DNA from: Sulfurimonas sp. hsl 1-7
GTDB lineage: Bacteria > Campylobacterota > Campylobacteria > Campylobacterales > Sulfurimonadaceae
Reading direction: 5' to 3'
Assembly: GCF_030577135.1 (NCBI RefSeq)
Contig: NZ_JAUIRR010000001.1
Span: 434,001-498,000, forward strand
DNA length: 64,000 nt
Shown in pieces: positions 1 through 64,000 of this stretch. Under the pieces are notes generated by a model, which saw nothing but the letters and a program-made list of their open reading frames with translations, was not told the DNA's origin and did not search any database. Both the position numbers and the translations under genes were made by a program. Position 1 is the first letter of the stretch; every line of letters starts with the position of its first letter.

Positions 1-406
1 CAGCTTCTTTTTTCGGATAACCGTATATACCTGTAGAGATTGCAGGAAATGCAATAGATGTACATTTATAGCTATCGGCAAGGAGTAATGAGTTTCTATA
101 GCAAGCGCTTAATGATTGTTTTGGATCTGCATCATTACCGTAGATTGGTCCGACGGTATGGATTACATATTTTGCTTTTAAACGACCCGCTGTTGTTATT
201 ACCGCTTCACCGGTCGCAAGACCGTTTGGATACTCTGTATCTCTTAGCGTTTTACACTCTTTGAGTATCTCCGAGCCTCCTGCTCTATGGATAGCCCCGT
301 CAACGCCTCCGCCACCAAGCAAAGAGGAGTTTGCAGCATTCACTATTGCATCCGTATCGAGTGTTGTGATGTCACCTATGAAAATATCTATTTTATTATT
401 TGCCAT
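1..406 (-). CDS. Macro-domain protein (ADP-ribose/O-acetyl-ADP-ribose hydrolase type), C-terminus outside window
   Basis: An open frame of 135 codons starts with ATG at 406 and runs off the left edge. It reads like a complete macro-domain N-terminal half: [16 protein letters not shown], then [20 protein letters not shown] (ADP-ribose-binding Asn and Gly-rich loop), then [10 protein letters not shown] and [13 protein letters not shown] (second phosphate loop). This order is that of the bacterial YmdB/MacroD class, which removes ADP-ribose from proteins or hydrolyses O-acetyl-ADP-ribose in the cytoplasm. It lies 30 bases beyond the stop of the P-type ATPase gene on the same strand, so it could be the last gene of that transcript. 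The family call is firm; the substrate is not known from sequence. Confidence 0.88.
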
Positions 407-435
407 CTACTATGATATTTCATACTAAATAATAA

Positions 436-3120
436 TTAGCTTACAGAAGTAAGTTGTGTTTTTCTTAATTTTACATATTTGTAGGTTTCATGAGAAACTA
501 GGACGAGTAGAGGGAAGGGTAAAAGGATCCATAAATCGGCAAGCGGTATATATGCAGTGTTAAAGATTTTTTGTATTGCTGTAACATTGAGCATCGCCCA
601 TATCCATACAAAAACTGCAACATTAGAAAAGATCAGCATCTTGTTTGAAGTTAAACTCATACTCCAAATATTAAAATCCCAACTTCTCATAGTCCATACA
701 TTAGCCAGCTGGCTCGTTACCGCTCCAAGAAGAGTCATCGTCATCGCCTGGGCGTGAAACACAGGATCGTCTAAATGCACCTCTCCATATTGCCAACCGT
801 GGGCAAGTAAAAAAGTAATAAAGGCAAACATAGCGGCACTCGCTTCGATAATACCTACAAAAAAGTAACCGCGTTTAAATACTTCCCAATCGAGTATTTT
901 CTCATTCTTTCCGACAGGTGGACGTTTCATGATATTTTTTTCCGGCTTTTCACTTCCAAGTGCTAGTCCCGGAAGCATATCTGAACCGAGATCGATGGAG
1001 AGAATTTGTATAACCGATAAAGGGTTTGGAATTTTTAGAAAAAAGGAGAGAATATAAGGGACGATCTCGGGAACATTGGAAGAGAGGATGTAGGTAACAA
1101 ACTTTTTAATATTAAAATAAACAGTTCGTCCCTCCTCAATGGCTGCTACGATCGAGTTGAAATTATCATCGAGTAAAACCATATCACTTGCTTCTTTGGC
1201 TACATCGGTTCCGCTTCCCATAGATATGCCGATATCGGCTCTTTTAAGTACAGGCGCATCGTTGACGCCGTCACCAGTCATCGCAACCACTTCACCGTTT
1301 GCCTGAAGAGCATCTGCTACTTTTAGTTTCTGATTACTCGCCATTCTGGCAAAAATATATGTTTTTTCCAGAAGCAGTTTTTGAAGCTCTTTATGGCTGA
1401 GTGTCGCGGCTTCATCTCCACTTATAACCCCGTCAAAACGTAAACCTATCTGTTTTGCAATAGCTGCAGCGGTATTTGGATTGTCTCCTGTGATCATAAT
1501 GGTTCGAATCCCTGCACTGTAACAGGTCTCAAGTGCTTCTTTTACTTCAGGGCGGGCAACATCCATAATAGCACTTAGTCCCAAAAGAGTTAAGTTCTCT
1601 TCATCGTTTTTGTCATTGATGGCAATAGCTAAAACTCTGTAAGCTTTGTTTTCCAGTTTTTCTAAAGCTTGCTCCATTACTTGTTGAGCATTTTGATCAA
1701 AAGGCTTCACTCCGTCACTGCTTCTGTAGTGGGAACATTTTTCAAAAACAATCTCTGCAGCCCCCTTAACAAAAAGAAGCTCTTTTGAGTCCACTTGCCC
1801 AAAAGTGGACATCATTTTTCGCTCACTCGTAAAAGGGTTTTCTGCTACTTTTTGAAATCTGTATTTGAGATTGTATTTGTGTGCAGCTACTACAAGTGCA
1901 AGTTCCGTAGGATCGCCTATAGGTTGATCTTCTTCTATAGTGGCACGCGAGTTAAACCAGCAGGCCTCTAGAAAATCTTTTAAAAGCTCTTTGGAGTTCT
2001 CTTTTTCGTTTTCGATTGCAAAATCCCCTTGAGTACTATAGCCGCTGCCGCTGATAGCAATCTCTTCACCGCTTGTTAGATAGATCTCCTGTAAAGTCAT
2101 CTCGTTTTTCGTTAAAGTTCCGGTTTTATCGGTACAGATGGTAGTAACACTGCCGAGTGTTTGCACGGATGCGAGGTTTTTAATAAGAGCATTGCGTTTT
2201 GCCATACGCTGCGAAGCTAAAGAGAGAGAAAGGGTAATGGTTGGTAAGAGTCCTTCGGGAACGTTAGCAACGATCAAAGAGAGAGCAAAGATAGCTGCAA
2301 TTAACATCCCTTTTTCTGAAAATACTCCGAGAATAAAAAATATGACTCCTGCAAACAGGGCTAATGCTGTTAAGATTTTGGTCATATTTATCACCTCTTT
2401 TTCAAGAGGCGTGAGCCCTTTTTCAATAGTTCCCGTCATAGTTGCGATTTTTCCAAACTCGGTTGCCATCGCTGTAGAGATAACTACTGCTTCACCGCTT
2501 CCGCTGACAACGCTCGTACCTGCAAAAACCATGTTTTTTGCTTCAATCGCACGGTTTGCATCGGTATTGGGATGGAGTTCTCTTTTTGAAGGTTTTGATT
2601 CTCCGTTAAGCGAAGATGTATTTATATAGAGTTCAGCAGCTTCAAGAAGTACCGCATCGGCTGCTATCTTGTCACCTTCTTCTAAAACTATAATATCTCC
2701 GGGTACGATCTCACTTGCATCAATCTCCTGTAATGTACCTTCTCTTCGGACCTTTATAATTGTGGGCATCAGTTTGAGCAACGCTTCCATCGCTTTATCG
2801 GCTTTGAAGTTTTGCCAGAAGGTAAAAGTGGCATTTATAAAGACTGCACCAAATATTGCAAAGCCTAAAATATTGTTTCCTTCATTAGGCTGGTAATGGT
2901 GTGCAATAAAAGCGAGTATACCTGCAAGCTCAAGTAAGATAGGGAAAAACTCTATATATTGTTTAAAATATTCATGAACATAGTTTTTCTCTTTCTTTGT
3001 TTTTATAAGATTTTTGCCAAACTCATTAAGCCTTTTTGAAACCTCAGAATTGCTAAGTCCTTCTCTCTGTGTTCTGAACTGATGCAGAAGTGTTTCATGT
3101 GAGAGCTTAAAAGGTAACAT
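436..3120 (-). CDS. P-type cation ATPase, IIC-like (Na+/K+-ATPase-related)
   Basis: A full-length 894-residue P-type ATPase: phosphorylation motif DKTGTLTKNE with Asp331, PEGLL in TM4 at about 288-292, KGAAEIV in the nucleotide domain, TGDGVNDAP hinge, and six C-terminal membrane segments. The TM4 string NVPEGLL and the TM6 string IDLGSDMLPGLALGSE resemble Na,K-/H,K-ATPases (type IIC) more than calcium pumps, which usually have PEGLP or PEALP. The actuator loop reads NGES (172-175) instead of the usual TGES. A GTG at 3123 precedes ATG at 3120; I chose the ATG, which shares one base with the stop of the upstream stress-protein gene (TGATG), implying translational coupling. The transported ion is an inference. 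Confidence 0.9.
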   Translation of the reverse strand: MLPFKLSHETLLHQFRTQREGLSNSEVSKRLNEFGKNLIKTKKEKNYVHEYFKQYIEFFPILLELAGILAFIAHHYQPNEGNNILGFAIFGAVFINATFTFWQNFKADKAMEALLKLMPTIIKVRREGTLQEIDASEIVPGDIIVLEEGDKIAADAVLLEAAELYINTSSLNGESKPSKRELHPNTDANRAIEAKNMVFAGTSVVSGSGEAVVISTAMATEFGKIATMTGTIEKGLTPLEKEVINMTKILTALALFAGVIFFILGVFSEKGMLIAAIFALSLIVANVPEGLLPTITLSLSLASQRMAKRNALIKNLASVQTLGSVTTICTDKTGTLTKNEMTLQEIYLTSGEEIAISGSGYSTQGDFAIENEKENSKELLKDFLEACWFNSRATIEEDQPIGDPTELALVVAAHKYNLKYRFQKVAENPFTSERKMMSTFGQVDSKELLFVKGAAEIVFEKCSHYRSSDGVKPFDQNAQQVMEQALEKLENKAYRVLAIAINDKNDEENLTLLGLSAIMDVARPEVKEALETCYSAGIRTIMITGDNPNTAAAIAKQIGLRFDGVISGDEAATLSHKELQKLLLEKTYIFARMASNQKLKVADALQANGEVVAMTGDGVNDAPVLKRADIGISMGSGTDVAKEASDMVLLDDNFNSIVAAIEEGRTVYFNIKKFVTYILSSNVPEIVPYILSFFLKIPNPLSVIQILSIDLGSDMLPGLALGSEKPEKNIMKRPPVGKNEKILDWEVFKRGYFFVGIIEASAAMFAFITFLLAHGWQYGEVHLDDPVFHAQAMTMTLLGAVTSQLANVWTMRSWDFNIWSMSLTSNKMLIFSNVAVFVWIWAMLNVTAIQKIFNTAYIPLADLWILLPFPLLVLVSHETYKYVKLRKTQLTSVS

Positions 3121-3914
3121 CACTTTTCTTCATAGGGGATAAAATAGACGGTGTTTATTAGCGGGTCTTCAAATAAAGTATCGATCGGATGGGAAAAGAA
3201 AAAACTTGAGCTAGTATGTGCTCCTACAATTGTCAAGTCAAATCTGTTTCGGCCAATATGGGAACGAACCATCTCTCCCTCACCGTAAGCAAAGTCATGC
3301 TTGAGAGATAATTTAAAGTTAAGCATATTGGCAAGTCTGAAATAGTGTCTGAGATGAAATATGAGCTCTTTTAAGCGTGTTGTTTCTTTCTTTTCAAAAA
3401 AACTTGATTTGTATATTTTATCTATAGAGTAGATCTCCGCTTTTGCATTGTATGCTAAGACGAATGTGGAAAACAGAGTGAATTTTTTTACTGAGAGTTT
3501 TGAGCTTCTGATCGGTAAGACGACATTTTCTACACGATTTGCATAGCCTGTGTTTAACACCTTTACAATAGCAAAATCTACTTTTAGTTTTTTATGGATG
3601 AGTGTTTGAACGAAGGAGGGGTCAAAGAGTGCATGTCTGTATCGTGTTGAGCAAAAGATCATATCTATATCTTTTTGTTCTATAAAGGTTGTAAGTTCCT
3701 CAAGTGTATCAAAGATAGTAAAGTTTGATTCTACATCTTTCTCTTGCGCTAAAGCAAACAGATCATCGGCACTTTTTTGCACCTCTTCAAGAGAGTCTTT
3801 CCCTTTGACATGAAGAATATAAAGAGGAAGGTTTGATTGTTTTGCATAGTTTAGGGCATATATGGAGGAGGTTTGAGAACTTAACGAACCGTTTATAAGA
3901 GTGATAACGTGCAT
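3120..3914 (-). CDS. Universal-stress-protein-like protein coupled to the P-type ATPase
   Basis: A protein of about 264 residues beginning MHVITLINGSLSSQTSS with the alternating beta/alpha pattern of a UspA-type nucleotide-binding fold. The C-terminal part (about 220-264) has DLTIVGAHTSS, close to the UspA signature in which a Gly-rich loop contacts ATP phosphates, though the canonical GxxG(9x)GS/T is not clear. I start it at 3914 because AAGGGGAT lies just upstream; an ATG eight codons earlier (3938) has no good ribosome site. The stop overlaps the ATPase start by one base, so the two are probably co-translated and the protein may regulate or sense for the pump. The Usp assignment is moderate. 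Confidence 0.6.
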   Translation of the reverse strand: MHVITLINGSLSSQTSSIYALNYAKQSNLPLYILHVKGKDSLEEVQKSADDLFALAQEKDVESNFTIFDTLEELTTFIEQKDIDMIFCSTRYRHALFDPSFVQTLIHKKLKVDFAIVKVLNTGYANRVENVVLPIRSSKLSVKKFTLFSTFVLAYNAKAEIYSIDKIYKSSFFEKKETTRLKELIFHLRHYFRLANMLNFKLSLKHDFAYGEGEMVRSHIGRNRFDLTIVGAHTSSSFFFSHPIDTLFEDPLINTVYFIPYEEK

Positions 3915-3951
3915 AGATATATCCCCTTTAAAAAGCATATCTGTCTATTGT

Positions 3952-3975
3952 ACACAAATTTTAGATAATTTGTGT
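3952..3975. promoter_or_regulatory. Perfect 9-bp inverted repeat upstream of the stress-protein/ATPase operon
   Basis: ACACAAATT, a six-base spacer TTAGAT, then AATTTGTGT. It sits 38 bases upstream of the chosen start at 3914. No T-run follows on either strand, so it looks more like an operator than an intrinsic terminator. The regulator is unknown. Confidence 0.4.
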
Positions 3976-4022
3976 CGTACGATCTTTAATTAGATGTTTT
4001 TATAGCTTATCATCTTCTACCT

Positions 4023-4664
4023 TTATTTAAATATAGAAGAGTTTTTGATAAGTAAGTTATGTCTTAATGTTAGTTTTGAAAATGGAACTTTCTTGTTTAT
4101 TAGTTTTACAGTTTCATCATTCATGGGTATAGCCAAAACTATTTTATCATCATTTAAAATATAATATTTTTTAAATTTAAAAAATTGAATAATAAAATAA
4201 ACAGATAGAAAAATCATGTTTAGTAGGGATTGACCAATAGTACCAATGAAGGACTCAACTTTATTATTCAATGTTTTTTTCTTGAGTTTTATTTTTTCTA
4301 TTTCTCCGAAAATAGGAAAATAACTCCAACCAATATTTATTTTATTTAATTGCATAATATATTTATCAATGTCTCCATTATTTAAAACAAAGTCATAAGA
4401 TAAACTTTCTTTATCAATCAATATATATTGTGTTGATGATAGTAGTTTATATAATTGTTTATATCCATAAAAAAATGATGAGAAAACACCGATGATACTT
4501 GTAACTAATCCCGCTTTATACATAAGTAAATCAAGACTATCTTTTTCTATAGCTATTTTTTGTATCAAAAAATACAATAGTAAAATGAATATAATTAGTG
4601 AAAATATTCTTAGTGTTAATTCAGATTTTAACAAGTAGTCATTCTTGATTGTAATTTCTATCAT
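4023..4664 (-). CDS. Hypothetical membrane protein next to the attC site
   Basis: A 213-residue protein I do not recognise. Hydrophobic segments lie at about 18-34 (FSLIIFILLLYFLIQ), 51-67 and 148-163, and the rest is Lys/Asn/Ile-rich with poor codon diversity, more AT-rich than the neighbouring housekeeping genes. Its ATG is 12 bases after the GTTAGAT end of the attC site, the position expected of a gene in the next integron cassette. Alternatively it is a resident gene that had a cassette inserted just upstream. No good attC can be found after its stop; only ATCTAAT (3995-3989, minus strand) resembles an R box, with one mismatch. Confidence 0.6.
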   Translation of the reverse strand: MIEITIKNDYLLKSELTLRIFSLIIFILLLYFLIQKIAIEKDSLDLLMYKAGLVTSIIGVFSSFFYGYKQLYKLLSSTQYILIDKESLSYDFVLNNGDIDKYIMQLNKINIGWSYFPIFGEIEKIKLKKKTLNNKVESFIGTIGQSLLNMIFLSVYFIIQFFKFKKYYILNDDKIVLAIPMNDETVKLINKKVPFSKLTLRHNLLIKNSSIFK

Positions 4665-4676
4665 TGTTCCTTTGTC

Positions 4677-4748
4677 ATCTAACGTTTGAAATGAGCAATC
4701 AAAAAGCCGCCCGCGGGTTTTTGATTGGTCTCCTCTGGTTTGTTAGGC
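4677..4748 (-). other. attC recombination site (integron cassette 59-base element)
   Basis: Read on the minus strand, this 72-base element begins GCCTAAC (fits RYYYAAC) and ends GTTAGAT (fits GTTRRRY). Between them are two five-base spacers that do not pair (AAACC and CAAAC), short arms with GAG pairing to CTC and two extra unpaired bases on one arm only, a perfect 10-bp stem CAATCAAAAA/TTTTTGATTG, and a GC-rich tip. This is the layout of R boxes, unpaired central spacers, L boxes with extrahelical bases, and a variable terminal structure. The stop codon of the upstream small gene lies inside the R box, as is common in cassettes. A GC-rich terminator could mimic the core, but not the flanking boxes. 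Confidence 0.8.
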
Positions 4749-5000
4749 TTTTGGAGCTTTGTAGTCTTTACGAACATATGTATATCCTAGAAGTACAAAG
4801 ATTAGACCTACAATTAACTGAACTGCTGTCATCATCAGGGCTTCATTTCCATAAAAACGCGGTAATGTTGGTTTTAACTGGAATGAAATAGTGCCTGTTT
4901 CAAAATATGCCAATATAGCATCTATAGAAATGTATACAAGACCTAAACCCATAAGAACAAAAATGATAGCTAGTAATATTCTTGTCTTTTTTTCTTTCAC
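4743..5000 (-). CDS. Small two-helix membrane protein carried on an integron-type cassette
   Basis: An 85-residue protein with a Lys-rich N-terminus, hydrophobic helices at about 8-30 and 57-76, and a basic tail. No family is recognised. The start is GTG at 5000: the only in-frame codons between it and a stop lying within GTTAGGC are GCA, CAT and AAA. The gene therefore begins 7 bases after the cassette boundary and has no ribosome site of its own, typical of cassette genes that rely on upstream translation. It ends inside the attC. The function is unknown; two-helix membrane proteins are frequent cassette cargo. Confidence 0.65.
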   Translation of the reverse strand: MKEKKTRILLAIIFVLMGLGLVYISIDAILAYFETGTISFQLKPTLPRFYGNEALMMTAVQLIVGLIFVLLGYTYVRKDYKAPKA

Positions 5001-5007
5001 TTTATGT

Positions 5008-5014
5008 GCCTAAC
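5008..5014 (-). other. Cassette 5' boundary (GTTRRRY core site)
   Basis: GTTAGGC on the minus strand. Its last six bases, TTAGGC, would be joined to the attC left end in an excised circle, giving an R' box exactly complementary to GCCTAAC of the attC. This match ties the two ends into one cassette of 331 bases (4683-5013). Confidence 0.7.
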
Positions 5015-5105
5015 TATTTATTCAACAAACATTATATATAGATTAGCTTGACATTAGCTAAATAAATGAACACTAAAAATGTTAATTTAAATGATATAGA
5101 AGGTG

Positions 5106-5882
5106 TTAAAGAGCTATTTTAATCCCGACAGGGCAGTGATCAGAGCCTTCTATATGATCGAGTATAAAAGCATCCTCAAGGTTTTCAGCTAAGTCTTCTG
5201 AGATAAAGAAGTAGTCTATTCTCCAGCCGACATTTTTAACTCTTGCACTGAAACGGTATGACCACCAGCTGTAACGATCAGCTTCATCGCCGTTTACATA
5301 TCTAAACGTGTCTATATAGCCGTGATCAAGTAGTTTATCGATCCATGCGCGCTCGATCGGAAGAAATCCTGATGTTTTAGAATTTGCTTTTGGATTTTTA
5401 AGATCGATCTCACGGTGGGCAGTATTAACATCACCGCAGATGATGATACTTTTCCCTTCTTCTCTTAGCGCTTCACAATGATCTAAAAAACGATCGTAGA
5501 ACTCCATTTTATAGTTCAAACGATCTTCATCTTTTTGCCCGTTTGGAAAATAGACGTTAAAGAGGACTATGTCATCAAAATGGGTTTCAATAATGCGCCC
5601 CTCATTCATGATATCTATATCTTTGCAATATGAAACATTTTGGCTTTGAAGTGTAGAGAACGTTGCCGTACCGCTGTAGCCTTTTTTCTCTGCCGAATTA
5701 ATATGGCGTTCTAAGTAAGGTTTTTCAAAAAGGTTATCAGGAATCTGTTCTTCGAGTGCTTTGATCTCTTGTAGACATAAGATGTCTGGATGACGTTCAT
5801 CGATCCATTTGAGGGATTCTTTATTTGCTATTGCACGGATACCATTGACATTCCATGAGATTATTTCGATTGAATCTGACAT
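5106..5882 (-). CDS. xth: Exodeoxyribonuclease III
   Basis: A 258-residue AP endonuclease/3'-5' exonuclease of the ExoIII/APE1 (endonuclease-exonuclease-phosphatase) family, acting in base excision repair. It begins IEIISWNVNGIRAI and contains LCLQEIKA (metal-binding Glu), the GDVNTAHREIDL loop (catalytic Asp and Asn), SWWSYRFSARVKNVGWRIDY and the terminal GSDHCPVGI with the catalytic His. Length matches bacterial ExoIII. It is transcribed toward the cassette and its stop is about 90 bases from the cassette boundary. Its ATG lies 46 bases from the edge of the sdhABE terminator region. All catalytic motifs are intact. Confidence 0.95.
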   Translation of the reverse strand: MSDSIEIISWNVNGIRAIANKESLKWIDERHPDILCLQEIKALEEQIPDNLFEKPYLERHINSAEKKGYSGTATFSTLQSQNVSYCKDIDIMNEGRIIETHFDDIVLFNVYFPNGQKDEDRLNYKMEFYDRFLDHCEALREEGKSIIICGDVNTAHREIDLKNPKANSKTSGFLPIERAWIDKLLDHGYIDTFRYVNGDEADRYSWWSYRFSARVKNVGWRIDYFFISEDLAENLEDAFILDHIEGSDHCPVGIKIAL

Positions 5883-5927
5883 TTATAACCTTTGAATTTG
5901 AAGTAAGAGAGAAAAAAGAAAAGGGGT

Positions 5928-5953
5928 TTACTAAAGGAAAAATCCTTTAGTAA
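5928..5953 (-). terminator. Second terminator hairpin after sdhABE
   Basis: A perfect 11-bp stem, TTACTAAAGGA and TCCTTTAGTAA, with a four-base loop. It lies just beyond the sdhE hairpin. On the minus strand it is followed by AACCCC and then a T-rich run. Confidence 0.65.
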
Positions 5954-5960
5954 TTAAAAG

Positions 5961-5985
5961 AGTGGACTTCTATACAAAGTCCACT
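5961..5985 (-). terminator. Terminator hairpin spanning the sdhE stop codon
   Basis: A 9-bp stem AGTGGACTT/AAGTCCACT with a seven-base loop that contains the sdhE stop; on the minus strand it is followed by CTTTTAATT. It forms a tandem pair with the next hairpin. Confidence 0.65.
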
Positions 5986-6851
5986 TTAGCAACGTGGTGT
6001 TTTAAACCAAGCTCAGCCGGAGTACATCCAAGAGCAAGACCTACCATTTGTTGCATATGAAGTACAGGAAGTTGTACGTCACGACCGATTGCTTCAGAAG
6101 CATGGTGAGTTTGTGTATCTAGTTTTAAGTGACATAATGGACATGGAGTTACCATCCAGTCAGCATCAGCATCCATAGCACCTGCAATTGCATTACCAGT
6201 TAAAATAGCTGCAGTTTTTGGAGCTTGAAGCTCAACGTGGAAACCACAACATTTGTTTTTTTCTTCATAATCAACATTTTTTCCACCACACGCGATGATT
6301 AGATCATCTAGTGAAGTAGGGCGGTATGCCGATTCAGGAGATTTATGAGTTTCATTTTGAAGCTCTGATGGACGGATATTGTGACATCCATAGAAAGGCG
6401 CAATATTGAATTGGCTTAGTGGAGTTACAACCATCTCTTTAATTTTATCTAGACCAAAGTCATCAATGATAGCATATAGGAAGTGAGTGATTTGAGATGT
6501 ACCTTTGTACTCTAAACCAACTTCAGCAAGTTTTTCATTTACTCTAGCTTTAAGATCAGCATCGTTATCTAGTTTATGTTTTGTCATAGCTGTGTTTAAT
6601 TGACACGTATTACAGATAGTTACCATAGTAAGACCGTGTTTTTCAGCATATGCAATATTTCTAGCATTTAATACTAAAGATAAAAATTCATCATAATCTT
6701 GTAAGTGAGAAGCTCCACAACAAGAAGCTTCCGTTAGTTCAACTAGTTCTATTCCAAGTTTATCTGCAACAGCAAGAGTTGACATCATTTGCTCTGGCGT
6801 ACTTTGTTTAGCAGTACAACCAGTAAAAAGTGCATATCTTAATTTTTCCAT
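5970..6851 (-). CDS. sdhE: Succinate dehydrogenase/fumarate reductase subunit E (CCG-domain, HdrB-like)
   Basis: A 293-residue protein with two cysteine-rich CCG domains: Cys12, Cys44-Cys45, Cys80, Cys83, and Cys156, Cys188, Cys201-Cys202, Cys237, Cys240. These ligate an iron-sulfur cluster in heterodisulfide reductase subunit B and in non-classical succinate dehydrogenases, where this subunit replaces the cytochrome b membrane anchor. Here it follows sdhA and sdhB, with 11 bases between it and sdhB, so it is the quinone-side/membrane-associated subunit of that complex. Campylobacter relatives are named MfrE (methylmenaquinol:fumarate reductase), and older annotations call it SdhC. It is unrelated to the flavinylation factor also called SdhE. 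Confidence 0.9.
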   Translation of the reverse strand: MEKLRYALFTGCTAKQSTPEQMMSTLAVADKLGIELVELTEASCCGASHLQDYDEFLSLVLNARNIAYAEKHGLTMVTICNTCQLNTAMTKHKLDNDADLKARVNEKLAEVGLEYKGTSQITHFLYAIIDDFGLDKIKEMVVTPLSQFNIAPFYGCHNIRPSELQNETHKSPESAYRPTSLDDLIIACGGKNVDYEEKNKCCGFHVELQAPKTAAILTGNAIAGAMDADADWMVTPCPLCHLKLDTQTHHASEAIGRDVQLPVLHMQQMVGLALGCTPAELGLKHHVAKVDFV

Positions 6852-6862
6852 ATTATTGTCTC

Positions 6863-7837
6863 CTAAAACTTCGCAGTTGTAGATGATTTAACAAGTGCTT
6901 TAATCTCATCCATATTATCTGATTTCGGTAATTGCCACGGCATAGGGATTTTACCTTTTGTAAACATTTTAAATGCTACCGGTAAATGTTTTACGATTGC
7001 CGGACCTTCAGAGTAAAGTACTAAGCCACCTTCATCAAGTACACCGCGTTTTGCGATCGAGTGGATAAATCCAACAGCGTGACGTGTAGCAACGTTAGAC
7101 TCTGCTTTTCCTTCTTGGAAAAGTTTTTGGTGAAGTTTAGTGATTTTACCGATTGGATCGATCTCTTTAGGACAAACCTCTCTACATTCGAAACATTTAA
7201 CACAGTCCCAAACACCTTGACCCATTTGGTTAACATCCATAAGTCTTGTTTCAGACTCATCACGAACATCAGCTTCAAATCTATATGCAGCAGCAAATGC
7301 AGCAGGTCCAAAGAAGTCATCATTTACTTCAACAGCAGGACATGCGTAGTGACATGCACCACATTGGATACAAAGATCAGCTTCATCAAGAGCTTCAGCA
7401 TCATGAGGTGATACAAGGTTTTCCATCTCTGGAGCTTCATCTACATCTGTAACAACATAAGGTTGTATAGCAGCATGTTTCTCCCAGAAGTCAGATTTGT
7501 CAATGATCATATCTTTTACAGCACGTTTTTTACTTAATGGCTCAATAACTAACTCGCTACCAAATAGATCTACCATGTCATTCATGCTCTCTTTACAAGC
7601 AAGAGTAGAGCGACCGTTTACTTTAATAGCACATGCACCACAGATACCGTGACGACAAGATCTTCTATAAGAGAAACTTCCGTCATGATCCCATTTGATT
7701 CTGTTTAAAATGTCTAAAACAACCTCTTCAGAAGTTACTTCCATCTCATAATCATCATAATATGGAAGATAATCCTCTTCAGCATTGAAGCGGAATACTT
7801 TAAACTTTACTTTTTGTGTAGTAATTGTATGTTCCAT
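6863..7837 (-). CDS. sdhB: Succinate dehydrogenase/fumarate reductase iron-sulfur subunit
   Basis: A 324-residue electron-transfer subunit. The 2Fe-2S site is Cys61, 66, 69 and 81 (CRHGICGAC..C); the 4Fe-4S site is Cys156, 159, 162 and 166 (CIQCGACHYACP); the third site is Cys212, 215, 218 and 222 (CVKCFECREVCP). Classical enzymes carry a 3Fe-4S cluster at the third site because one of these positions is not cysteine; four cysteines here predict a second 4Fe-4S cluster, as known for type E enzymes. The protein is longer than classical SdhB (about 240) because of a C-terminal extension. It is packed between sdhA (9 bases) and sdhE (11 bases). Confidence 0.95.
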   Translation of the reverse strand: MEHTITTQKVKFKVFRFNAEEDYLPYYDDYEMEVTSEEVVLDILNRIKWDHDGSFSYRRSCRHGICGACAIKVNGRSTLACKESMNDMVDLFGSELVIEPLSKKRAVKDMIIDKSDFWEKHAAIQPYVVTDVDEAPEMENLVSPHDAEALDEADLCIQCGACHYACPAVEVNDDFFGPAAFAAAYRFEADVRDESETRLMDVNQMGQGVWDCVKCFECREVCPKEIDPIGKITKLHQKLFQEGKAESNVATRHAVGFIHSIAKRGVLDEGGLVLYSEGPAIVKHLPVAFKMFTKGKIPMPWQLPKSDNMDEIKALVKSSTTAKF

Positions 7838-7846
7838 AAGTTATCC

Positions 7847-9559
7847 TTAGTAGTTTCTTGCTTTTAATTCATGTTTGCCAAGAACAACATCCATGTAGTC
7901 TAAAGAGATGTTACCATCTTTGTCCATATATGCCATTGTGTGTTTTAACCAATCTTGATCATCACGCTCTTGGAAATCTTCTCTATAGTGTGCACCACGG
8001 CTCTCTTTACGAGGAAGTGCAGATTCAACGATAAATAGTGAGTAGTCTAACATGTGACCAAGCTCAATAGCTTCTTGAAGCTCAGTGTTGAATACTTTTG
8101 ATTTGTCTTTTATACGAATATTTTTAAATCTTGCTCTTAGTTCTTTTACTTTTTCAATAGCAAGTTTGATAGTCTCTTCAGTTCTGAATGCACCAGCGTT
8201 TGCAGTCATAGCTTGTTGTAACTCTTCACGAAGTTCAGTTACTGTTTCATCTCCGTTATTGTTAATGATGAAATCAACTTCAGCTAAAGCTGTTTGTGCA
8301 TCTTCTACAGTTGCAGGACGAAGTTCAATGTTATCGATCTCTTCAACCATAGTTTTACCAACAAAACGACCAAATAGTAATGCTTCAAGAACAGAGTTTG
8401 CACCAAGACGGTTTGCACCGTGAACAGATACACAAGAACACTCACCGGCAGCATAAAAACCTTCGATAAGTTCATCATTGTTTTTACGAACGTTACCAGC
8501 AATATTTACCGGAATACCACCCATAGAGTAGTGAGCAGTCGCAGAGATTAAGATCGGCTCTTTGATCATGTCTAAACCTAAGAATGTGATAGCAAGTTCA
8601 CGTAACTCAGGAAGTTTTTGCATAATAAGATCTTTTCCAAGGTGTGTTACATCTAGATACACAGCATCTTTTCTTGGACCAACACCACGACCTTCTCTGA
8701 TCTCGTTTAAGATAGCACGAGATACAACGTCACGAGAAGCTAGTTCTAATGCGTTCGGAGCATATTTCTCCATGAAACGCTCACCTTTAGAGTTGAACAG
8801 ACGTCCACCCTCACCACGAGCAGCTTCAGAGATTAAAACACCGTTTCCTGAAAGTCCAGACGGGTGAAATTGTACGAATTCCATATCTTCTAGAGGGATA
8901 CCGTGACGAGCTACGATAGAAAGACCGTCACCTGTATTTGCATGAGCATTAGAGTTGATCTTATAACAACGAGCATATCCACCAGTAGCGAACATTACAG
9001 ATTTTGCATTGAAGATAGCCATTTGCATATCACGAATGTTAAATGCAACTACACCAGATACTTTACCATCTTTATAGATGATGTCTGCTGCATACCACTC
9101 ATCCCAGAACTTAACACCAGAACGGTCAGCTTGCTCATAAATAGTTTGTAATAATGTAAGACCAGTTCTGTCTTTTGCAAAACAAGCACGTGGTGAAGAT
9201 TGTCCACCAAAAGGTCTTTGAGCGATTTTACCGTCTTCAGTACGGCTAAACGCCGCACCCATTCTTTCAGCCCAGCGAATAGTCTCTGGAGCATTTTTAC
9301 ACATAAACTCAACAGCATCTTGATCTGCTAAGTAGTCTGCACCTTTAACTGTATCGAACTCATGAAGTTCAACACTGTCAGCATCACTAAAAGCGGCATT
9401 AACACCACCTTGAGCAGCACCTGAGTGACTTCTTAAAGGGTGAAGTTTTGTGATTACGGCAACTTTTTTGCCTGCATTTTGCAGTTCTCTCGCTGCTGCA
9501 CATCCCGCAAGACCTGCACCAACAACAACTGCATCGTAAGTATAAATAGGAATACTCAT
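7847..9559 (-). CDS. sdhA: Succinate dehydrogenase/fumarate reductase flavoprotein subunit
   Basis: A 570-residue flavoprotein. The FAD-binding GAGLAG is at 14-19, and RSHSGAAQGG contains His45, the expected site of covalent FAD attachment. Substrate-site segments follow: FHPSGLSGNGVLISEAARGEGG, ELASRDVVSRAI with the catalytic Arg, SATAHYSMGGI and HGANRLGANS. I start at 9559 because GAAGGAA lies just upstream; an in-frame start 16 codons earlier (9607) has none. There is no Tat or Sec signal, so the active site should face the cytoplasm, unlike the periplasmic MfrA of Wolinella. With sdhB and sdhE it interconverts succinate and fumarate and exchanges electrons with menaquinone; direction cannot be read from sequence. 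Confidence 0.95.
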   Translation of the reverse strand: MSIPIYTYDAVVVGAGLAGCAAARELQNAGKKVAVITKLHPLRSHSGAAQGGVNAAFSDADSVELHEFDTVKGADYLADQDAVEFMCKNAPETIRWAERMGAAFSRTEDGKIAQRPFGGQSSPRACFAKDRTGLTLLQTIYEQADRSGVKFWDEWYAADIIYKDGKVSGVVAFNIRDMQMAIFNAKSVMFATGGYARCYKINSNAHANTGDGLSIVARHGIPLEDMEFVQFHPSGLSGNGVLISEAARGEGGRLFNSKGERFMEKYAPNALELASRDVVSRAILNEIREGRGVGPRKDAVYLDVTHLGKDLIMQKLPELRELAITFLGLDMIKEPILISATAHYSMGGIPVNIAGNVRKNNDELIEGFYAAGECSCVSVHGANRLGANSVLEALLFGRFVGKTMVEEIDNIELRPATVEDAQTALAEVDFIINNNGDETVTELREELQQAMTANAGAFRTEETIKLAIEKVKELRARFKNIRIKDKSKVFNTELQEAIELGHMLDYSLFIVESALPRKESRGAHYREDFQERDDQDWLKHTMAYMDKDGNISLDYMDVVLGKHELKARNY

Positions 9560-9595
9560 TAAATTTCCTTCGTATAAAGAACTAAAATAATGCTG

Positions 9596-9601
9596 ATTAT
9601 A
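9596..9601 (-). promoter_or_regulatory. -10 box for sdhABE
   Basis: TATAAT on the minus strand, with its downstream edge 36 bases before the sdhA start, giving a leader of about 30 bases that includes the GAAGGAA ribosome site. No convincing -35 is visible, as usual for this phylum. Confidence 0.6.
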
Positions 9602-9691
9602 TCTCAAAAAGGCTTATGCTAGATTAAATGTTGGATATATGGCGAAGAAGATGGAGAATGTTACAATTTTGGACACAAAAAGAAATATGTG

Positions 9692-10939
9692 TTACGATAT
9701 TTCTCTATGTACATCTTTTTGTGCTAGGTCTCTTGTTTGGAAAATTTTATTTTTTCCTGTTGTTTTTGCGTAGTTTAATACCTCTTTAGCTTGTTTAATA
9801 GCTTCTTCAAGATTTGTATTATTTGGTTTGATCACATGTCCACCTGTTACAGTGATACGTTCCGTACCGACATCAGGAACATTAAATTTCAGATCAGCGA
9901 TACTTTCACGGATCAGTTGAGCATCTTTATAACATTGCTCTTTTGTCGGACGAGACAGGATAATAGTATACTGGTTGTAATCAGTTCTGGCAATTACATC
10001 AACAGGTTGTTCATATAAAGATATAGTGTAAGCAATCTTTTTCAAAATGCTTTGTGTAATATCTTGAGGATACGGTCTGTGTGTTTTTGAAAAATTGTCT
10101 ACATCTAAAACCGTTACAGAGGTAAAGTTGCTGTCTTTTAAACCTTTTTTATGAGAGTAAGAGTTTAACATACCCTTGTAGTTATTAATTCCCGTTACTT
10201 TATCAAGCATAGTAGGGTTGTCACTACTTACAGTTTTTCTATTCATTCTAAGGGCAATAGCGTCCGCTTCTATTGAGAATATCTCATACCCTTTTTTATC
10301 TTTATCTATTTGATATAAAAATTCAATGTCGTTATAGATTTTGCTGAGTCTGCTTCTATACCAGAACGTAAAGAACAGTACAATGATAAAAAGCCCATAA
10401 GATATATTTTTAATTACGTAGAACTTTGTCTCATCATAATCGATATGTTTTAAAAGCATACTGTTAATGTGCTGCGTTACAGCAGTTAACGAGTTCTCTA
10501 AAGTCTCTTTTGCTTTTATCTCTTCTTGTGAATGTTTTAAACTCTTTTTATTTTTCAGAATATCTTCATAGTATACGTGTGCCGCATTATTGAAGTTGTC
10601 TATCAATCTAGAAAGATGATTAATATCAGAACTGTATTCACTTGCATTGCCAAGAAGGTAACGTTCTGTAACATTATATTTATAGATCATCATAAGCTTA
10701 TCTATATCTTGGTGCAGCTGTGTACTTTTACCGTTAAATTGAATCAATGCCAACTCCACATCATTTTTATCAAGTTGTGTAAGTTTATGAACAATGTTTT
10801 TTTGTTTTTGAAGATTGTCTATCTTTTGAGTTGAGAGGTCATGCTCGAAAACGAATAGAATTAAGACTGTAACCATTAAAAATAAAAAGACGAGATAAGT
10901 CTTTAAGCTTTTAAATATTTTTTTAATTGAACTTTTCAT
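9692..10939 (-). CDS. Membrane protein with degenerate GGDEF domain
   Basis: A 415-residue protein: membrane helix at about 14-31, a helical extracytoplasmic sensor region (about 35-175), a second helix at about 180-194, and a C-terminal GGDEF-fold domain (about 240-400). The fold is recognisable from DKVTGINNYKG, VTVLDVDNF and the terminal LNYAKTTGKNKIF, but the active-site loop reads RTDYNQYT at 318-325 where GG(D/E)EF is expected, and no RxxD inhibitory site is present. It should therefore lack diguanylate cyclase activity and may bind nucleotide or act as a sensor scaffold. It is transcribed divergently from thiL. Confidence 0.75.
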   Translation of the reverse strand: MKSSIKKIFKSLKTYLVFLFLMVTVLILFVFEHDLSTQKIDNLQKQKNIVHKLTQLDKNDVELALIQFNGKSTQLHQDIDKLMMIYKYNVTERYLLGNASEYSSDINHLSRLIDNFNNAAHVYYEDILKNKKSLKHSQEEIKAKETLENSLTAVTQHINSMLLKHIDYDETKFYVIKNISYGLFIIVLFFTFWYRSRLSKIYNDIEFLYQIDKDKKGYEIFSIEADAIALRMNRKTVSSDNPTMLDKVTGINNYKGMLNSYSHKKGLKDSNFTSVTVLDVDNFSKTHRPYPQDITQSILKKIAYTISLYEQPVDVIARTDYNQYTIILSRPTKEQCYKDAQLIRESIADLKFNVPDVGTERITVTGGHVIKPNNTNLEEAIKQAKEVLNYAKTTGKNKIFQTRDLAQKDVHREIS

Positions 10940-10958
10940 ACTTTTTCCTAAAAATGTT

Positions 10959-10964
10959 ATAATA
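10959..10964 (+). promoter_or_regulatory. -10 box in front of thiL
   Basis: TATAAT lies 62 bases before the thiL start, in the divergent gap with the degenerate GGDEF gene. No -35 is evident. Confidence 0.5.
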
Positions 10965-11025
10965 TCACTACGTAGCTATTTTATATCGGCAGACGTTAAT
11001 ATATCCTTAATATGAAGAAGTTTTA

Positions 11026-11844
11026 TTGAATTTAGAAAATTATTTTATAGCGCAATTTCACAATAAACATATTGGGGATGACGGGGCGGTAATAGGAAAG
11101 TATGTATATTCAAAAGATGCTTTTTTCGAAAATATCCACTTTAAACGAGACTGGCTGAGTTTTTACGACATTGCAAAACGTGCAATGCTTGTAAATATTT
11201 CAGATGCTTTGGCAATGGGTGCGACTCCAAAATACGCACTTTTAAGTGTGGCAATGCCAAAAAATATGAACAGAGCCGATATGAAAAACTTGGCTGATGG
11301 TTTTAAAGCTGTAGCTGCACAATATAATGTAGAGATTATAGGCGGAGACACTATAAGCAATACAAAATTGGATATAACGATAACGATTATATCTGAAGTG
11401 AAGCGCACTTTACACAGAAAAGGGATCAAAAACAATTATCTTTTTGCATATACGGGTGTTTTAGGACATTCGGCAAAAGAGTTGAAGAAGTTGTTGAACC
11501 TTGGAAAAATCCATCAAAAATCTAAGTTTATAGATATACAATTGCGACAACAGTTTTTAAAAAGATCTTCAAAAGTTTTAAAAGCGGGCATGGATATCTC
11601 TGACGGACTTTACAGCGATCTGGAAAAACTAACGTCTACCAATAAACTCGGTGTACATTTTTTTAAACAGATCCCTAAACGTATCGGATGCAGCGGTGAA
11701 GAGTACGAGATGTTGGTAAGTTTCGCTCCACAAGACAGAAAAAAAATGGTTCGCCTAGCACAACTTTCAAGAACAAAGCTTACTGTTTTTGCAAAAGCGA
11801 CAAGAAACAGATATACAAACAGATGTAAAGCACATCATTTTTAG
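11026..11844 (+). CDS. thiL: Thiamine-monophosphate kinase
   Basis: A 272-residue PurM/SelD-fold kinase that phosphorylates thiamine monophosphate to the pyrophosphate cofactor. Family motifs are HIGDDGAVIG, a dimer-forming MLVNISDALAMGATP, EIIGGDT (metal-binding Asp) and GMDISDGLYSDL (second Asp-rich site). It starts with TTG; an ATG at 11012 runs into a stop after five codons. It is shorter than E. coli ThiL (about 325), with reduced loops and a trimmed C-terminus, but the Asp-rich sites are present. Its stop is eight bases before truD, whose ribosome site overlaps the stop region, so the two form an operon. Confidence 0.88.
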   Translation: MNLENYFIAQFHNKHIGDDGAVIGKYVYSKDAFFENIHFKRDWLSFYDIAKRAMLVNISDALAMGATPKYALLSVAMPKNMNRADMKNLADGFKAVAAQYNVEIIGGDTISNTKLDITITIISEVKRTLHRKGIKNNYLFAYTGVLGHSAKELKKLLNLGKIHQKSKFIDIQLRQQFLKRSSKVLKAGMDISDGLYSDLEKLTSTNKLGVHFFKQIPKRIGCSGEEYEMLVSFAPQDRKKMVRLAQLSRTKLTVFAKATRNRYTNRCKAHHF

Positions 11845-11851
11845 GAAAAAT

Positions 11852-12925
11852 ATGGACAGATTTTATTCACTGGCACATGCTAGTATAGATTTTCACTTTA
11901 AGCAGTCACCACGAGATTTCGTAGTTGATGAGATACCTCTTTACGAGTTTAGCGGCGATGGTGAACATCTAGTGCTTCACGTACGAAAAAAAGGGCTTTC
12001 AACTACAGAGATGGTTGGCAGTATCGCAAGATATTTAGGGATAAAAAACAAAGAGATTGGTTATGCCGGCCTTAAAGATAAAAATGCGATGACAAAGCAG
12101 TATATCTCTTTGCATAAAAAGTATGAAGAGGCGTTGGAAAACTTTACACACGATTCAATTAAAATCCTCTCAAAAACATACCATAACAATAAGATCAGAG
12201 TAGGGCATTTAAAGGGAAACAGGTTTTTTATCCGTTTGAAAAAAGTGAATCCTACAAGTGCGGCAAAGATTGATGAAGCTCTTAAAAATATTGATAAGCA
12301 GGGACTTCCTAACTTTTTTGGCTACCAGCGTTTCGGTAATGACGGAGACAACCATATCCTTGGTGAAAAGTTGGCAAAAGGGGAAGCTAAAGAGCGAAAT
12401 CCCCGTGTGAAGAAACTTTTGATTAATGCGTATCAGTCACACCTTTTTAACCTGTGGCTCTCAAGAAGATTGGAGATTAACTCTTTGGTGTCAAGTTTTG
12501 GCGTGGATGAACTTGCCCCTTTACTAAACCTGCCAAAGCAGGAGCTTCAAAAAATGAAGGCGCAAAAACATCCGTTTAAACTTATAAGCGGTGATTTGAT
12601 GGAGCATTATCCACATGGAAGAGTGTTTGAGTTTAGTGGTGATGCACATGACCTAGAGCGTTTTGATGAACGAGACATCAGTGTGACAGGACTTTTACCG
12701 GGTAAAAGAGTAAAAATCACATCACAGTTTGCTCGTGAGATTGAGAAAGATTTTGACGATGAACTCAAAGAGGATGGTGCACGCCGTTATGCATGGGTAT
12801 ATCCAACTGACATAGAGGGAAGATTTAACCCTGTTGAAGCGCAGTATGAGATGAATTTTACGTTGCCGAAGGGTTCTTATGCAACGGTATTGATCGAGGA
12901 GATTGCAAAGCGTAAGCTTGTTTAA
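11852..12925 (+). CDS. truD: tRNA pseudouridine-13 synthase
   Basis: A 358-residue TruD-family enzyme that converts U13 of some tRNAs to pseudouridine. It has FKQSPRDFVVDEIPLYEFSG at the N-terminus, the catalytic Asp in GYAGLKDKNAMTKQ, and PNFFGYQRFG followed by LINAYQSHLFNLWLS, all TruD signatures. I start at 11852, preceded by AGGAAAAAT; a longer in-frame version from 11789 would overlap thiL by 56 bases and add a non-conserved leader. It ends just before a bidirectional terminator shared with the convergent rhodanese gene. Confidence 0.93.
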   Translation: MDRFYSLAHASIDFHFKQSPRDFVVDEIPLYEFSGDGEHLVLHVRKKGLSTTEMVGSIARYLGIKNKEIGYAGLKDKNAMTKQYISLHKKYEEALENFTHDSIKILSKTYHNNKIRVGHLKGNRFFIRLKKVNPTSAAKIDEALKNIDKQGLPNFFGYQRFGNDGDNHILGEKLAKGEAKERNPRVKKLLINAYQSHLFNLWLSRRLEINSLVSSFGVDELAPLLNLPKQELQKMKAQKHPFKLISGDLMEHYPHGRVFEFSGDAHDLERFDERDISVTGLLPGKRVKITSQFAREIEKDFDDELKEDGARRYAWVYPTDIEGRFNPVEAQYEMNFTLPKGSYATVLIEEIAKRKLV

Positions 12926-12928
12926 TGC

Positions 12929-12955
12929 AGAGGGATTAATCTATCCCTCTTTTTT
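12929..12955 (+). terminator. Intrinsic terminator after truD
   Basis: AGAGGGAT, a six-base loop TAATCT, ATCCCTCT and then TTTTT. The 8-bp stem followed by a T-run is canonical on the plus strand, and it lies between two convergent genes. Confidence 0.85.
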
Positions 12956-12960
12956 ATGTT

Positions 12961-13842
12961 TTATTTGAAAACTTCGTACATATATTGATTCATAGGAGTA
13001 TCTTCTTGGTTACCCCATTGTTTCATAGAAGCATCGTAAAGTCTTACTTGTTTATATCCTAGTACACCTGAGAGTACAAAGTAGTTATATGAAGTCTCTA
13101 ACCCACCCGTACAGTATACTAAAACCTCTTTGTTTTTATCGAGTTTGTAACCCTCTTTAAAGAGTGTATCAAGCGCTTTTTTCGATTTGAGTGTGTAGTC
13201 TTTATTTACAGAATAGTTCCATGAATAACTCATCGCCCCTTGAATATGCCCGTTACGTTTTACAGTAGCCGTCGGTGTAATTCCAAGATACTTGTCACTC
13301 GGTCTTGCGTCGATCATAGGGATTTTTCCTAGATGTTGTTTTACGTATGTAATATCTGCAATTTTAGCAGGATTGATAGTAGCTTGAAAATCACTTTTTT
13401 GAACTTTTTTCACTTTGTCTGTCAGCTCGTAACCTTGTGCACTCCAGTTGTTCTCACCACCGTCAAGTAAAGAGACGTTTGTAATCCCTACATAGTTCAT
13501 AGCCCAGTAGATATAAGTAGCTTTTAGGTAGTCTTTAGGAGTTTTTACAGATGCGTAAAGGACAACGTGTGTATCTTTAGTAATCCCTAGATTTTGGATC
13601 TCTTGTTGGATCTCTTCGATCGAGCGAATTGTAAGAAATGTTCCGTTGTTGATTCTCCACTTATTTATAGATGTTGGCACAGCACCGCTAATATGTTGTT
13701 CTGAAAAACTGGCCTGATCGGAGACCTCTACAATACGTAAATCTTTCTTGTTAAGATTGTTATGTAACCACTCGGGAGATACGAGTGCTTCAGAGGCAAA
13801 GAGAGATAAACTACATAAAAGAGTAAGAAGTAGTTGCTTCAT
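12961..13842 (-). CDS. Periplasmic sulfurtransferase with two rhodanese domains
   Basis: A 293-residue protein with a Sec signal peptide (MKQLLLTLLCSLSLFASEA, cleavage near residue 18) and two rhodanese modules. The N-terminal module has HVVLYASVK with no cysteine at the loop and is inactive; the C-terminal module has EVLVYCTGGLETS with the persulfide-forming Cys near 243. This is the layout of thiosulfate or 3-mercaptopyruvate sulfurtransferases. The loop CTGGLE differs from both the textbook rhodanese CRKGVT and the MST CGSGVT loops, so the donor is uncertain. An exported enzyme fits a sulfur-metabolising organism. Confidence 0.88.
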   Translation of the reverse strand: MKQLLLTLLCSLSLFASEALVSPEWLHNNLNKKDLRIVEVSDQASFSEQHISGAVPTSINKWRINNGTFLTIRSIEEIQQEIQNLGITKDTHVVLYASVKTPKDYLKATYIYWAMNYVGITNVSLLDGGENNWSAQGYELTDKVKKVQKSDFQATINPAKIADITYVKQHLGKIPMIDARPSDKYLGITPTATVKRNGHIQGAMSYSWNYSVNKDYTLKSKKALDTLFKEGYKLDKNKEVLVYCTGGLETSYNYFVLSGVLGYKQVRLYDASMKQWGNQEDTPMNQYMYEVFK

Positions 13843-14043
13843 TATAATATCCTTATTTAAAATTGTTTCATAGATTGTACCAACTGGATTAAGATCTATT
13901 ATTGAGAAAAAAAACTAGCTATTTAATTTTATACATTATTTATTTAGGGATAATAATTTTCTTTTGAATCTACATAGTTGCAAAAGTTAATAGACTTTTC
14001 ATCGATAATTCAATACAATTTCATTAATAAAATAGAGGGTAAA

Positions 14044-14868
14044 ATGGAAAAAAGACACATAACAAGTTTAATTTCACAAAATTTCGGCAAATTCGCCGGC
14101 AAAGAGTTTCCACACTGGTTTCAAAAAATAGTTAATAATTCATACGTAAAACTGATGGGACTTGATATGGGTGAGTTTCATGCACCCGAAACATACAAAA
14201 GTTTAAATGCACTTTTTACAAGAACACTAAGAGAAGATAGAGCATATTCTCGTGACGGAGATGATTTTATATCACCTTGTGATTCTTTTATCTCTGAATG
14301 CGGAAAAATCGAAAACGATTATGCACTTCAGATTAAAGGGATGCGCTATAAAGCGAGTGAACTGATAGGTTCTGAGTTTAGTGATGAAGAAAAAGCGATA
14401 GTAGAGGGTGGAGATTTTATAAACTTCTATCTTTCTCCAAAAGATTACCATCGTTACCATATTCCGACAAATTTAAAAGTTTTAAAAGCTGTACATATCC
14501 CTGGAAAATTTTATCCTGTAAATATGCCTTCGTTGAAAAAACGTCTTAATCTTTTTATAGAGAACGAAAGGGTAGTGCTTTTATGTGAAACCACAAACGG
14601 TAAAAAGTTTTATATGGTACTTGTAAGTGCTTTAAATGTCGGTGTTATGAAAGTAAATTTTGAACCGGCTATACAAACAAATGCTACAAAAGATTTAAAA
14701 CCGAGAGTGTATGAGTTCCATGAACTTTATTTAGATAAAGCTAGTGACTTCGGATGTTTTGAGATGGGTTCTACGATCGTGATACTTTCTGAAAAAGATC
14801 TATTTAAAGAGGTAGATGTAAAAGCAGGTGAACACGTAAAATACGGACAGACTATAGCTAAACTGTAG
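14044..14868 (+). CDS. psd: Phosphatidylserine decarboxylase proenzyme
   Basis: A 274-residue enzyme that makes phosphatidylethanolamine at the inner membrane. It contains FTRTLREDRA, FYLSPKDYHRYHIP (active-site His region), FPVN-type segment FYPVNMPSLKKRLNLF, and EMGSTIVIL near the C-terminus, where the proenzyme self-cleaves before Ser243 to create the pyruvoyl cofactor. The start at 14044 is preceded by GAGGGTAAA; a longer frame from 13978 lacks a ribosome site. The 200 bases between it and the divergent rhodanese gene hold only AT-rich promoter-like sequence. Confidence 0.93.
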   Translation: MEKRHITSLISQNFGKFAGKEFPHWFQKIVNNSYVKLMGLDMGEFHAPETYKSLNALFTRTLREDRAYSRDGDDFISPCDSFISECGKIENDYALQIKGMRYKASELIGSEFSDEEKAIVEGGDFINFYLSPKDYHRYHIPTNLKVLKAVHIPGKFYPVNMPSLKKRLNLFIENERVVLLCETTNGKKFYMVLVSALNVGVMKVNFEPAIQTNATKDLKPRVYEFHELYLDKASDFGCFEMGSTIVILSEKDLFKEVDVKAGEHVKYGQTIAKL

Positions 14869-14877
14869 TAGCTCTTT

Positions 14878-15717
14878 TTACAATATTACTTTAAAAAGTA
14901 ATAGACTAAAAGACATTACGCCCATTCCAAGGGCGATCCCTATAATGGTCGTATGTGCATTTCCATACAACCTTGCTGCGGGTAAGAGCTCATCAAATGA
15001 GATATAAATCATTATACCCGCAACTACTCCAAATGTAACTCCAAGTGTGATATCACCCATAAGTGGAAGAAGCAGAAAAAAACCAATGAGTGCTCCTACA
15101 GGTTCGGCAATGCCGCTTCCAATTGCATAGTAAAAAGCCTTTTTCTTATCCCCTGTTGCATGATAAATTGGTAACGATACAGCCATTCCTTCTGGAATAT
15201 TATGAATAGCGATAGCAAGTGCGATCGGTATGCCCAGCATCAAGCCATCTAAAGCAGAGATAAAAGTTGCAAAACCTTCAGGAAAATTATGAACGCCAAT
15301 TGCAATAGCTGTAAAAATACCTGTACGTTTTAATGAGTGTTTTTGAAGGCTATTGTCATATTGTTGCAGTTCTTTTAGTTGTGTATCGCTTTTTAGTTCA
15401 TGAGGATTGACATCACCGGGAACTAAATAATCAATTAAAGCAGAAAGAGCAAAGCCGCCAAAAAAAGCAAGAAGAGTGAATGCTTCACCCTGAATCTCTC
15501 CGTATATTGTCGAAAAGTTATTTTGTGCTTTTATAAGTATCTCGCCAAAAGAGACGTATATCATAACACCTGCTGAAAAACCCATCCCGACAGAGAGAAA
15601 CTTATGATTATTTGTATGCGAAAAAAAAGCTAAGCTTGCGCCGATACCTGTAGATAAACCAGCTAATAGAGTTAGAAGAAATGCTGAGTAAAACGCTGTA
15701 GTATCGGTAATTTCCAT
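14878..15717 (-). CDS. zupT: ZIP-family divalent metal transporter (ZupT-like)
   Basis: A 279-residue protein with eight predicted membrane helices. The metal-binding helices read HNFPEGFATFISAL and IAIHNIPEGMAVSLPIY, the His-Asn-x-Pro-Glu-Gly motifs of the ZIP family that import zinc, iron or manganese through the inner membrane. A charged cytoplasmic loop (about 95-130) separates helices 3 and 4. It is slightly longer than E. coli ZupT (257). It converges on psd with 9 bases between the stops; no separate terminator is evident. Confidence 0.9.
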   Translation of the reverse strand: MEITDTTAFYSAFLLTLLAGLSTGIGASLAFFSHTNNHKFLSVGMGFSAGVMIYVSFGEILIKAQNNFSTIYGEIQGEAFTLLAFFGGFALSALIDYLVPGDVNPHELKSDTQLKELQQYDNSLQKHSLKRTGIFTAIAIGVHNFPEGFATFISALDGLMLGIPIALAIAIHNIPEGMAVSLPIYHATGDKKKAFYYAIGSGIAEPVGALIGFFLLLPLMGDITLGVTFGVVAGIMIYISFDELLPAARLYGNAHTTIIGIALGMGVMSFSLLLFKVIL

Positions 15718-15792
15718 GTTTCAATCATACATCGCACCTTCTTATAGAAAAGTTAAAATAATTTATTCATTATAAAATATTATGAAATGTAG

Positions 15793-15798
15793 TATAAT
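15793..15798 (+). promoter_or_regulatory. -10 box immediately before the PAS-GGDEF gene
   Basis: TATAAT ends six bases before the ATG at 15805. If used, transcription would start at or very near the initiation codon. A weaker TATAAA lies about 25 bases further upstream. Confidence 0.45.
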
Positions 15799-15804
15799 GA
15801 TTGG

Positions 15805-16839
15805 ATGAAACGTTGCAAAACAACTGATACATATCAGCATCATACTCTTGAGGAATCAGAGAGAACATTAAATGCTATTCTTGATATTGTTGTTGAAGGC
15901 ACATGGGATTGGAATGCAAAAACCGGTCATGTGACTCGAAGCCCAAACTGGTACAGAATGCTTGGGTATGATGTCGGTATATTTAGCGAAGATGTTTTTA
16001 CATGGGAAAACATTATCCACCCTGATGATTATCCAAAAGTAATGGAACATTTTGAATCATATATCAATGGTAAAATTGATAAGTATGAGGTGGAATATAG
16101 ATGTAAAAAAGCTGACGGTAGTTATATCTGGATTGTAGACACCGGACAGATCATCGAATGGGATGATGATGGAAATGTGCTACGGATGATAGGCGCTCAT
16201 GAAAATGTTCATGAACGTATAATGTTCGAAGCTGAACTCATAAGAAATTACAAGCTCCTGCAAGAGGGCAATGCAACACTACAGAAACTCCTCGAAGAAA
16301 AAAACAAAGAACTCCAAAAAACCAATCAAGAACTAGAAAAAAAAGTTGAAGAGATCGATTCTATTTCAAAAACAGATACTTTAACAAAAGTAGCCAATAG
16401 AAGAAGTTTTGAAGAGGAGATCATAAAAGAAGTAGAACGTGCTAAAAGATATAAGCACCCTTTGTCTTTTGCCATGTTTGATATTGACTTCTTTAAAGAG
16501 GTAAATGATGAATACGGACATGGTGTAGGAGATGCTGTCTTAATAGAACTGAGTAGTTTAGTAAAACAAAACTTGAGGATTCATGATTCTATTGCAAGAT
16601 GGGGTGGTGAGGAGTTTATCTTACTTTTACCAAACACAAATCTTCTCGGTGCTATCCATTTTATTGAAAAGATAAGAGAGCTTATCGCTACGACCAATTT
16701 TCATAAAAATATATCTATAACTTGTAGTTTCGGTCTTGCAGAGTTTAGTGAAGAAGAATCGGTGGAGGAGTTTTTTAAAAGAGCAGATGATGCTCTTTAT
16801 ACGGCAAAAAACTCCGGTAGAAATCAATTGGTTTTTTAA
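15805..16839 (+). CDS. PAS-GGDEF diguanylate cyclase
   Basis: A 344-residue soluble protein: a PAS domain at about 20-140 (EGTWDWNAKTGHVTRSPNWY, PAS_3/PAC type with HPDD and VRMIG-like ending LRMIGAHENV), a coiled coil at 143-187, and a GGDEF domain at 188-344. The active site GGEEF is at 267-271, and RIHD at 258-261, five residues upstream, forms an intact product-inhibition site. It should therefore make c-di-GMP from GTP and be feedback-inhibited. There are no membrane segments, so the signal is cytoplasmic. Its stop overlaps that of ychF (convergent, 4 bases). Confidence 0.9.
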   Translation: MKRCKTTDTYQHHTLEESERTLNAILDIVVEGTWDWNAKTGHVTRSPNWYRMLGYDVGIFSEDVFTWENIIHPDDYPKVMEHFESYINGKIDKYEVEYRCKKADGSYIWIVDTGQIIEWDDDGNVLRMIGAHENVHERIMFEAELIRNYKLLQEGNATLQKLLEEKNKELQKTNQELEKKVEEIDSISKTDTLTKVANRRSFEEEIIKEVERAKRYKHPLSFAMFDIDFFKEVNDEYGHGVGDAVLIELSSLVKQNLRIHDSIARWGGEEFILLLPNTNLLGAIHFIEKIRELIATTNFHKNISITCSFGLAEFSEEESVEEFFKRADDALYTAKNSGRNQLVF

Positions 16840-17936
16840 ACGTTAAATCTAAAGTGCATTACATCGCCGTCTTGAACGATGTACTCTTTTCCTTCTAGTC
16901 TCATTTTCCCTGCTTCTTTAGCACCTGCTTCACCGCCGCAAGCGATAAAGTCTTCATAGCTGATAACTTCGGCACGGATAAAACCTTTTTCGAAGTCGTT
17001 GTGGATTGCTGCAGCTGCACGTGGAGCTGTTGAGTTTTGGCGGATTGTCCAGCTACGAACCTCTTTAACACCTGCAGTGAAGTAGCTCATAAGTCCAAGT
17101 TTCTCAAAACCTTTGTGGATGATCTGCTCTAGACCAGATTCAGTTACACCGAGTTCATCTAAGAACTCTTTTGCTTCCTCTTCTTCAAGACCGATTAGTT
17201 CCTCTTCAACTTTTGCACAAAGCTTGATAAGTTCACAGTTGTTTTTTGCAGCGTGTTCTTTAAGTGCGATTACATACTCATTATCTTCTAAAAGACCGTC
17301 TTCATCTGTGTTTGCACCGTACATAATCTCTTTGTCAGTTAAGAAACGAAGTTCACGAGCAAGTTGTTTGTACTCATCTGTATCTGCTTTTTCAAAGTTA
17401 CGAGCTAAATTCCCTTCACCAAGGTATTCTAAAAGTTCACTAGCAACATCAACAAGTCCTTGAGCAGATTTGTCTGCTTTTGCTTGTTTTTTAAGTCTGT
17501 CGATTCTGTTTGAAAGTACTTCAATGTCAGCTAAAATAAGCTCACCTTCAATGATCTCAACGTCACGAAGCGGATCGATGCTTCCTTCATTATGAACAAT
17601 GTTTTCATCTTCAAAACATCTCACAATTTGTAAGATAACTTCTGTTTCACGGATGTTTGATAGGAACTTATTTCCTAGACCTTCACCCTTACTCGCACCT
17701 TTTACAAGACCTGCAATATCTACGAAGTCTAATGTCGAGTACTGAATTCTCTCAGGATTAACAATCTTTGCAAGTTCCCCTAAACGTTTGTCAGGTACCG
17801 GCACAACTGCTTTATTTGGTTCTATAGTACAAAACGGATAATTTGCCGCTTCTGCGTTTTGTGCTTTTGTTAAAGCGTTGAATGTTGTTGATTTACCTAC
17901 GTTTGGAAGTCCTACTAAGCCTATTGCTAATCCCAT
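16836..17936 (-). CDS. ychF: Ribosome-binding GTPase/ATPase YchF
   Basis: A 366-residue Obg-family P-loop NTPase. G1 is [15 protein letters not shown]3 is [14 protein letters not shown], and the C-terminal TGS domain begins near 280 with [17 protein letters not shown] and ends [16 protein letters not shown]. YchF (OLA1 in eukaryotes) prefers ATP because the G4 motif is altered, and it binds the ribosome. Length equals the family norm (about 363). Start ATG is preceded by a purine stretch (AAAGGTAAG). Confidence 0.95.
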
Positions 17937-18030
17937 ATCTTACCTTTAAAAAACTTTTTGTGGAATTATATCTAAGAAAAGCTAAAATTATACATGCTAG
18001 AATTGCATCAAAAATTAGATAAGGTATATT

Positions 18031-18714
18031 TTGAAATTTAGTGAGAAGAAACTTATAATATTTGATTTTGACGGAACACTCATTGACAGTGTGCCTGATC
18101 TGGCAGCTTCAGTAAATTTTATGTTGAGAAAATTAAATAAAAAACTATATAGTATAGATGAGATAAGGGAGTGGGTCGGCAACGGTGCACAAACACTTGT
18201 AAAGCGTGCTTTGACTGGGAAAAAAGATTTCCAAGAAGAGGAAGTCAATAAAAATCTTTATAAGCAGGGTCTGCCTATTTTTCTTGAAAGCTATGAAGAG
18301 AAACTTTGTGAACATACTTATCTCTATGAAGGTGTAAAAGAGACGTTAGAAGATCTCAAACAAAGAGGGTATAAAATGGCGATAGTGACAAATAAGCCTT
18401 ATAAGTTTATATTGCCCATCTTAGAAGCACTGGAGATTGAAGGGTATTTTGAGTTATTACTCGGAGCTGATTCACTGGCTAGTAAAAAACCCTCAGCGGA
18501 ACCGTTATTGCATGCAATGAATCACTTTGAATGTAATGAGAAAGAGTGTGTAATGGTAGGGGATTCTAAAAACGATATTATCGCTGCAAACAATGCAAAT
18601 ATGCATAGTATCGCTGTTAGTTACGGATATAACTACGGTGAGGATATCTCAGTACATCAGCCGAGTATTATTATCGAAAATTTTGCAGATATTATAAAAC
18701 ACCTGGAAGTGTAA
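18031..18714 (+). CDS. gph: Phosphoglycolate phosphatase-like HAD hydrolase
   Basis: A 227-residue HAD phosphatase. Motif I is IFDFDGTLIDSVPDL, motif II MAIVTNKP, motif III Lys in KKPSAEPLL, and motif IV MVGDSKNDIIAA. The cap region WVGNGAQTLVKRAL is characteristic of Gph, which hydrolyses 2-phosphoglycolate. It starts with TTG, preceded by AAGG at a normal distance. The stop overlaps the start of the following FAD oxidoreductase by one base (TAATG), so the pair is co-translated. Confidence 0.88.
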   Translation: MKFSEKKLIIFDFDGTLIDSVPDLAASVNFMLRKLNKKLYSIDEIREWVGNGAQTLVKRALTGKKDFQEEEVNKNLYKQGLPIFLESYEEKLCEHTYLYEGVKETLEDLKQRGYKMAIVTNKPYKFILPILEALEIEGYFELLLGADSLASKKPSAEPLLHAMNHFECNEKECVMVGDSKNDIIAANNANMHSIAVSYGYNYGEDISVHQPSIIIENFADIIKHLEV

Positions 18715-20141
18715 TGGATACAACTAAGAAGATAGCGATCGTAGGTGGTGGAATAGCAGGAGCTTCCGTTGCACTTTATTTGGCAAAAACAGGTCTTAGC
18801 ATTACACTTTTTGATAAGGAGAAGTCTCTTGTAAGCGGTCCGCCTATGTGTCACTTGCATGCAGGGGGGAACCTTTACAGAGAGATAGATGACAATCAGT
18901 GTAAAATGCTTTTACAGCAATCGATTGAGTTGTTGCGGTTTTATCCTTATGCGATCGACTTTCGCCCGACGGTAATAGCAACTCCTACCACTGATGAGTC
19001 TGAGCCTAGTGATCTTTTCCCACGATTAAAGATGTTACAAGCTGAGTACCGGCATCTAATAGAGCTTGACCCCAATAATGAAGTACTGGGTAAAAGCGAA
19101 GAGTATTTTAAATGTTTTTCAAAAGAGGAGATGCTCTTACTTAAAGAAAAAGAGAGTGTACAACATCCTCAAACCTTAGATGAATGGATGATCCCCGTTG
19201 CAAAAAACATAGAGCTTGAAAAAATAAAGTATCCGCTTATCATGGTTCAAGAGTATGGACTCAATGTTTTTCGTATCTCGGCAAGTGTAACGCTCGGTTT
19301 AGAAAAACAAGAAAACGTAGGGTTGAAAACTGAGACTGAAGTTCTTGATATTAAGAAATATGAAACTTCATTTAAAATCACTTACAAGCACGATGATGAA
19401 GTAGTTACAGAGGATTTTGACTACCTCATCAATGCTGCAGGTTTTAGAAGCGGTGAGATCGATGATATGCTTGGAATCAAGCGCGATCGTTTAGTAGAAT
19501 TTAAAGCGGCATATGTAACAAAGTGTAATAAGTACGATACTCTGTGGCCTGAGGTTATCTTTCACGGCAAGCGTGGAACACCTCAAGGGATGGCTCAGTT
19601 TACTCCTTATCCTGACGGTTATTTTCAACTCCATGGAATGACAAAAGATATTACCCTTTTTGATAATGGACTTGTTCGTAGTAATGCATTAAGTGCCCAG
19701 CCGAAACTCGATGATATGTTTATAAAAAAGATCGATCAAGGGTGGTGTTTTACGGTAACACAGAGCCGTACGCAAGCAGCTATTGAACACCTTGCTCAGT
19801 ATATACCGGCATTTAAAGATGCAAAGGTTGCTTCAAAACCTCTTTACGGTGCGCAGCAGATACCCGGAGATGATGCAGACCTTAGAGCTTCTGAAGTTTC
19901 ATTTGAAGGGGAGAGATATGCAAGATGCGAGATCGTAAAAGCGTCCTCTATCCTTACTATGGCTGATGCGATTGTAAAAAAACTGATAGGACTTGGTTTT
20001 GTCGATAGGGAGTTTTACGGGCAAAGAGACTTTACGACAGCCCAAACTCTTAAAAAAGAGGACGTAGATCGTTATGCCGAACTGACTTGTAAAGAGAGGG
20101 AGTATCCAAGCTCACTTGCATATGTAAGCAACTCTTATTAA
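18714..20141 (+). CDS. FAD-dependent oxidoreductase (DAO-like fold)
   Basis: A 475-residue protein with an N-terminal Rossmann FAD site IAIVGGGIAGASVALYLAKTG (9-29), an acidic ribose-binding residue in ITLFDKEK, and the second FAD-contact string YLINAAGFRSGEIDDM (about 238-253). The overall pattern resembles D-amino-acid oxidase/MnmC-type oxidoreductases, but the substrate is not identifiable. There is no signal peptide. It shares a base with gph and is separated from PEP synthase by 48 bases containing a promoter, so the pair is probably its own unit. Specificity could be tested by phylogeny against MnmC, glycine oxidase and malate:quinone oxidoreductase. Confidence 0.8.
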   Translation: MDTTKKIAIVGGGIAGASVALYLAKTGLSITLFDKEKSLVSGPPMCHLHAGGNLYREIDDNQCKMLLQQSIELLRFYPYAIDFRPTVIATPTTDESEPSDLFPRLKMLQAEYRHLIELDPNNEVLGKSEEYFKCFSKEEMLLLKEKESVQHPQTLDEWMIPVAKNIELEKIKYPLIMVQEYGLNVFRISASVTLGLEKQENVGLKTETEVLDIKKYETSFKITYKHDDEVVTEDFDYLINAAGFRSGEIDDMLGIKRDRLVEFKAAYVTKCNKYDTLWPEVIFHGKRGTPQGMAQFTPYPDGYFQLHGMTKDITLFDNGLVRSNALSAQPKLDDMFIKKIDQGWCFTVTQSRTQAAIEHLAQYIPAFKDAKVASKPLYGAQQIPGDDADLRASEVSFEGERYARCEIVKASSILTMADAIVKKLIGLGFVDREFYGQRDFTTAQTLKKEDVDRYAELTCKEREYPSSLAYVSNSY

Positions 20142-20149
20142 ATTCGTAG

Positions 20150-20155
20150 TATAAT
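20150..20155 (+). promoter_or_regulatory. -10 box for ppsA
   Basis: TATAAT 34 bases before the ppsA start, followed by the ribosome site TAGGAG at a normal distance. Confidence 0.55.
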
Positions 20156-20189
20156 AGGTTACTATTTCCGTGTATAGGAGTGACTTGTT

Positions 20190-22562
20190 ATGCAGTATAT
20201 TAAGTATTTTGACCAGATAGGGATAGACGATGTAGAGAGTGTAGGCGGGAAGAATGCCTCACTAGGAGAGATGTATCAAAACCTCTCAAACAGCGGAGTG
20301 AAAATTCCGTACGGTTTTGCTATTACAGTTGATGCCTATAACTATTTTTTAGATGCAAACGGCTTGCTGGATAAGCTTCATGAACAGTTAGATACCCTAG
20401 AGCCCGATAATGTGGCCCAACTGCAAGAGAGAGCAAAAATATGTCGGGAGCTTATTTTAAATGCCTCTATTCCCGATGAGCTTCAAGCTGAGATACTTCA
20501 AGGGTATAAAACACTTCAACAAAGATATGACACCTCTATCACTTTAGCTGTACGATCATCCGCTACGGCCGAAGACTCACCTGAAGCCTCTTTTGCAGGA
20601 CAGAACGAAACCTTTTTAAATATCTCCAATAACGAAGAACTCCTAAATGCATACAAACAGTGTATAGCATCAAACTTTACAGACAGATCGATCCACTATA
20701 AGTACGATAACGGTTTTGAGTACTTAAAGGTATACCTGAGTGTAACGGTTATGAAAATGGTTCGCAGCGATTTGAGCGCCAGCGGTGTAATGTTTAGTAT
20801 AGATACAGAGAGCGGTTTTGAAGACGTAGTTCTTATAAACGGTGCATACGGACTAGGTGAGAATGTAGTGCAGGGGAGTGTCGATCCGGATAACTTCTAT
20901 GTGCATAAACCTACATATTTAAAAGGTTTTCGGGCTGTATTACAAAGAACACTCGGAAGCAAGAAGATTAAGATGAATCGACACTCAGAGAATGTTGATG
21001 TCCCAGAGGAGGATCGTAAACGCTATTGTGTAAGTGATGAAGATATATTACAGCTGACTGATTATGCTATTAAGATCGAGGAACATTACTCTGCTAAAGC
21101 GGGATATAAAAAGCCTATGGATATAGAGTGGGCAAAAGATGGTGACGACGGTGAGATCTATATAGTGCAGGCCCGCCCTGAAACGGTAGAATCACATCAC
21201 AATAAACTTACATACGAGAGTTATAAACTAAAAGAGAGCGGGGAGTTACTGGTAAGCGGTAGTGCAGTTGGAAGAAAGATAGCCTCGGGAAAAGTAAGAC
21301 GTGTAAAAGAGCTCTCTGAGCTGACAACATTTGAAGCTGGAGATGTACTTGTAGCTGAAACCACTACACCTGACTGGGAACCTGTTATGAAGATAGCTGC
21401 TGCCATTGTAACAAACAGAGGGGGGCGAACATGTCATGCTGCTATTATCTCACGTGAGCTTGGTATTCCTGCTGTTGTAGGGTGTGACAATGCTACCGAG
21501 GTACTTCAAGATGGAGATTTGGTGACGGTAAGCTGTGCAGAGGGTGAAGTTGGCTTTGTCTATAAAGGGCTACTTGATTTTGAGGTTGAAGAGAGTGACC
21601 TTAGTGACGTTAAAGAGACAAAAACAAAAATTATGATGAATCTGGGTAACCCCGATCTCGCATTTTCACTCTCTGCCTTACCGGTAGACGGGATAGGACT
21701 TGCCAGAATGGAGTTTATTATTAACCAGGCTATCAAGGTACACCCTATGGCACTTATCCATCCTGAAAGATTGGATCAAGCTACAACAGAAGCGGTCAAT
21801 AAACTCAAAGGTGATGAAAATGGAGAAGAGTTTTTTATCCGTCATTTGAGTGAGGGTGTTGCTACCATCGCATCAAGTGTATATCCAAAGCCTTGTGTAG
21901 TACGTATGAGTGATTTTAAAACAAATGAATATGCAGATCTTCTAGGGGGAGCGTTCTTTGAACCTGTAGATGCAAACCCTATGATAGGTTTCCGTGGTGC
22001 GGCACGATATTCGCATCCTGCATATGAAGAGGGTTTTGCCCTGGAGTGTAAAGCGATGAAGCGCGTACGTGATGAGATGGGCTTTACAAACGTCATACTT
22101 ATGATCCCTTTTTGTAGACGAGTAGAAGAGGGTGAAAGAGTTATAGCTACCATGGAGAAGTACGGACTTAAACGTGGAGAGAACGGACTTGAGATCTATG
22201 TGATGTGTGAGATCCCTAATAATGTGATAAGTATAGACGGTTTTAGTAAAAGTTTTGACGGTTTTAGCATAGGGAGTAATGATTTAACGCAACTTACCCT
22301 AGGGGTCGATCGTGATTCCGAGATTGTCGCTTTTGATTATGATGAGAGAGACGAGGGTGTGCTGAAGATGATCGAGATGGCCGTAGAGGGTGCGAAGAGA
22401 AATAATCGCCATAGCGGTATATGTGGTCAGGCCCCTTCGGATTATCCTGAGATGGCAGAATTTTTGGTACGTCTTGGAATAGATTCTATCAGTTTAAACC
22501 CCGACAGCGTGATAAAAACTCGTCAAAATGTTGCAGAGTTGGAGGAGAAACTCAGAAAGTAA
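20190..22562 (+). CDS. ppsA: Phosphoenolpyruvate synthase
   Basis: A 790-residue enzyme converting pyruvate and ATP to PEP, AMP and phosphate. The order is: ATP-grasp pyruvate phosphate dikinase N-terminal domain (1-340, VGGKNASLGEM, LAVRSSATAEDSPEASFAGQ), swivelling phosphohistidine domain with GGRTCHAAI (His416), and C-terminal PEP/pyruvate TIM barrel with GFRGAARY, FSIGSNDLTQLTLGVDRDS and GICGQAPSDYPE. Length matches bacterial PpsA (about 790). It has its own -10 box and an intrinsic terminator. With nifJ in the same window it supports gluconeogenic flow from acetyl-CoA through pyruvate. Confidence 0.97.
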   Translation: MQYIKYFDQIGIDDVESVGGKNASLGEMYQNLSNSGVKIPYGFAITVDAYNYFLDANGLLDKLHEQLDTLEPDNVAQLQERAKICRELILNASIPDELQAEILQGYKTLQQRYDTSITLAVRSSATAEDSPEASFAGQNETFLNISNNEELLNAYKQCIASNFTDRSIHYKYDNGFEYLKVYLSVTVMKMVRSDLSASGVMFSIDTESGFEDVVLINGAYGLGENVVQGSVDPDNFYVHKPTYLKGFRAVLQRTLGSKKIKMNRHSENVDVPEEDRKRYCVSDEDILQLTDYAIKIEEHYSAKAGYKKPMDIEWAKDGDDGEIYIVQARPETVESHHNKLTYESYKLKESGELLVSGSAVGRKIASGKVRRVKELSELTTFEAGDVLVAETTTPDWEPVMKIAAAIVTNRGGRTCHAAIISRELGIPAVVGCDNATEVLQDGDLVTVSCAEGEVGFVYKGLLDFEVEESDLSDVKETKTKIMMNLGNPDLAFSLSALPVDGIGLARMEFIINQAIKVHPMALIHPERLDQATTEAVNKLKGDENGEEFFIRHLSEGVATIASSVYPKPCVVRMSDFKTNEYADLLGGAFFEPVDANPMIGFRGAARYSHPAYEEGFALECKAMKRVRDEMGFTNVILMIPFCRRVEEGERVIATMEKYGLKRGENGLEIYVMCEIPNNVISIDGFSKSFDGFSIGSNDLTQLTLGVDRDSEIVAFDYDERDEGVLKMIEMAVEGAKRNNRHSGICGQAPSDYPEMAEFLVRLGIDSISLNPDSVIKTRQNVAELEEKLRK

Positions 22563-22625
22563 AATAGCTTTTTTTAACAAACGATAAATAAAGTAGCTGA
22601 TGAGGTAATGGATATATAAAAACAG

Positions 22626-22654
22626 AGCTCTAATTGTCTATATTTAGAGCTTTT
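22626..22654 (+). terminator. Intrinsic terminator after ppsA
   Basis: AGCTCTAA and TTAGAGCT form an 8-bp stem around a ten-base loop, followed by a short T-run (TTTT). It lies 64 bases after the ppsA stop. Confidence 0.75.
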
Positions 22655-22692
22655 GTAATACTATTCATAAGTGTTTATTAAACAGATTTTGA

Positions 22693-22698
22693 TATAAT
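22693..22698 (+). promoter_or_regulatory. -10 box immediately before the cytochrome c peroxidase gene
   Basis: TATAAT ends seven bases before the ATG at 22706, in GATATAATCCG. The predicted start of transcription is at or next to the start codon. Confidence 0.45.
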
Positions 22699-22705
22699 CC
22701 GTTTT

Positions 22706-23620
22706 ATGAATAAGTTTATATTATATACATTATTATTTTCAGAATTTCTTTTTTCAGCAGAACTTATTACTCCTATACCCACAAATGTAGATGTAGATCA
22801 AGCAAAAGCGACATTAGGTAAAGAGTTGTTTTATGAAACAAAACTTTCTAAAAACAATACGGTCAGTTGTGCTAATTGTCATCAATTATATAGCGGTGGA
22901 GATGATGATTTAGTTGTTTCTCAAGGAATAAACGGTGCAAAAGGTTCTATAAATGCACCTACGGTTTATAATGCCGTTTTTAATTTTCGTCAGTTTTGGG
23001 ATGGCAGGGCAAAAACATTAAAAGACCAAGCTTTGGGCCCTATTGAAAATCCTATAGAGATGGGGCATGATTTTGAAGCATTAATCCCGGAACTTAATCA
23101 AAGTGATTATAAAACAAAGTTTGATGCACTTTATGAAGATGGGATTACAAGAGATAATATTGCCGATGCAATAGCCGAATTTGAAAAAACATTGATCACT
23201 CCAAATGCTCCGTTTGACCTCTATCTCAAGGGGGACGTCACTGCATTAAACCAAGAGGAAAAAGAGGGATATAAACTCTTTAAAGCAAAAGGGTGTATTG
23301 CATGTCACCACGGGATCAATATCGGTGGAAATTCCTATAATAAATTTGGTATTTTTAGTGATAGTAACAGTTCTGATTTAGGGCGTTATAATGTGACACA
23401 CAGAGAGCGTGACAAATTTTACTTTAAAGTGCCTTCTTTAAGAAACATCGAAAAAACGGCACCGTACTTTCATGACGGTCGTACAGATGATTTGGATGAG
23501 GCAGTTCTTTTAATGGCAAAGTATCAGCTTGGTCGTAAAATCACCAAAGATGAGTTAAAGAAAATTGTTGCTTTTTTAAAGTCTCTTAACGGTGAACTAC
23601 CGCAAGATATCGAGCCATAG
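22706..23620 (+). CDS. Di-haem cytochrome c peroxidase (CcpA/MauG family)
   Basis: A 304-residue periplasmic protein with a signal peptide (MNKFILYTLLFSEFLFSAE). Two c-type haem sites are present: CANCH at 55-59 and CIACH at 197-201. PTVYNAVFNFRQFWDGRAKTL, GPIENPIEMG and KVPSLRNIEKTAPYFHDG are signatures of bacterial di-haem peroxidases, which reduce hydrogen peroxide with electrons from cytochrome c. It is followed with no gap by a GGDEF-EAL gene (ATG directly after the TAG), which is unusual company for a peroxidase. Confidence 0.92.
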   Translation: MNKFILYTLLFSEFLFSAELITPIPTNVDVDQAKATLGKELFYETKLSKNNTVSCANCHQLYSGGDDDLVVSQGINGAKGSINAPTVYNAVFNFRQFWDGRAKTLKDQALGPIENPIEMGHDFEALIPELNQSDYKTKFDALYEDGITRDNIADAIAEFEKTLITPNAPFDLYLKGDVTALNQEEKEGYKLFKAKGCIACHHGINIGGNSYNKFGIFSDSNSSDLGRYNVTHRERDKFYFKVPSLRNIEKTAPYFHDGRTDDLDEAVLLMAKYQLGRKITKDELKKIVAFLKSLNGELPQDIEP

Positions 23621-26467
23621 ATGAAAAAAATAAAAAATATAGATTCTGTAAGTGCATTGTTAATGCTTTTTATCTTTTTACTCTCATTTCTATTTTATTA
23701 TCTCTATATGATAGAACAAAATGTAGAAAACTATAACAAGAATCACAATAAACTGATAGATATGCAACTGTTAAACAAAGGGTTTGATGATTTTTCATTA
23801 AGCTCAAGTGAATTGAGTAACTATAATCTAGTGAATGATGAAATTGAGAATTTCACCAGGCTGTTTATAGAGTTGAAAAACAACATAGATCTAAATTATC
23901 CAGAAGATAAAGTTTTAGCTCAAAAAATAGCAGTGATTCAAACGCAGTTTGAAAAAAAAGCAGAAGATATTGAGTACTTTAAATCACTCAACTCAGCTTT
24001 AATAAGCGGTTCACATTTTCTTTTCGACCTTCAAAGAAGTATCTCTGAGTCAAAAGAGATCTCAGGTGATACGAAAAGTTTAGTTAATGAAGCACTCTTT
24101 TATCTATTTCAATTTACCAAGAGTGACTATATAGACAAGTCCTATGTTTCAAACAAGCTTTCAAAGGTGCAACAACAACTTGATAAGAAAAAGATAGTTT
24201 TAGTAGCGAATTTTTATAATCAATCCACAGTATTACTTGATACGCTTACTTCATATAGAAATATCTCTAGTGATATCCGAGCTAATGAACTCGGTTCACT
24301 TTTAGATGAACTAGAGAACAACCTTGATGAGAAGTACGAATATTATCTAGTTGAACAACAAGTGATCGTGTCTTTCTTTTTTATTTTTACAATTGTTATT
24401 TTAGTATCACTCATCTTTTTCTACATACGTTCATTAAAAACAAAAAAAGAGCTGTTGGCATTTAATTATGCGGTACAACACAGTGATAATGCAATAGTGA
24501 TGACAGACCCGGATAAAAATATAATTTTTGTAAACGAAGTTTTTGAAAAAACTACCGGTTATAGCAGTGAAGAGGTGATGGGAGAAAATCCTCGTATATT
24601 AAAATCGAATCAACAAGATGAACAAACCTATGTTGATATGAAAGAAAGATTGGCAAGCGGAAAAAGTTGGGAGGGTGAGCTTATAAACAAAAGAAAAGAT
24701 GGAACTCTATTGTATGAAAGAGCTTCTATTATCCCTATTTTCTCAAATGAGAAGTTGATTAACTACCTTGCAATAAAACTGGACATCACTGAATATATAG
24801 AACAAAACATGAGACTGCAGCAAGCTGCAAGTGTTTTTGAAAATACCGAAGAAGTTATCATCATTGCAGATAAAAATGCTGAAGTGGTAACTGTAAATAA
24901 AGCCTTTACAGATATCTACGGATATACTATAGATGAGATAAAAGGTACTAATCTTAGTGTGCTGCATTCAGGTGCTCAAGACAAAAACTTTTATCTGCAT
25001 ATGTGGGACAAAATTCTTCATTATGATTTCTACCGTGGAAAAATCATCAATAAGACAAAAAGCGGAGAAGAGATACCTGTATGGGTTACTATAAAAGCTA
25101 TTAGAGATAAATCGGGGCAAATTATTAATTATACTGCTGTACAAACAGATTTAAGAGCTATAGAAAACTCTGAAGCAAAAGCAGAGTACTTGGCTTATCA
25201 CGATCCGTTAACAGGTTTGTACAACAGAGTTAGTTTTGAAGAGTATTTAACGCAAACATTAACCGTAGTAAAAAGACAAGAGAAAAAGTTAGCAATACTC
25301 TTTATAGACCTTGATAGGTTTAAGATCATTAACGATACTTTAGGGCATGATATCGGAGATGAAGTACTTATAAGTGTTACAAAAAGATTGAAACATATCC
25401 TCAGAGAAAGTGATTACATATCAAGATGGGGCGGCGATGAGTTTGTCGTTATTCTTCAAGATGTAATGTCCGATACACTTGTTGCAACTGTTGCTAGAAA
25501 AATCATTGACAGCATTAAAGAACCGATCCATATCGGGTATCATAACTTTAATATCACTGCAAGTATAGGTATCTCTTTATATCCTAATAACGCTGATGAT
25601 GCTAAAACCTTAATAAAATATGCAGACAGTGCTATGTACCTTGCAAAAGAGAACGGCAAAAACAGTTTCCGTTTCTATACTACAGAGCTCTCTTTGGAAA
25701 CGGAAGAGAGACTTAACATCGATATTGCATTACATAGTGCTTTAGAAAAAAATGAGATTTATGTAGTGTTTCAACCACAGTACAATTTAGCGACGAAACA
25801 AATTGTATCTGTAGAAGCATTAGTACGATGGGAAAACGAGACATTAGGTTTTGTACCACCGGATAAGTTTATACCGATTGCGGAAGATAACGGCTTTATC
25901 GTTGAACTGGGCTACTTTATTTTTGAAGAATCGTGTAAAGCACTCAAGAAGATGAAAACTGCCGGTTTAGAATTGCAAAGAATTGCTATCAATGTTTCTA
26001 GTATTCAGTTTAAAGAGCCTAATCTTATTGAAGCACTACTTTCAATTGTCAATAGACATGAACTGGATCCTTCAGAGATTGAGATAGAGATCACCGAACG
26101 CTTTTTAATGGAAAATACAACCAAAAATATAAGAACATTACAAAGTTTCAGGGATTACGGTTTTAAGATATCTATTGATGATTTCGGTACCGGGTATTCC
26201 TCTATGTCTTATCTTAAGCAACTTCCGATCGATACGATCAAGATAGATAAGTCTTTTGTTGACGATATAGGTGAAAACAGTTCAGATAATGCAATTATAG
26301 AAGCGATCATCGCACTTTCAAAAACATTAAACTACTCTATCGTAGCTGAGGGGATAGAAACAGGAGCTCAAGAGCAATTTTTAGCAGATATAAACTGTGA
26401 TATCGGTCAAGGATATCTTTTCTCACGTCCTATTTTGTTAGAGGAAGTTATAGCACGCTTTGAGTAA
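23621..26467 (+). CDS. PAS-PAS-GGDEF-EAL c-di-GMP protein with periplasmic sensor
   Basis: A 948-residue inner-membrane protein: helix at about 11-30, a helical periplasmic domain (30-245), second helix at 248-269, two PAS domains (about 280-395 and 400-515), GGDEF domain with GGDEF at 604-608 and inhibitory RESD at 595-598, and EAL domain starting near 695 with VEALVRW (EAL at 732-734) and IDDFGTGYSS. Catalytic motifs of both cyclase and phosphodiesterase are intact, so it could make or degrade c-di-GMP. Its start touches the stop of the peroxidase gene, suggesting shared expression and a possible link to peroxide or redox sensing by the periplasmic or PAS domains. Confidence 0.93.
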   Translation: MKKIKNIDSVSALLMLFIFLLSFLFYYLYMIEQNVENYNKNHNKLIDMQLLNKGFDDFSLSSSELSNYNLVNDEIENFTRLFIELKNNIDLNYPEDKVLAQKIAVIQTQFEKKAEDIEYFKSLNSALISGSHFLFDLQRSISESKEISGDTKSLVNEALFYLFQFTKSDYIDKSYVSNKLSKVQQQLDKKKIVLVANFYNQSTVLLDTLTSYRNISSDIRANELGSLLDELENNLDEKYEYYLVEQQVIVSFFFIFTIVILVSLIFFYIRSLKTKKELLAFNYAVQHSDNAIVMTDPDKNIIFVNEVFEKTTGYSSEEVMGENPRILKSNQQDEQTYVDMKERLASGKSWEGELINKRKDGTLLYERASIIPIFSNEKLINYLAIKLDITEYIEQNMRLQQAASVFENTEEVIIIADKNAEVVTVNKAFTDIYGYTIDEIKGTNLSVLHSGAQDKNFYLHMWDKILHYDFYRGKIINKTKSGEEIPVWVTIKAIRDKSGQIINYTAVQTDLRAIENSEAKAEYLAYHDPLTGLYNRVSFEEYLTQTLTVVKRQEKKLAILFIDLDRFKIINDTLGHDIGDEVLISVTKRLKHILRESDYISRWGGDEFVVILQDVMSDTLVATVARKIIDSIKEPIHIGYHNFNITASIGISLYPNNADDAKTLIKYADSAMYLAKENGKNSFRFYTTELSLETEERLNIDIALHSALEKNEIYVVFQPQYNLATKQIVSVEALVRWENETLGFVPPDKFIPIAEDNGFIVELGYFIFEESCKALKKMKTAGLELQRIAINVSSIQFKEPNLIEALLSIVNRHELDPSEIEIEITERFLMENTTKNIRTLQSFRDYGFKISIDDFGTGYSSMSYLKQLPIDTIKIDKSFVDDIGENSSDNAIIEAIIALSKTLNYSIVAEGIETGAQEQFLADINCDIGQGYLFSRPILLEEVIARFE

Positions 26468-26535
26468 ACTAGAAGTTTAAGCTCATCTTTGTTTTCATTT
26501 GTTAGAATTTCGCCTAAAAACAAAATGGACAATAT

Positions 26536-27276
26536 ATGAAAAAAATTTTATCTCGGATGGTTATTGGTGCAGCGACACTTTTTACAACTTCAAACCTTTT
26601 GGCAATTGAAGAAATTACGATAGATACCTGGTCGGAGTACTCAAACGGTTCAGAGTTCGATGTTGTGATGCAAGGCCTTATTATGGAACTTGAATGGACT
26701 AAGAAGTTTTCTTTAGTAGCGGCAAGTGCAGCAGGGATGCAAATTGAAGAGAGTAGTGGCGAAAAAAAATCAACTGCAAAAGATTTAGCAATTTATCCAA
26801 AATATGATTTTTTTGATCCAAAGCAAAATGGAATGCCCGGCTTTTCATTGATGGCCGGAGGTGTTTTTCCAACAGGGCATAATTTTTTAAGTTCTCCAAA
26901 TAGAGCCTATCTGGCTATTGCAATGTTCCCTATGAAACTTTTTAACGACAGAGTTGCTTTAGAAGCACAACTAGGACATCGTTATATTGATGTAAAAGAT
27001 GAAAAAGATATTAATCGTTTACATTGGGGCATATTTGTAGAAGCTAATATGGTTGATGATTATAATATATTTACTAACTTTTATTCAGGGACACAGTTTG
27101 ATATTGACGTTCCTTCATTGAGTCAGGAATATGGCCTTAGTTACGAGTATAGTGATACTTTCAAGTATAAAATGCTTTTTGGTATTCAACCAGAGCTAGA
27201 GGGCAGAGGAGATGCAGACGCAACAGAATATTGGGGCGAGCTTGGAGTTGAAATACATTTTAGTGAATTTGACTAA
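26536..27276 (+). CDS. Predicted outer-membrane beta-barrel protein
   Basis: A 246-residue protein with a signal peptide (to about residue 24, ending SNLLA) and an alternating polar/aromatic pattern typical of beta-barrels: AVALEAQLGHRYIDV-like strands, YNIFTNFYSG, YGLSYEYSDTFKYKMLFGI and a terminal GELGVEIHFSEFD ending close to an aromatic residue. I do not recognise a family; it resembles the transporter-like porins of sensor/efflux loci. It lies 68 bases after the GGDEF-EAL gene and 114 before the next one, so it may belong to the same signalling locus. Confidence 0.55.
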   Translation: MKKILSRMVIGAATLFTTSNLLAIEEITIDTWSEYSNGSEFDVVMQGLIMELEWTKKFSLVAASAAGMQIEESSGEKKSTAKDLAIYPKYDFFDPKQNGMPGFSLMAGGVFPTGHNFLSSPNRAYLAIAMFPMKLFNDRVALEAQLGHRYIDVKDEKDINRLHWGIFVEANMVDDYNIFTNFYSGTQFDIDVPSLSQEYGLSYEYSDTFKYKMLFGIQPELEGRGDADATEYWGELGVEIHFSEFD

Positions 27277-27390
27277 ATAATTATATCTTTTATGTCCAAT
27301 TTAATTAGAAAAGGTTATAAAAAAATTTAAATAGGGTACAATACATTAGCACTTCATCTAAAGTCATAACTAGGAAATGGAGGATATAAA

Positions 27391-29703
27391 ATGTTAAATT
27401 TTACGCAAATGTTTTATACTCAATTAGTAGATATCGCTTATAAACAATTGAAGTTTTCTTCTTTTGCAAGTATCATAAATGCTGCGGTACTTAGTTTTAT
27501 CCTCTACCCTTATGTCAATGGCGTATATCTTGGGCTTTGGTTTGAGTTTGTTTTTGCTATCTCGCTATATAGATATTTTATGGCAAAGAGTTATCAAAAC
27601 AATCCACAAAAACATTCAGTACAAAAATGGAAAAAACGTTTTGTAGAGACATTGATTATAGCAACTCTTTTATGGGCTGTTCCTCCGTTCTTGTTTTTCA
27701 TGGAAGATAATTATATGGTGCAAGCTGCAATCATAATAGTCTATGCAGGACTGAGTGCAGGTGCTATAAGCTCGCTTTCTTCTCTTACTAAAACACTACA
27801 TATCTTCTTGGTTCTGTTTTTACTCCCTCTTATCATAGTACTCTTTTTACAACAAACACAACTTCATACTGCCATGGCATTTTTAGTAAGTTTGTATCTG
27901 GGACTTTTAATAGTAATTGGGAATAAGTTTCATCAAAACTACAAAGAGATCTTTAAAATCAGTATGATGTATGAACATGAAAAAGAAAAATTCAGTGTAT
28001 CAAAAGAACGTTTTGAAATCATTTTTCAAGGTGCACCGGTCGGATTTGTATTTTACGATAAAAACTTGGTCATTAGAGAAGTTAATCAAAAACTTGTAGA
28101 TTTTTTAGAAGCACCAAGAGAGTTCTTAATTGGACTTGACCTGCATAGTATTCCCGATCAAAGAATAATTCCGGCACTAAAAAATGCTCTTGCTAATAAA
28201 AATGGAACGTATGACGGCAAATATATTACAAAATATAAAAATAAAGATATGTTCATCTCTATGCAAACATCCCCGATCCGCGATAACACAGGAAAAGTTA
28301 TAGGGGCTATAGGGATTGTAAACGATATAACAGAAAAGATGCAGGATCAAAAAAAGATAGAAAGACAAGCGAAGTATGATATTTTAACCGATATACCAAA
28401 CCGTCTAACACTAAATGAACAAATAGAACATGAAATTATCCGTTATAAACGACATCGAATTATTTTTGCAGTACTTTTTTTAGATCTTGATCATTTTAAA
28501 AATATTAATGATTCTCTCGGACATGCCATAGGTGATAAACTGTTAATCGAAATTGCTCATAGATTAAGAGAAATCATTCGTGATGAAGATATTGTAGCTC
28601 GGTTGGGTGGTGATGAATTTGTTATATTGTTGCCTGATTTGTCATTAGAACAAAAAAGTGCTGCAAATAAAGCTGAGCATGTCTCTAAAAAGATATATGA
28701 GAGTTTGGCAAAACCTATTATACTTGATGGACACACGCTTAATATCTCTACGAGTATAGGGATCACTTTAGTAAACTCTGAAAATAATAATGCAGATGAT
28801 ATCTTAAAACATGCAGATATAGCGATGTATCAGGCAAAAAAAGATGGAAGGGGCGTGAGCCGTTTTTATCAACAACAGATGGACATCTGGATCAAACGAA
28901 GATTGGAACTTGAAAATGGTTTGAGAGATAGTTTATTTAATGGTGAACTGCAAGTTTATTTTCAACCTATAGTAGAGTTTAAAAGTGGAAAAATTATTGG
29001 TGCTGAAGCGTTACTGCGATGGAATTCAAATGAGTTTGGTCCTGTTTCTCCCGAAGAGTTTATCCCCGTAGCAGAAGAGAGCGGTTTGATTGTACAAATC
29101 GGAGACTTTGTGATGACAAAAGCTTTTGAGCAGTTTGTAAAATGGAAAAAAGAGTCTAAAGGTGCAGAGTCATTACAAAAAATTGCGATCAACATAAGTG
29201 TACGTCAGTTTAATAGAATCGATTTTATTGCAAATATTAAGAGATCGATAGAGGCTACTACAATTGCTCCTGAAAATGTGGAGATTGAAATTGTCGAATC
29301 AATTATTATAGATGACGTAAAAATAGCAAAAGAGAAGATGCAGGAGCTTCGTTCATTAGGTATAAAACTCTCTATAGATGATTTCGGTACAGGTTACTCT
29401 TCATTATCATATTTAAAGCAGTTACCGTTTACAACATTGAAAATTGATAAATCTTTTGTTAAAGATATAAATATAGATGTAGAAGATAATGAGTTAATTG
29501 AAACAATCTTAAATATTGCAAAAAGATTTAAACTAGAAGTGGTTGCAGAAGGGGTAGAAACGTATGAGCAGTCTCTCTTCTTATCAGAAAAAGAGTGTGA
29601 CTTCTTTCAAGGGTATTATTGTTCAAAAGCAGTGAACGGTGAGGAGTTTACAAAACTACTCAATAATAAAGAAGGTTGCTTTACTACAATTAAAAAAGTT
29701 TAG
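27391..29703 (+). CDS. Membrane PAS-GGDEF-EAL c-di-GMP protein
   Basis: A 770-residue protein with an N-terminal membrane sensor of about six helices (24-180), a PAS domain (205-320), GGDEF with the motif at 406-410 and inhibitory RDED at 397-400, then EAL (about 495-760) with GAEALLRW and IDDFGTGYSS. All key residues are kept, so cyclase and phosphodiesterase activity are both possible. The multi-helix N-terminus resembles MASE-type sensors. GGAGGATATAAA precedes the ATG, an unusually strong ribosome site, and a TACAAT box lies upstream. Confidence 0.92.
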   Translation: MLNFTQMFYTQLVDIAYKQLKFSSFASIINAAVLSFILYPYVNGVYLGLWFEFVFAISLYRYFMAKSYQNNPQKHSVQKWKKRFVETLIIATLLWAVPPFLFFMEDNYMVQAAIIIVYAGLSAGAISSLSSLTKTLHIFLVLFLLPLIIVLFLQQTQLHTAMAFLVSLYLGLLIVIGNKFHQNYKEIFKISMMYEHEKEKFSVSKERFEIIFQGAPVGFVFYDKNLVIREVNQKLVDFLEAPREFLIGLDLHSIPDQRIIPALKNALANKNGTYDGKYITKYKNKDMFISMQTSPIRDNTGKVIGAIGIVNDITEKMQDQKKIERQAKYDILTDIPNRLTLNEQIEHEIIRYKRHRIIFAVLFLDLDHFKNINDSLGHAIGDKLLIEIAHRLREIIRDEDIVARLGGDEFVILLPDLSLEQKSAANKAEHVSKKIYESLAKPIILDGHTLNISTSIGITLVNSENNNADDILKHADIAMYQAKKDGRGVSRFYQQQMDIWIKRRLELENGLRDSLFNGELQVYFQPIVEFKSGKIIGAEALLRWNSNEFGPVSPEEFIPVAEESGLIVQIGDFVMTKAFEQFVKWKKESKGAESLQKIAINISVRQFNRIDFIANIKRSIEATTIAPENVEIEIVESIIIDDVKIAKEKMQELRSLGIKLSIDDFGTGYSSLSYLKQLPFTTLKIDKSFVKDINIDVEDNELIETILNIAKRFKLEVVAEGVETYEQSLFLSEKECDFFQGYYCSKAVNGEEFTKLLNNKEGCFTTIKKV

Positions 29704-29777
29704 TAGTATCTTTTTTTGAAAAATATTTTATATCTCTTTTGATATAGTGACGAAAATTTAAAAATATAAGGAATAGT

Positions 29778-30101
29778 ATGAGCGTACTTTTAGAGTTTGC
29801 AATGTTCCCGACAAGCGATAACTGCCGTGAGGGTTCATCTGTTTCAAAACAGGTCGCAAAGATCATAGATGCTATCGACAAGAGCGGAGTGATATATAAA
29901 CTCACGCCGATGGGAACGATTGTGGAGACACAAACGATGCGTGAAGCGTTAGATGTTATAGAACTTGCATATGAGCAGGTAAAAGATTGTGAGCGTGTAT
30001 ACAGCTCTTTAAAGTTTGATATTCGACACGATAGTGATGACAGACTCAAGACGAAGATCAAATCGGTTGAAACACATTTAGACAGAGAAGTTAAAAAATA
30101 A
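29778..30101 (+). CDS. MTH1187/YkoF-type thiamine-binding protein (UPF0045)
   Basis: A 107-residue single-domain protein of the ferredoxin-like MTH1187 family: MSVLLEFAMFPTSDNCREG, IYKLTPMGTIVET and CERVYSSLKFDIRHD are its conserved strings. Members such as YkoF bind thiamine or its pyrimidine precursor. It starts with ATG behind AAGGAATAGT. No other thiamine gene adjoins it, although thiL is in this window. Confidence 0.8.
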   Translation: MSVLLEFAMFPTSDNCREGSSVSKQVAKIIDAIDKSGVIYKLTPMGTIVETQTMREALDVIELAYEQVKDCERVYSSLKFDIRHDSDDRLKTKIKSVETHLDREVKK

Positions 30102-30159
30102 TAACTTTTAATATTTAATGCTATATAATTCCATTAATTTTTTATAGGAGAATTATATA

Positions 30160-31809
30160 GTGTCAAACCTTTTTGCACCCAAGTTCTTTTCACTTTTAAA
30201 ACAAGGTATCTCTAAAGAGCAGATATTTGCAGATATTATGGCAGGTATCATTGTCGGTATTGTTGCCTTGCCGCTTGCCATAGCTTTTGCAGTAGCTTCT
30301 GGTGTTTCACCTGAAAAAGGGATTATAACGGCAGTTGTTGCCGGATTTATCATCTCCTTTTTAGGTGGAAGCAGGGTACAGATCGGCGGTCCTACGGGAG
30401 CATTTATCGTTATACTCTATGCAATTGTGCAGGAGTATGGATATGATGGTCTTCTGATCTCAACTATTATGGCGGGGATTATCTTAATTATTTTCGGACT
30501 TTTACAGTTTGGAGGACTCTTACGCTACTTTCCGCAACCTTTGATTGTCGGGTTTACAAGTGGTATAGCCGTTGTTATCTTTTCTACACAGATTAAAGAT
30601 GCTCTGGGGCTAGATATTCAAAATATGCCATCAGATTTTTTCGAAAAATGGACACTCTATTTTGAAAGTCTGGGAACTGTTAATATCTATGCAGTAGCAC
30701 TCACCCTTGCCACTATACTCATTACTATCTATGCAAAACATATCACTACAAAGATACCGGGTTCTTTCATAGCCATTGTAGTACTTACTTTTGTTGTGGC
30801 TTTTTTTGAACTTCCTGTAACTACGATCGAGACTTTTTTCGGTGAGATAAACGGTACGATAGAGTTCTCTTTACCTCATTTTGAATGGAATAATCTAAGT
30901 ACCTATATAGTCCCTGCATTTATCATTGCTCTTTTAGGCGGTGTAGAGTCTTTACTCTCAGCCGTTGTAGCAGACGGTATGATAGGGAGTAAACACAGAT
31001 CAAACACGGAACTCATAGCTCAGGGTGCGGCAAATATAGTGACACCGTTTTTCGGCGGGATTGCCGCAACGGGTGCGATCGCAAGAACTGCAACAAACGT
31101 AAAAAACGGTGGACGTACACCAATAGCAGGGATGATGCATGCGGTTGTACTCCTGTTTATAATGCTCTTTTTTATAGACTATGCAAAACTTATCCCTATG
31201 TCAGTGTTGGCGGGAATACTTATAGTAGTTTCATTTAATATGAGTGAGTATAAGGCCTTTATCTCTATACTTAAAGGTTCGTACTACGACTACATCGTTT
31301 TACTCTCTACATTTATTTTAACTGTTGTGGTAGACCTGACTGTCGCTATTGAAGTGGGAATAGTACTCTCTTCACTTCTTTTTATGAAAAGGATGGCAAG
31401 AGTTGAGGGGAATTCGTTTGAGAAAAGTGAAGATATAGATGACATAGACAACTATGAAAAGCTTCCTGCATGCGTATCGGTATATGAGATAGGGGGGCCG
31501 CTTTTTTTCGCTTCTGCAAAACAGTATGCTCAACAAATTCAAGAAAGCGGAATCGCTTGCAGTGTTTTAATCATCCGTATGCGATATGTTAGTTTTATAG
31601 ATGCAACGGCACTACATAACTTTAAAGAAGCGATAAGGATGTTGCGGGAAAACGGTACGGTAATCATCACTTCTGGTACAAACGATGAAGTGTTTAAAGA
31701 CCTCTCAAAACATAATGTCGTAGAGATGATAGGGGAGAATAGCATGCATAAAACATTTCCACGGGCCGTGGAACATGCTAATAATATAATTCAAAAGATG
31801 GAACTATAA
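30160..31809 (+). CDS. SulP-family anion permease with STAS domain
   Basis: A 549-residue inner-membrane transporter with about 12 helices: signature GIIVGIVALPLAIAFAVASG, GPTGAFIVILYA, and GGIAATGAIARTATN. The STAS domain (about 440-549) contains ASAKQYAQQIQ and VSFIDATALHNF. SulP proteins move sulfate, bicarbonate or dicarboxylates. The start is GTG with TAGGAG upstream; no ATG is available nearby. In an autotroph a bicarbonate role is plausible, but no adjacent gene decides. Confidence 0.9.
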   Translation: MSNLFAPKFFSLLKQGISKEQIFADIMAGIIVGIVALPLAIAFAVASGVSPEKGIITAVVAGFIISFLGGSRVQIGGPTGAFIVILYAIVQEYGYDGLLISTIMAGIILIIFGLLQFGGLLRYFPQPLIVGFTSGIAVVIFSTQIKDALGLDIQNMPSDFFEKWTLYFESLGTVNIYAVALTLATILITIYAKHITTKIPGSFIAIVVLTFVVAFFELPVTTIETFFGEINGTIEFSLPHFEWNNLSTYIVPAFIIALLGGVESLLSAVVADGMIGSKHRSNTELIAQGAANIVTPFFGGIAATGAIARTATNVKNGGRTPIAGMMHAVVLLFIMLFFIDYAKLIPMSVLAGILIVVSFNMSEYKAFISILKGSYYDYIVLLSTFILTVVVDLTVAIEVGIVLSSLLFMKRMARVEGNSFEKSEDIDDIDNYEKLPACVSVYEIGGPLFFASAKQYAQQIQESGIACSVLIIRMRYVSFIDATALHNFKEAIRMLRENGTVIITSGTNDEVFKDLSKHNVVEMIGENSMHKTFPRAVEHANNIIQKMEL

Positions 31810-31818
31810 AAGTTCCAT
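31798..31818. terminator. Hairpin over the SulP stop codon, convergent with pepA
   Basis: ATGGAACT, five bases ATAAA, AGTTCCAT: an 8-bp stem whose loop holds the SulP stop. A T6 run follows four bases later on the plus strand. It is probably a bidirectional terminator. Confidence 0.5.
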
Positions 31819-31826
31819 CACGTTTT

Positions 31827-33224
31827 TTATGAAAGTGATTTAATAAACTCACTCATCATTCTTACACCTGCACCTGTTCCACCGTGAGGGTTAACATCCC
31901 ATGGAGACTCAGTATATGCACTTCCTGCAATGTCAAAATGCAGCCACTTATCTTTGTTTTCCTCTTTGATGAAGTTATCTAAGAAAAGCCCGGCTGTAAT
32001 AGCACCGCCGTATGGTTTGTTTGAGATATTACAAATATCTGCGATCTCACTTTTGAGCTGTTTTCTCAGGTGTTTGTTAAATGGAAGAGATCCTATTAAT
32101 TCCCCTGAATTGTTTGCAGCATCATAAAAAGCGTGTTTAAGCGCATGAGAATTTCCCATTACACCAGTAGTGTATTGACCAAGAGCTACCATACAAGCTC
32201 CTGTTAGTGTTGCAAAGTCAAAGATGTAGTCTGCTTTTACTTTCTCTTGAGCATAGTCTAAAACGTCAACGAGAACTAAACGACCCTCTGCATCAGTATT
32301 ACGTACTTCGATTGTTTTACCGCTTCTACTTACGAGTACATCATCAGGTTTATAAGCATCTCCGCCGATCATATTCTCAACTGCACCTACAAAAGCGTGT
32401 ACTTCAACATCAAGTTTTAGCTCGCTTACCGCTTTGATAATACCTAAAACGGCACAAGCTCCTGCTTTATCCATCTTCATAGTTACCATAGAAGCACCAG
32501 GTTTAAGACTTAGTCCACCAGAGTCGTATGTTAAACCTTTACCTACTAGTGTAATCACTTTTTTAGGTTTTTTCTTCGGTTTATACGCAAGGTGGATCAG
32601 TTGTGATTCGTGACGAGATGCACGCCCAACTGCCAGCATCGCTCCACACTTCTCTTTTTTCAGTGCTTTTTCACCTAGAATATTACACTCTAACTCATTC
32701 TCTTTTGCAAGATTACGTGCAAGTTTTGCTAACGTTTCAGGGTGGATATCTTCAGGGATAGTGTTAACGATATCACGTGTAAAACAAGTCGCTTCAGCTA
32801 CGATAACCGCCTCTTCAAAATCTTTCATTAGTGCTTTGATATCATCACATTTCAGATCAATTCTTTTAAGAGTAGATTTTTTCGGTTCTGACTTATATCT
32901 GTTAAACTCGTAACCGCCTAAAATAAGACCTTCAATAACAGCTTTAATCGTCTCTTTTTTTACATCAAAAGAAGCAGATTTAGCATTTGAAGCTTTGAGT
33001 GCTTTGATAGCACTTGCAGCAGCAGTTCTGATGTTTTCATTACTCTCATCTTCAATACCTACTGCAAGTAGATCTTTGCCGTATAAAAAACAAGTAGTGT
33101 CTTGTGCAGCTTCAAAAGCAGCTTTTTTAAGTGTTTTTTTGTAAGGATGTTTAGCAATTTCATCTTTTGTTATAAATGAAACAGTAACATCAGTTTTTGT
33201 ATCTTTTACTAATTCTATTTTCAT
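31827..33224 (-). CDS. pepA: Leucyl aminopeptidase (M17)
   Basis: A 465-residue cytosolic di-metal aminopeptidase. The C-terminal catalytic domain carries VGKGLTYDSGGLSLK (metal-binding Lys and Asp), KMDKAGACAVLG, and NTDAEGRLVLVDVL with the signature Asp and Glu and the catalytic Arg. ATLTGACMVALG and HFDIAGSAYTE follow. Length is close to the family norm of about 480-500. It starts with ATG behind AAAAGGATAAAAATT and is the last gene of a minus-strand run. Confidence 0.95.
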   Translation of the reverse strand: MKIELVKDTKTDVTVSFITKDEIAKHPYKKTLKKAAFEAAQDTTCFLYGKDLLAVGIEDESNENIRTAAASAIKALKASNAKSASFDVKKETIKAVIEGLILGGYEFNRYKSEPKKSTLKRIDLKCDDIKALMKDFEEAVIVAEATCFTRDIVNTIPEDIHPETLAKLARNLAKENELECNILGEKALKKEKCGAMLAVGRASRHESQLIHLAYKPKKKPKKVITLVGKGLTYDSGGLSLKPGASMVTMKMDKAGACAVLGIIKAVSELKLDVEVHAFVGAVENMIGGDAYKPDDVLVSRSGKTIEVRNTDAEGRLVLVDVLDYAQEKVKADYIFDFATLTGACMVALGQYTTGVMGNSHALKHAFYDAANNSGELIGSLPFNKHLRKQLKSEIADICNISNKPYGGAITAGLFLDNFIKEENKDKWLHFDIAGSAYTESPWDVNPHGGTGAGVRMMSEFIKSLS

Positions 33225-33252
33225 AATTTTTATCCTTTTTAAAATTTTATTT

Positions 33253-34500
33253 TTAAGCTATAAATCCAGCTGTTATAGTCAAGATTCCTAATACTAAAAG
33301 AAAAACACCGCTGAGCATACCCGCTTTGTTTTTTGAAAACAGATAGGCATAGAGTGCTTTTAAGATATTGTTACTTCCCGTAGCTATTAAGATAGCTGTT
33401 GCCACACTCTCGACACTCACTCCAAACTTAGAAGAGAGAAGCGATAAAACGAATGGATCAATGTCTGTAAAACCGACAATGAACGATAAGATGTTTAGAC
33501 CTAAATCTCCATATTGACTCAGTACAAAATGGGTTAGTATCGCCATCACAATGAATAAAAATGCAAATAAAAATGCAGTACCGAGTTCAAGAGGGTTTTT
33601 ATCCTCGTTCTCCCCTAAAGTATCCGCTTTTTCATGTTTAGACTTATTATACAATACTAGTACAATAACACCACTTATGAGAGTAAGTATTATAAAGGGA
33701 ATAAGAAGTTTATATGCTATTTCTGTATTAAAAGCAAATGCAATCCCTAAAAGTCTTAAGTACATTAAAGTAGTCGCAACAACGATGGATGAGGCAAAGA
33801 GATACGGTGTTGCATTTGAAGATGCTTTTTTTGCCAGTACCAATGTTGTCGCAGTACTTGAATATATTCCTCCGAGTATCCCTGTTACAAGGTAGCCTTT
33901 GTCGTTAAAGATATATTTTTTAAGCACATAACCGACATAAGAAAACAGTGATACGATAACCACTGCCAGCCATACTTTAAAGTATGAGACAGGGATTATC
34001 TCAGATATCTGTTCTTGAGGGAGCAGAGGTAAGATAACGCCGCTTAAAAGGAGTAGTTTTGCAAATGTCTCTATCTCTCTTTCATCAAAGATTGTATAAA
34101 AATGCTGGAGTCTTTTATCTAAATTTGAGATAAATACAACGGCAACAAAAATGATAAGTAAGAACCAGATGTTATAGGTTACGACTACTATTCCGAAACT
34201 ATATACAAGGGTGGATAGAAGAAAAAGGATCATTCCACTGCGGTTACTTTTGAGTTTAAAAAAGTAAAAGAGGGAAAGATGGGTGAGTATTGCTATATAA
34301 CCTACCATATAGAGGTAAAGATTCATCTTTGCAAAGATGTAGCCAATAAGTGATATAAATGCAAAGGTTCTTACACTTCCTATCTCTCTGTGAGATTCGG
34401 TATGTATCCTATGAGCTTTGATCTCAAGACCTATTAAAAATCCTGCGATCACAACAAAAATAAGCTCAACCCATGGTGCGTGTAAGAGGTTTTCCAACAT
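33253..34500 (-). CDS. MgtC/SapB-DUF4010 family membrane protein
   Basis: A 415-residue protein with about 12 predicted membrane helices. The N-terminal part (GFLIGLEIKAHR...REIGSVRTFAFISLIGYI) matches the MgtC/SapB motif in which Arg and Glu or Asp lie in the first helices; the C-terminal part (VTGILGGIYSSTATTLVLAKKA, VGFTDIDPFVLSLL) is the DUF4010 module usually fused to it. Function is unproven; MgtC itself affects magnesium and ATP-synthase homeostasis in other bacteria. A TTG at 34503 precedes the ATG; I start at the ATG, behind AGGATATATTG. Confidence 0.85.
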   Translation of the reverse strand: MLENLLHAPWVELIFVVIAGFLIGLEIKAHRIHTESHREIGSVRTFAFISLIGYIFAKMNLYLYMVGYIAILTHLSLFYFFKLKSNRSGMILFLLSTLVYSFGIVVVTYNIWFLLIIFVAVVFISNLDKRLQHFYTIFDEREIETFAKLLLLSGVILPLLPQEQISEIIPVSYFKVWLAVVIVSLFSYVGYVLKKYIFNDKGYLVTGILGGIYSSTATTLVLAKKASSNATPYLFASSIVVATTLMYLRLLGIAFAFNTEIAYKLLIPFIILTLISGVIVLVLYNKSKHEKADTLGENEDKNPLELGTAFLFAFLFIVMAILTHFVLSQYGDLGLNILSFIVGFTDIDPFVLSLLSSKFGVSVESVATAILIATGSNNILKALYAYLFSKNKAGMLSGVFLLVLGILTITAGFIA

Positions 34501-34525
34501 CAATATATCCTAGTTTTTTTGATCC

Positions 34526-35722
34526 TTAGTCAAAATGAAGTAAATCTTTTGCCTGGATCATATCTTTATCACCACGACCTGAAAGGTTAACGATGATAAG
34601 TTTGTCTTTAATATCCGGCAGTTTTTTCAGATATGCTACAGCATGTGATGATTCAAATGCCGGGATGATTCCCTCTTTACGACTTAACCATACGAAGGCA
34701 TCTAGTGCCTCTTCATCTGTAATATAGTCATATTTTACACTCTCATTGTCGTTATGAAAAGCGTGTTCAGGTCCGATACCCGGATAATCTAGTCCCGCAG
34801 AGATCGAATGAGCCTCTAGTATTTGACCATCTTCATCTTGAAGCAGGTAAGACATTTGACCGTGAAGTACTCCCGGACGACCTTTTTTCAAAGAACATCC
34901 ATTTTTATCATCGATTCCAAGACCACCTGCTTCGATACCTATACACTGTACCTCTTCATCTTCTAAAAAGTGTTGAAACATACCGATAGCATTACTACCG
35001 CCGCCGATACATGCGATTACGTGATCAGGTAAACGGTTCTCTTTCTCTAATATTTGAGCACGAGCTTCCCAGCCGATGATCGCTTGAAAATCACGTACCA
35101 TTAACGGATACGGGTGAGGGCCTGCAACAGTACCGATGATGTAGAAAGTATCTCTTGCATTTGTAACCCAGTGACGGATAGCATCATTCATCGCATCTTT
35201 AAGTGTACGGCTTCCGCTCTCAACGGCATGAACCTTAGCACCGAGAAGTTTCATACGAAAAACATTTAGCTCTTGACGCTCAACATCTTTTGCACCCATA
35301 AAGATCTCACACTCTAAACCGAGAAGGGCTGCGATCGTAGCAGTTGCCACACCATGTTGTCCTGCACCCGTTTCAGCAATAACTTTCTTATATCCAAGAC
35401 GTTTAGCCATAAGTCCTTGTGCGATAACATTGTTTACTTTATGCGCACCCGTATGATTTAAATCTTCACGTTTAAAGTAAACCTTTGCACCAAGCTCATT
35501 AGAGATATTCTCTGCAAAATAAAGTGGAGAAGGGCGACCTACATAATCTTTTAAATAGTAATCAACTTCCGCCCAAAAATCTTTATCGAAACGAATTTCA
35601 TCATACTCTTCGCGCAGCTTTAAAAGTGCCGGCATAAGCGTTTCTGGAACATATCTTCCACCGAAGATACCGAAGTGACCATTCTCATCTGGATCAAATT
35701 TTGAAGCAGTTGGTATATACAT
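34526..35722 (-). CDS. trpB: Tryptophan synthase beta chain
   Basis: A 398-residue PLP enzyme that condenses indole and serine. HTGAHKVNN carries the PLP-binding Lys95, [10 protein letters not shown] is the PLP phosphate cradle, and [15 protein letters not shown] follows. It is the TrpB1 type that normally pairs with TrpA, but no trpA or other trp gene adjoins; its partner must be elsewhere. Its ATG shares one base with the apt stop (TAATG). Confidence 0.95.
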
Positions 35723-36273
35723 TAATTAACCTCTATTACACTATAAACTTGAGTTTTCTCTTTTAGATTTTTCATACCGTCTAAAAATGTCAACCCTATA
35801 ATAAAACAACATTCTACACATTGTGCACCTGACTGATTTACAAGAGTAGCTGCTGCACCTGCAGTACCACCGGTTGCAATCAGATCATCAATAACAAGTA
35901 CCTTAGCACCTTTTTGGTCGCCAAAAGCATCTATATGTACCTCAATCTCATCTACACCATACTCTAAAGAATACTTTTCAGAGATAGTCGTATATGGAAG
36001 TTTCCCTTTTTTACGAATTGGAACAAAGCCGATCCCTAACATCTGTGCAAGTGCTGCACCGAAAATAAACCCACGAGCATCTATCCCGGCGATATAATCA
36101 AGATTATATTCTTTATATCTATGATAGAGATGATTCATTAAAACACCGTAAGCTTCTTTATCGTTTAAGAGGGTAGTGATATCTTTAAAAACAATTCCAG
36201 GTTGTGGAAAATCTTTAATGTCTCTGATCGAGCTTTCAATAATCTTTCTTTCTGTTTGAGAGAGTGTAATCAT
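35722..36273 (-). CDS. apt: Adenine phosphoribosyltransferase
   Basis: A 183-residue purine salvage enzyme (adenine plus PRPP to AMP). It contains [15 protein letters not shown] near the N-terminus, [15 protein letters not shown] and the PRPP-binding loop [17 protein letters not shown] (about 125-141). Length is typical (170-185). Its stop overlaps trpB by one base, and the gene upstream ends 10 bases before its start. Confidence 0.95.
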
Positions 36274-36283
36274 ATCTTAGTCC

Positions 36284-36616
36284 TTATAGTAATGCATCTA
36301 TACGACCCTCAAGGGCTTTAATTTTAGAGTTGAGGCGATCGACTTCTTGTCTATGTTTTGAGTTTCTTGTTTTGAGCACTTTTAACTCGTTTCTTAGTTT
36401 CGATAACTCTTCCGTTAAAATATCTACATTTCCCAAAGCACGTTGTAGTTGGATCTGATATTTTCTGATCAATATCTCCGCTTCTTGAAGTGTTAACTTC
36501 ATTAAATCGTTACTACGTTGCTCTTTATTTGTAATACTTTTGAAGTAAAACATCTTAACAAAAAGATATATTGAAACTAACGAAAGTATAGTTAAAAGTG
36601 ACCATTCCCAAAACAT
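36284..36616 (-). CDS. Small membrane-anchored coiled-coil protein
   Basis: A 110-residue protein that begins MFWEWSLLTILSLVSIYLFVKMFYF (one membrane helix, about 5-25) and continues as an almost unbroken coiled coil (40-110, LxxxxxxLxxxLxxLK heptads). No enzyme motif is present. It ends 10 bases before apt and probably shares its transcript. Function is unknown; structurally it resembles small anchor proteins of the divisome or envelope, but nothing in the sequence shows this. Confidence 0.7.
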   Translation of the reverse strand: MFWEWSLLTILSLVSIYLFVKMFYFKSITNKEQRSNDLMKLTLQEAEILIRKYQIQLQRALGNVDILTEELSKLRNELKVLKTRNSKHRQEVDRLNSKIKALEGRIDALL

Positions 36617-36639
36617 AACACAATTCCTTTAATTTATTT

Positions 36640-36757
36640 CATAAATTTAAGGGAACCTTTTCCCTCTCATTTATGACGGAGCTGGAAGTAATTCCATCTC
36701 CTACGCTAACGCTAGGTTTCCCTTAGCGGGAAGCTCAATTGCACTTGTGCAATTTTT
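36640..36757 (+). ncRNA. Structured intergenic region: candidate small RNA
   Basis: The 165-base gap between two minus-strand genes contains three hairpins: AGGGAA/TTCCCT (36650-36665), GGAGCTGGAA and TTCCATCTCC closed by a GTAA tetraloop with one C/T mismatch (36678-36701), and AATTGCAC/GTGCAATT followed by TTT (36737-36757). The GNRA-type loop and the terminal stem plus T-run both face the plus strand, opposite to its neighbours. No open frame or clear -10 is seen, so this is a candidate only. Confidence 0.35.
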
Positions 36758-36781
36758 CTGCTTAACGTATTAAATTTTAGC

Positions 36782-37210
36782 TTATAGCTCTATTTTTTCA
36801 ACACGTTGGCAGTGTCTACCACCGTCAAAACCACTTTCTAGCCAAGAGTTGATGATAGACTCTGCAACACCAAGACCAACAATTCTTTCTCCAAAACATA
36901 GTACGTTTGCATCGTTATGACCACGAGCAACCATAGCTGTATAAGCATCGTGACAAAGTGCTGCACGGATACCTTCGTGACGGTTTGCAGCCATACTCAT
37001 ACCGATCCCGCTGCCACAGATAAGGATACCTTGACTCCCTGCATCTTCTAAAACACTTGTAGCTACTTTATGAGCATAATCAGGGTAATCCACTCTCTCT
37101 TTTGAAAATGGACCAAGGTCAACAACTTCATGACCTTTCTCTTTTAAAAATTCAACTGTCCAGTTTTTTAGATCTATTCCAGCGTGGTCTGTTGCTACGT
37201 AAAATTTCAT
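36782..37210 (-). CDS. rpiB: Ribose-5-phosphate isomerase B
   Basis: A 142-residue RpiB/LacAB-family isomerase interconverting ribose 5-phosphate and ribulose 5-phosphate in the pentose phosphate and Calvin-like routes. KFYVATDHAGIDLK holds the substrate-binding Asp-His, and ILICGSGIGMSMAANR holds the catalytic Cys65; HNDANVLCFG is also conserved. Length is exactly typical. It lies 15 bases downstream of the M50 protease gene. Confidence 0.95.
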   Translation of the reverse strand: MKFYVATDHAGIDLKNWTVEFLKEKGHEVVDLGPFSKERVDYPDYAHKVATSVLEDAGSQGILICGSGIGMSMAANRHEGIRAALCHDAYTAMVARGHNDANVLCFGERIVGLGVAESIINSWLESGFDGGRHCQRVEKIEL

Positions 37211-37224
37211 ATGTTTCTTCTCCT

Positions 37225-37902
37225 TTAAGATAATAATAAACCGATAATAGTTTGTACCGGTAAAAGTATAAGATAGTGACTTAGCGGTGTCATTAAAATA
37301 ATAAGTACCACAATTATGCCATATCTTTCATTTTTATAAAAAAATTCTGCGATCTCGTTTTTTCTCAACTTCAGTGCCAAGTGTGCAATAAAATGTGCAC
37401 CGTCAAACTGTGGAATAGGGAGGATATTAAATACTCCTAAAACCACATTGATAACAAGTAGTTGAAAAACAAGCAGATATGTAAAAATATATACAACACC
37501 GTCTGCCGTTGTCGGTGAATCCATCGCTGTAAGTGCGATCGCTGCGAAAGCTGCTAATGTAAAGTTATAAACAATCCCCGCAAGGTCTACCTGCATAGCC
37601 GCATTGTATCCGCCGCGACTGATAACTGTTAAAGTGTTGATAGGTACCGGTTTTGCCCAACCGAATAAAAATCCACTATCAGCGCCCATTAGTACAGGTA
37701 AAAAATACATCATTAACGGCACTAAAATAGTTCCAACTAAATCAACATGAGCTATAGGGTTGATTGTAAGACGACCTGCATTTTTTGCAGTTGTGTCACC
37801 GTACATATAGGCAACCCAACCGTGCATGATTTCATGACCGATAATAGCGATAGCTAAGGCTACGACAGCAGCACCGATTTTTAAAAAATCAAGTAATTCC
37901 AT
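37225..37902 (-). CDS. M50-family site-2-protease-like membrane peptidase
   Basis: A 225-residue membrane zinc protease homologue. IIGHEIMHGWVAY gives the HExxH zinc site in an N-terminal helix (about 22-26), and NILPIPQFDGAH provides the N/DxxPxxxxDG third-ligand motif. It belongs to the short Rip/YwhC type without PDZ domain. I start at 37902 (MELLDFLKIG), which overlaps the lepB stop by 14 bases; a start 15 codons earlier would add a polar charged stretch deep inside lepB. Being next to signal peptidase suggests a membrane proteolysis cluster. Confidence 0.88.
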   Translation of the reverse strand: MELLDFLKIGAAVVALAIAIIGHEIMHGWVAYMYGDTTAKNAGRLTINPIAHVDLVGTILVPLMMYFLPVLMGADSGFLFGWAKPVPINTLTVISRGGYNAAMQVDLAGIVYNFTLAAFAAIALTAMDSPTTADGVVYIFTYLLVFQLLVINVVLGVFNILPIPQFDGAHFIAHLALKLRKNEIAEFFYKNERYGIIVVLIILMTPLSHYLILLPVQTIIGLLLS

Positions 37903-38800
37903 AATAGTCTTTGTCTTGTTCTTCTCTCTCTTTAATTGCTCTGTCAATATAAGGAGATTGCTCTAAGTCAGTTGGAGTTTTACCTATACGATCCCATCTA
38001 ATTTGCCAGTTTTTATCGATCGAGAAGTAGATAAACCAAGGTGTACCCTCTAAATTTTCATACGGTACGCTTCCCCAAAAACGGCTGTCATTTGAGTGGT
38101 CACGATTATCACCCATCATAAAGTAATGGTCATCTTCAACCGTAATAAGCTCTGTATTGAAAACAGGCGGTATTAGAAGATGTGTCGGTGCTATTCTCTC
38201 ATCCGATTTTAGTTGCAGTGTTGAAAGTTCATTTGATTTTACAGACTTTTTAATCTGACCGTTTAGATCAACAATAGTTAAAGAATCGAAAGCCATTTTA
38301 TCATCGTGATGGATCCCTTTATGATCTTTCATATATGGATTTACTACCCATAGTTTTCCATCAAGTTCAACTATCTCATACCCTTTATAGTTCTCTTGAA
38401 TCCAAGCATTCCCTTCGCTAGGGTGAAGATAAAGGTCTTTATCTTTTACAAACAGCATATCGCCCGGTAAACCTACACAACGTTTTACAAAGTGTGTTTC
38501 CGGTTTATGCGGTGGACGGAAGATTACAATATCTCCGCGTTTTGGAGTATCTCCATCGATCAGTTTAAGATCATCACTCCAAGGCATGATAGAAAGCTCT
38601 AAAAAAGGGATATGCGGCATAGGGATACCGTAGGCAAATTTTTTACCAAATAAGTGATCACCTACTAAAAGAGAATCTTTCATACTCCCGCTTGGGATTC
38701 TAAATGCTTGTGCAATAAAAAAGATCACAAACAGAACGATAATAATCGTTCCGGTCCATGAATTTGAAAATTTATATGCTTTATATAAGGCGTTTTTCAT
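37889..38800 (-). CDS. lepB: Signal peptidase I
   Basis: A 303-residue S26A peptidase that removes signal peptides of exported proteins. It has a single N-terminal helix (about 17-32), then IPSGSMKDSLL with nucleophile Ser39 and HFVKRCVGLPGD with the general-base Lys106, followed by YFMMGDNRDHSNDSRFWG (box E). The length agrees with Campylobacterota LepB, which has a longer insertion than Gram-positive forms. The ATG shares one base with the folD stop. Confidence 0.95.
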   Translation of the reverse strand: MKNALYKAYKFSNSWTGTIIIVLFVIFFIAQAFRIPSGSMKDSLLVGDHLFGKKFAYGIPMPHIPFLELSIMPWSDDLKLIDGDTPKRGDIVIFRPPHKPETHFVKRCVGLPGDMLFVKDKDLYLHPSEGNAWIQENYKGYEIVELDGKLWVVNPYMKDHKGIHHDDKMAFDSLTIVDLNGQIKKSVKSNELSTLQLKSDERIAPTHLLIPPVFNTELITVEDDHYFMMGDNRDHSNDSRFWGSVPYENLEGTPWFIYFSIDKNWQIRWDRIGKTPTDLEQSPYIDRAIKEREEQDKDYYGIT

Positions 38801-39672
38801 TAAGACTCTTTTGTCTCAGCCAAATTTTTAGCATTTATTTTTGCTGCTTTTAGAGTATTACTAAGAAGCATTGCAATAGTCATCGGTCCAACTCCGCCTG
38901 GACTTGGTGTAATGTATGAGCTTTTTTTGCTAACATTTTCAAAGTCAACATCGCCGACAAGTTTTCCCTCTTTAGTTCTACTTACACCGATGTCGATGAT
39001 AACTACGTCATCTTTAACCATATCTTCTGTGATAAGGTTGATAACACCAACTCCACATAAGACAATGTCTGCATTTAAAGTGTGTTTTTTAAGATCATCT
39101 GTAAATATATGACAAATTTCAACGGTAGCATCTGCATTTAAAAGAAGAGCTGCCATAGGTTTTCCAACGATGTTTGAAGCTCCTACTACACAACAGTTTT
39201 TCCCTTTAACATCGATATCATATTCTTTTAGGAGTTCCATAACTCCAAGGGGTGTACATGGTACAAAACCATCAAGGTTTGTTACTAAACGGCCAACATT
39301 GTATGGATGGAAACCATCAACATCTTTTGCTGGATCAACAAGCTCTAGAAGTTTAGTAGTATCTATATGGCTAGGAAGCGGAAGCTGAATTAAGATTCCA
39401 TCTACATTTGAATCGTTATTTAGTCCAATTATAGTTTTTTCAATTGCTTCTTGAGAGATAGTTTCAGGCATTTCATGCGTAATAGAGTAGAAACCAACTC
39501 TATCACAAGCTTTTTTCTTCATATTAACATACGCTGCACTAGCAGGGTCTTGTCCAACAAGTACAACAGCCAAGCCTGGCGTACATCCACATGTAGATTT
39601 TAATTCTTTTACTTCATCACTAACTTTTTGTTCTATTTTTTTTGAGAGAGCTCTACCATCTAATAATTGCAT
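38800..39672 (-). CDS. folD: Methylenetetrahydrofolate dehydrogenase/cyclohydrolase
   Basis: A 290-residue bifunctional C1 enzyme. Tyr48 and Lys52 in YVNMKKK form the catalytic pair; DGILIQLPLP and PGGVGPMTIAMLL are family signatures; VVGASNIVGKP is the NADP phosphate loop. It appears to lead the lepB-protease-rpiB run. Upstream, 60 bases separate it from the divergent cytochrome c gene. Confidence 0.96.
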   Translation of the reverse strand: MQLLDGRALSKKIEQKVSDEVKELKSTCGCTPGLAVVLVGQDPASAAYVNMKKKACDRVGFYSITHEMPETISQEAIEKTIIGLNNDSNVDGILIQLPLPSHIDTTKLLELVDPAKDVDGFHPYNVGRLVTNLDGFVPCTPLGVMELLKEYDIDVKGKNCCVVGASNIVGKPMAALLLNADATVEICHIFTDDLKKHTLNADIVLCGVGVINLITEDMVKDDVVIIDIGVSRTKEGKLVGDVDFENVSKKSSYITPSPGGVGPMTIAMLLSNTLKAAKINAKNLAETKES

Positions 39673-39732
39673 TTAAACCCCATAAATAAATTTTTTGTTA
39701 TTATACCTTTTTAAAATAATATTAGGCTAATA

Positions 39733-40083
39733 ATGAAATATATACTCTTTTTAATTCTTGCAGTTTCTCTATTTTCTGAGAGTAATTTTATCACTCCTAT
39801 GGAGTATGCATCATCTTTATATAAAAATCCAAGAGGGATCGGATGTAACAAGTGTCACGGGGAAAACGGCGAGGGAAAGTTAATTGCGAACTATATTCAT
39901 AAGGGGAAGAAAAAGTCCTTTGAGGGTCCAGTAATCAATACTGTGGCGTATGCAAAATTTTATAAAGCACTTAACAAAAGAAAAAAAGGGATGCCGAGAT
40001 ATTTTTTAACAGATAACGAGATCGAAGCACTCTACCTTTATCTTCATAGAAACGATAAAAAAGAGAAGAAAAATGTTAAATGA
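39733..40083 (+). CDS. Small periplasmic mono-haem cytochrome c
   Basis: A 116-residue protein with a signal peptide (MKYILFLILAVSLFSES). The haem site is CNKCH at 38-42 inside GIGCNKCHGENGEGK, a class I cytochrome c pattern. A distal Met may be in KKGMPRYFLTDNEIEAL, a common last-helix context for c-type domains. The C-terminus is Lys-rich. It is probably an electron carrier; its partner cannot be read here. It is transcribed away from folD. Confidence 0.85.
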   Translation: MKYILFLILAVSLFSESNFITPMEYASSLYKNPRGIGCNKCHGENGEGKLIANYIHKGKKKSFEGPVINTVAYAKFYKALNKRKKGMPRYFLTDNEIEALYLYLHRNDKKEKKNVK

Positions 40084-40181
40084 GATTATAGGTTTGCACT
40101 AAAAAATCTCTATTAACACTAAATTAACAAATAGTTAAATAGAATACATATATAAACTATAAAAAACAATAAAGATTATAT

Positions 40182-41036
40182 ATGTCTCTTTTAAAACTCT
40201 TTTCAATTTTAGTAGTTATTTTTACTCTTATGATCTCAGGATGCAGCAGTGAAGATGAAACATCAACACCTGAACAACCGTCAACAGGAGTTACACTAAA
40301 ACTTACCGTAGATACTAATGCTCTTGAAGTAGATACAAATACAACTCTAAAAGTTGTAGCTACTTACGATCAAGAACTTATGAGTAAAGCTTCAGATATT
40401 AATAGTTCTACAGAAGATGTAACAGATAAAGTAGAATGGATTATAAACGATAAAGATGCTTTAGAGATAAAAAAACACATACTTCACACAAAAAAAGATA
40501 AACTTATAACTATCCAAGCAAAATATAAAAACACTCTTTCAAATCCTGTAACTATAGAGATCTATAAAGTAATAAACGGACATAGATTACCACCTGAACC
40601 AGACGAAACACTCAACAACTCAACACTACTAGGAATAGACTCAAATAACAATGGTGTTAGAGATGATGTGGAAAGATGGATATTTGTAGAGTATGATCAC
40701 CCGATAGTACAAGCTGTTGCTATGCAAAATACCAGAGCATTTCAAATAATACTAGCGGATCCTTCTAAGGCGAGGGAGACTACTAAGTTTATGGAAAATC
40801 AAACAGATTGTGAACTATATTATATCTTTCAAGATCCAAGAAAATTGATTACACGAGATATGGATCTTTATAAGGAGTCTAGACCACTTATACTAAATAC
40901 AAAAGAACGTAATCGTGCTTATTATGAATATAATCAAGCCTTAAGTGGAGGAGTGTATCCTGGTAGAGATAGAAATACTCATAAAACAAGATGTGATTTT
41001 AATGAGAGTAAAATCCTTCTAGGGGATTGGGAATGA
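40182..41036 (+). CDS. Predicted lipoprotein, duplicated family (copy 1)
   Basis: A 284-residue protein with a lipoprotein signal (LMISGCSSEDE, Cys at about 21) and an Asn/Thr-rich region resembling an Ig-like beta-sandwich (40-125). The C-terminal 160 residues, from VINGHRLPPEPDETL on, are nearly identical to copy 2. They include SNNNGVRDDVERWI, an Asp/Asn-rich run that could bind calcium, and YKESRPLILNTKERN. I do not recognise the family. Export to the periplasm or outer membrane is expected from the lipobox. Confidence 0.65.
   Translation: MSLLKLFSILVVIFTLMISGCSSEDETSTPEQPSTGVTLKLTVDTNALEVDTNTTLKVVATYDQELMSKASDINSSTEDVTDKVEWIINDKDALEIKKHILHTKKDKLITIQAKYKNTLSNPVTIEIYKVINGHRLPPEPDETLNNSTLLGIDSNNNGVRDDVERWIFVEYDHPIVQAVAMQNTRAFQIILADPSKARETTKFMENQTDCELYYIFQDPRKLITRDMDLYKESRPLILNTKERNRAYYEYNQALSGGVYPGRDRNTHKTRCDFNESKILLGDWE
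40556..40748 (+). repeat. Direct duplication unit, copy 1
   Basis: About 190 bases of near-identical DNA recur at 41713-41905, offset 1157. The encoded C-terminal domains are also alike over a longer stretch. Confidence 0.8.
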
Positions 41037-41128
41037 AAAAAATTATGATACTAAAAAAATAATATTATTAAACAAAATATAAGAATTTTTATCATAATAT
41101 GGGTTACTTTATAACAAAAAGGTATATT

Positions 41129-42205
41129 ATGAAATATTTTGGTTTTGCAATAAATATTTTACTTCTAACATTCTTAATGACATTTACTGCATGTGATGAA
41201 GAGTCATTAATTGTAGATAATAACATATCAGCTGTAAGTGAAGAACAAGTAGTACTAAAAGCTAAAGGTAGTGCGGCATATAGTTGGAAACAAGTTTCCG
41301 GCATACAAGTTCTTCTAGTGAATTCTCATTCAAAACATGCAAAATTTATAGCTCCTGTAGTGGCTTCAGAAGAGATCCTGACATTTGAATTAGAAGCTAT
41401 AAAAGATGATAAAGTAGTTAAGGCACAGGCTACAGTCACAGTTAGACCAAAAGTAGTAGATCAACTAAAAGAAAAAACAACTTTAAAACTTACATTAGAT
41501 AATACTTCTTTAAATGTAGATACCAATACAACACTTCATGTAACTCTAAAACACGGCAATAATAAAGAAAGGGATGTTACAGAGCAAGTTGAATTGATAG
41601 TGAGTGATAATGATGCAGTTCAGATTACGGGAAATATTCTGCAAACAAAAAAAGAGACAAATATAATCTTGCAGGCAAAATACAAAAAATTTACTTCAAA
41701 TTCAGTAAGTCTAGAGATCTATAAAGTAATAAACGGACATAGATTACCACCTGAACCAGACGAAACACTCAACAACTCAACATTGCTGGGAATAGATACA
41801 AATAACAATGGTGTTAGAGATGATGTGGAAAGATGGATATTTGCAGAGTATGATCACCCGATAGTACAAGCTGTTGCTATGCAAAATGCCAGAGCATTTC
41901 AAATAATTCTGGTAGACCCTTCCAAGGCTAGGGAGACGGTAAAGTTTATGCATAATCAGACAGATTGTGAACTTTATTATCAAAGACTAGCTGAAGACTA
42001 TAATGAAACTTTAGTTATTTCAAGAAGTACAAATCTTTATAAAGAGTCTAGACCACTTATACTAAATACAAAAGAGCGCAATCGTGCTTATTATGAATAT
42101 AATCTAGCCTTAAGTGGAGGAGTGTATCCTGGTCGTCCATGGGATACTTTCAAAAATAGCTGCGATTTTAATGAAACTAAGGTTCTAAGCGGAGAATGGG
42201 AATGA
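41129..42205 (+). CDS. Predicted lipoprotein, duplicated family (copy 2)
   Basis: A 358-residue protein that starts MKYFGFAINILLLTFLMTF, with a lipobox ending at Cys22 (TACDEES). It has about 75 residues more than copy 1: an extra Asn-rich/Ig-like portion (SAAYSWKQVSGIQVLLV) reminiscent of PKD-like domains, then the shared domain (about 195-358). I start at 41129 rather than at an ATG ten codons earlier, which would place charged residues before the signal. The stop TGA overlaps the ATG of the next gene (ATGA at 42202-42205), so the three genes are probably one operon. Confidence 0.65.
   Translation: MKYFGFAINILLLTFLMTFTACDEESLIVDNNISAVSEEQVVLKAKGSAAYSWKQVSGIQVLLVNSHSKHAKFIAPVVASEEILTFELEAIKDDKVVKAQATVTVRPKVVDQLKEKTTLKLTLDNTSLNVDTNTTLHVTLKHGNNKERDVTEQVELIVSDNDAVQITGNILQTKKETNIILQAKYKKFTSNSVSLEIYKVINGHRLPPEPDETLNNSTLLGIDTNNNGVRDDVERWIFAEYDHPIVQAVAMQNARAFQIILVDPSKARETVKFMHNQTDCELYYQRLAEDYNETLVISRSTNLYKESRPLILNTKERNRAYYEYNLALSGGVYPGRPWDTFKNSCDFNETKVLSGEWE
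41713..41905 (+). repeat. Direct duplication unit, copy 2
   Basis: Copy of 40556-40748. Differences are scattered single bases, some silent, which fits an old tandem duplication rather than a recent assembly artefact. Confidence 0.8.
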
Positions 42206-42513
42206 GAAAGCTACTTTCAGTTTTTCTTCTTTGTTTCTTCAGTATAACTACTCTTTATGGAAAAGCAGATATTTATCTTGCAACTGGAGTTCTGACTACT
42301 GAAAAAGATACAGATGGTGCAAGAACTCAACTAGAAATAGACCTTAAAAAATTTAACCCAGAGATCTACGGTAGTGAACCTTTCAAATCTGCCTACAACA
42401 CCACTCACGGTTTTTGGGATTTTATAGAATCAGCGGCACAACTCTTTGAACAAAATGGTTGGAGTATTTATTGGGACAGTTTTATAACTTTGACACACAA
42501 CAGATTAACCTAA
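42202..42513 (+). pseudogene. N-terminal part of an exported alpha/beta-hydrolase, split by an ochre stop
   Basis: A 103-residue open frame with a clear signal peptide (MRKLLSVFLLCFFSITTLYG) followed by ADIYLATGVLTTE. It ends in a single TAA at 42511, after which the same frame continues open for another 3.8 kb. The sequence before (THNRLT) and after (HYIDYFSGV) reads as continuous protein, so a CAA-to-TAA change is the simplest explanation. I record it as the first half of an interrupted gene; read-through or a sequencing error would restore one protein of about 1370 residues. The start overlaps the upstream gene by ATGA. Confidence 0.6.
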
Positions 42514-42537
42514 CACTATATAGACTATTTTAGTGGG

Positions 42538-45500
42538 GTGAGTGAAAACCATGATGTTGATTTGACTGAACAGATTAAAAACTATAGAACAAGTATCAAT
42601 GCAGGTAATCAGGTAATAGTCATTGCTCATTCACAAGGAAACTTTTTTACAAACGAGGCTTACAATGCACTAAGTCCATGTGAACAAAAGTCATTTTATA
42701 TGCTGGGGACTGCAAATCCTGCTAATCATGTAAGTGGGATGGATGAAGGAAGAGGTGCTTTAGCTACTTTAGATAATGACCCTATTACTTTTGTACCGAC
42801 TAGTATGGGTCCCAATATTATAAATGATGATACCTTTGTCATTGAAGGGTATAGTTTAAAACTTCAAAAGTATCATTTATTTGATTACTATCGATACAAT
42901 AACAATGTTACACAATCTAAAATAGATACATTTCCAGAGTATGCTATCAGTCATTATAATGAAAACAATCCTCATATATCTGTACCTATAGGAGGAATCA
43001 TAGATATTAAGCTATCTTGGGGAAATCCTAGCATACACATGAATCTTAGCTCTGAAATCGGAACAAAAGATATCTCCTCTTCAGAGTGCAGGCCTTTTGA
43101 GCATTACTATGTAAAAAGTGAAGAGGATGTAGAGCCTGGTAGATACGGTGTTTATGTATCTAACACAGAAGGGGTTGACGAGATTTATTTGCCGCAAAGT
43201 GTCAACTTAAATATCCACGCACCCGGAGCAGTAACAGTATTTGATTTTAATATTACAGCAGCAGATATGCTCAATCTTGGGCATGTTGCGGATATTGTCA
43301 TTACCGAAAACAAACAACCTACAGTTATCCCCAAAACTGGGATTAGTAATAATGTGGGTAATGTCAAAATAAAATGTTATGGTGATTGTAAAAATTCAGA
43401 ATATGCAAGCGGAACTTATCAAGAGTATCTTTATGAGATACAATCAAAATTAAAACAAGCCCTCTTAGGTCCTCTTAGTGATGCAAATGTTACTCTTACA
43501 AAAGCAGAAAACTTCATGAACAATATATCGTTTTATGAGAGTTCTACGAGTGGAGGTAATTCACTGACGACAAGTGGAGTATTTTACTTTACAAATGAAG
43601 TGATAGGTACTTTAGAGTCTAATACTTATTATGTAACAAGTATTATAGGCGGAGATGATATAGATGCCAATGATGATGGAGAATTAGATGCTATTCCGAC
43701 ACTTAACACAGGAACTCTTCACGCTATAGTTAATACAGACATAATTGCTAATGAGAACTTTAAAGTCAATATTCTTACCGAAATCGCTTTTCAACTCACA
43801 CAAGAGATGTTAAATGAAGATCTAAATAGTACAGCACTTCAAAATAAACTTGATAATATAGCCACAAAACTTCTTAAAGAAGATGTTAACGGTGATACAG
43901 AGATAGATTATGATGATCTTTTGGCATGGGTACCGATAGGTGATAAAGATAAACTGGTTTTTGACTATGAGCAGAAACTGCAACCGATCGTTGAAAAAAT
44001 CTATAAAAATGAAGATATATATTTTGATGTATATAAGTTATTACGTGAAGACAGTATCATTGAAATAGACTATCTAAAAAGCACAAATAATATTGAAATC
44101 TCTCTTACTCCTACTACAGATATTGAAAAACTGCAAAAGAGTGAGTTTACCCTTACTGACAATAATGGTATAAATTTAGAATTTACCTTTAATATTATAG
44201 GTGAAAAGCTTGTTATTTCTCCTCTAGAAGAATTTATTGAGGGTAAAGAATATACACTTTCATATAAATTAGAGGTTGAAAATATGAATGGAGATGTTTA
44301 TATTGATCAACAAGAATATATTTTTGCAGTTCCAGATACTACACCGCCTAAGATCATTGAGAATACTATATATTTACTTGAAAATAACAAAAATCTAAAG
44401 TTAAATATCTTTGATCCAAGTTCTCCATTAAAATACACTATTAATGACGGATTGGATAAAACTTTTTTTAACTCTTTGGATGCAGAAGGTCAGTTTTCTT
44501 TTAAAAATCCTCCAAATTATGAAAATCCTCTAGATCATAATCAAGACAATATATATGAATTAAATATTAGTATTGCAGATAGTTTTGAAAACATCACAAC
44601 ACAAACTATTCAAATAGTAGTTACAAATCTTGTAGAAGAGCCTGTTTTAGAATCTACAGAGATGTTTATTGATGAGAATGTGCCAATAGGTACTTATGTT
44701 GGAAGTGTAACTGTTATTGATTACGGTGATGGAAATATAACAGAGTTTTCGATAAACAGTAATGCTTTTAGGATTGATAACAAGGGGAATATCTATACAG
44801 AGGAAACACTAGATTATGAACGGCAAAATCAATATATGTTTTTAACTGTCAGGGCTAAAAATAGTACAAGTATTTATGGAGGAACTGCTCGGATCAAAAT
44901 ATATGTAAATGATACTTATGAAGCAGTGCCACAAATCTATCCTTTTACAGGCAGTATGGATGAAGAAGCTTCTGTTGGAAAAGTGGTTGGTCAGCTTTAT
45001 ATCTATTCAGATCTTAAAGAAAATATTAATGTTGAACTTTTTGGAGAAGATGCTGAACATTTTGATATAAACTCATCTGGATATATTACTGTTTCAGGTA
45101 ATGCCCAATTAGATCATACAAAACGGAAGAGGTATGACTTAACAGCAGTTGCAAAAAATAGTGCTGGAGAGAGTGAAGAGGCAAATGTTACGATATATAT
45201 TAACGAATGGACAAAACAAAGTAATAAATTTGGCTTAAGAATGTTTATTGATGGACAGAATAATATATATACAGTAAAAGAGATAGATGATGGTGTGAAA
45301 ATTTATAAATTTAATACTAATGGTGAAATGTTATGGGAAAAAGAGTATTTAGGTCTCGACAATTTATCTGTAAATTCCATGATAGTTGATGTAAATGCAA
45401 CAATTTATTTGGCTTGTACACGTAATAGATCTTCTGCTGTACTTGTGGCATTGTCCTCCTCAGAATTACTATGGTCTACAGAAGTAGGTTTAAGTTCATC

Positions 45501-46308
45501 CGATAATTATAGCTTTAAAAAAATCATTTTAGACAATAGTAATAATATTGTTGTAGCTGGAGAAACAAATGGTGCTTTATCTGGATTTGCCAATAATGGG
45601 CGTCAAGATACATTTTTAATGAAAATTTCAAATATGGGAGACATATTATGGAAAAAACAATACGGTTCAGTTGATTATAATTATGTAGGAAATTTAAGAT
45701 TAAATTCACAAAATAAGTTATATTTTTTAACAGATAGTGAATTGATGGAAATCGATCAAACAAATGGGGATATATATTGGAAAAAACGATTATATTCATT
45801 ATATGAAAATTATTGGTTTTATTGTTATGACTTTGTATTTGATAGCGAAGATAATATATATATTGCAGCACAACAAGAAGAGAAAAAAGGGGATATATAT
45901 GATAATGATATACGTTTTATAAAATTGGATAACAACGGTGTAATTGTTTGGGATAAGCTTTATGGATCGAAGAGTTATGATGAAGCAAATACGCTTACTA
46001 TTTCTTCTAATAATATTTTGTATTTAGGAGGACTAACATTAGGAAGTTTATATGGGAATTATAATAAAACCCCTTATCTAATAACTGATGAAAGAAGTGA
46101 TTTTTTTCTTATTTCTACAGATACGGATGGTAATATGATAGAATCAAAACAATACGGTTCTGTAAGTTGGGATTTTTTAAAAAATATGGCTATAGATACA
46201 AAAAATAATATATATCTTATGGGAATAGTTGAGGAAGCTCTTGATGGAAACATGATTACAGAAGAAGAAAATTATAATAATGAATTTCTTATAAAAGTGC
46301 CTTATTAA
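42538..46308 (+). pseudogene. Large exported hydrolase-cadherin-propeller protein, separated from its signal peptide
   Basis: A 1256-residue frame in phase with the upstream 103-residue piece; the only candidate start is GTG at 42538, with no export signal. Domains in order: alpha/beta-hydrolase core with the nucleophile elbow IAHSQGNFF (Ser32); a variable region with EF-hand-like DVNGDTEIDYDDLL (about 440-455); cadherin-like repeats around 700-900 (ENVPIGTYVGSVTVID, EEASVGKVVGQLYIY); and C-terminal beta-propeller repeats of the SBBP kind with W(D/K)K.YGS (ILWKKQYGSVDY, WDKLYGSKSYDE). Without the signal it could not be secreted. It may be translated by reinitiation, or the stop may be suppressed. 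I infer a surface lipase/adhesin-like protein. Confidence 0.6.
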
Positions 46309-46331
46309 ATAAACTTTAGTGAAAAAATTCT

Positions 46332-46355
46332 CTTAACATTTTGTTAAGTATTTTT
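46332..46355 (+). terminator. Intrinsic terminator after the large exported protein
   Basis: CTTAAC, loop ATTTT, GTTAAG, then TATTTTT. The 6-bp stem is AT-rich, so efficiency is uncertain. Confidence 0.5.
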
Positions 46356-46403
46356 CCATATAATTCAAAACGTTAAGTATAACTTTACAATTTTATTATT
46401 GGA

Positions 46404-46409
46404 TATAAT
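46404..46409 (+). promoter_or_regulatory. -10 box for the CitE-like gene
   Basis: TATAAT in GGATATAATAAATAG, 45 bases before the ATG at 46454. Confidence 0.5.
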
Positions 46410-46453
46410 AAATAGTAAAATATATACTTCAACCGTTTAGGAAACCATAGAAT

Positions 46454-47377
46454 ATGATAGATGAAATAATAAAGAGTTATGAACAAAGAGATTTGGAAGC
46501 TTTAGACCGTTTAGCCGTACCGAGATACAGAGAGTTAAACAAAACAAAGAAGTTCCGCTCAGCACTTATGCTTTCATGTAACAATATCAAGCACCTCTCA
46601 AAGATTGAATCGCTTGAAGCTGATTGTATTATGCTTAATCTTGAAGATGGAGTGAGTAAAGAGGAGAAACCTTTTGCACTTGCGCTGTGTGCTATTTTCT
46701 TATCACGTCTGCAAAAGTGCGATAAAAAACTTGTCGTACGTGTTAATGCTTTGGATGAGGGTGGGTACGAAGAGATCACTTATCTTAATCAGTTTATGCC
46801 CGATGCTATTCGCGTGCCGAAGATAAAAACACCTGAAGAGGTTAAAGCCGTACATGCTCTTTTAAAAGATGAGATCGAACTGCACCTCTCGATCGAAACA
46901 GCCGAAGCATGGGCTAATTTAGCGCAGCTTTCAGTTAATGAGAGGGTAAATACTTTTTATCTTGGAATACTGGATCTCTTTGCAGATATGGGGCTTTCTC
47001 AAGGTCTCATTGATCTGAATAATCCTACTATGCATTATATGTTAAGTCATTTTCTCATTACTTGTAAATCTATCAGAGTAAAACCGGTGAGTTTTGTGTT
47101 CCAGGATTTTAGAGATCTTGATACATTTTCAAAATGGATCGAGCTTGAAAAATCGATGGGGTATGATGCAAAAGGGTGTATATCTCCAAATCAGGTACAA
47201 CTTGCAAATAAAATGTTTGTCGATAAAGAAGAGGAGATCAAACGTGCCAAAGTGATCGTAAAACTTTTTGAGATGCACCAAGAAGAAGGTATTACTGGCT
47301 TTGTAGATGAAGAATACGGTTTTATAGATGAACCGATATATAAAGGTGCATTAAAATTATTAGAGGAAGAAAATTGA
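46454..47377 (+). CDS. HpcH/HpaI-family aldolase/lyase (CitE-like)
   Basis: A 307-residue TIM-barrel protein of the HpcH/HpaI/CitE superfamily: RSALMLSCNN, then CIMLNLEDGVSKEEKPFA (metal-binding Glu-Asp motif), LVVRVNA, DAIRVPKIKT, LHLSIETAEAWANL (second metal ligand Glu), and GISPNQ-like GCISPNQ. CitE-like members cleave or condense C-C bonds of CoA-linked acids such as citramalyl-CoA or malyl-CoA. No citD or citF adjoins, so classical citrate lyase is unlikely. The stop overlaps the thioredoxin-like start (TTGA). Confidence 0.82.
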   Translation: MIDEIIKSYEQRDLEALDRLAVPRYRELNKTKKFRSALMLSCNNIKHLSKIESLEADCIMLNLEDGVSKEEKPFALALCAIFLSRLQKCDKKLVVRVNALDEGGYEEITYLNQFMPDAIRVPKIKTPEEVKAVHALLKDEIELHLSIETAEAWANLAQLSVNERVNTFYLGILDLFADMGLSQGLIDLNNPTMHYMLSHFLITCKSIRVKPVSFVFQDFRDLDTFSKWIELEKSMGYDAKGCISPNQVQLANKMFVDKEEEIKRAKVIVKLFEMHQEEGITGFVDEEYGFIDEPIYKGALKLLEEEN

Positions 47378-48192
47378 AAAAACTATTTGTAATATTGATT
47401 TTAGTAAGTGGTTTAAGTGCCAGCACGATGTTTACCCTCAGTGGTATTAAAAAAGTATATCCTGTTGTAGAGATAAGCGGTAAAGATCTGCCAAAAGAGT
47501 TTAAAGCAACTGCACAAGAGGAGATTAGAACTATTCTTGATGAACTCGGTATCAGTTATAAAGGGTACGATCAAAGAGCTTTAGCACTTTTAATAAGTTC
47601 TAGATATATTGAAAATACTTTGTTAATTACTATGAAACTTGAGATAGGTGAGCAGGTTCTAAGAGTAGATTCAAAACAAAAAACATTTGCTATCACTTAT
47701 GAGAGTGCAGAGAGTATACCTGTACGTGATAAAGAGGAGATAGCAGATCAACTAGAAGACGGTTTAATGGTACTTTTAGACAGATTTAGCGAGCAGTATA
47801 TTGAAGAGAATAAAAAGATCGTAAAAGTAGATCTTAAAAATGACGACTTTTCTAAACTTGGATATGAAACAGATTATAATGCAGCCGTTAAAAAAGCACA
47901 AAAGTTAAAAAAGCCTATCTTGCTTGTACTTGTGGCAAATTACTGCCCATGGTGTAGAAAATTTGAAGAGAACGTACTTCGTAAAAAAGATGTAAACGAA
48001 CTGATTCAAAGTAAATATGTTCCGTTGATTATAAATAAAGAAAAAGGCGGCTTTCCAAAAGAGTTAGACATCTCTTTTACACCTATTACACACTTTATTA
48101 ATTACAAAACATTAAAAAGTGAAAAAATGATCGCAGGTTATAACAATAAAGATGAATTTTTGTATACTTTAAGGAACTTTACTTCAAAATAA
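47374..48192 (+). CDS. Periplasmic thioredoxin-like protein
   Basis: A 272-residue protein with a signal peptide (MKKLFVILILVSGLSAST). The N-terminal part (20-155) has no recognised domain; the C-terminal thioredoxin domain (about 165-272) carries VANYCPWCRKFEENVL, with a CPWC redox site, and a cis-Pro in ISFTPITHF. This resembles the DsbD-gamma/thioredoxin_7 group acting in the periplasm. It starts with TTG, overlapping the preceding stop by four bases, so the two are translationally coupled. The linked lyase gives no clue to its client. Confidence 0.8.
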   Translation: MKKLFVILILVSGLSASTMFTLSGIKKVYPVVEISGKDLPKEFKATAQEEIRTILDELGISYKGYDQRALALLISSRYIENTLLITMKLEIGEQVLRVDSKQKTFAITYESAESIPVRDKEEIADQLEDGLMVLLDRFSEQYIEENKKIVKVDLKNDDFSKLGYETDYNAAVKKAQKLKKPILLVLVANYCPWCRKFEENVLRKKDVNELIQSKYVPLIINKEKGGFPKELDISFTPITHFINYKTLKSEKMIAGYNNKDEFLYTLRNFTSK

Positions 48193-48210
48193 ACTCTAAG
48201 GAGTTTTACT

Positions 48211-51200
48211 ATGAAACATCACAATGACACCATAGATGCAAATGAGGCGGTGGCACAAGTTGCTTATAAGATAAACGAAGTTATCGCAATTTATCCGATC
48301 ACTCCTGCATCTGTTATGGGAGAGTTGTGTGATCTTTATGCTTCTCATCAAGAAAAGAACATCTTAGGCACAGTCCCCGATGTTATAGAGATGCAAAGTG
48401 AAGGGGGGGCCAGCGGTGCAGTTCACGGCGCTCTTCAAAGCGGGGCACTTACAACTACATTTACGGCCTCTCAAGGGTTACTTTTAATGATGCCAAATAT
48501 GTACAAAATAGCAGGGGAATTGACACCTACTGTTTTTCATATAGCGGCACGCTCGATCGCTGCACAGGCTCTCTCTATTTTCGGTGATCATAGTGATGTT
48601 ATGAGTGTTCGTCAAACCGGTTTTGCGATGCTTTGCTCCAATTCCGTTCAAGAAGCGCATGACATGACTTTGATCTCCCAATCCGCAACCCTTAAATCGC
48701 GCATCCCTTTCTTACACTTTTTTGACGGTTTTAGAACCTCTCACGAAGTGGATAAAATAGAGTTGCTTGACGATGCAACTATCAAATATATGCTTGATGA
48801 TACTCTTATTCAGGCTCATAGAGAAAGAGCACTTACCCCTGACCACCCTTTTATCCGCGGTACTTCGCAAAACCCTGATGTTTACTTTCAAGGGCGCGAG
48901 AGTGTTAACAGCTACTATGAGATAACTCCCGAGATTGTTCAAGAGTGTATGGAGGAGTTTAAAACGCTTACAGGAAGAGAGTATCATCTCTTTGATTATG
49001 TAGGTGCAGAGGATGCCGAGCGTGTGATCATCTTAATGGGTTCAGGTGCTGAAGCTGTACATGAAACGGTAGAGTATTTAACTAAGACTGGCGAGAAAGT
49101 GGGTGTGCTTAAAGTAAGACTTTACCGACCGTTTTCAATCAAACACTTTATAGATGCTTTGCCAAATACAGTGAAATCGATTGCCGTGCTCGATCGTACC
49201 AAAGAGGCGGGTTCAGTGGGTGAGCCACTTTATCTTGATGTGGTTGGTGCATTTAACGAAGCCAAAGAGGATGGAAGTTTAACCTACGAGACTCCATTTA
49301 TCATAGGTGGACGTTACGGGCTCTCTTCAAAAGAGTTTACACCTGCTATGATCAAAGCTATCTATGATGAAATAAGCAAAGAAAAACCGAAGATCCATTT
49401 TACGATCGGGATTAACGATGATGTGACACATACGTCACTAGAGTACGATCCAGACTTTGCATTGCCGAAAAACGGCACTTTTGAAGCTATCTTTTTTGGT
49501 CTCGGATCTGACGGTACGGTGGGGGCAAATAAAAACTCGATCAAAATCATTGGGACACAGACAGATAATTATGCCCAAGGCTATTTTGTATACGATTCTA
49601 AAAAGTCCGGTTCTATGACAACATCGCATCTGCGTTTTGGTCCAAACCCGATCCATTCAACATACTTGATAGAAAAAGCTGATTTTGTAGCGTGTCATCA
49701 AAGTGTATTTATGGAGAAGTTTGACATCCTGCAACATGCTAAAGAGGGGGCGGTCTTTTTATTGAACTCTCCGTTTGATAAAGAACATGTATGGGATCAT
49801 CTCCCTCGCTCGATCCAAGAGGAGATGATCCAAAAGCGTATCAAATTTTATGTGGTTGACGGATACAGGGTAGCAAAAGAGAGCGGGATGAAGCGACGCA
49901 TCAATACGGTGATGCAAACCTGCTTCTTTGCAATATCTGGAGTACTCGAACCTGATGAAGCGATAGCACAGATCAAAAAGTATATAGAAAAAACATACGG
50001 GAAAAAGAGTCAGGAGTTGGTGGAGCTGAACTTCAAAGCAGTTGACAGTGCACTCTCCCATCTTTTTGAAGTGCAACTCCCTAAAGAAGCAACAGGAAAA
50101 AGGGAATTTATCTCTCCTGTAAAAGGGAAAATAAGCAAGTTCGTCGCCGATGTAACGGCAAACATTATAGAAGGTCACGGAGATGCTATTCCTGTGAGTA
50201 TGATACCTTCAGACGGAACCTGGCCAACCTCTACGACACAGTTTGAAAAAAGAAATATTGCTTTAGAGATTCCGGTTTGGGATCCAAGCAGTTGTGTACA
50301 GTGTAACGAGTGTGTACTTGTCTGTCCACATGCGGTAATCCGCTCAAAATTAGTTGACGATGCACACTTGCAAGATGCACCTGAAGGTTTTAAAGCAGTG
50401 AAAACAAAAGGGAAAAGTTATCTCGAAAACGGTAATTTTACACTCCAGATCTCGGCTGAGGATTGTACGGGATGCTCACTTTGTACAGAGGTGTGTATAG
50501 GGCTCAATAAAGAGAGCGAAGAGTTAAAAGCTATCAATATGACACCGACTTCTCAAATAGACAAAGACAAAGAGGAAAAAATTTGGGAATACTTTTTAGA
50601 GATTCCCGAATTTGATCGCGGGCAACTCAACCATGCAAAAGTAAAAGACTCACAGTTTTTACAGCCTCTTTTTGAGTTCTCGGGAGCGTGTCCGGGATGT
50701 GGTGAGACACCTTACATAAAACTTGCAACGCAGCTTTTCGGTGATCGCATGATTGTGGCAAATGCAACAGGATGTTCATCGATCTACGGAGGAAATCTCC
50801 CTACAACCCCTTGGGCAACAAACAAAGACGGACTAGGACCTGCCTGGTCTAACTCACTTTTTGAGGACAATGCGGAGTTTGGGCTTGGATTTCGTCTGAC
50901 AATAGACAAACATGAGGTTCAAGCTAAAGAGCTTGTAAATGAACTTCGTAAGGAGATAGGCGAAGATCTCAGCGATGCAATTTTAGGTGCTACACAAACG
51001 CTTGAAGCAGATATTTTTGCACAAAGAGAGCGTGTAAAAGAGCTTAAAAGCAAGATTGAAAAACTAGATAGTGAAGATGCGTGTAATCTCATTAGTTTAG
51101 CCGATTATCTGGTAAAAAAATCGGTTTGGATTATAGGCGGTGACGGCTGGGCATATGATATCGGTTACGGCGGGCTTGATCATGTTCTGGCAAGCGGGAA

Positions 51201-51759
51201 AAATGTTAATATCTTGGTTCTTGATACACAGGTGTATTCAAATACCGGGGGACAACAATCTAAAGCAACACCTGAGGGTGCAGTGGCGAAATTTGCAGCC
51301 AGCGGGAAGCCTTCAAATGCAAAAGATTTAGCTCTTATGGCTATGTCATATGAGAATGTATATGTAAGTCGTGTAGCGATGGGTGCCAACTATTCTCAAA
51401 CAGTAAAAGCGTTTGCCGAAGCGGAAGCGTACGAAGGGGTTTCGATAATCATTGCCTATTCCCACTGTATAGCTCACGGCTACGATCTGAAATATGGAAT
51501 GGATCAGCAAAAACTTGCAGTTGATTGCGGGCTGTGGCCGATGTTCAGATATAACCCAGAGCTCTTAAAAGAGGGAAAAAATCCTATGCATTTAGATTAT
51601 AAGGGGCCGAAAATTCCTGTAAAAGATTATATGTACAACGAAACACGATTCTCTATGGTACATCAGGCAGATGCTCAAACAGCGCAAGAGTTCTTAAATG
51701 CAGCAGAACAACATGCACAAGACCTATTTAAAAAGTATTCAAAATTGGCTGAGGATTAG
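48211..51759 (+). CDS. nifJ: Pyruvate:ferredoxin (flavodoxin) oxidoreductase
   Basis: A 1182-residue single-chain enzyme interconverting pyruvate and acetyl-CoA plus CO2 with ferredoxin or flavodoxin; in reverse it fixes CO2. Order: domain I with IYPITPASVMGELCD, gamma-like domain, two 4Fe-4S motifs CVQCNECVLVCP (about 694) and CTGCSLCTEVC (about 751), proximal cluster GACPGCGETP (about 826), and TPP-binding GDGWAYDIGYGG (about 975) with DTQVYSNTGGQ. The length is normal (about 1170-1190). The start is ATG behind AAGGAG. It would feed PEP synthase in the same window. Confidence 0.97.
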   Translation: MKHHNDTIDANEAVAQVAYKINEVIAIYPITPASVMGELCDLYASHQEKNILGTVPDVIEMQSEGGASGAVHGALQSGALTTTFTASQGLLLMMPNMYKIAGELTPTVFHIAARSIAAQALSIFGDHSDVMSVRQTGFAMLCSNSVQEAHDMTLISQSATLKSRIPFLHFFDGFRTSHEVDKIELLDDATIKYMLDDTLIQAHRERALTPDHPFIRGTSQNPDVYFQGRESVNSYYEITPEIVQECMEEFKTLTGREYHLFDYVGAEDAERVIILMGSGAEAVHETVEYLTKTGEKVGVLKVRLYRPFSIKHFIDALPNTVKSIAVLDRTKEAGSVGEPLYLDVVGAFNEAKEDGSLTYETPFIIGGRYGLSSKEFTPAMIKAIYDEISKEKPKIHFTIGINDDVTHTSLEYDPDFALPKNGTFEAIFFGLGSDGTVGANKNSIKIIGTQTDNYAQGYFVYDSKKSGSMTTSHLRFGPNPIHSTYLIEKADFVACHQSVFMEKFDILQHAKEGAVFLLNSPFDKEHVWDHLPRSIQEEMIQKRIKFYVVDGYRVAKESGMKRRINTVMQTCFFAISGVLEPDEAIAQIKKYIEKTYGKKSQELVELNFKAVDSALSHLFEVQLPKEATGKREFISPVKGKISKFVADVTANIIEGHGDAIPVSMIPSDGTWPTSTTQFEKRNIALEIPVWDPSSCVQCNECVLVCPHAVIRSKLVDDAHLQDAPEGFKAVKTKGKSYLENGNFTLQISAEDCTGCSLCTEVCIGLNKESEELKAINMTPTSQIDKDKEEKIWEYFLEIPEFDRGQLNHAKVKDSQFLQPLFEFSGACPGCGETPYIKLATQLFGDRMIVANATGCSSIYGGNLPTTPWATNKDGLGPAWSNSLFEDNAEFGLGFRLTIDKHEVQAKELVNELRKEIGEDLSDAILGATQTLEADIFAQRERVKELKSKIEKLDSEDACNLISLADYLVKKSVWIIGGDGWAYDIGYGGLDHVLASGKNVNILVLDTQVYSNTGGQQSKATPEGAVAKFAASGKPSNAKDLALMAMSYENVYVSRVAMGANYSQTVKAFAEAEAYEGVSIIIAYSHCIAHGYDLKYGMDQQKLAVDCGLWPMFRYNPELLKEGKNPMHLDYKGPKIPVKDYMYNETRFSMVHQADAQTAQEFLNAAEQHAQDLFKKYSKLAED

Positions 51760-52686
51760 ATGATGGATTATCAAAAAATATTAGAGGAGATAGCCGCGGA
51801 GGTAAAACCACTGTTGCATAAAGGTAAAGTGGCTGATTATATCCCGGCGCTCTCAGAAGTAAATCCTGAACATTTTGCATTTTCTATAACACTCTCTGAC
51901 GGGACTCAGTATCATGTAGGAGACTCGCAAACCCTTTTTTCTATACAAAGTATCTCCAAGGTTTTTACTTTTATTCTTTCCTTGAAGGCTTACGGTACAC
52001 ATATGTATGATCGTATAGGAGTTGAGCCCTCAGGTAATCCGTTTAATTCACTGGTACAGCTTGAGTATGAACATGGCAAGCCTCGTAATCCTTTTATCAA
52101 TGCGGGTGCCGTAAATGTTACAGATGCTCTTGTAAGTCACTACGGCAGCTGCGAAATAACAATTTCAGAGGTACTAGAGTTTATCCGCTCTATAGCAGAT
52201 GACAATAGTATCGGCTTTAGTGAGAGGGTAGCTGCTTCAGAGATGGAGCATGGGTTTAGAAACATGGCTTTAGCGAACTTGATGAAAAGTTTTAATAATT
52301 TTGATAATTGTGTCGAAGAGGTTGTAAAAACATATTTTAAACATTGTGCTATTGAGATGAATACCGATATGCTCTCACGTGCTATGCTTTTTCTATCAAA
52401 CTATGGAAAAGACCCGATCAATGGAAAAACCTATATAACTCCGCAACAGGTTAAAAGGGTTAATGCCGTGATGCTTACCTGCGGTCATTATGATGCTTCG
52501 GGTGATTTTGCTTTTCATGTTGGACTTCCCGGGAAAAGTGGTGTCGGAGGGGGTATTGTTGCTGTAATACCTGATGTGATGGGTATTGCTGTTTGGTCAC
52601 CGGGATTAAATGCTCAAGGTAATTCTCTGGTGGGGACAAAAGCCTTGGAGCTTTTTACGACAAAAACAGGACTCTCTATCTTTTAA
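51760..52686 (+). CDS. glsA: Glutaminase
   Basis: A 308-residue serine-dependent beta-lactamase-fold glutaminase that hydrolyses glutamine to glutamate and ammonia. It contains SIQSISKVFTF (catalytic Ser-x-x-Lys), EPSGNPFNS, GKPRNPFINAGAV, and VGLPGKSGVGGGI with the oxyanion-hole region. Length equals the family norm (about 308-310). ATG follows the nifJ stop directly, with a second ATG next to it. Its end overlaps the convergent tonB stop by four bases. Confidence 0.95.
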   Translation: MMDYQKILEEIAAEVKPLLHKGKVADYIPALSEVNPEHFAFSITLSDGTQYHVGDSQTLFSIQSISKVFTFILSLKAYGTHMYDRIGVEPSGNPFNSLVQLEYEHGKPRNPFINAGAVNVTDALVSHYGSCEITISEVLEFIRSIADDNSIGFSERVAASEMEHGFRNMALANLMKSFNNFDNCVEEVVKTYFKHCAIEMNTDMLSRAMLFLSNYGKDPINGKTYITPQQVKRVNAVMLTCGHYDASGDFAFHVGLPGKSGVGGGIVAVIPDVMGIAVWSPGLNAQGNSLVGTKALELFTTKTGLSIF

Positions 52687-53561
52687 TAATGGGCTAAATG
52701 ATAGTAAACATTGTAACGGATAAGAGTCTTCTCTTTCGGGCGAGGATACTTACTATATGCGTACTCGATCGTCTCTTTAGTCGTATCATCTAAAATATAA
52801 TAACCACTCTTGCTTAAAAATTTAAAGTCGCTTATATCTCCGTTTGGATGGAGATAAAACTGCACAACATTGTTTCTGTTTACATTGAGATTGCGTTTGA
52901 TGTTTACACGTGCTACACGGTTAAGTACCTGTTGCGTGATACGTCTCATAATCTCTTGATTATCTAAGATATATTGCTGTTGTCCGGGAGTGAGTTTTCC
53001 AAACTCTTCACCGTAAAGCTCTTTAATGTTTTGAGAGATATTTCCGCCGTTTGCATAGCTTTTTTTCTTCTGTTTTGATTCCTCTTTAGATTTGTCTTCA
53101 TAGAGCCAAGCCATCGATTCTTTAGGTTTTTGAGTCTCTTTTGTCTGGTTACGATCTTCCTGTTTTGCTAAAAGGGGAATATAGGGTTTTTTCGGTGGTA
53201 AAAGCTCAATTTTCGGCTTTTGTACCTCCGGTGCTTTTTCCACTTTTTTAGGCTTGTTTAAAACAGGTTTTTTGAGAGGTTGTTTCGGTTCAAACTTTAC
53301 AGGGGGCTGTTTAACGATTTTCTCTAACTGTGAACCTTTTGGCATCGGCGGAGCCTCTTTAGGATCAGGCAGTTTCTTTTTTGTAAGCCCTGAGTCTTTA
53401 TGTTTTTTAGGTAGCTCTTTTAAAGAGATCTTGATCTTGTTTTCTTCTACAGGTTTTGTTTTTTTAAGCTCAGGAGAGTATAGGGAGAGTAACCAAAAAA
53501 GCAATAGTATAAGAAGATGCACTAAAATAGCAACGAAAAGTGCAAAAGTAGACCTGTTCAA
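52683..53561 (-). CDS. tonB: TonB-like energy transducer
   Basis: A 292-residue protein with an N-terminal membrane anchor (VAILVHLLILLLFWLLSLY, about 9-27), a Pro/Lys-rich stretch (40-140, repeats of PKKPK-type), a polar linker, and a C-terminal TonB-like domain (about 205-292: VVQFYLHPNGDISDFKFLSKSGYYILDDTTKETI). TonB transfers proton motive force to outer-membrane receptors. No exbB, exbD or receptor gene lies beside it. TolA-like function is possible since TolA shares this architecture. Confidence 0.78.
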   Translation of the reverse strand: MNRSTFALFVAILVHLLILLLFWLLSLYSPELKKTKPVEENKIKISLKELPKKHKDSGLTKKKLPDPKEAPPMPKGSQLEKIVKQPPVKFEPKQPLKKPVLNKPKKVEKAPEVQKPKIELLPPKKPYIPLLAKQEDRNQTKETQKPKESMAWLYEDKSKEESKQKKKSYANGGNISQNIKELYGEEFGKLTPGQQQYILDNQEIMRRITQQVLNRVARVNIKRNLNVNRNNVVQFYLHPNGDISDFKFLSKSGYYILDDTTKETIEYAYSKYPRPKEKTLIRYNVYYHLAHY

Positions 53562-53660
53562 GAAAATCCTATAGTTGTTTATTTATTGCAGGATTATAAC
53601 AAATCAATATTAATACAACTTCGATATAATAAGAAAAATATTTATAGAAGGCGATTGTAA

Positions 53661-54953
53661 ATGGGTACACAAACATCTAAACAAGCATTTGAGGAAGCAC
53701 AAGAACTTATACCTGGCGGTGTAAATTCTCCCGTGCGTGCATTTAAAAGTGTTGGAGGGACTCCAATCTTTATCACTGAAGGTGAGGGTGCGTATCTTAA
53801 AGATGTAGATGGTAATAAGTATGTTGATTATGTACAAAGCTGGGGGCCGTTAATTTTCGGTCATAGAGATGAGAGTATTGAGAGTGCTGTAATTGAAGCG
53901 GTAAAACACGGACTAAGTTTCGGAGCTCCTACTCAAGCAGAGACTGAACTAGCAAAACTTGTGGTAGGTCTTTTTGATTCGATCGATAAAGTAAGATTTG
54001 TTAGCAGCGGTACGGAAGCGGTTATGAGTGCTATCCGTTTAGCGCGTGGATATACAAACAGAGACGACATCGTAAAATTTACGGGTTGTTATCACGGGCA
54101 CAGTGACTCACTTTTAGTTGAAGCGGGAAGCGGTGCGGCAACTTTCGGTTCTCCAAGTTCTCCGGGTGTACCTGCTGACTTTACAAAACATACACTTTTA
54201 GCTGAGTACAACAACATAGAGAGTGTAAAAAAATGTTTTGCAGACTCTGACAATATCGCATGTGTGATCATTGAACCAATCGCTGGAAATATGGGACTTG
54301 TACCTGCTGATAAAGAGTTTTTACATGAACTAAGAAAGTTATGTGATGAAAATGGTGCACTTCTGATTTTCGATGAAGTTATGTCAGGATTCCGTGCTAC
54401 AGTAAACGGTGCAGAGTCAATTACGGGTGTAAAACCTGACATCGTAACACTTGGAAAAGTGATCGGTGGCGGTATGCCTGTTGGTGCTTTTGGTGCAAGA
54501 GCTGAGATTATGGCACAACTTTCACCTGAAGGTCCTGTATATCAAGCAGGAACACTAAGCGGTAACCCTGTTGCTATGGCAGCAGGATATGCGGCACTTT
54601 CAAAACTAAAACAAAATGCAAGAGTGATCGATGTTCTTAACACTAGAGCAAAAAGACTTGTTGAGGGTATGCAAGCAGCTGCACGCGAATGCGGTATAAC
54701 AATGCAGATCGACACGCGTGGAAGTATGTTCGGCTTTTTCTTTAATGAAAACCCTGTTAAAAACTTTAACGATGCTACGAAAACGGACGCTGAACTTTTC
54801 GCAAAATTTCATGCAGGAATGTTAGCAGAGGGGTATTACTTCGCTTGTTCACTGTATGAAACAGGTTTCATCTCAACTGCCGTAACGGATGAGATGATTG
54901 AAGACACAATTAAAGCAAGTGCAAAAGTACTAAAAGAGATTACAAATGGATAA
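53661..54953 (+). CDS. hemL: Glutamate-1-semialdehyde 2,1-aminomutase
   Basis: A 430-residue PLP enzyme of the C5 haem route converting glutamate-1-semialdehyde to 5-aminolevulinate. [10 protein letters not shown] and [20 protein letters not shown] begin it; [24 protein letters not shown] and [16 protein letters not shown] (PLP Lys near 265) are conserved, as is [10 protein letters not shown]. Length is typical. Its end overlaps the AtpZ-like gene by eight bases. Confidence 0.97.
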
Positions 54954-55269
54954 TAAAAATCAAGAAGAACAACCTCGTTTTAAACCCCTTATAGAAGCAG
55001 CGGATCATCTCTCTTTAGGGATCTCGATCGTAGTTGCCGTACTTATGGGTGTAGGTATAGGATGGCTGCTACAACGTTGGACAGGTGTAGCTTGGACAAT
55101 GTTTATCGGTGTATTTATCGGTATAGCTGCGGCAATTCTTAACGTATATAAAGCGTATTCAAAACAATACAAAGAGTATGAAGAGCTTGCAAAAGAGAGA
55201 AGTGAGCGTATGAAGCCTCATTTTGACAAAGATGAAGATGATGAGGACTATGGTGAGAAAAACTATTAG
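54946..55269 (+). CDS. AtpZ/AtpI-family small membrane protein
   Basis: A 107-residue protein with two membrane helices (about 23-44 and 49-66): [21 protein letters not shown] and [18 protein letters not shown]. This is the AtpZ/AtpI (ATPase_gene1) pattern, found near ATP synthase in other bacteria and proposed to move magnesium or calcium or aid assembly. In this region no atp genes are present; it is coupled to hemL by an overlap. A charged tail ([14 protein letters not shown]) follows. The next gene overlaps its end by 20 bases. Confidence 0.75.
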
Positions 55270-55762
55270 TCTTTTTCTGATTGCTCAAGGTCTTATTTTA
55301 CTTACGTTTTTATTTTCTTACGAAGCTTTTATAAACGTAGAAGTAGCATTTTTTAGCTCTTTTTTAATTATTATAGGCTCATCATTAGCATATAAAAATA
55401 TGGTAAAAAAAGATCTTGCATCGGGTAAGTACGAAGAGAAGCGTGATCTACTTGATGAGATCGATGACAAGTATGAACTCTACGATGATGAACCGATCAA
55501 TGAAGCTCCTGCTGAAGAGCTGGATCTTAAAGAGATCGTAAAAGAGGAGAAAGCTAAGATCAAAACTTTTAGCCTGAGCTCTATGAAGTACGGTACAAAA
55601 GGGGGCTTTTCCCTTTTAAGACTTGTACCGTATATATTTTTAATACTAGGCTTTATTGCCTTGAAAAACAATGAGATACTAAATCTCGCCTTTTACCTTC
55701 CTGCACTTGCATTTGGTATAGTTATCGCCTCTTTAATCTCCAAAGAGACGGTAGCTAAATAA
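55250..55762 (+). CDS. Hypothetical membrane protein
   Basis: A 170-residue protein with two N-terminal helices (about 4-23 and 27-45), a long charged cytoplasmic stretch (KEIVKEEKAKIK), and two C-terminal helices (about 124-140 and 146-162). I start at 55250 (MVRKTISLF), preceded by GAGG and overlapping the AtpZ-like gene by 20 bases; a longer version from 55223 would begin with Met/Lys-rich sequence in the overlap. No family is recognised; the overlap suggests co-expression with hemL. Confidence 0.6.
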   Translation: MVRKTISLFLIAQGLILLTFLFSYEAFINVEVAFFSSFLIIIGSSLAYKNMVKKDLASGKYEEKRDLLDEIDDKYELYDDEPINEAPAEELDLKEIVKEEKAKIKTFSLSSMKYGTKGGFSLLRLVPYIFLILGFIALKNNEILNLAFYLPALAFGIVIASLISKETVAK

Positions 55763-55775
55763 TTCTCTAAAAAAT

Positions 55776-55781
55776 TATAAT
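55776..55781 (+). promoter_or_regulatory. -10 box for the second P-type ATPase
   Basis: TATAAT whose last base begins the inverted repeat at 55781. The leader to the ATG at 55889 would be about 100 bases. Confidence 0.5.
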
Positions 55782-55800
55782 GCTCCATAACAATGGAGCA
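55781..55800. promoter_or_regulatory. 8-bp palindrome at the ATPase transcription start
   Basis: TGCTCCAT, AACA, ATGGAGCA: a perfect inverted repeat over the predicted start site. Position suggests an operator; it can also fold as an RNA hairpin. There is no T-run for termination. Confidence 0.5.
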
Positions 55801-55847
55801 GATTCTATCTCATATTAATTCTTTTAATAATATACTAAGAGGAACTA

Positions 55848-55873
55848 AGTTAGATTGCATAATAACTCTAACT
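55848..55873 (+). promoter_or_regulatory. Leader hairpin before the ATPase ribosome site
   Basis: AGTTAGA and TCTAACT form a 7-bp stem with a 12-base loop, ending five bases before GGAGGT. This could affect initiation, but no known riboswitch is recognised. Confidence 0.35.
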
Positions 55874-55888
55874 GTTTTGGAGGTTAGT

Positions 55889-58585
55889 ATGGAAAAGAAT
55901 CTATGGCATAGCATGGAACTTGATGCTGTTTATACAAAGATAAATACAACTGAAAACGGCTTGAGTAGTTCCGAAGCTCAAACGAGATTGGAGCTTTACG
56001 GACCAAATAAGCTTCAAGAACAAAAGAAACAAAGTGTATTTGTACGGTTTATTTTACAATTTCATAATCTCCTTATCTATGTACTTATATTAGCCGCAAT
56101 ATTGACATTTTTCCTCGATCATACAATAGATTCCATTGTTATTATAAGCGTAGTTATAATCAATGCAATAATAGGATTTGTACAAGAAAACGGAGCGCAA
56201 AATGCTTTAGAGTCGATTCGAAAAATGCTTGCATACACTGCAGTTGTATTTCGTGACGGAAAAAAACAAAAATGCAACAGCGAAGATCTGGTTATTGGTG
56301 ATATCGTTCAGCTTGAAGCAGGAGATAGAGTGTTAGCAGATATACGTATAACCCAGGCACATGGACTTAGTGCCGGGGAAGCTATCTTAACCGGAGAATC
56401 CGATACTGTTGAAAAGAATCCAAAAAGTGTCGACAAAGATGTGATGATCGCCGATCGAAGCTCTATGGTGTTTGCAGGAACTACAATAACCAGCGGAATA
56501 GGGCGCGGAGTTGTAGTTGCCACGGCAAATAAAACGGAACTCGGACGAATAAACAAGATGCTTAGCAGTGTACAAGTACTTACAACACCTTTAGTTGAAC
56601 AGATGGATAAGTTGGCAAAATGGCTGACTTTGTTTATATTACTCTTTTCTATCACCATATTATATATAGGTTACTATATAAAAGATATGCCGTTTAATGA
56701 GATATTTATTGCCGTTGTCGGTTTGTTTGTTGCCGCAATACCCGAAGGTTTACCGGCAGTTTTGACAATAACTTTAGCCGTGGGTGTTCAGGCAATGGCA
56801 AAAAGAAATGCCATTGTCCGTCAGTTACCTGCAATTGAAACAATAGGTTCGGTTTCTGTGATATGTTCTGATAAGACGGGTACACTGACTCAAAACGAGA
56901 TGATGGTACAAACGATTCAAAGTGCAACGGCACAATATATCGTAAGCGGTTCAGGTTACGATCCGACAGGTGTTATACATACGGATAAAAATGAAGAGAT
57001 AGACCTACAAGAAGATTATTTTATCAAGATGATGGCGAAATGTTCAGCACTCTGTAGTGACGCTAATTTATATAACAACAATGGACAATGGAGCGTGGAT
57101 GGAAGTCCGACAGAAGGAGCATTGGTTGCATTCTCCCACAAAGTAGGTTTAGATGCCGATAAGATCCGTTTAGAGTATTTCAGAGCTGATTTTATACCCT
57201 TTGATTCCAAGCACAAGTTTATGGCAACACTCAACCATAGTCATAAAAATGGTTCTTTAATAGTTGTTAAAGGGGCGGCAGAAATTATTTTAAAGATGTG
57301 TAAGTTTCAATATGTAAATGATCTGCACAAAAAAGATTTAGATGAAACTTTTTGGGAAGAGATGGCGGAAGATATGGCAAAAAAAGGACAAAGGATTATT
57401 GCCATAGCATATAAAAATGTTCCACAGGAACAATCTTCATTAAGTTTTGGTGATTTGGATGATGGACTTATATTAGTAGGCTTTACAGGGATCATAGATC
57501 CTCCTAGAGTTGAAGCTATTGAAGCGATTAAAGAGTGTTACAATGGCCATATAGAGGTTAAAATGATTACGGGCGATCATACAACAACCGCTTCAGCTAT
57601 AGGAAAAGCGATAGGGCTTAGAGCTTCGGAGAATGTACTAAGCGGAAAAGATATTGAGCATCTTAGCGATGAAGATTTACAAAAAGCAGTTTTAACAACA
57701 AATATTTTTGCACGAACAACCCCCGAACATAAGTTGCGTTTGGTAAAAGCACTCCAAGAACATAATCAAATTGTTGCAATGACAGGTGACGGTGTAAACG
57801 ATGCTCCGGCACTAAAACGCGCTAATATCGGTATTGCTATGGGTAAAAAAGGCACCGAAGCAGCGAAGGAATCAAGCGAATTTGTTCTTACAGATGACAA
57901 TTTTGCTTCAATTGTCGATGCTGTAAGAGAGGGGAGAAAAGTATATGATAACATCAAGAAGGTTATCAGCTGGACACTTCCTACAAATGCTTCTGAGGCC
58001 TCTGTAATTATCATGGCAATAGTGTTTGGAATGGCGATGCCTATTACACCTATTCAAATACTTTGGGCAAACATGATAACTGCCGTAACTTTAGGGATAG
58101 CATTAGCATTTGAAAAGGAGGATAAAAATATTATGAAAAGAGCTCCCCGTTTACTGAGTGATGCTATTTTAAACAAAACCGTTATCTGGCAGATTTTATA
58201 TGTGACTCTATTGTTCTTAACAGCAATATTTGGAATTTATACATATGCAATAAGTAAGGGTGTAGAGATTGAGTATGCTCAGACATTGGCTTTTAATACA
58301 CTTATTTTTATGGAGATATTTTACCTGTTCTACGTTAGGAATATGAATACGCTTACAAAAAGTTTGACAGAGATTGTAAATACTCCCGTAGCATGGATAG
58401 CGGTGAGTGTTGTGGTTCTCGCTCAGGTAATTGTGACATATATCCCGTTTTTTCAAAAAGTTTTTACCACTAGGGCACTCTCGTTGTCTGAACTTTCTTT
58501 GATTATGTTGGTAGGGTTTATAATGTACGGTTTGTTGGAATTGGAGAAGTATATTCGAGTGAAAATTCTCTATAAAACATCATAA
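55889..58585 (+). CDS. P-type cation ATPase (type II, calcium/PMR1-like)
   Basis: An 898-residue P-type ATPase: actuator TGES at 168-171, PEGLPAV in TM4 (285-291), phosphorylation Asp328 in SDKTGTLTQNEM, KGAAEII, TGDHTTTA and TGDGVNDAPALKRA, and PIQILWANMITAVTLG in TM6. It is distinct from the first ATPase of the window: the TM4 motif is PEGLP. The start at 55889 is set by GGAGGT with five-base spacing; a frame from 55793 lies inside the palindrome. The ion cannot be read with certainty; a calcium, manganese or proton role is typical for the group. Confidence 0.93.
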   Translation: MEKNLWHSMELDAVYTKINTTENGLSSSEAQTRLELYGPNKLQEQKKQSVFVRFILQFHNLLIYVLILAAILTFFLDHTIDSIVIISVVIINAIIGFVQENGAQNALESIRKMLAYTAVVFRDGKKQKCNSEDLVIGDIVQLEAGDRVLADIRITQAHGLSAGEAILTGESDTVEKNPKSVDKDVMIADRSSMVFAGTTITSGIGRGVVVATANKTELGRINKMLSSVQVLTTPLVEQMDKLAKWLTLFILLFSITILYIGYYIKDMPFNEIFIAVVGLFVAAIPEGLPAVLTITLAVGVQAMAKRNAIVRQLPAIETIGSVSVICSDKTGTLTQNEMMVQTIQSATAQYIVSGSGYDPTGVIHTDKNEEIDLQEDYFIKMMAKCSALCSDANLYNNNGQWSVDGSPTEGALVAFSHKVGLDADKIRLEYFRADFIPFDSKHKFMATLNHSHKNGSLIVVKGAAEIILKMCKFQYVNDLHKKDLDETFWEEMAEDMAKKGQRIIAIAYKNVPQEQSSLSFGDLDDGLILVGFTGIIDPPRVEAIEAIKECYNGHIEVKMITGDHTTTASAIGKAIGLRASENVLSGKDIEHLSDEDLQKAVLTTNIFARTTPEHKLRLVKALQEHNQIVAMTGDGVNDAPALKRANIGIAMGKKGTEAAKESSEFVLTDDNFASIVDAVREGRKVYDNIKKVISWTLPTNASEASVIIMAIVFGMAMPITPIQILWANMITAVTLGIALAFEKEDKNIMKRAPRLLSDAILNKTVIWQILYVTLLFLTAIFGIYTYAISKGVEIEYAQTLAFNTLIFMEIFYLFYVRNMNTLTKSLTEIVNTPVAWIAVSVVVLAQVIVTYIPFFQKVFTTRALSLSELSLIMLVGFIMYGLLELEKYIRVKILYKTS

Positions 58586-58603
58586 AATTTTTTTTATGAT
58601 GTT
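58576..58603. terminator. Bidirectional terminator between convergent genes
   Basis: AACATCATAAAA and TTTTATGATGTT form a perfect 12-bp stem with a four-T loop, overlapping the stop of the ATPase and of the opposite gene. It is likely a terminator in both directions, though no long T-run follows the stem. Confidence 0.6.
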
Positions 58604-59280
58604 ATCATAGGAATATTGATAGTAATTGCAGTTTTACTTGCATCAAGATAGAAGTTGTAGTTCTCGGCAACTGCTTTTAACTCTGCTTCTTTTGCAAGAT
58701 TTACATTATCTCCCGTTATCTCGATAGAGAAGATACTGTACTTTTTCCCGTCAAATTTAATATGCTCACCGATTCTATAAAATACTTTTGTATCTATAGT
58801 TTCACTTTCAGAAAAGTATGCATATGTTTTATTGAGAAGTTTGATGATTGAGTTTGATTCTAAGATAACTTCCGGAATAGTCGGGTCGTACGTTTTTGTA
58901 TAGTTTACACTACTGTTTATAGAGTTAGATGAGATACATAAATCTAAAATAGTATATATGTTTGTCAACTGACCATCCGGTTTTTTTGCGTCAAGTTTAT
59001 ACGATGGAGCCTGATAAAGTTTTATACCTATCTGTTCCTCATCCTCATACCCGACAGTGATACCGAAAAATCTGTATCTTCCGTACTCTAACTGCACAAA
59101 TGTAGTTTTAAAGCCAAAACTTATGCTTGCATAAGTTTGTGCTAATTCAAAAAGTTCATTCGGGTTTGCAATCCCGAGCAGAAACTGAGCTTCTGCATTT
59201 AAAGAGATTATTTTACCATTTGCATTAAATAGTATAAATGGATTGTAATCATATTCAATCCAACTTTGCTCAAATGTCAT
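58594..59280 (-). CDS. Hypothetical protein with PAS-like N-terminus, beside rpoD
   Basis: A 228-residue soluble protein. The first 60 residues (EYDYNPFILFNANGKIISLNAEAQFLLGI) have the shape of a PAS fold, and the C-terminal half ends ...NYNFYLDASKTAITINIPM, which is reminiscent of a histidine-kinase-like ATPase edge but lacks its motifs. No enzyme residues are visible. The gene ends in a terminator and starts six bases after rpoD, so it is probably expressed with it. The function is unknown. Confidence 0.6.
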   Translation of the reverse strand: MTFEQSWIEYDYNPFILFNANGKIISLNAEAQFLLGIANPNELFELAQTYASISFGFKTTFVQLEYGRYRFFGITVGYEDEEQIGIKLYQAPSYKLDAKKPDGQLTNIYTILDLCISSNSINSSVNYTKTYDPTIPEVILESNSIIKLLNKTYAYFSESETIDTKVFYRIGEHIKFDGKKYSIFSIEITGDNVNLAKEAELKAVAENYNFYLDASKTAITINIPMITS

Positions 59281-59286
59281 TTATTT

Positions 59287-61149
59287 TTACTCTTCGATAT
59301 AGTTTTTCAGTCTACGACCAACTTTAGGGTGTTTGAGTTTCTTGATCGCACTTGATTCGATCTGACGAACACGCTCACGAGTTACACTTAACTCTTTACC
59401 GATCTCTTCAAGTGTTCTGTCACTCTCATCATCCATAATACCAAAACGAAGTTTGATAACCGCTTTTTCACGCTCGTTGAGTTGTTCAAGAACTTGCTCA
59501 ATCTGAATTTTAAGGTCATCTTTGAGTATCGCTTCAGAAGGTGAAAGTGAAGTTTTATCTTCAATAAAGTCACCGAAACGTCCATCCTCTTCACTACCGA
59601 TTGGTGCTTCAAGAGAGATAGGCTCTTTTGTAATCTTAATAACGTTTTTAACTTTCTCAACAGAAAGACCAACTTCAGCTGCGATTGTATCAACATCCGG
59701 CTCTTTACCGTTTTCTTGGAGGTGTTTACGCATAATTTTATTGATACGGTTAATCGTTTCAATCATATGGATAGGGATACGGATAGTTCTTGCCTGATCA
59801 GCGATCGCACGAGAAATAGCCTGACGAATCCACCAAGTAGCGTATGTTGAAAATTTATACCCTTTTTGATATTCGAACTTATCAACGGCTTTCATAAGTC
59901 CGATATTCCCTTCTTGGATTAGATCTAGGAAAGGTAAACCTCTGTTTGTATAACGTTTTGCAATAGAAACAACTAGACGAAGGTTTGATTTCGCCATTTT
60001 TGTTTTTGCAGTTTCAGAGATATTTTTACCACGTTTGATCTGCTCTAGAATATCTGCAAGTTTTTCAGGTTCCATATCGAAACTGTTTTTACTCGCTTCT
60101 TTTGTTTGTACAAGCTTTTTAATCTCCATATATGTAGAAACCATAGTAGCTTCTGGAACCATATTGATGATATCTTCTTTATTTAGGTCTTGGATCTTCT
60201 CTACAAGAACTTTATGGTTAGCACGAAGTGTTGCATTGAATAGAGGAAGTTTATACTCAAGACGTTTTAGTTCTTTATCGTACCCTTCATCAGATTTTAG
60301 TGCAGTCTCCATAGCTTTTACAAGTTCATTGATTAGCTTAGATGTTGGTCCTAAATCTAAAAGTTTCTCTTTTAAAACAGCTTTTTTGAAAGTAACTGAA
60401 AGTTGATACATTACAATCTCTTCAGTAACCTCTGCATCTAAATCTTCAGGAGCTTTTTCTGTCAGTTTTACCCACTCTTTTTTCGCTTTTTCCAAAGCTT
60501 TAAAGCTGGTTGTAACTTTTTCTACACGAGATTTGTCTTTTGCAGATAATGTTTTTAAACTGTTTTCATTATTTTCATCATCGTCGTCATTGTCATTATC
60601 ATCGCTATCATCATCTTTGTCATCTTCAAAGCTTTTAAATAACTCTTTAACACGACGTTCACGGTTAATAAGCGGTTCTTTATAGTCTAAAATGAAATTG
60701 ATAAGATATGGAACCGAACAAATAGCATCGATGATAATGCTTTCACCAGTCTCTATCTGTTTTGAGATATCTATCTCTTCCTCTTTAGTTAAAAGCGGGA
60801 TTTGTCCCATTTCACGTAAGTACATACGTACAGGTGAATCTGAACGTGACCATTCAAGAAGTTCGTGTTCTTTTAAGATATCGAATTCATCGCCATCACT
60901 ATCTTCGATCATTTTACGTTGAGCTTCTCTACGAGCCTCAGCTTCTTGATCGTTTAGTTTCTTTGCATGTTCACTTGAAGTGTAGATACATCTGTTGTGT
61001 TTGTTTAAAAGCTTGTATATGTTTTTTGCTTGAGCTGCAGTAGGTTGTTTGTCAAATAAATCTATAATAGACTCATAAGTAAGACAATCTTTTGACTTAT
61101 GCTCTTCAAAAAAGGTTTCTAGTGCTTGATTGAGTTCTTTTGCCGTCAT
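59287..61149 (-). CDS. rpoD: RNA polymerase sigma factor RpoD (sigma-70)
   Basis: A 620-residue housekeeping sigma factor. Region 1.1 is short (about 1-75), region 1.2 is [21 protein letters not shown] (about 105-125), and a very acidic spacer ([16 protein letters not shown]) sits in the non-conserved region near 180-200. Region 2 ([55 protein letters not shown]) and region 4.2 ([20 protein letters not shown]) are typical. It is divergent from flgF, with 167 bases between. Confidence 0.97.
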
Positions 61150-61260
61150 ATCGGAGTGTGCTCCACATCTTTTTAGTTTAAGGATTTTGAAAGGTGGATT
61201 ATACCGAAATTTTATTAATCTAAGCTTTTTCCGCTTTTACGAAAAATATACTTTTTATTG

Positions 61261-61277
61261 TTGGAACACTGTTTGCT
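61261..61277 (+). promoter_or_regulatory. Sigma-54 promoter for flgF-flgG
   Basis: TTGGAACACTGTTTGCT fits the consensus TTGGCACRNNNNTTGCW with one mismatch and has GG and GC exactly ten bases apart. It ends 39 bases before the ATG, giving a leader of about 29 bases that includes GAGGAAAG. Confidence 0.85.
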
Positions 61278-61316
61278 TTAACCAGGAAAATATTGAATAA
61301 ATCATGAGGAAAGTGT

Positions 61317-62138
61317 ATGCAAACAGGATACTACAGTTCTGCTGCGGGTATGGTTACACAGTTTAACAGACTAGATACAATCGCAAATAACTTAGCAAAT
61401 GTAAATACAGCCGGTTTTAAAGAAGATACTTTAATAGTTGGTGATTTTATGCGTGTATTAAAAGAAGCACGCGATGAATTGCCAAATGCAAACCAAACAA
61501 AAGAGGGTGCAGCTTTTTTAAATCGAACGCTTACAAAAGCTCCACAGGTTGTAGACAGCTTTACAGACTTTTCTGTGGGCGATCTTGCAAAAACTTCCAA
61601 TACTCTTGATTTTGCACTCTCTAAAGATGATCTCTTTTTTGCAGTAAAAACGCCTCAGGGGATCAGGCTTACTCGTGATGGTTCATTCCTTTTAAATGAA
61701 GAGGGAAAACTTGTTAATAAACAAGGATATGAAGTTTTAGCGCAAGATTATAAAACTTCAAATCAGGGGATTGCATTCGCTCAAGAAGATACGGTTATAA
61801 AAGCTGATAAAAACGGGCAAATCTATACAAATGTTCCCGGTGCTTTAAATATGGTCGCAGGACAAAAACTTTTAGTAGTACAACCCGACAACATTAAAGA
61901 GTTAAAAAAAGATGGTGATAATCTTTATAAATTAGAGAATTTAGATGGTTTAGAGGTTGTGGATAACAGTGGTGCGGTAGCACAGGGATTTGTTGAAAAA
62001 AGTAATGTTAATGCAGTACAGATGATGACAGAGCTAATAGAAGCAAACAGACTTATTGGGATGTATCAAAAAGCTATGGACACGCAAATGAATGACATGA
62101 ACAAAGATGCAATTGAAAAAATTGCTAAAAGAGCTTAA
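61317..62138 (+). CDS. flgF: Flagellar basal-body rod protein FlgF (FlgG paralogue)
   Basis: A 273-residue rod protein of the FlgE/F/G family. The N-terminal signature is GYYSSAAGMVTQFNRLDTIANNLANVNTAGFK and the C-terminal helix is VQMMTELIEANRLIGMYQKAMD; DGSFLLNEEGKLVNKQGYEV marks the middle D1 region. It forms the proximal rod of the flagellum after type III export. Some Campylobacterota annotations name it flgG2. It is followed by flgG after 23 bases behind the sigma-54 promoter. Confidence 0.85.
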   Translation: MQTGYYSSAAGMVTQFNRLDTIANNLANVNTAGFKEDTLIVGDFMRVLKEARDELPNANQTKEGAAFLNRTLTKAPQVVDSFTDFSVGDLAKTSNTLDFALSKDDLFFAVKTPQGIRLTRDGSFLLNEEGKLVNKQGYEVLAQDYKTSNQGIAFAQEDTVIKADKNGQIYTNVPGALNMVAGQKLLVVQPDNIKELKKDGDNLYKLENLDGLEVVDNSGAVAQGFVEKSNVNAVQMMTELIEANRLIGMYQKAMDTQMNDMNKDAIEKIAKRA

Positions 62139-62161
62139 TTTAAGGTAAGGGGAAAAAGATT

Positions 62162-62950
62162 ATGATGCAATCATTACACACAGCTTCTACGGGAATGCTG
62201 GGGATGCAATTACAGATAGATACGACAGCGAATAATATTGCCAATGTAAACACGATAGGGTTTAAAAAATCTCGTGCAGAGTTCGCTGATCTTATGTATC
62301 GTACAATGGAGTACGCGGGAACTGCTACAAGTGATACGACACAAAGTCCTACAGGGATTGAAGTGGGGCTTGGTGTTCGTCCAACTGCGGTAAATAAGAT
62401 CTTTACAGAGGGTTCGTTAAAACAAACTGACAATCCTCTTGACATCTCGATCACAGGAAACGGTTTTTTCAAGCTTGAACTTCCTGACGGAACTGAAGTA
62501 TATTCAAGAAACGGTGCATTTAAACGTGATCAAAACGGTACGATTGTAAACTCTGACGGGTATAAACTTATCCCTGAGATCGTTATCCCTGAAGATGCGA
62601 CAGATATCAGTATCGGTACAGATGGAACTGTAAGTGTTGTTCAAGCTGGTCAAACACAGGCAACTGTAGTAGGGCAGATCAATACTACCGCTTTTATTAA
62701 TCCGGCGGGTCTTCACTCAATGGGTGATAACCTTTATGTAGAAACTGATGCATCAGGTCAACCGGTTGACGGTACTCCGGGACAAAATGGTCTGGGTGTG
62801 ATTCGTCAAGGTTTTGTAGAGCTGAGTAATGTTGAACTTGTAGTTGAGTTAACAGACCTAATTACAGGTCAAAGAGCGTACGATGCTAACTCAAAAATCA
62901 TCACAACTAGTGATGAAATGTTGCAAACTGTAAATAATTTAAAACGTTAA
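62162..62950 (+). CDS. flgG: Flagellar distal rod protein FlgG
   Basis: A 262-residue protein with the FlgG signatures SLHTASTGMLGMQLQIDTTANNIANVNTIGFKKSRAEF, YSRNGAFKRDQNGTIVNSDGYKL and VELVVELTDLITGQRAYDANSKIITTSDEML. Length is the family norm (260-262). It starts with two adjacent ATGs behind AAGGGGAAAAAG and is co-transcribed with flgF. Confidence 0.96.
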   Translation: MMQSLHTASTGMLGMQLQIDTTANNIANVNTIGFKKSRAEFADLMYRTMEYAGTATSDTTQSPTGIEVGLGVRPTAVNKIFTEGSLKQTDNPLDISITGNGFFKLELPDGTEVYSRNGAFKRDQNGTIVNSDGYKLIPEIVIPEDATDISIGTDGTVSVVQAGQTQATVVGQINTTAFINPAGLHSMGDNLYVETDASGQPVDGTPGQNGLGVIRQGFVELSNVELVVELTDLITGQRAYDANSKIITTSDEMLQTVNNLKR

Positions 62951-62964
62951 TAAACCCCTAAAAT

Positions 62965-62992
62965 AGCATTGATACTTTTTAATATCAATGCT
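62965..62992 (+). terminator. Hairpin after flgG
   Basis: AGCATTGATA, eight-base loop CTTTTTAA, TATCAATGCT: a perfect 10-bp stem 15 bases after the flgG stop. No T-run follows, so termination is likely but not certain. Confidence 0.55.
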
Positions 62993-63044
62993 CCTTGCAC
63001 AAATTTAATACAAAAGTTTAAAGAACTTACAATCACATTTTCGG

Positions 63045-63050
63045 TATAAT
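63045..63050 (+). promoter_or_regulatory. -10 box for leuD-leuB
   Basis: TATAAT within TTCGGTATAATCGCG, 35 bases before the leuD ATG, with a T-rich stretch upstream. Confidence 0.6.
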
Positions 63051-63085
63051 CGCGAAATTATTTAACTAAAATAGTAGGAATTTAT

Positions 63086-63592
63086 ATGCAAAAAGCAAAC
63101 ATAAATGGAAAAGTTTGGAGATTTGGTAAAGATATCGATACAGATTTAATTATCGCTGCGCGTTATCTAAATACTTCAGATCCGAAAGAACTTGCAAAAC
63201 ATGTTATGGAAGATGCAGATCCAGAATTTGTAAATAAAATGAGTGTTGGCGACGTTATTGTAGCTGATGAAAACTTTGGTTGTGGAAGTTCTCGTGAACA
63301 CGCACCAATCGCACTAAAAGCTGCTGGAGTTGCTGCAGTTGTTGCACCGACATTTGCAAGAATTTTTTATCGTAATGCTTTTAATATGGGACTTCCTATA
63401 TTTGAATTACCTGAGGCAAGTGAAATTAATGAAGGTGATAAGATCTCTATCGATATGGATAAAGGGACTATTACAAATGAAACAACAAACAAAACATATA
63501 ACTTCACTCCAATCCCACCGTTTATGCAAGAGTTAATCGATGCAGGTGGACTTATGAGTTTTGCACAAAAAGAGATTGAGGAAGGAAAATAA
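63086..63592 (+). CDS. leuD: 3-isopropylmalate dehydratase small subunit
   Basis: A 168-residue small subunit of isopropylmalate isomerase in leucine synthesis. GKDIDTDLIIAARYLNTSDP, GCGSSREHAPIALKAAGVAAV and FARIFYRNAFNMGLP are signature strings. It is the short archaeal/bacterial LeuD2-type (about 165 residues). The stop shares a base with leuB (TAATG), so the two are coupled. Confidence 0.94.
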   Translation: MQKANINGKVWRFGKDIDTDLIIAARYLNTSDPKELAKHVMEDADPEFVNKMSVGDVIVADENFGCGSSREHAPIALKAAGVAAVVAPTFARIFYRNAFNMGLPIFELPEASEINEGDKISIDMDKGTITNETTNKTYNFTPIPPFMQELIDAGGLMSFAQKEIEEGK

Positions 63593-64000
63593 TGAAATCT
63601 TACAAAATAGCACTAATCAAAGGTGACGGTATCGGTCCTGAGATTGTAGATGAAGCTGTAAAAGTTTTAGATGCAGTAGCTTCATGTTCAGGTTTTAGTT
63701 TAACATATGATGAACTTTTAATGGGTGGTATTGCTTACGATATTACAGGTGATCCTTTACCGCAAGAAACTATCTCTGGTTCATTAAACTCTGATGCTGT
63801 ACTTTTCGGTGCAATCGGTGGAGAAAAATGGGACAGCCTTCCTCGTGAAAAACGCCCGGAAAGCGGTCTTTTACGTTTTAGAAAAGAGCTTGGTGTATAT
63901 GCTAACTTACGTCCGGCAGTTGTATATGATGAACTTGCAAATGCATCTTCACTTAAACCTGAGATCGTAAAAGGTGTTGATCTTATGGTTGTTCGCGAAC
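63592..64000 (+). CDS. leuB: 3-isopropylmalate dehydrogenase (C-terminus outside window)
   Basis: The first 136 codons of LeuB: KSYKIALIKGDGIGPEIVDEAVKVL, the TYDELLMGG loop, LSGS...AVLFGAIGGEKW, and the RPESGLLRFRKELGVYANLRPA segment, which carries residues contacting the malate backbone. It oxidatively decarboxylates 3-isopropylmalate with NAD+. It is coupled to leuD by the TAATG overlap. Confidence 0.95.
   Translation, partial: MKSYKIALIKGDGIGPEIVDEAVKVLDAVASCSGFSLTYDELLMGGIAYDITGDPLPQETISGSLNSDAVLFGAIGGEKWDSLPREKRPESGLLRFRKELGVYANLRPAVVYDELANASSLKPEIVKGVDLMVVRE

Follow-up and report, generated by a model that had tools for sequence, protein, structure and literature searches.

An attI-bound gene cassette in Sulfurimonas points to the remains of a chromosomal integron without its integrase gene

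Three origins have been proposed for orphan attC cassettes, namely off-target insertion, loss of the integrase gene intI, and rearrangement (PMC8618304); these are hard to tell apart because attI is poorly described outside class 1 integrons (PMC9024848), and IntegronFinder 2.0 does not detect attI (PMC9024848). The closest described systems are CALINs and single attC sites lacking an integrase (PMC9024848). The locus described here, in the window that we analysed (the whole 64,000-nt stretch of DNA from Sulfurimonas sp. hsl 1-7), shares with these an attC-bounded cassette with no intI nearby, but differs in that it keeps a recognisable attI. The IntegronFinder default for a CALIN is at least two attC sites (PMC12444791); with no intI nearby and one attC only in the 64-kb window, the locus is strictly a single attC lacking an integrase. 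In Xanthomonas, intI has been lost with leftover cassettes at a fixed locus (PMC12444791), and these degenerate integrons beside ilvD resemble the present case in that the locus is common to relatives, intI is truncated or absent, and strain-specific cassettes remain; here, in contrast, and in another phylum, several attI platforms are scattered in one chromosome and there is no fixed genus-wide locus. Insertions at attG sites, as cited from Loot et al. 2024 in PMC12444791, likewise place a cassette away from the integrase, but attG as cited there is neither attI nor attC, whereas the target in the window is an attI. Integrons in Campylobacterota have already been listed (PMC8618304), and within the genus Sulfurimonas autotrophica is tabulated with In0 and CALIN, i.e. 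with an integrase gene and an intI-less attC cluster in one genome; that tabulated entry, unlike the account that can be given of the window locus, describes no attI or locus history (PMC10295459).

A first-pass annotation of the window had described a 72-base attC with GCCTAAC and GTTAGAT ends, and this element is present base for base. It has the R'' and R' boxes and the foldable bottom strand of a gene-cassette attC: when both strands are folded as single-stranded DNA, a check that the annotation had proposed, the attC bottom strand, which lies opposite the gene, has the more stable fold, at -15.5 kcal/mol (z -4.4) vs -10.6 kcal/mol (z -2.2) for the gene strand. The bottom strand of attC sites usually folds better, so the stronger fold fits the expectation for an attC. 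Plain scans for R''/R' pairing were dropped because of their many chance matches. The training sites for covariance models came from the array of the relative G121 (G000 is the window's genome; G014 and G121 are the relatives compared at the same locus), from the distant integron of the window's own genome and from the first cassettes of other relatives; the boxes AACAAA...GGAG...CTCA...ACGTTA are common to the collected sites, and all are present in the window site. With an 11-site model, built from relatives and the distant platform, from which the window site and the two sequences nearest to it were withheld, the window attC scores 56.2 bits (E 6e-10), and no second attC match appears in the 64-kb window up to E 10; with a 13-site model it scores 71.4 bits (E 3e-11) and ranks third of six matches in the 2.28-Mb genome, a high score and not the below-threshold one that the annotation had named as grounds for refutation. 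By its boxes, predicted fold and model score, the element is a genuine attC. The GC-tipped hairpin directly after the stop codon could also be read as a rho-independent terminator behind an ordinary small gene, similar to an attC by chance; given the covariance-model score, the boxes common to attC arrays, the attI on the other side and a small gene that is not conserved at the site, the probability of this reading is negligible, and a chance terminator is ruled out by the covariance model and synteny together.

The cassette itself stands as first described. Its 331 nt run from G|TT to G|TT (5013-4683; the bar marks the crossover point), GTTAGGC at 5014-5008 (minus) lies 7 nt ahead of the GTG start, and the TTAGGC with which the cassette begins complements the attC R'' box (GCCTAAC). 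A single short ORF in attC orientation lies between the two crossover points, as in a gene cassette. The 85-aa protein matches no curated family above cut-off, and its gene has no relative in the 199 other genomes of the taxonomic family (200 genomes searched); the annotation had held that conservation of the small gene and hairpin in place across distant relatives would indicate a normal operon and terminator, and the gene is not conserved there. No relative was found among the viral contigs searched either, and a viral origin of the cassette gene was rejected on that result. By its edges, ORF and attC, the element is an integron cassette with a genuine attC, and it is probably immobile at present unless an integrase is supplied in trans.

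Features of the integron-like locus and its neighbours (positions in the window)
Feature	Position	Strand	Remarks
Resident left neighbour, Exo_endo_phos nuclease (xthA-like)	5106..5882	minus	orthologues at the same locus in G014 and G121
attI site	5011..5096	minus	core TATAATGTTTGTTGAATAAATAG|TTA (5036-5011) plus conserved upstream part with imperfect inverted repeat AAATTAACATTTTTAGTGTTCATTTATTT (about 5060-5088)
TATAAT, putative -10 box of cassette promoter Pc in attI	5031..5036	minus	inferred from conserved distance to the crossover
First gene cassette, 331 nt	4683..5013	minus	TTAGGC after the attI crossover to G before TTAGAT
Cassette ORF, 85 aa, GTG start (5000), two predicted membrane helices	4743..5000	minus	TAA stop inside the attC R'' box
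attC site, 72 nt	4677..4748	minus	R'' GCCTAAC 4748-4742, R' GTTAGAT 4683-4677; inner box GGAG/CTCA common to relatives
Probable second cassette, TTAGAT then 213-aa ORF (4023-4664)	4023..4682	minus	ORF begins 18 nt after the attC crossover
Resident right neighbour, 272-aa gene	3120..3938	minus	weak Usp-like match below cut-off, E 0.089

By motif and alignment, the upstream edge of the cassette is a complete attI site, which the earlier annotation had overlooked. In relatives, the motif TATAATG-N3/4-TTGAATAAATAG|TTA is found some 280 nt upstream of intI and immediately precedes the first cassette; the window has one match, whose core reads TATAATGTTTGTTGAATAAATAGTTA (minus, 5036-5011), with 0 expected in 100 shuffles at up to 3 mismatches. 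Further left, the sequence ahead of the core can be aligned with intI-adjacent attI regions over about 65-80 nt, up to nearly the xthA stop, and, read by eye, also with many attI sites. An inverted repeat of the AAATAAAC.AACAT..TGTTCGTTTATTT type is conserved about 25-55 nt upstream of the attI TATAATG (5060-5088 in the window) and is near-perfect in many relatives, e.g. AAATAAACGAACATTTTTTGTGTTCGTTTATTT (read by eye); it may serve IntI as an accessory binding site, or act as an operator. In most attI sites the spacing between TATAAT and the crossover point is conserved, and this box could act as a putative Pc from which the 85-aa membrane protein would be expressed. The attI adjoins the cassette as in a complete integron; no functional intI stands beside it, and no traces of intI were found at window positions 3000-7000. 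A local loss of intI thus has to be inferred, a point against reading the locus as the remains of an integron.

On the other side of the attC lies the 213-aa gene, which is absent from all 134 other genomes of the genus Sulfurimonas. There is no attC at its 3' end, and a cassette in this state would be locked in or truncated; most probably the gene represents a second cassette whose attC has been lost. Because no relative of the 85-aa gene or of the 213-aa gene turned up in the genomes searched, a resident operon was rejected. The outer genes do have orthologues in place, with identities of 97% (G014) and 94% (G121) for the 272-aa gene and 93% and 86%, respectively, for the nuclease. The first-pass annotation had offered a choice between one cassette inserted between two resident genes and the remnant of a longer array; the former does not hold, since an attI borders the cassette upstream and the 213-aa gene is cassette-like and non-resident, while the latter comes close. 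The locus very probably represents the remains of a chromosomal integron, consisting of an attI, the 331-nt cassette with its intact attC and a second cassette without attC, and having no intI.

Comparison of the locus in close relatives, which the annotation had also recommended, finds the same attI with another cassette in G014 and an intI remnant with a cassette array in G121. Between the nuclease stop and AATAGTTAG, a stretch that includes the attI core, G014 and the window have the same sequence, and they differ from there on; the first cassette of G014 has a 160-aa ORF and a truncated attC. G121 has, between the same two resident genes, six cassettes with six attC sites, an attI and a remnant of intI; the remnant covers the N-terminal 32 codons and matches the IntI of locus L026 at 100% identity. 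The attI of G121 at the xthA locus is of another sequence type than that of the window, so the two platforms may not be strictly orthologous. Neither G014 nor G121 has an intI match (TIGR02249) at E <= 1e-40.

These alleles bear directly on off-target insertion, in which an integrase encoded elsewhere would have put a circular cassette into a chance attG-type site, a simple GTT-like target, beside xthA. Insertion at attG is established (Loot et al. 2024, as cited in PMC12444791 and PMC12901181), and an integrase gene is present 233 kb away; however, the cassette here adjoins an entire attI-type element, about 80 nt long and unchanged in G014, rather than a bare GTT, and G121 carries an intI remnant and a six-cassette array at the same place. 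Off-target insertion is thus very improbable: the attI match, together with what G014 and G121 carry at the locus, already refutes it for the most part.

The simplest history compatible with these sequences is that an integron platform would have lost intI by deletion before the window's genome and G014 parted. In G000 and G014 the junction with the attI falls exactly on the crossover base although the cassettes differ; an integrase encoded elsewhere would therefore have acted later on the attI, by insertion of cassettes or by excision of leading ones, so that the first cassette would have been placed or exposed at the attI in trans. A trans-acting integrase and the replacement of alleles by homologous recombination would look alike in these sequences.

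A plausible source of such an integrase is a now frameshifted IntI encoded 233 kb away, or a predecessor of it. The first-pass annotation had reported no integrase; this is right for the window and wrong for the genome, where a split intI in two reading frames (TIGR02249, 218 + 157 bits), the only copy found, lies at C1:671176-672110 (L009 16177-17110). The split reflects either a true frameshift or an assembly error. Together with its attI, three cassettes and three attC sites it makes up a platform at C1:671-675 kb. The attI of this platform has another spacing than the window attI (N3 against N4), so its enzyme may not have served the window attI. At the place of this platform G014 carries a single cassette with an attI but no intI, and in G121 (C1:603.6 kb, L296) the two flanking genes are adjacent, i.e. 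the site is empty.

Across 135 genomes of the genus, TIGR02249 is matched at E <= 1e-40, the threshold of our intI search, in 58, and in 52 of these above the family cut-off. With these matches, and with integrons reported from Campylobacterota (PMC8618304), the earlier remark that a cassette would not be expected in a Campylobacterota-like chromosome does not hold. The exact attI motif occurs at 64 sites in 46 of the 135 genomes (reversed-pattern control, 0) and, among the matches listed, also in Sulfurospirillum, Sulfurovum, Hydrogenimonas and Sulfuricurvum. By coordinates, 16 of the 64 exact sites lie within 1 kb of a strong intI match (E <= 1e-40) and 48 do not. We retrieved 40 of these 48 loci with flanking sequence of up to 2.5 kb in both directions, clipped at contig ends in a few cases: 8 of the 40 have intI fragments without a full intI nearby, and 23 have attC matches, 37 in all, every one downstream of and co-oriented with the attI.

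The window locus could alternatively be explained by an attI unit of about 80-90 nt dispersed without intI, e.g. by recombination or duplication, and offering a satellite docking site at which an integrase could act in trans, with intI never having been at exactly this place in the lineage. Dispersal of this kind would fit the presence of four attI platforms in the window's genome, and of at least four in G014 despite the lack there of any intI match at E <= 1e-40. It would also fit recognisable homology that stops close to the inverted repeat in several intI-less attI loci, and the other type of attI at the xthA locus of G121. We nonetheless consider it unlikely, since left-flank homology ends at varying distances (36 to at least 150 nt), often reaching the intI promoter region, and intI fragments are kept in 8 of the 40 loci, as repeated deletion predicts; the variable ends favour repeated deletion, and a sharply bounded mobile attI unit was rejected on this variation, although at many intI-less loci the homology stops near the inverted repeat. 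Repeated loss of intI with attI and cassettes kept would explain most of the attI loci in the genus. A broader proposal, which we put forward tentatively and hold to be possible though doubtful, is a distributed integron, in which the attI sites of Sulfurimonas and related Campylobacterota are satellite docking stations dispersed over the chromosome, several in each and for the most part lacking an adjoining integrase, that keep exchanging cassettes via one integrase in trans.

The open-licence literature searched gave no description of orphan or multiple attI sites, and within it the attI signature and the occurrence of several intI-less attI platforms per chromosome appear undescribed; as far as that literature shows, the use of an attI signature to separate loss of intI from off-target insertion is also new. 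A Campylobacterota attI signature lets the origins of orphan attC sites be distinguished site by site and points here to an intI-less platform. There are, moreover, chromosomes with several attI platforms and few or no integrases, and the sequences suggest that an attI can keep receiving cassettes after its own integrase gene is gone.

Besides the window locus and the split-intI platform, the window's genome has two decayed platforms. One, at C5:75 kb (75.3 kb; L290 1530-2110, minus), has an attI without the crossover region, a 154-aa ORF and a weak attC; the other, at C1:537.4-538.4 kb (L291 580-1565), has an attI with GCTA for GTTA and a weak attC. In the single-contig genome G014, several attI and/or attC sites lie at C1:568 kb (L145), 1135 kb (L297), 1213 kb (L298) and 1255 kb (L295); at L145 a nucleotidyltransferase-like gene with a partner gene comes first (read by eye). 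The third cassette of the split-intI integron carries a class D beta-lactamase-like gene (C1:673998-674756; L009 18999-19757) in this environmental Sulfurimonas, its protein scoring 279.8 bits with NF012161 vs a cut-off of 250.
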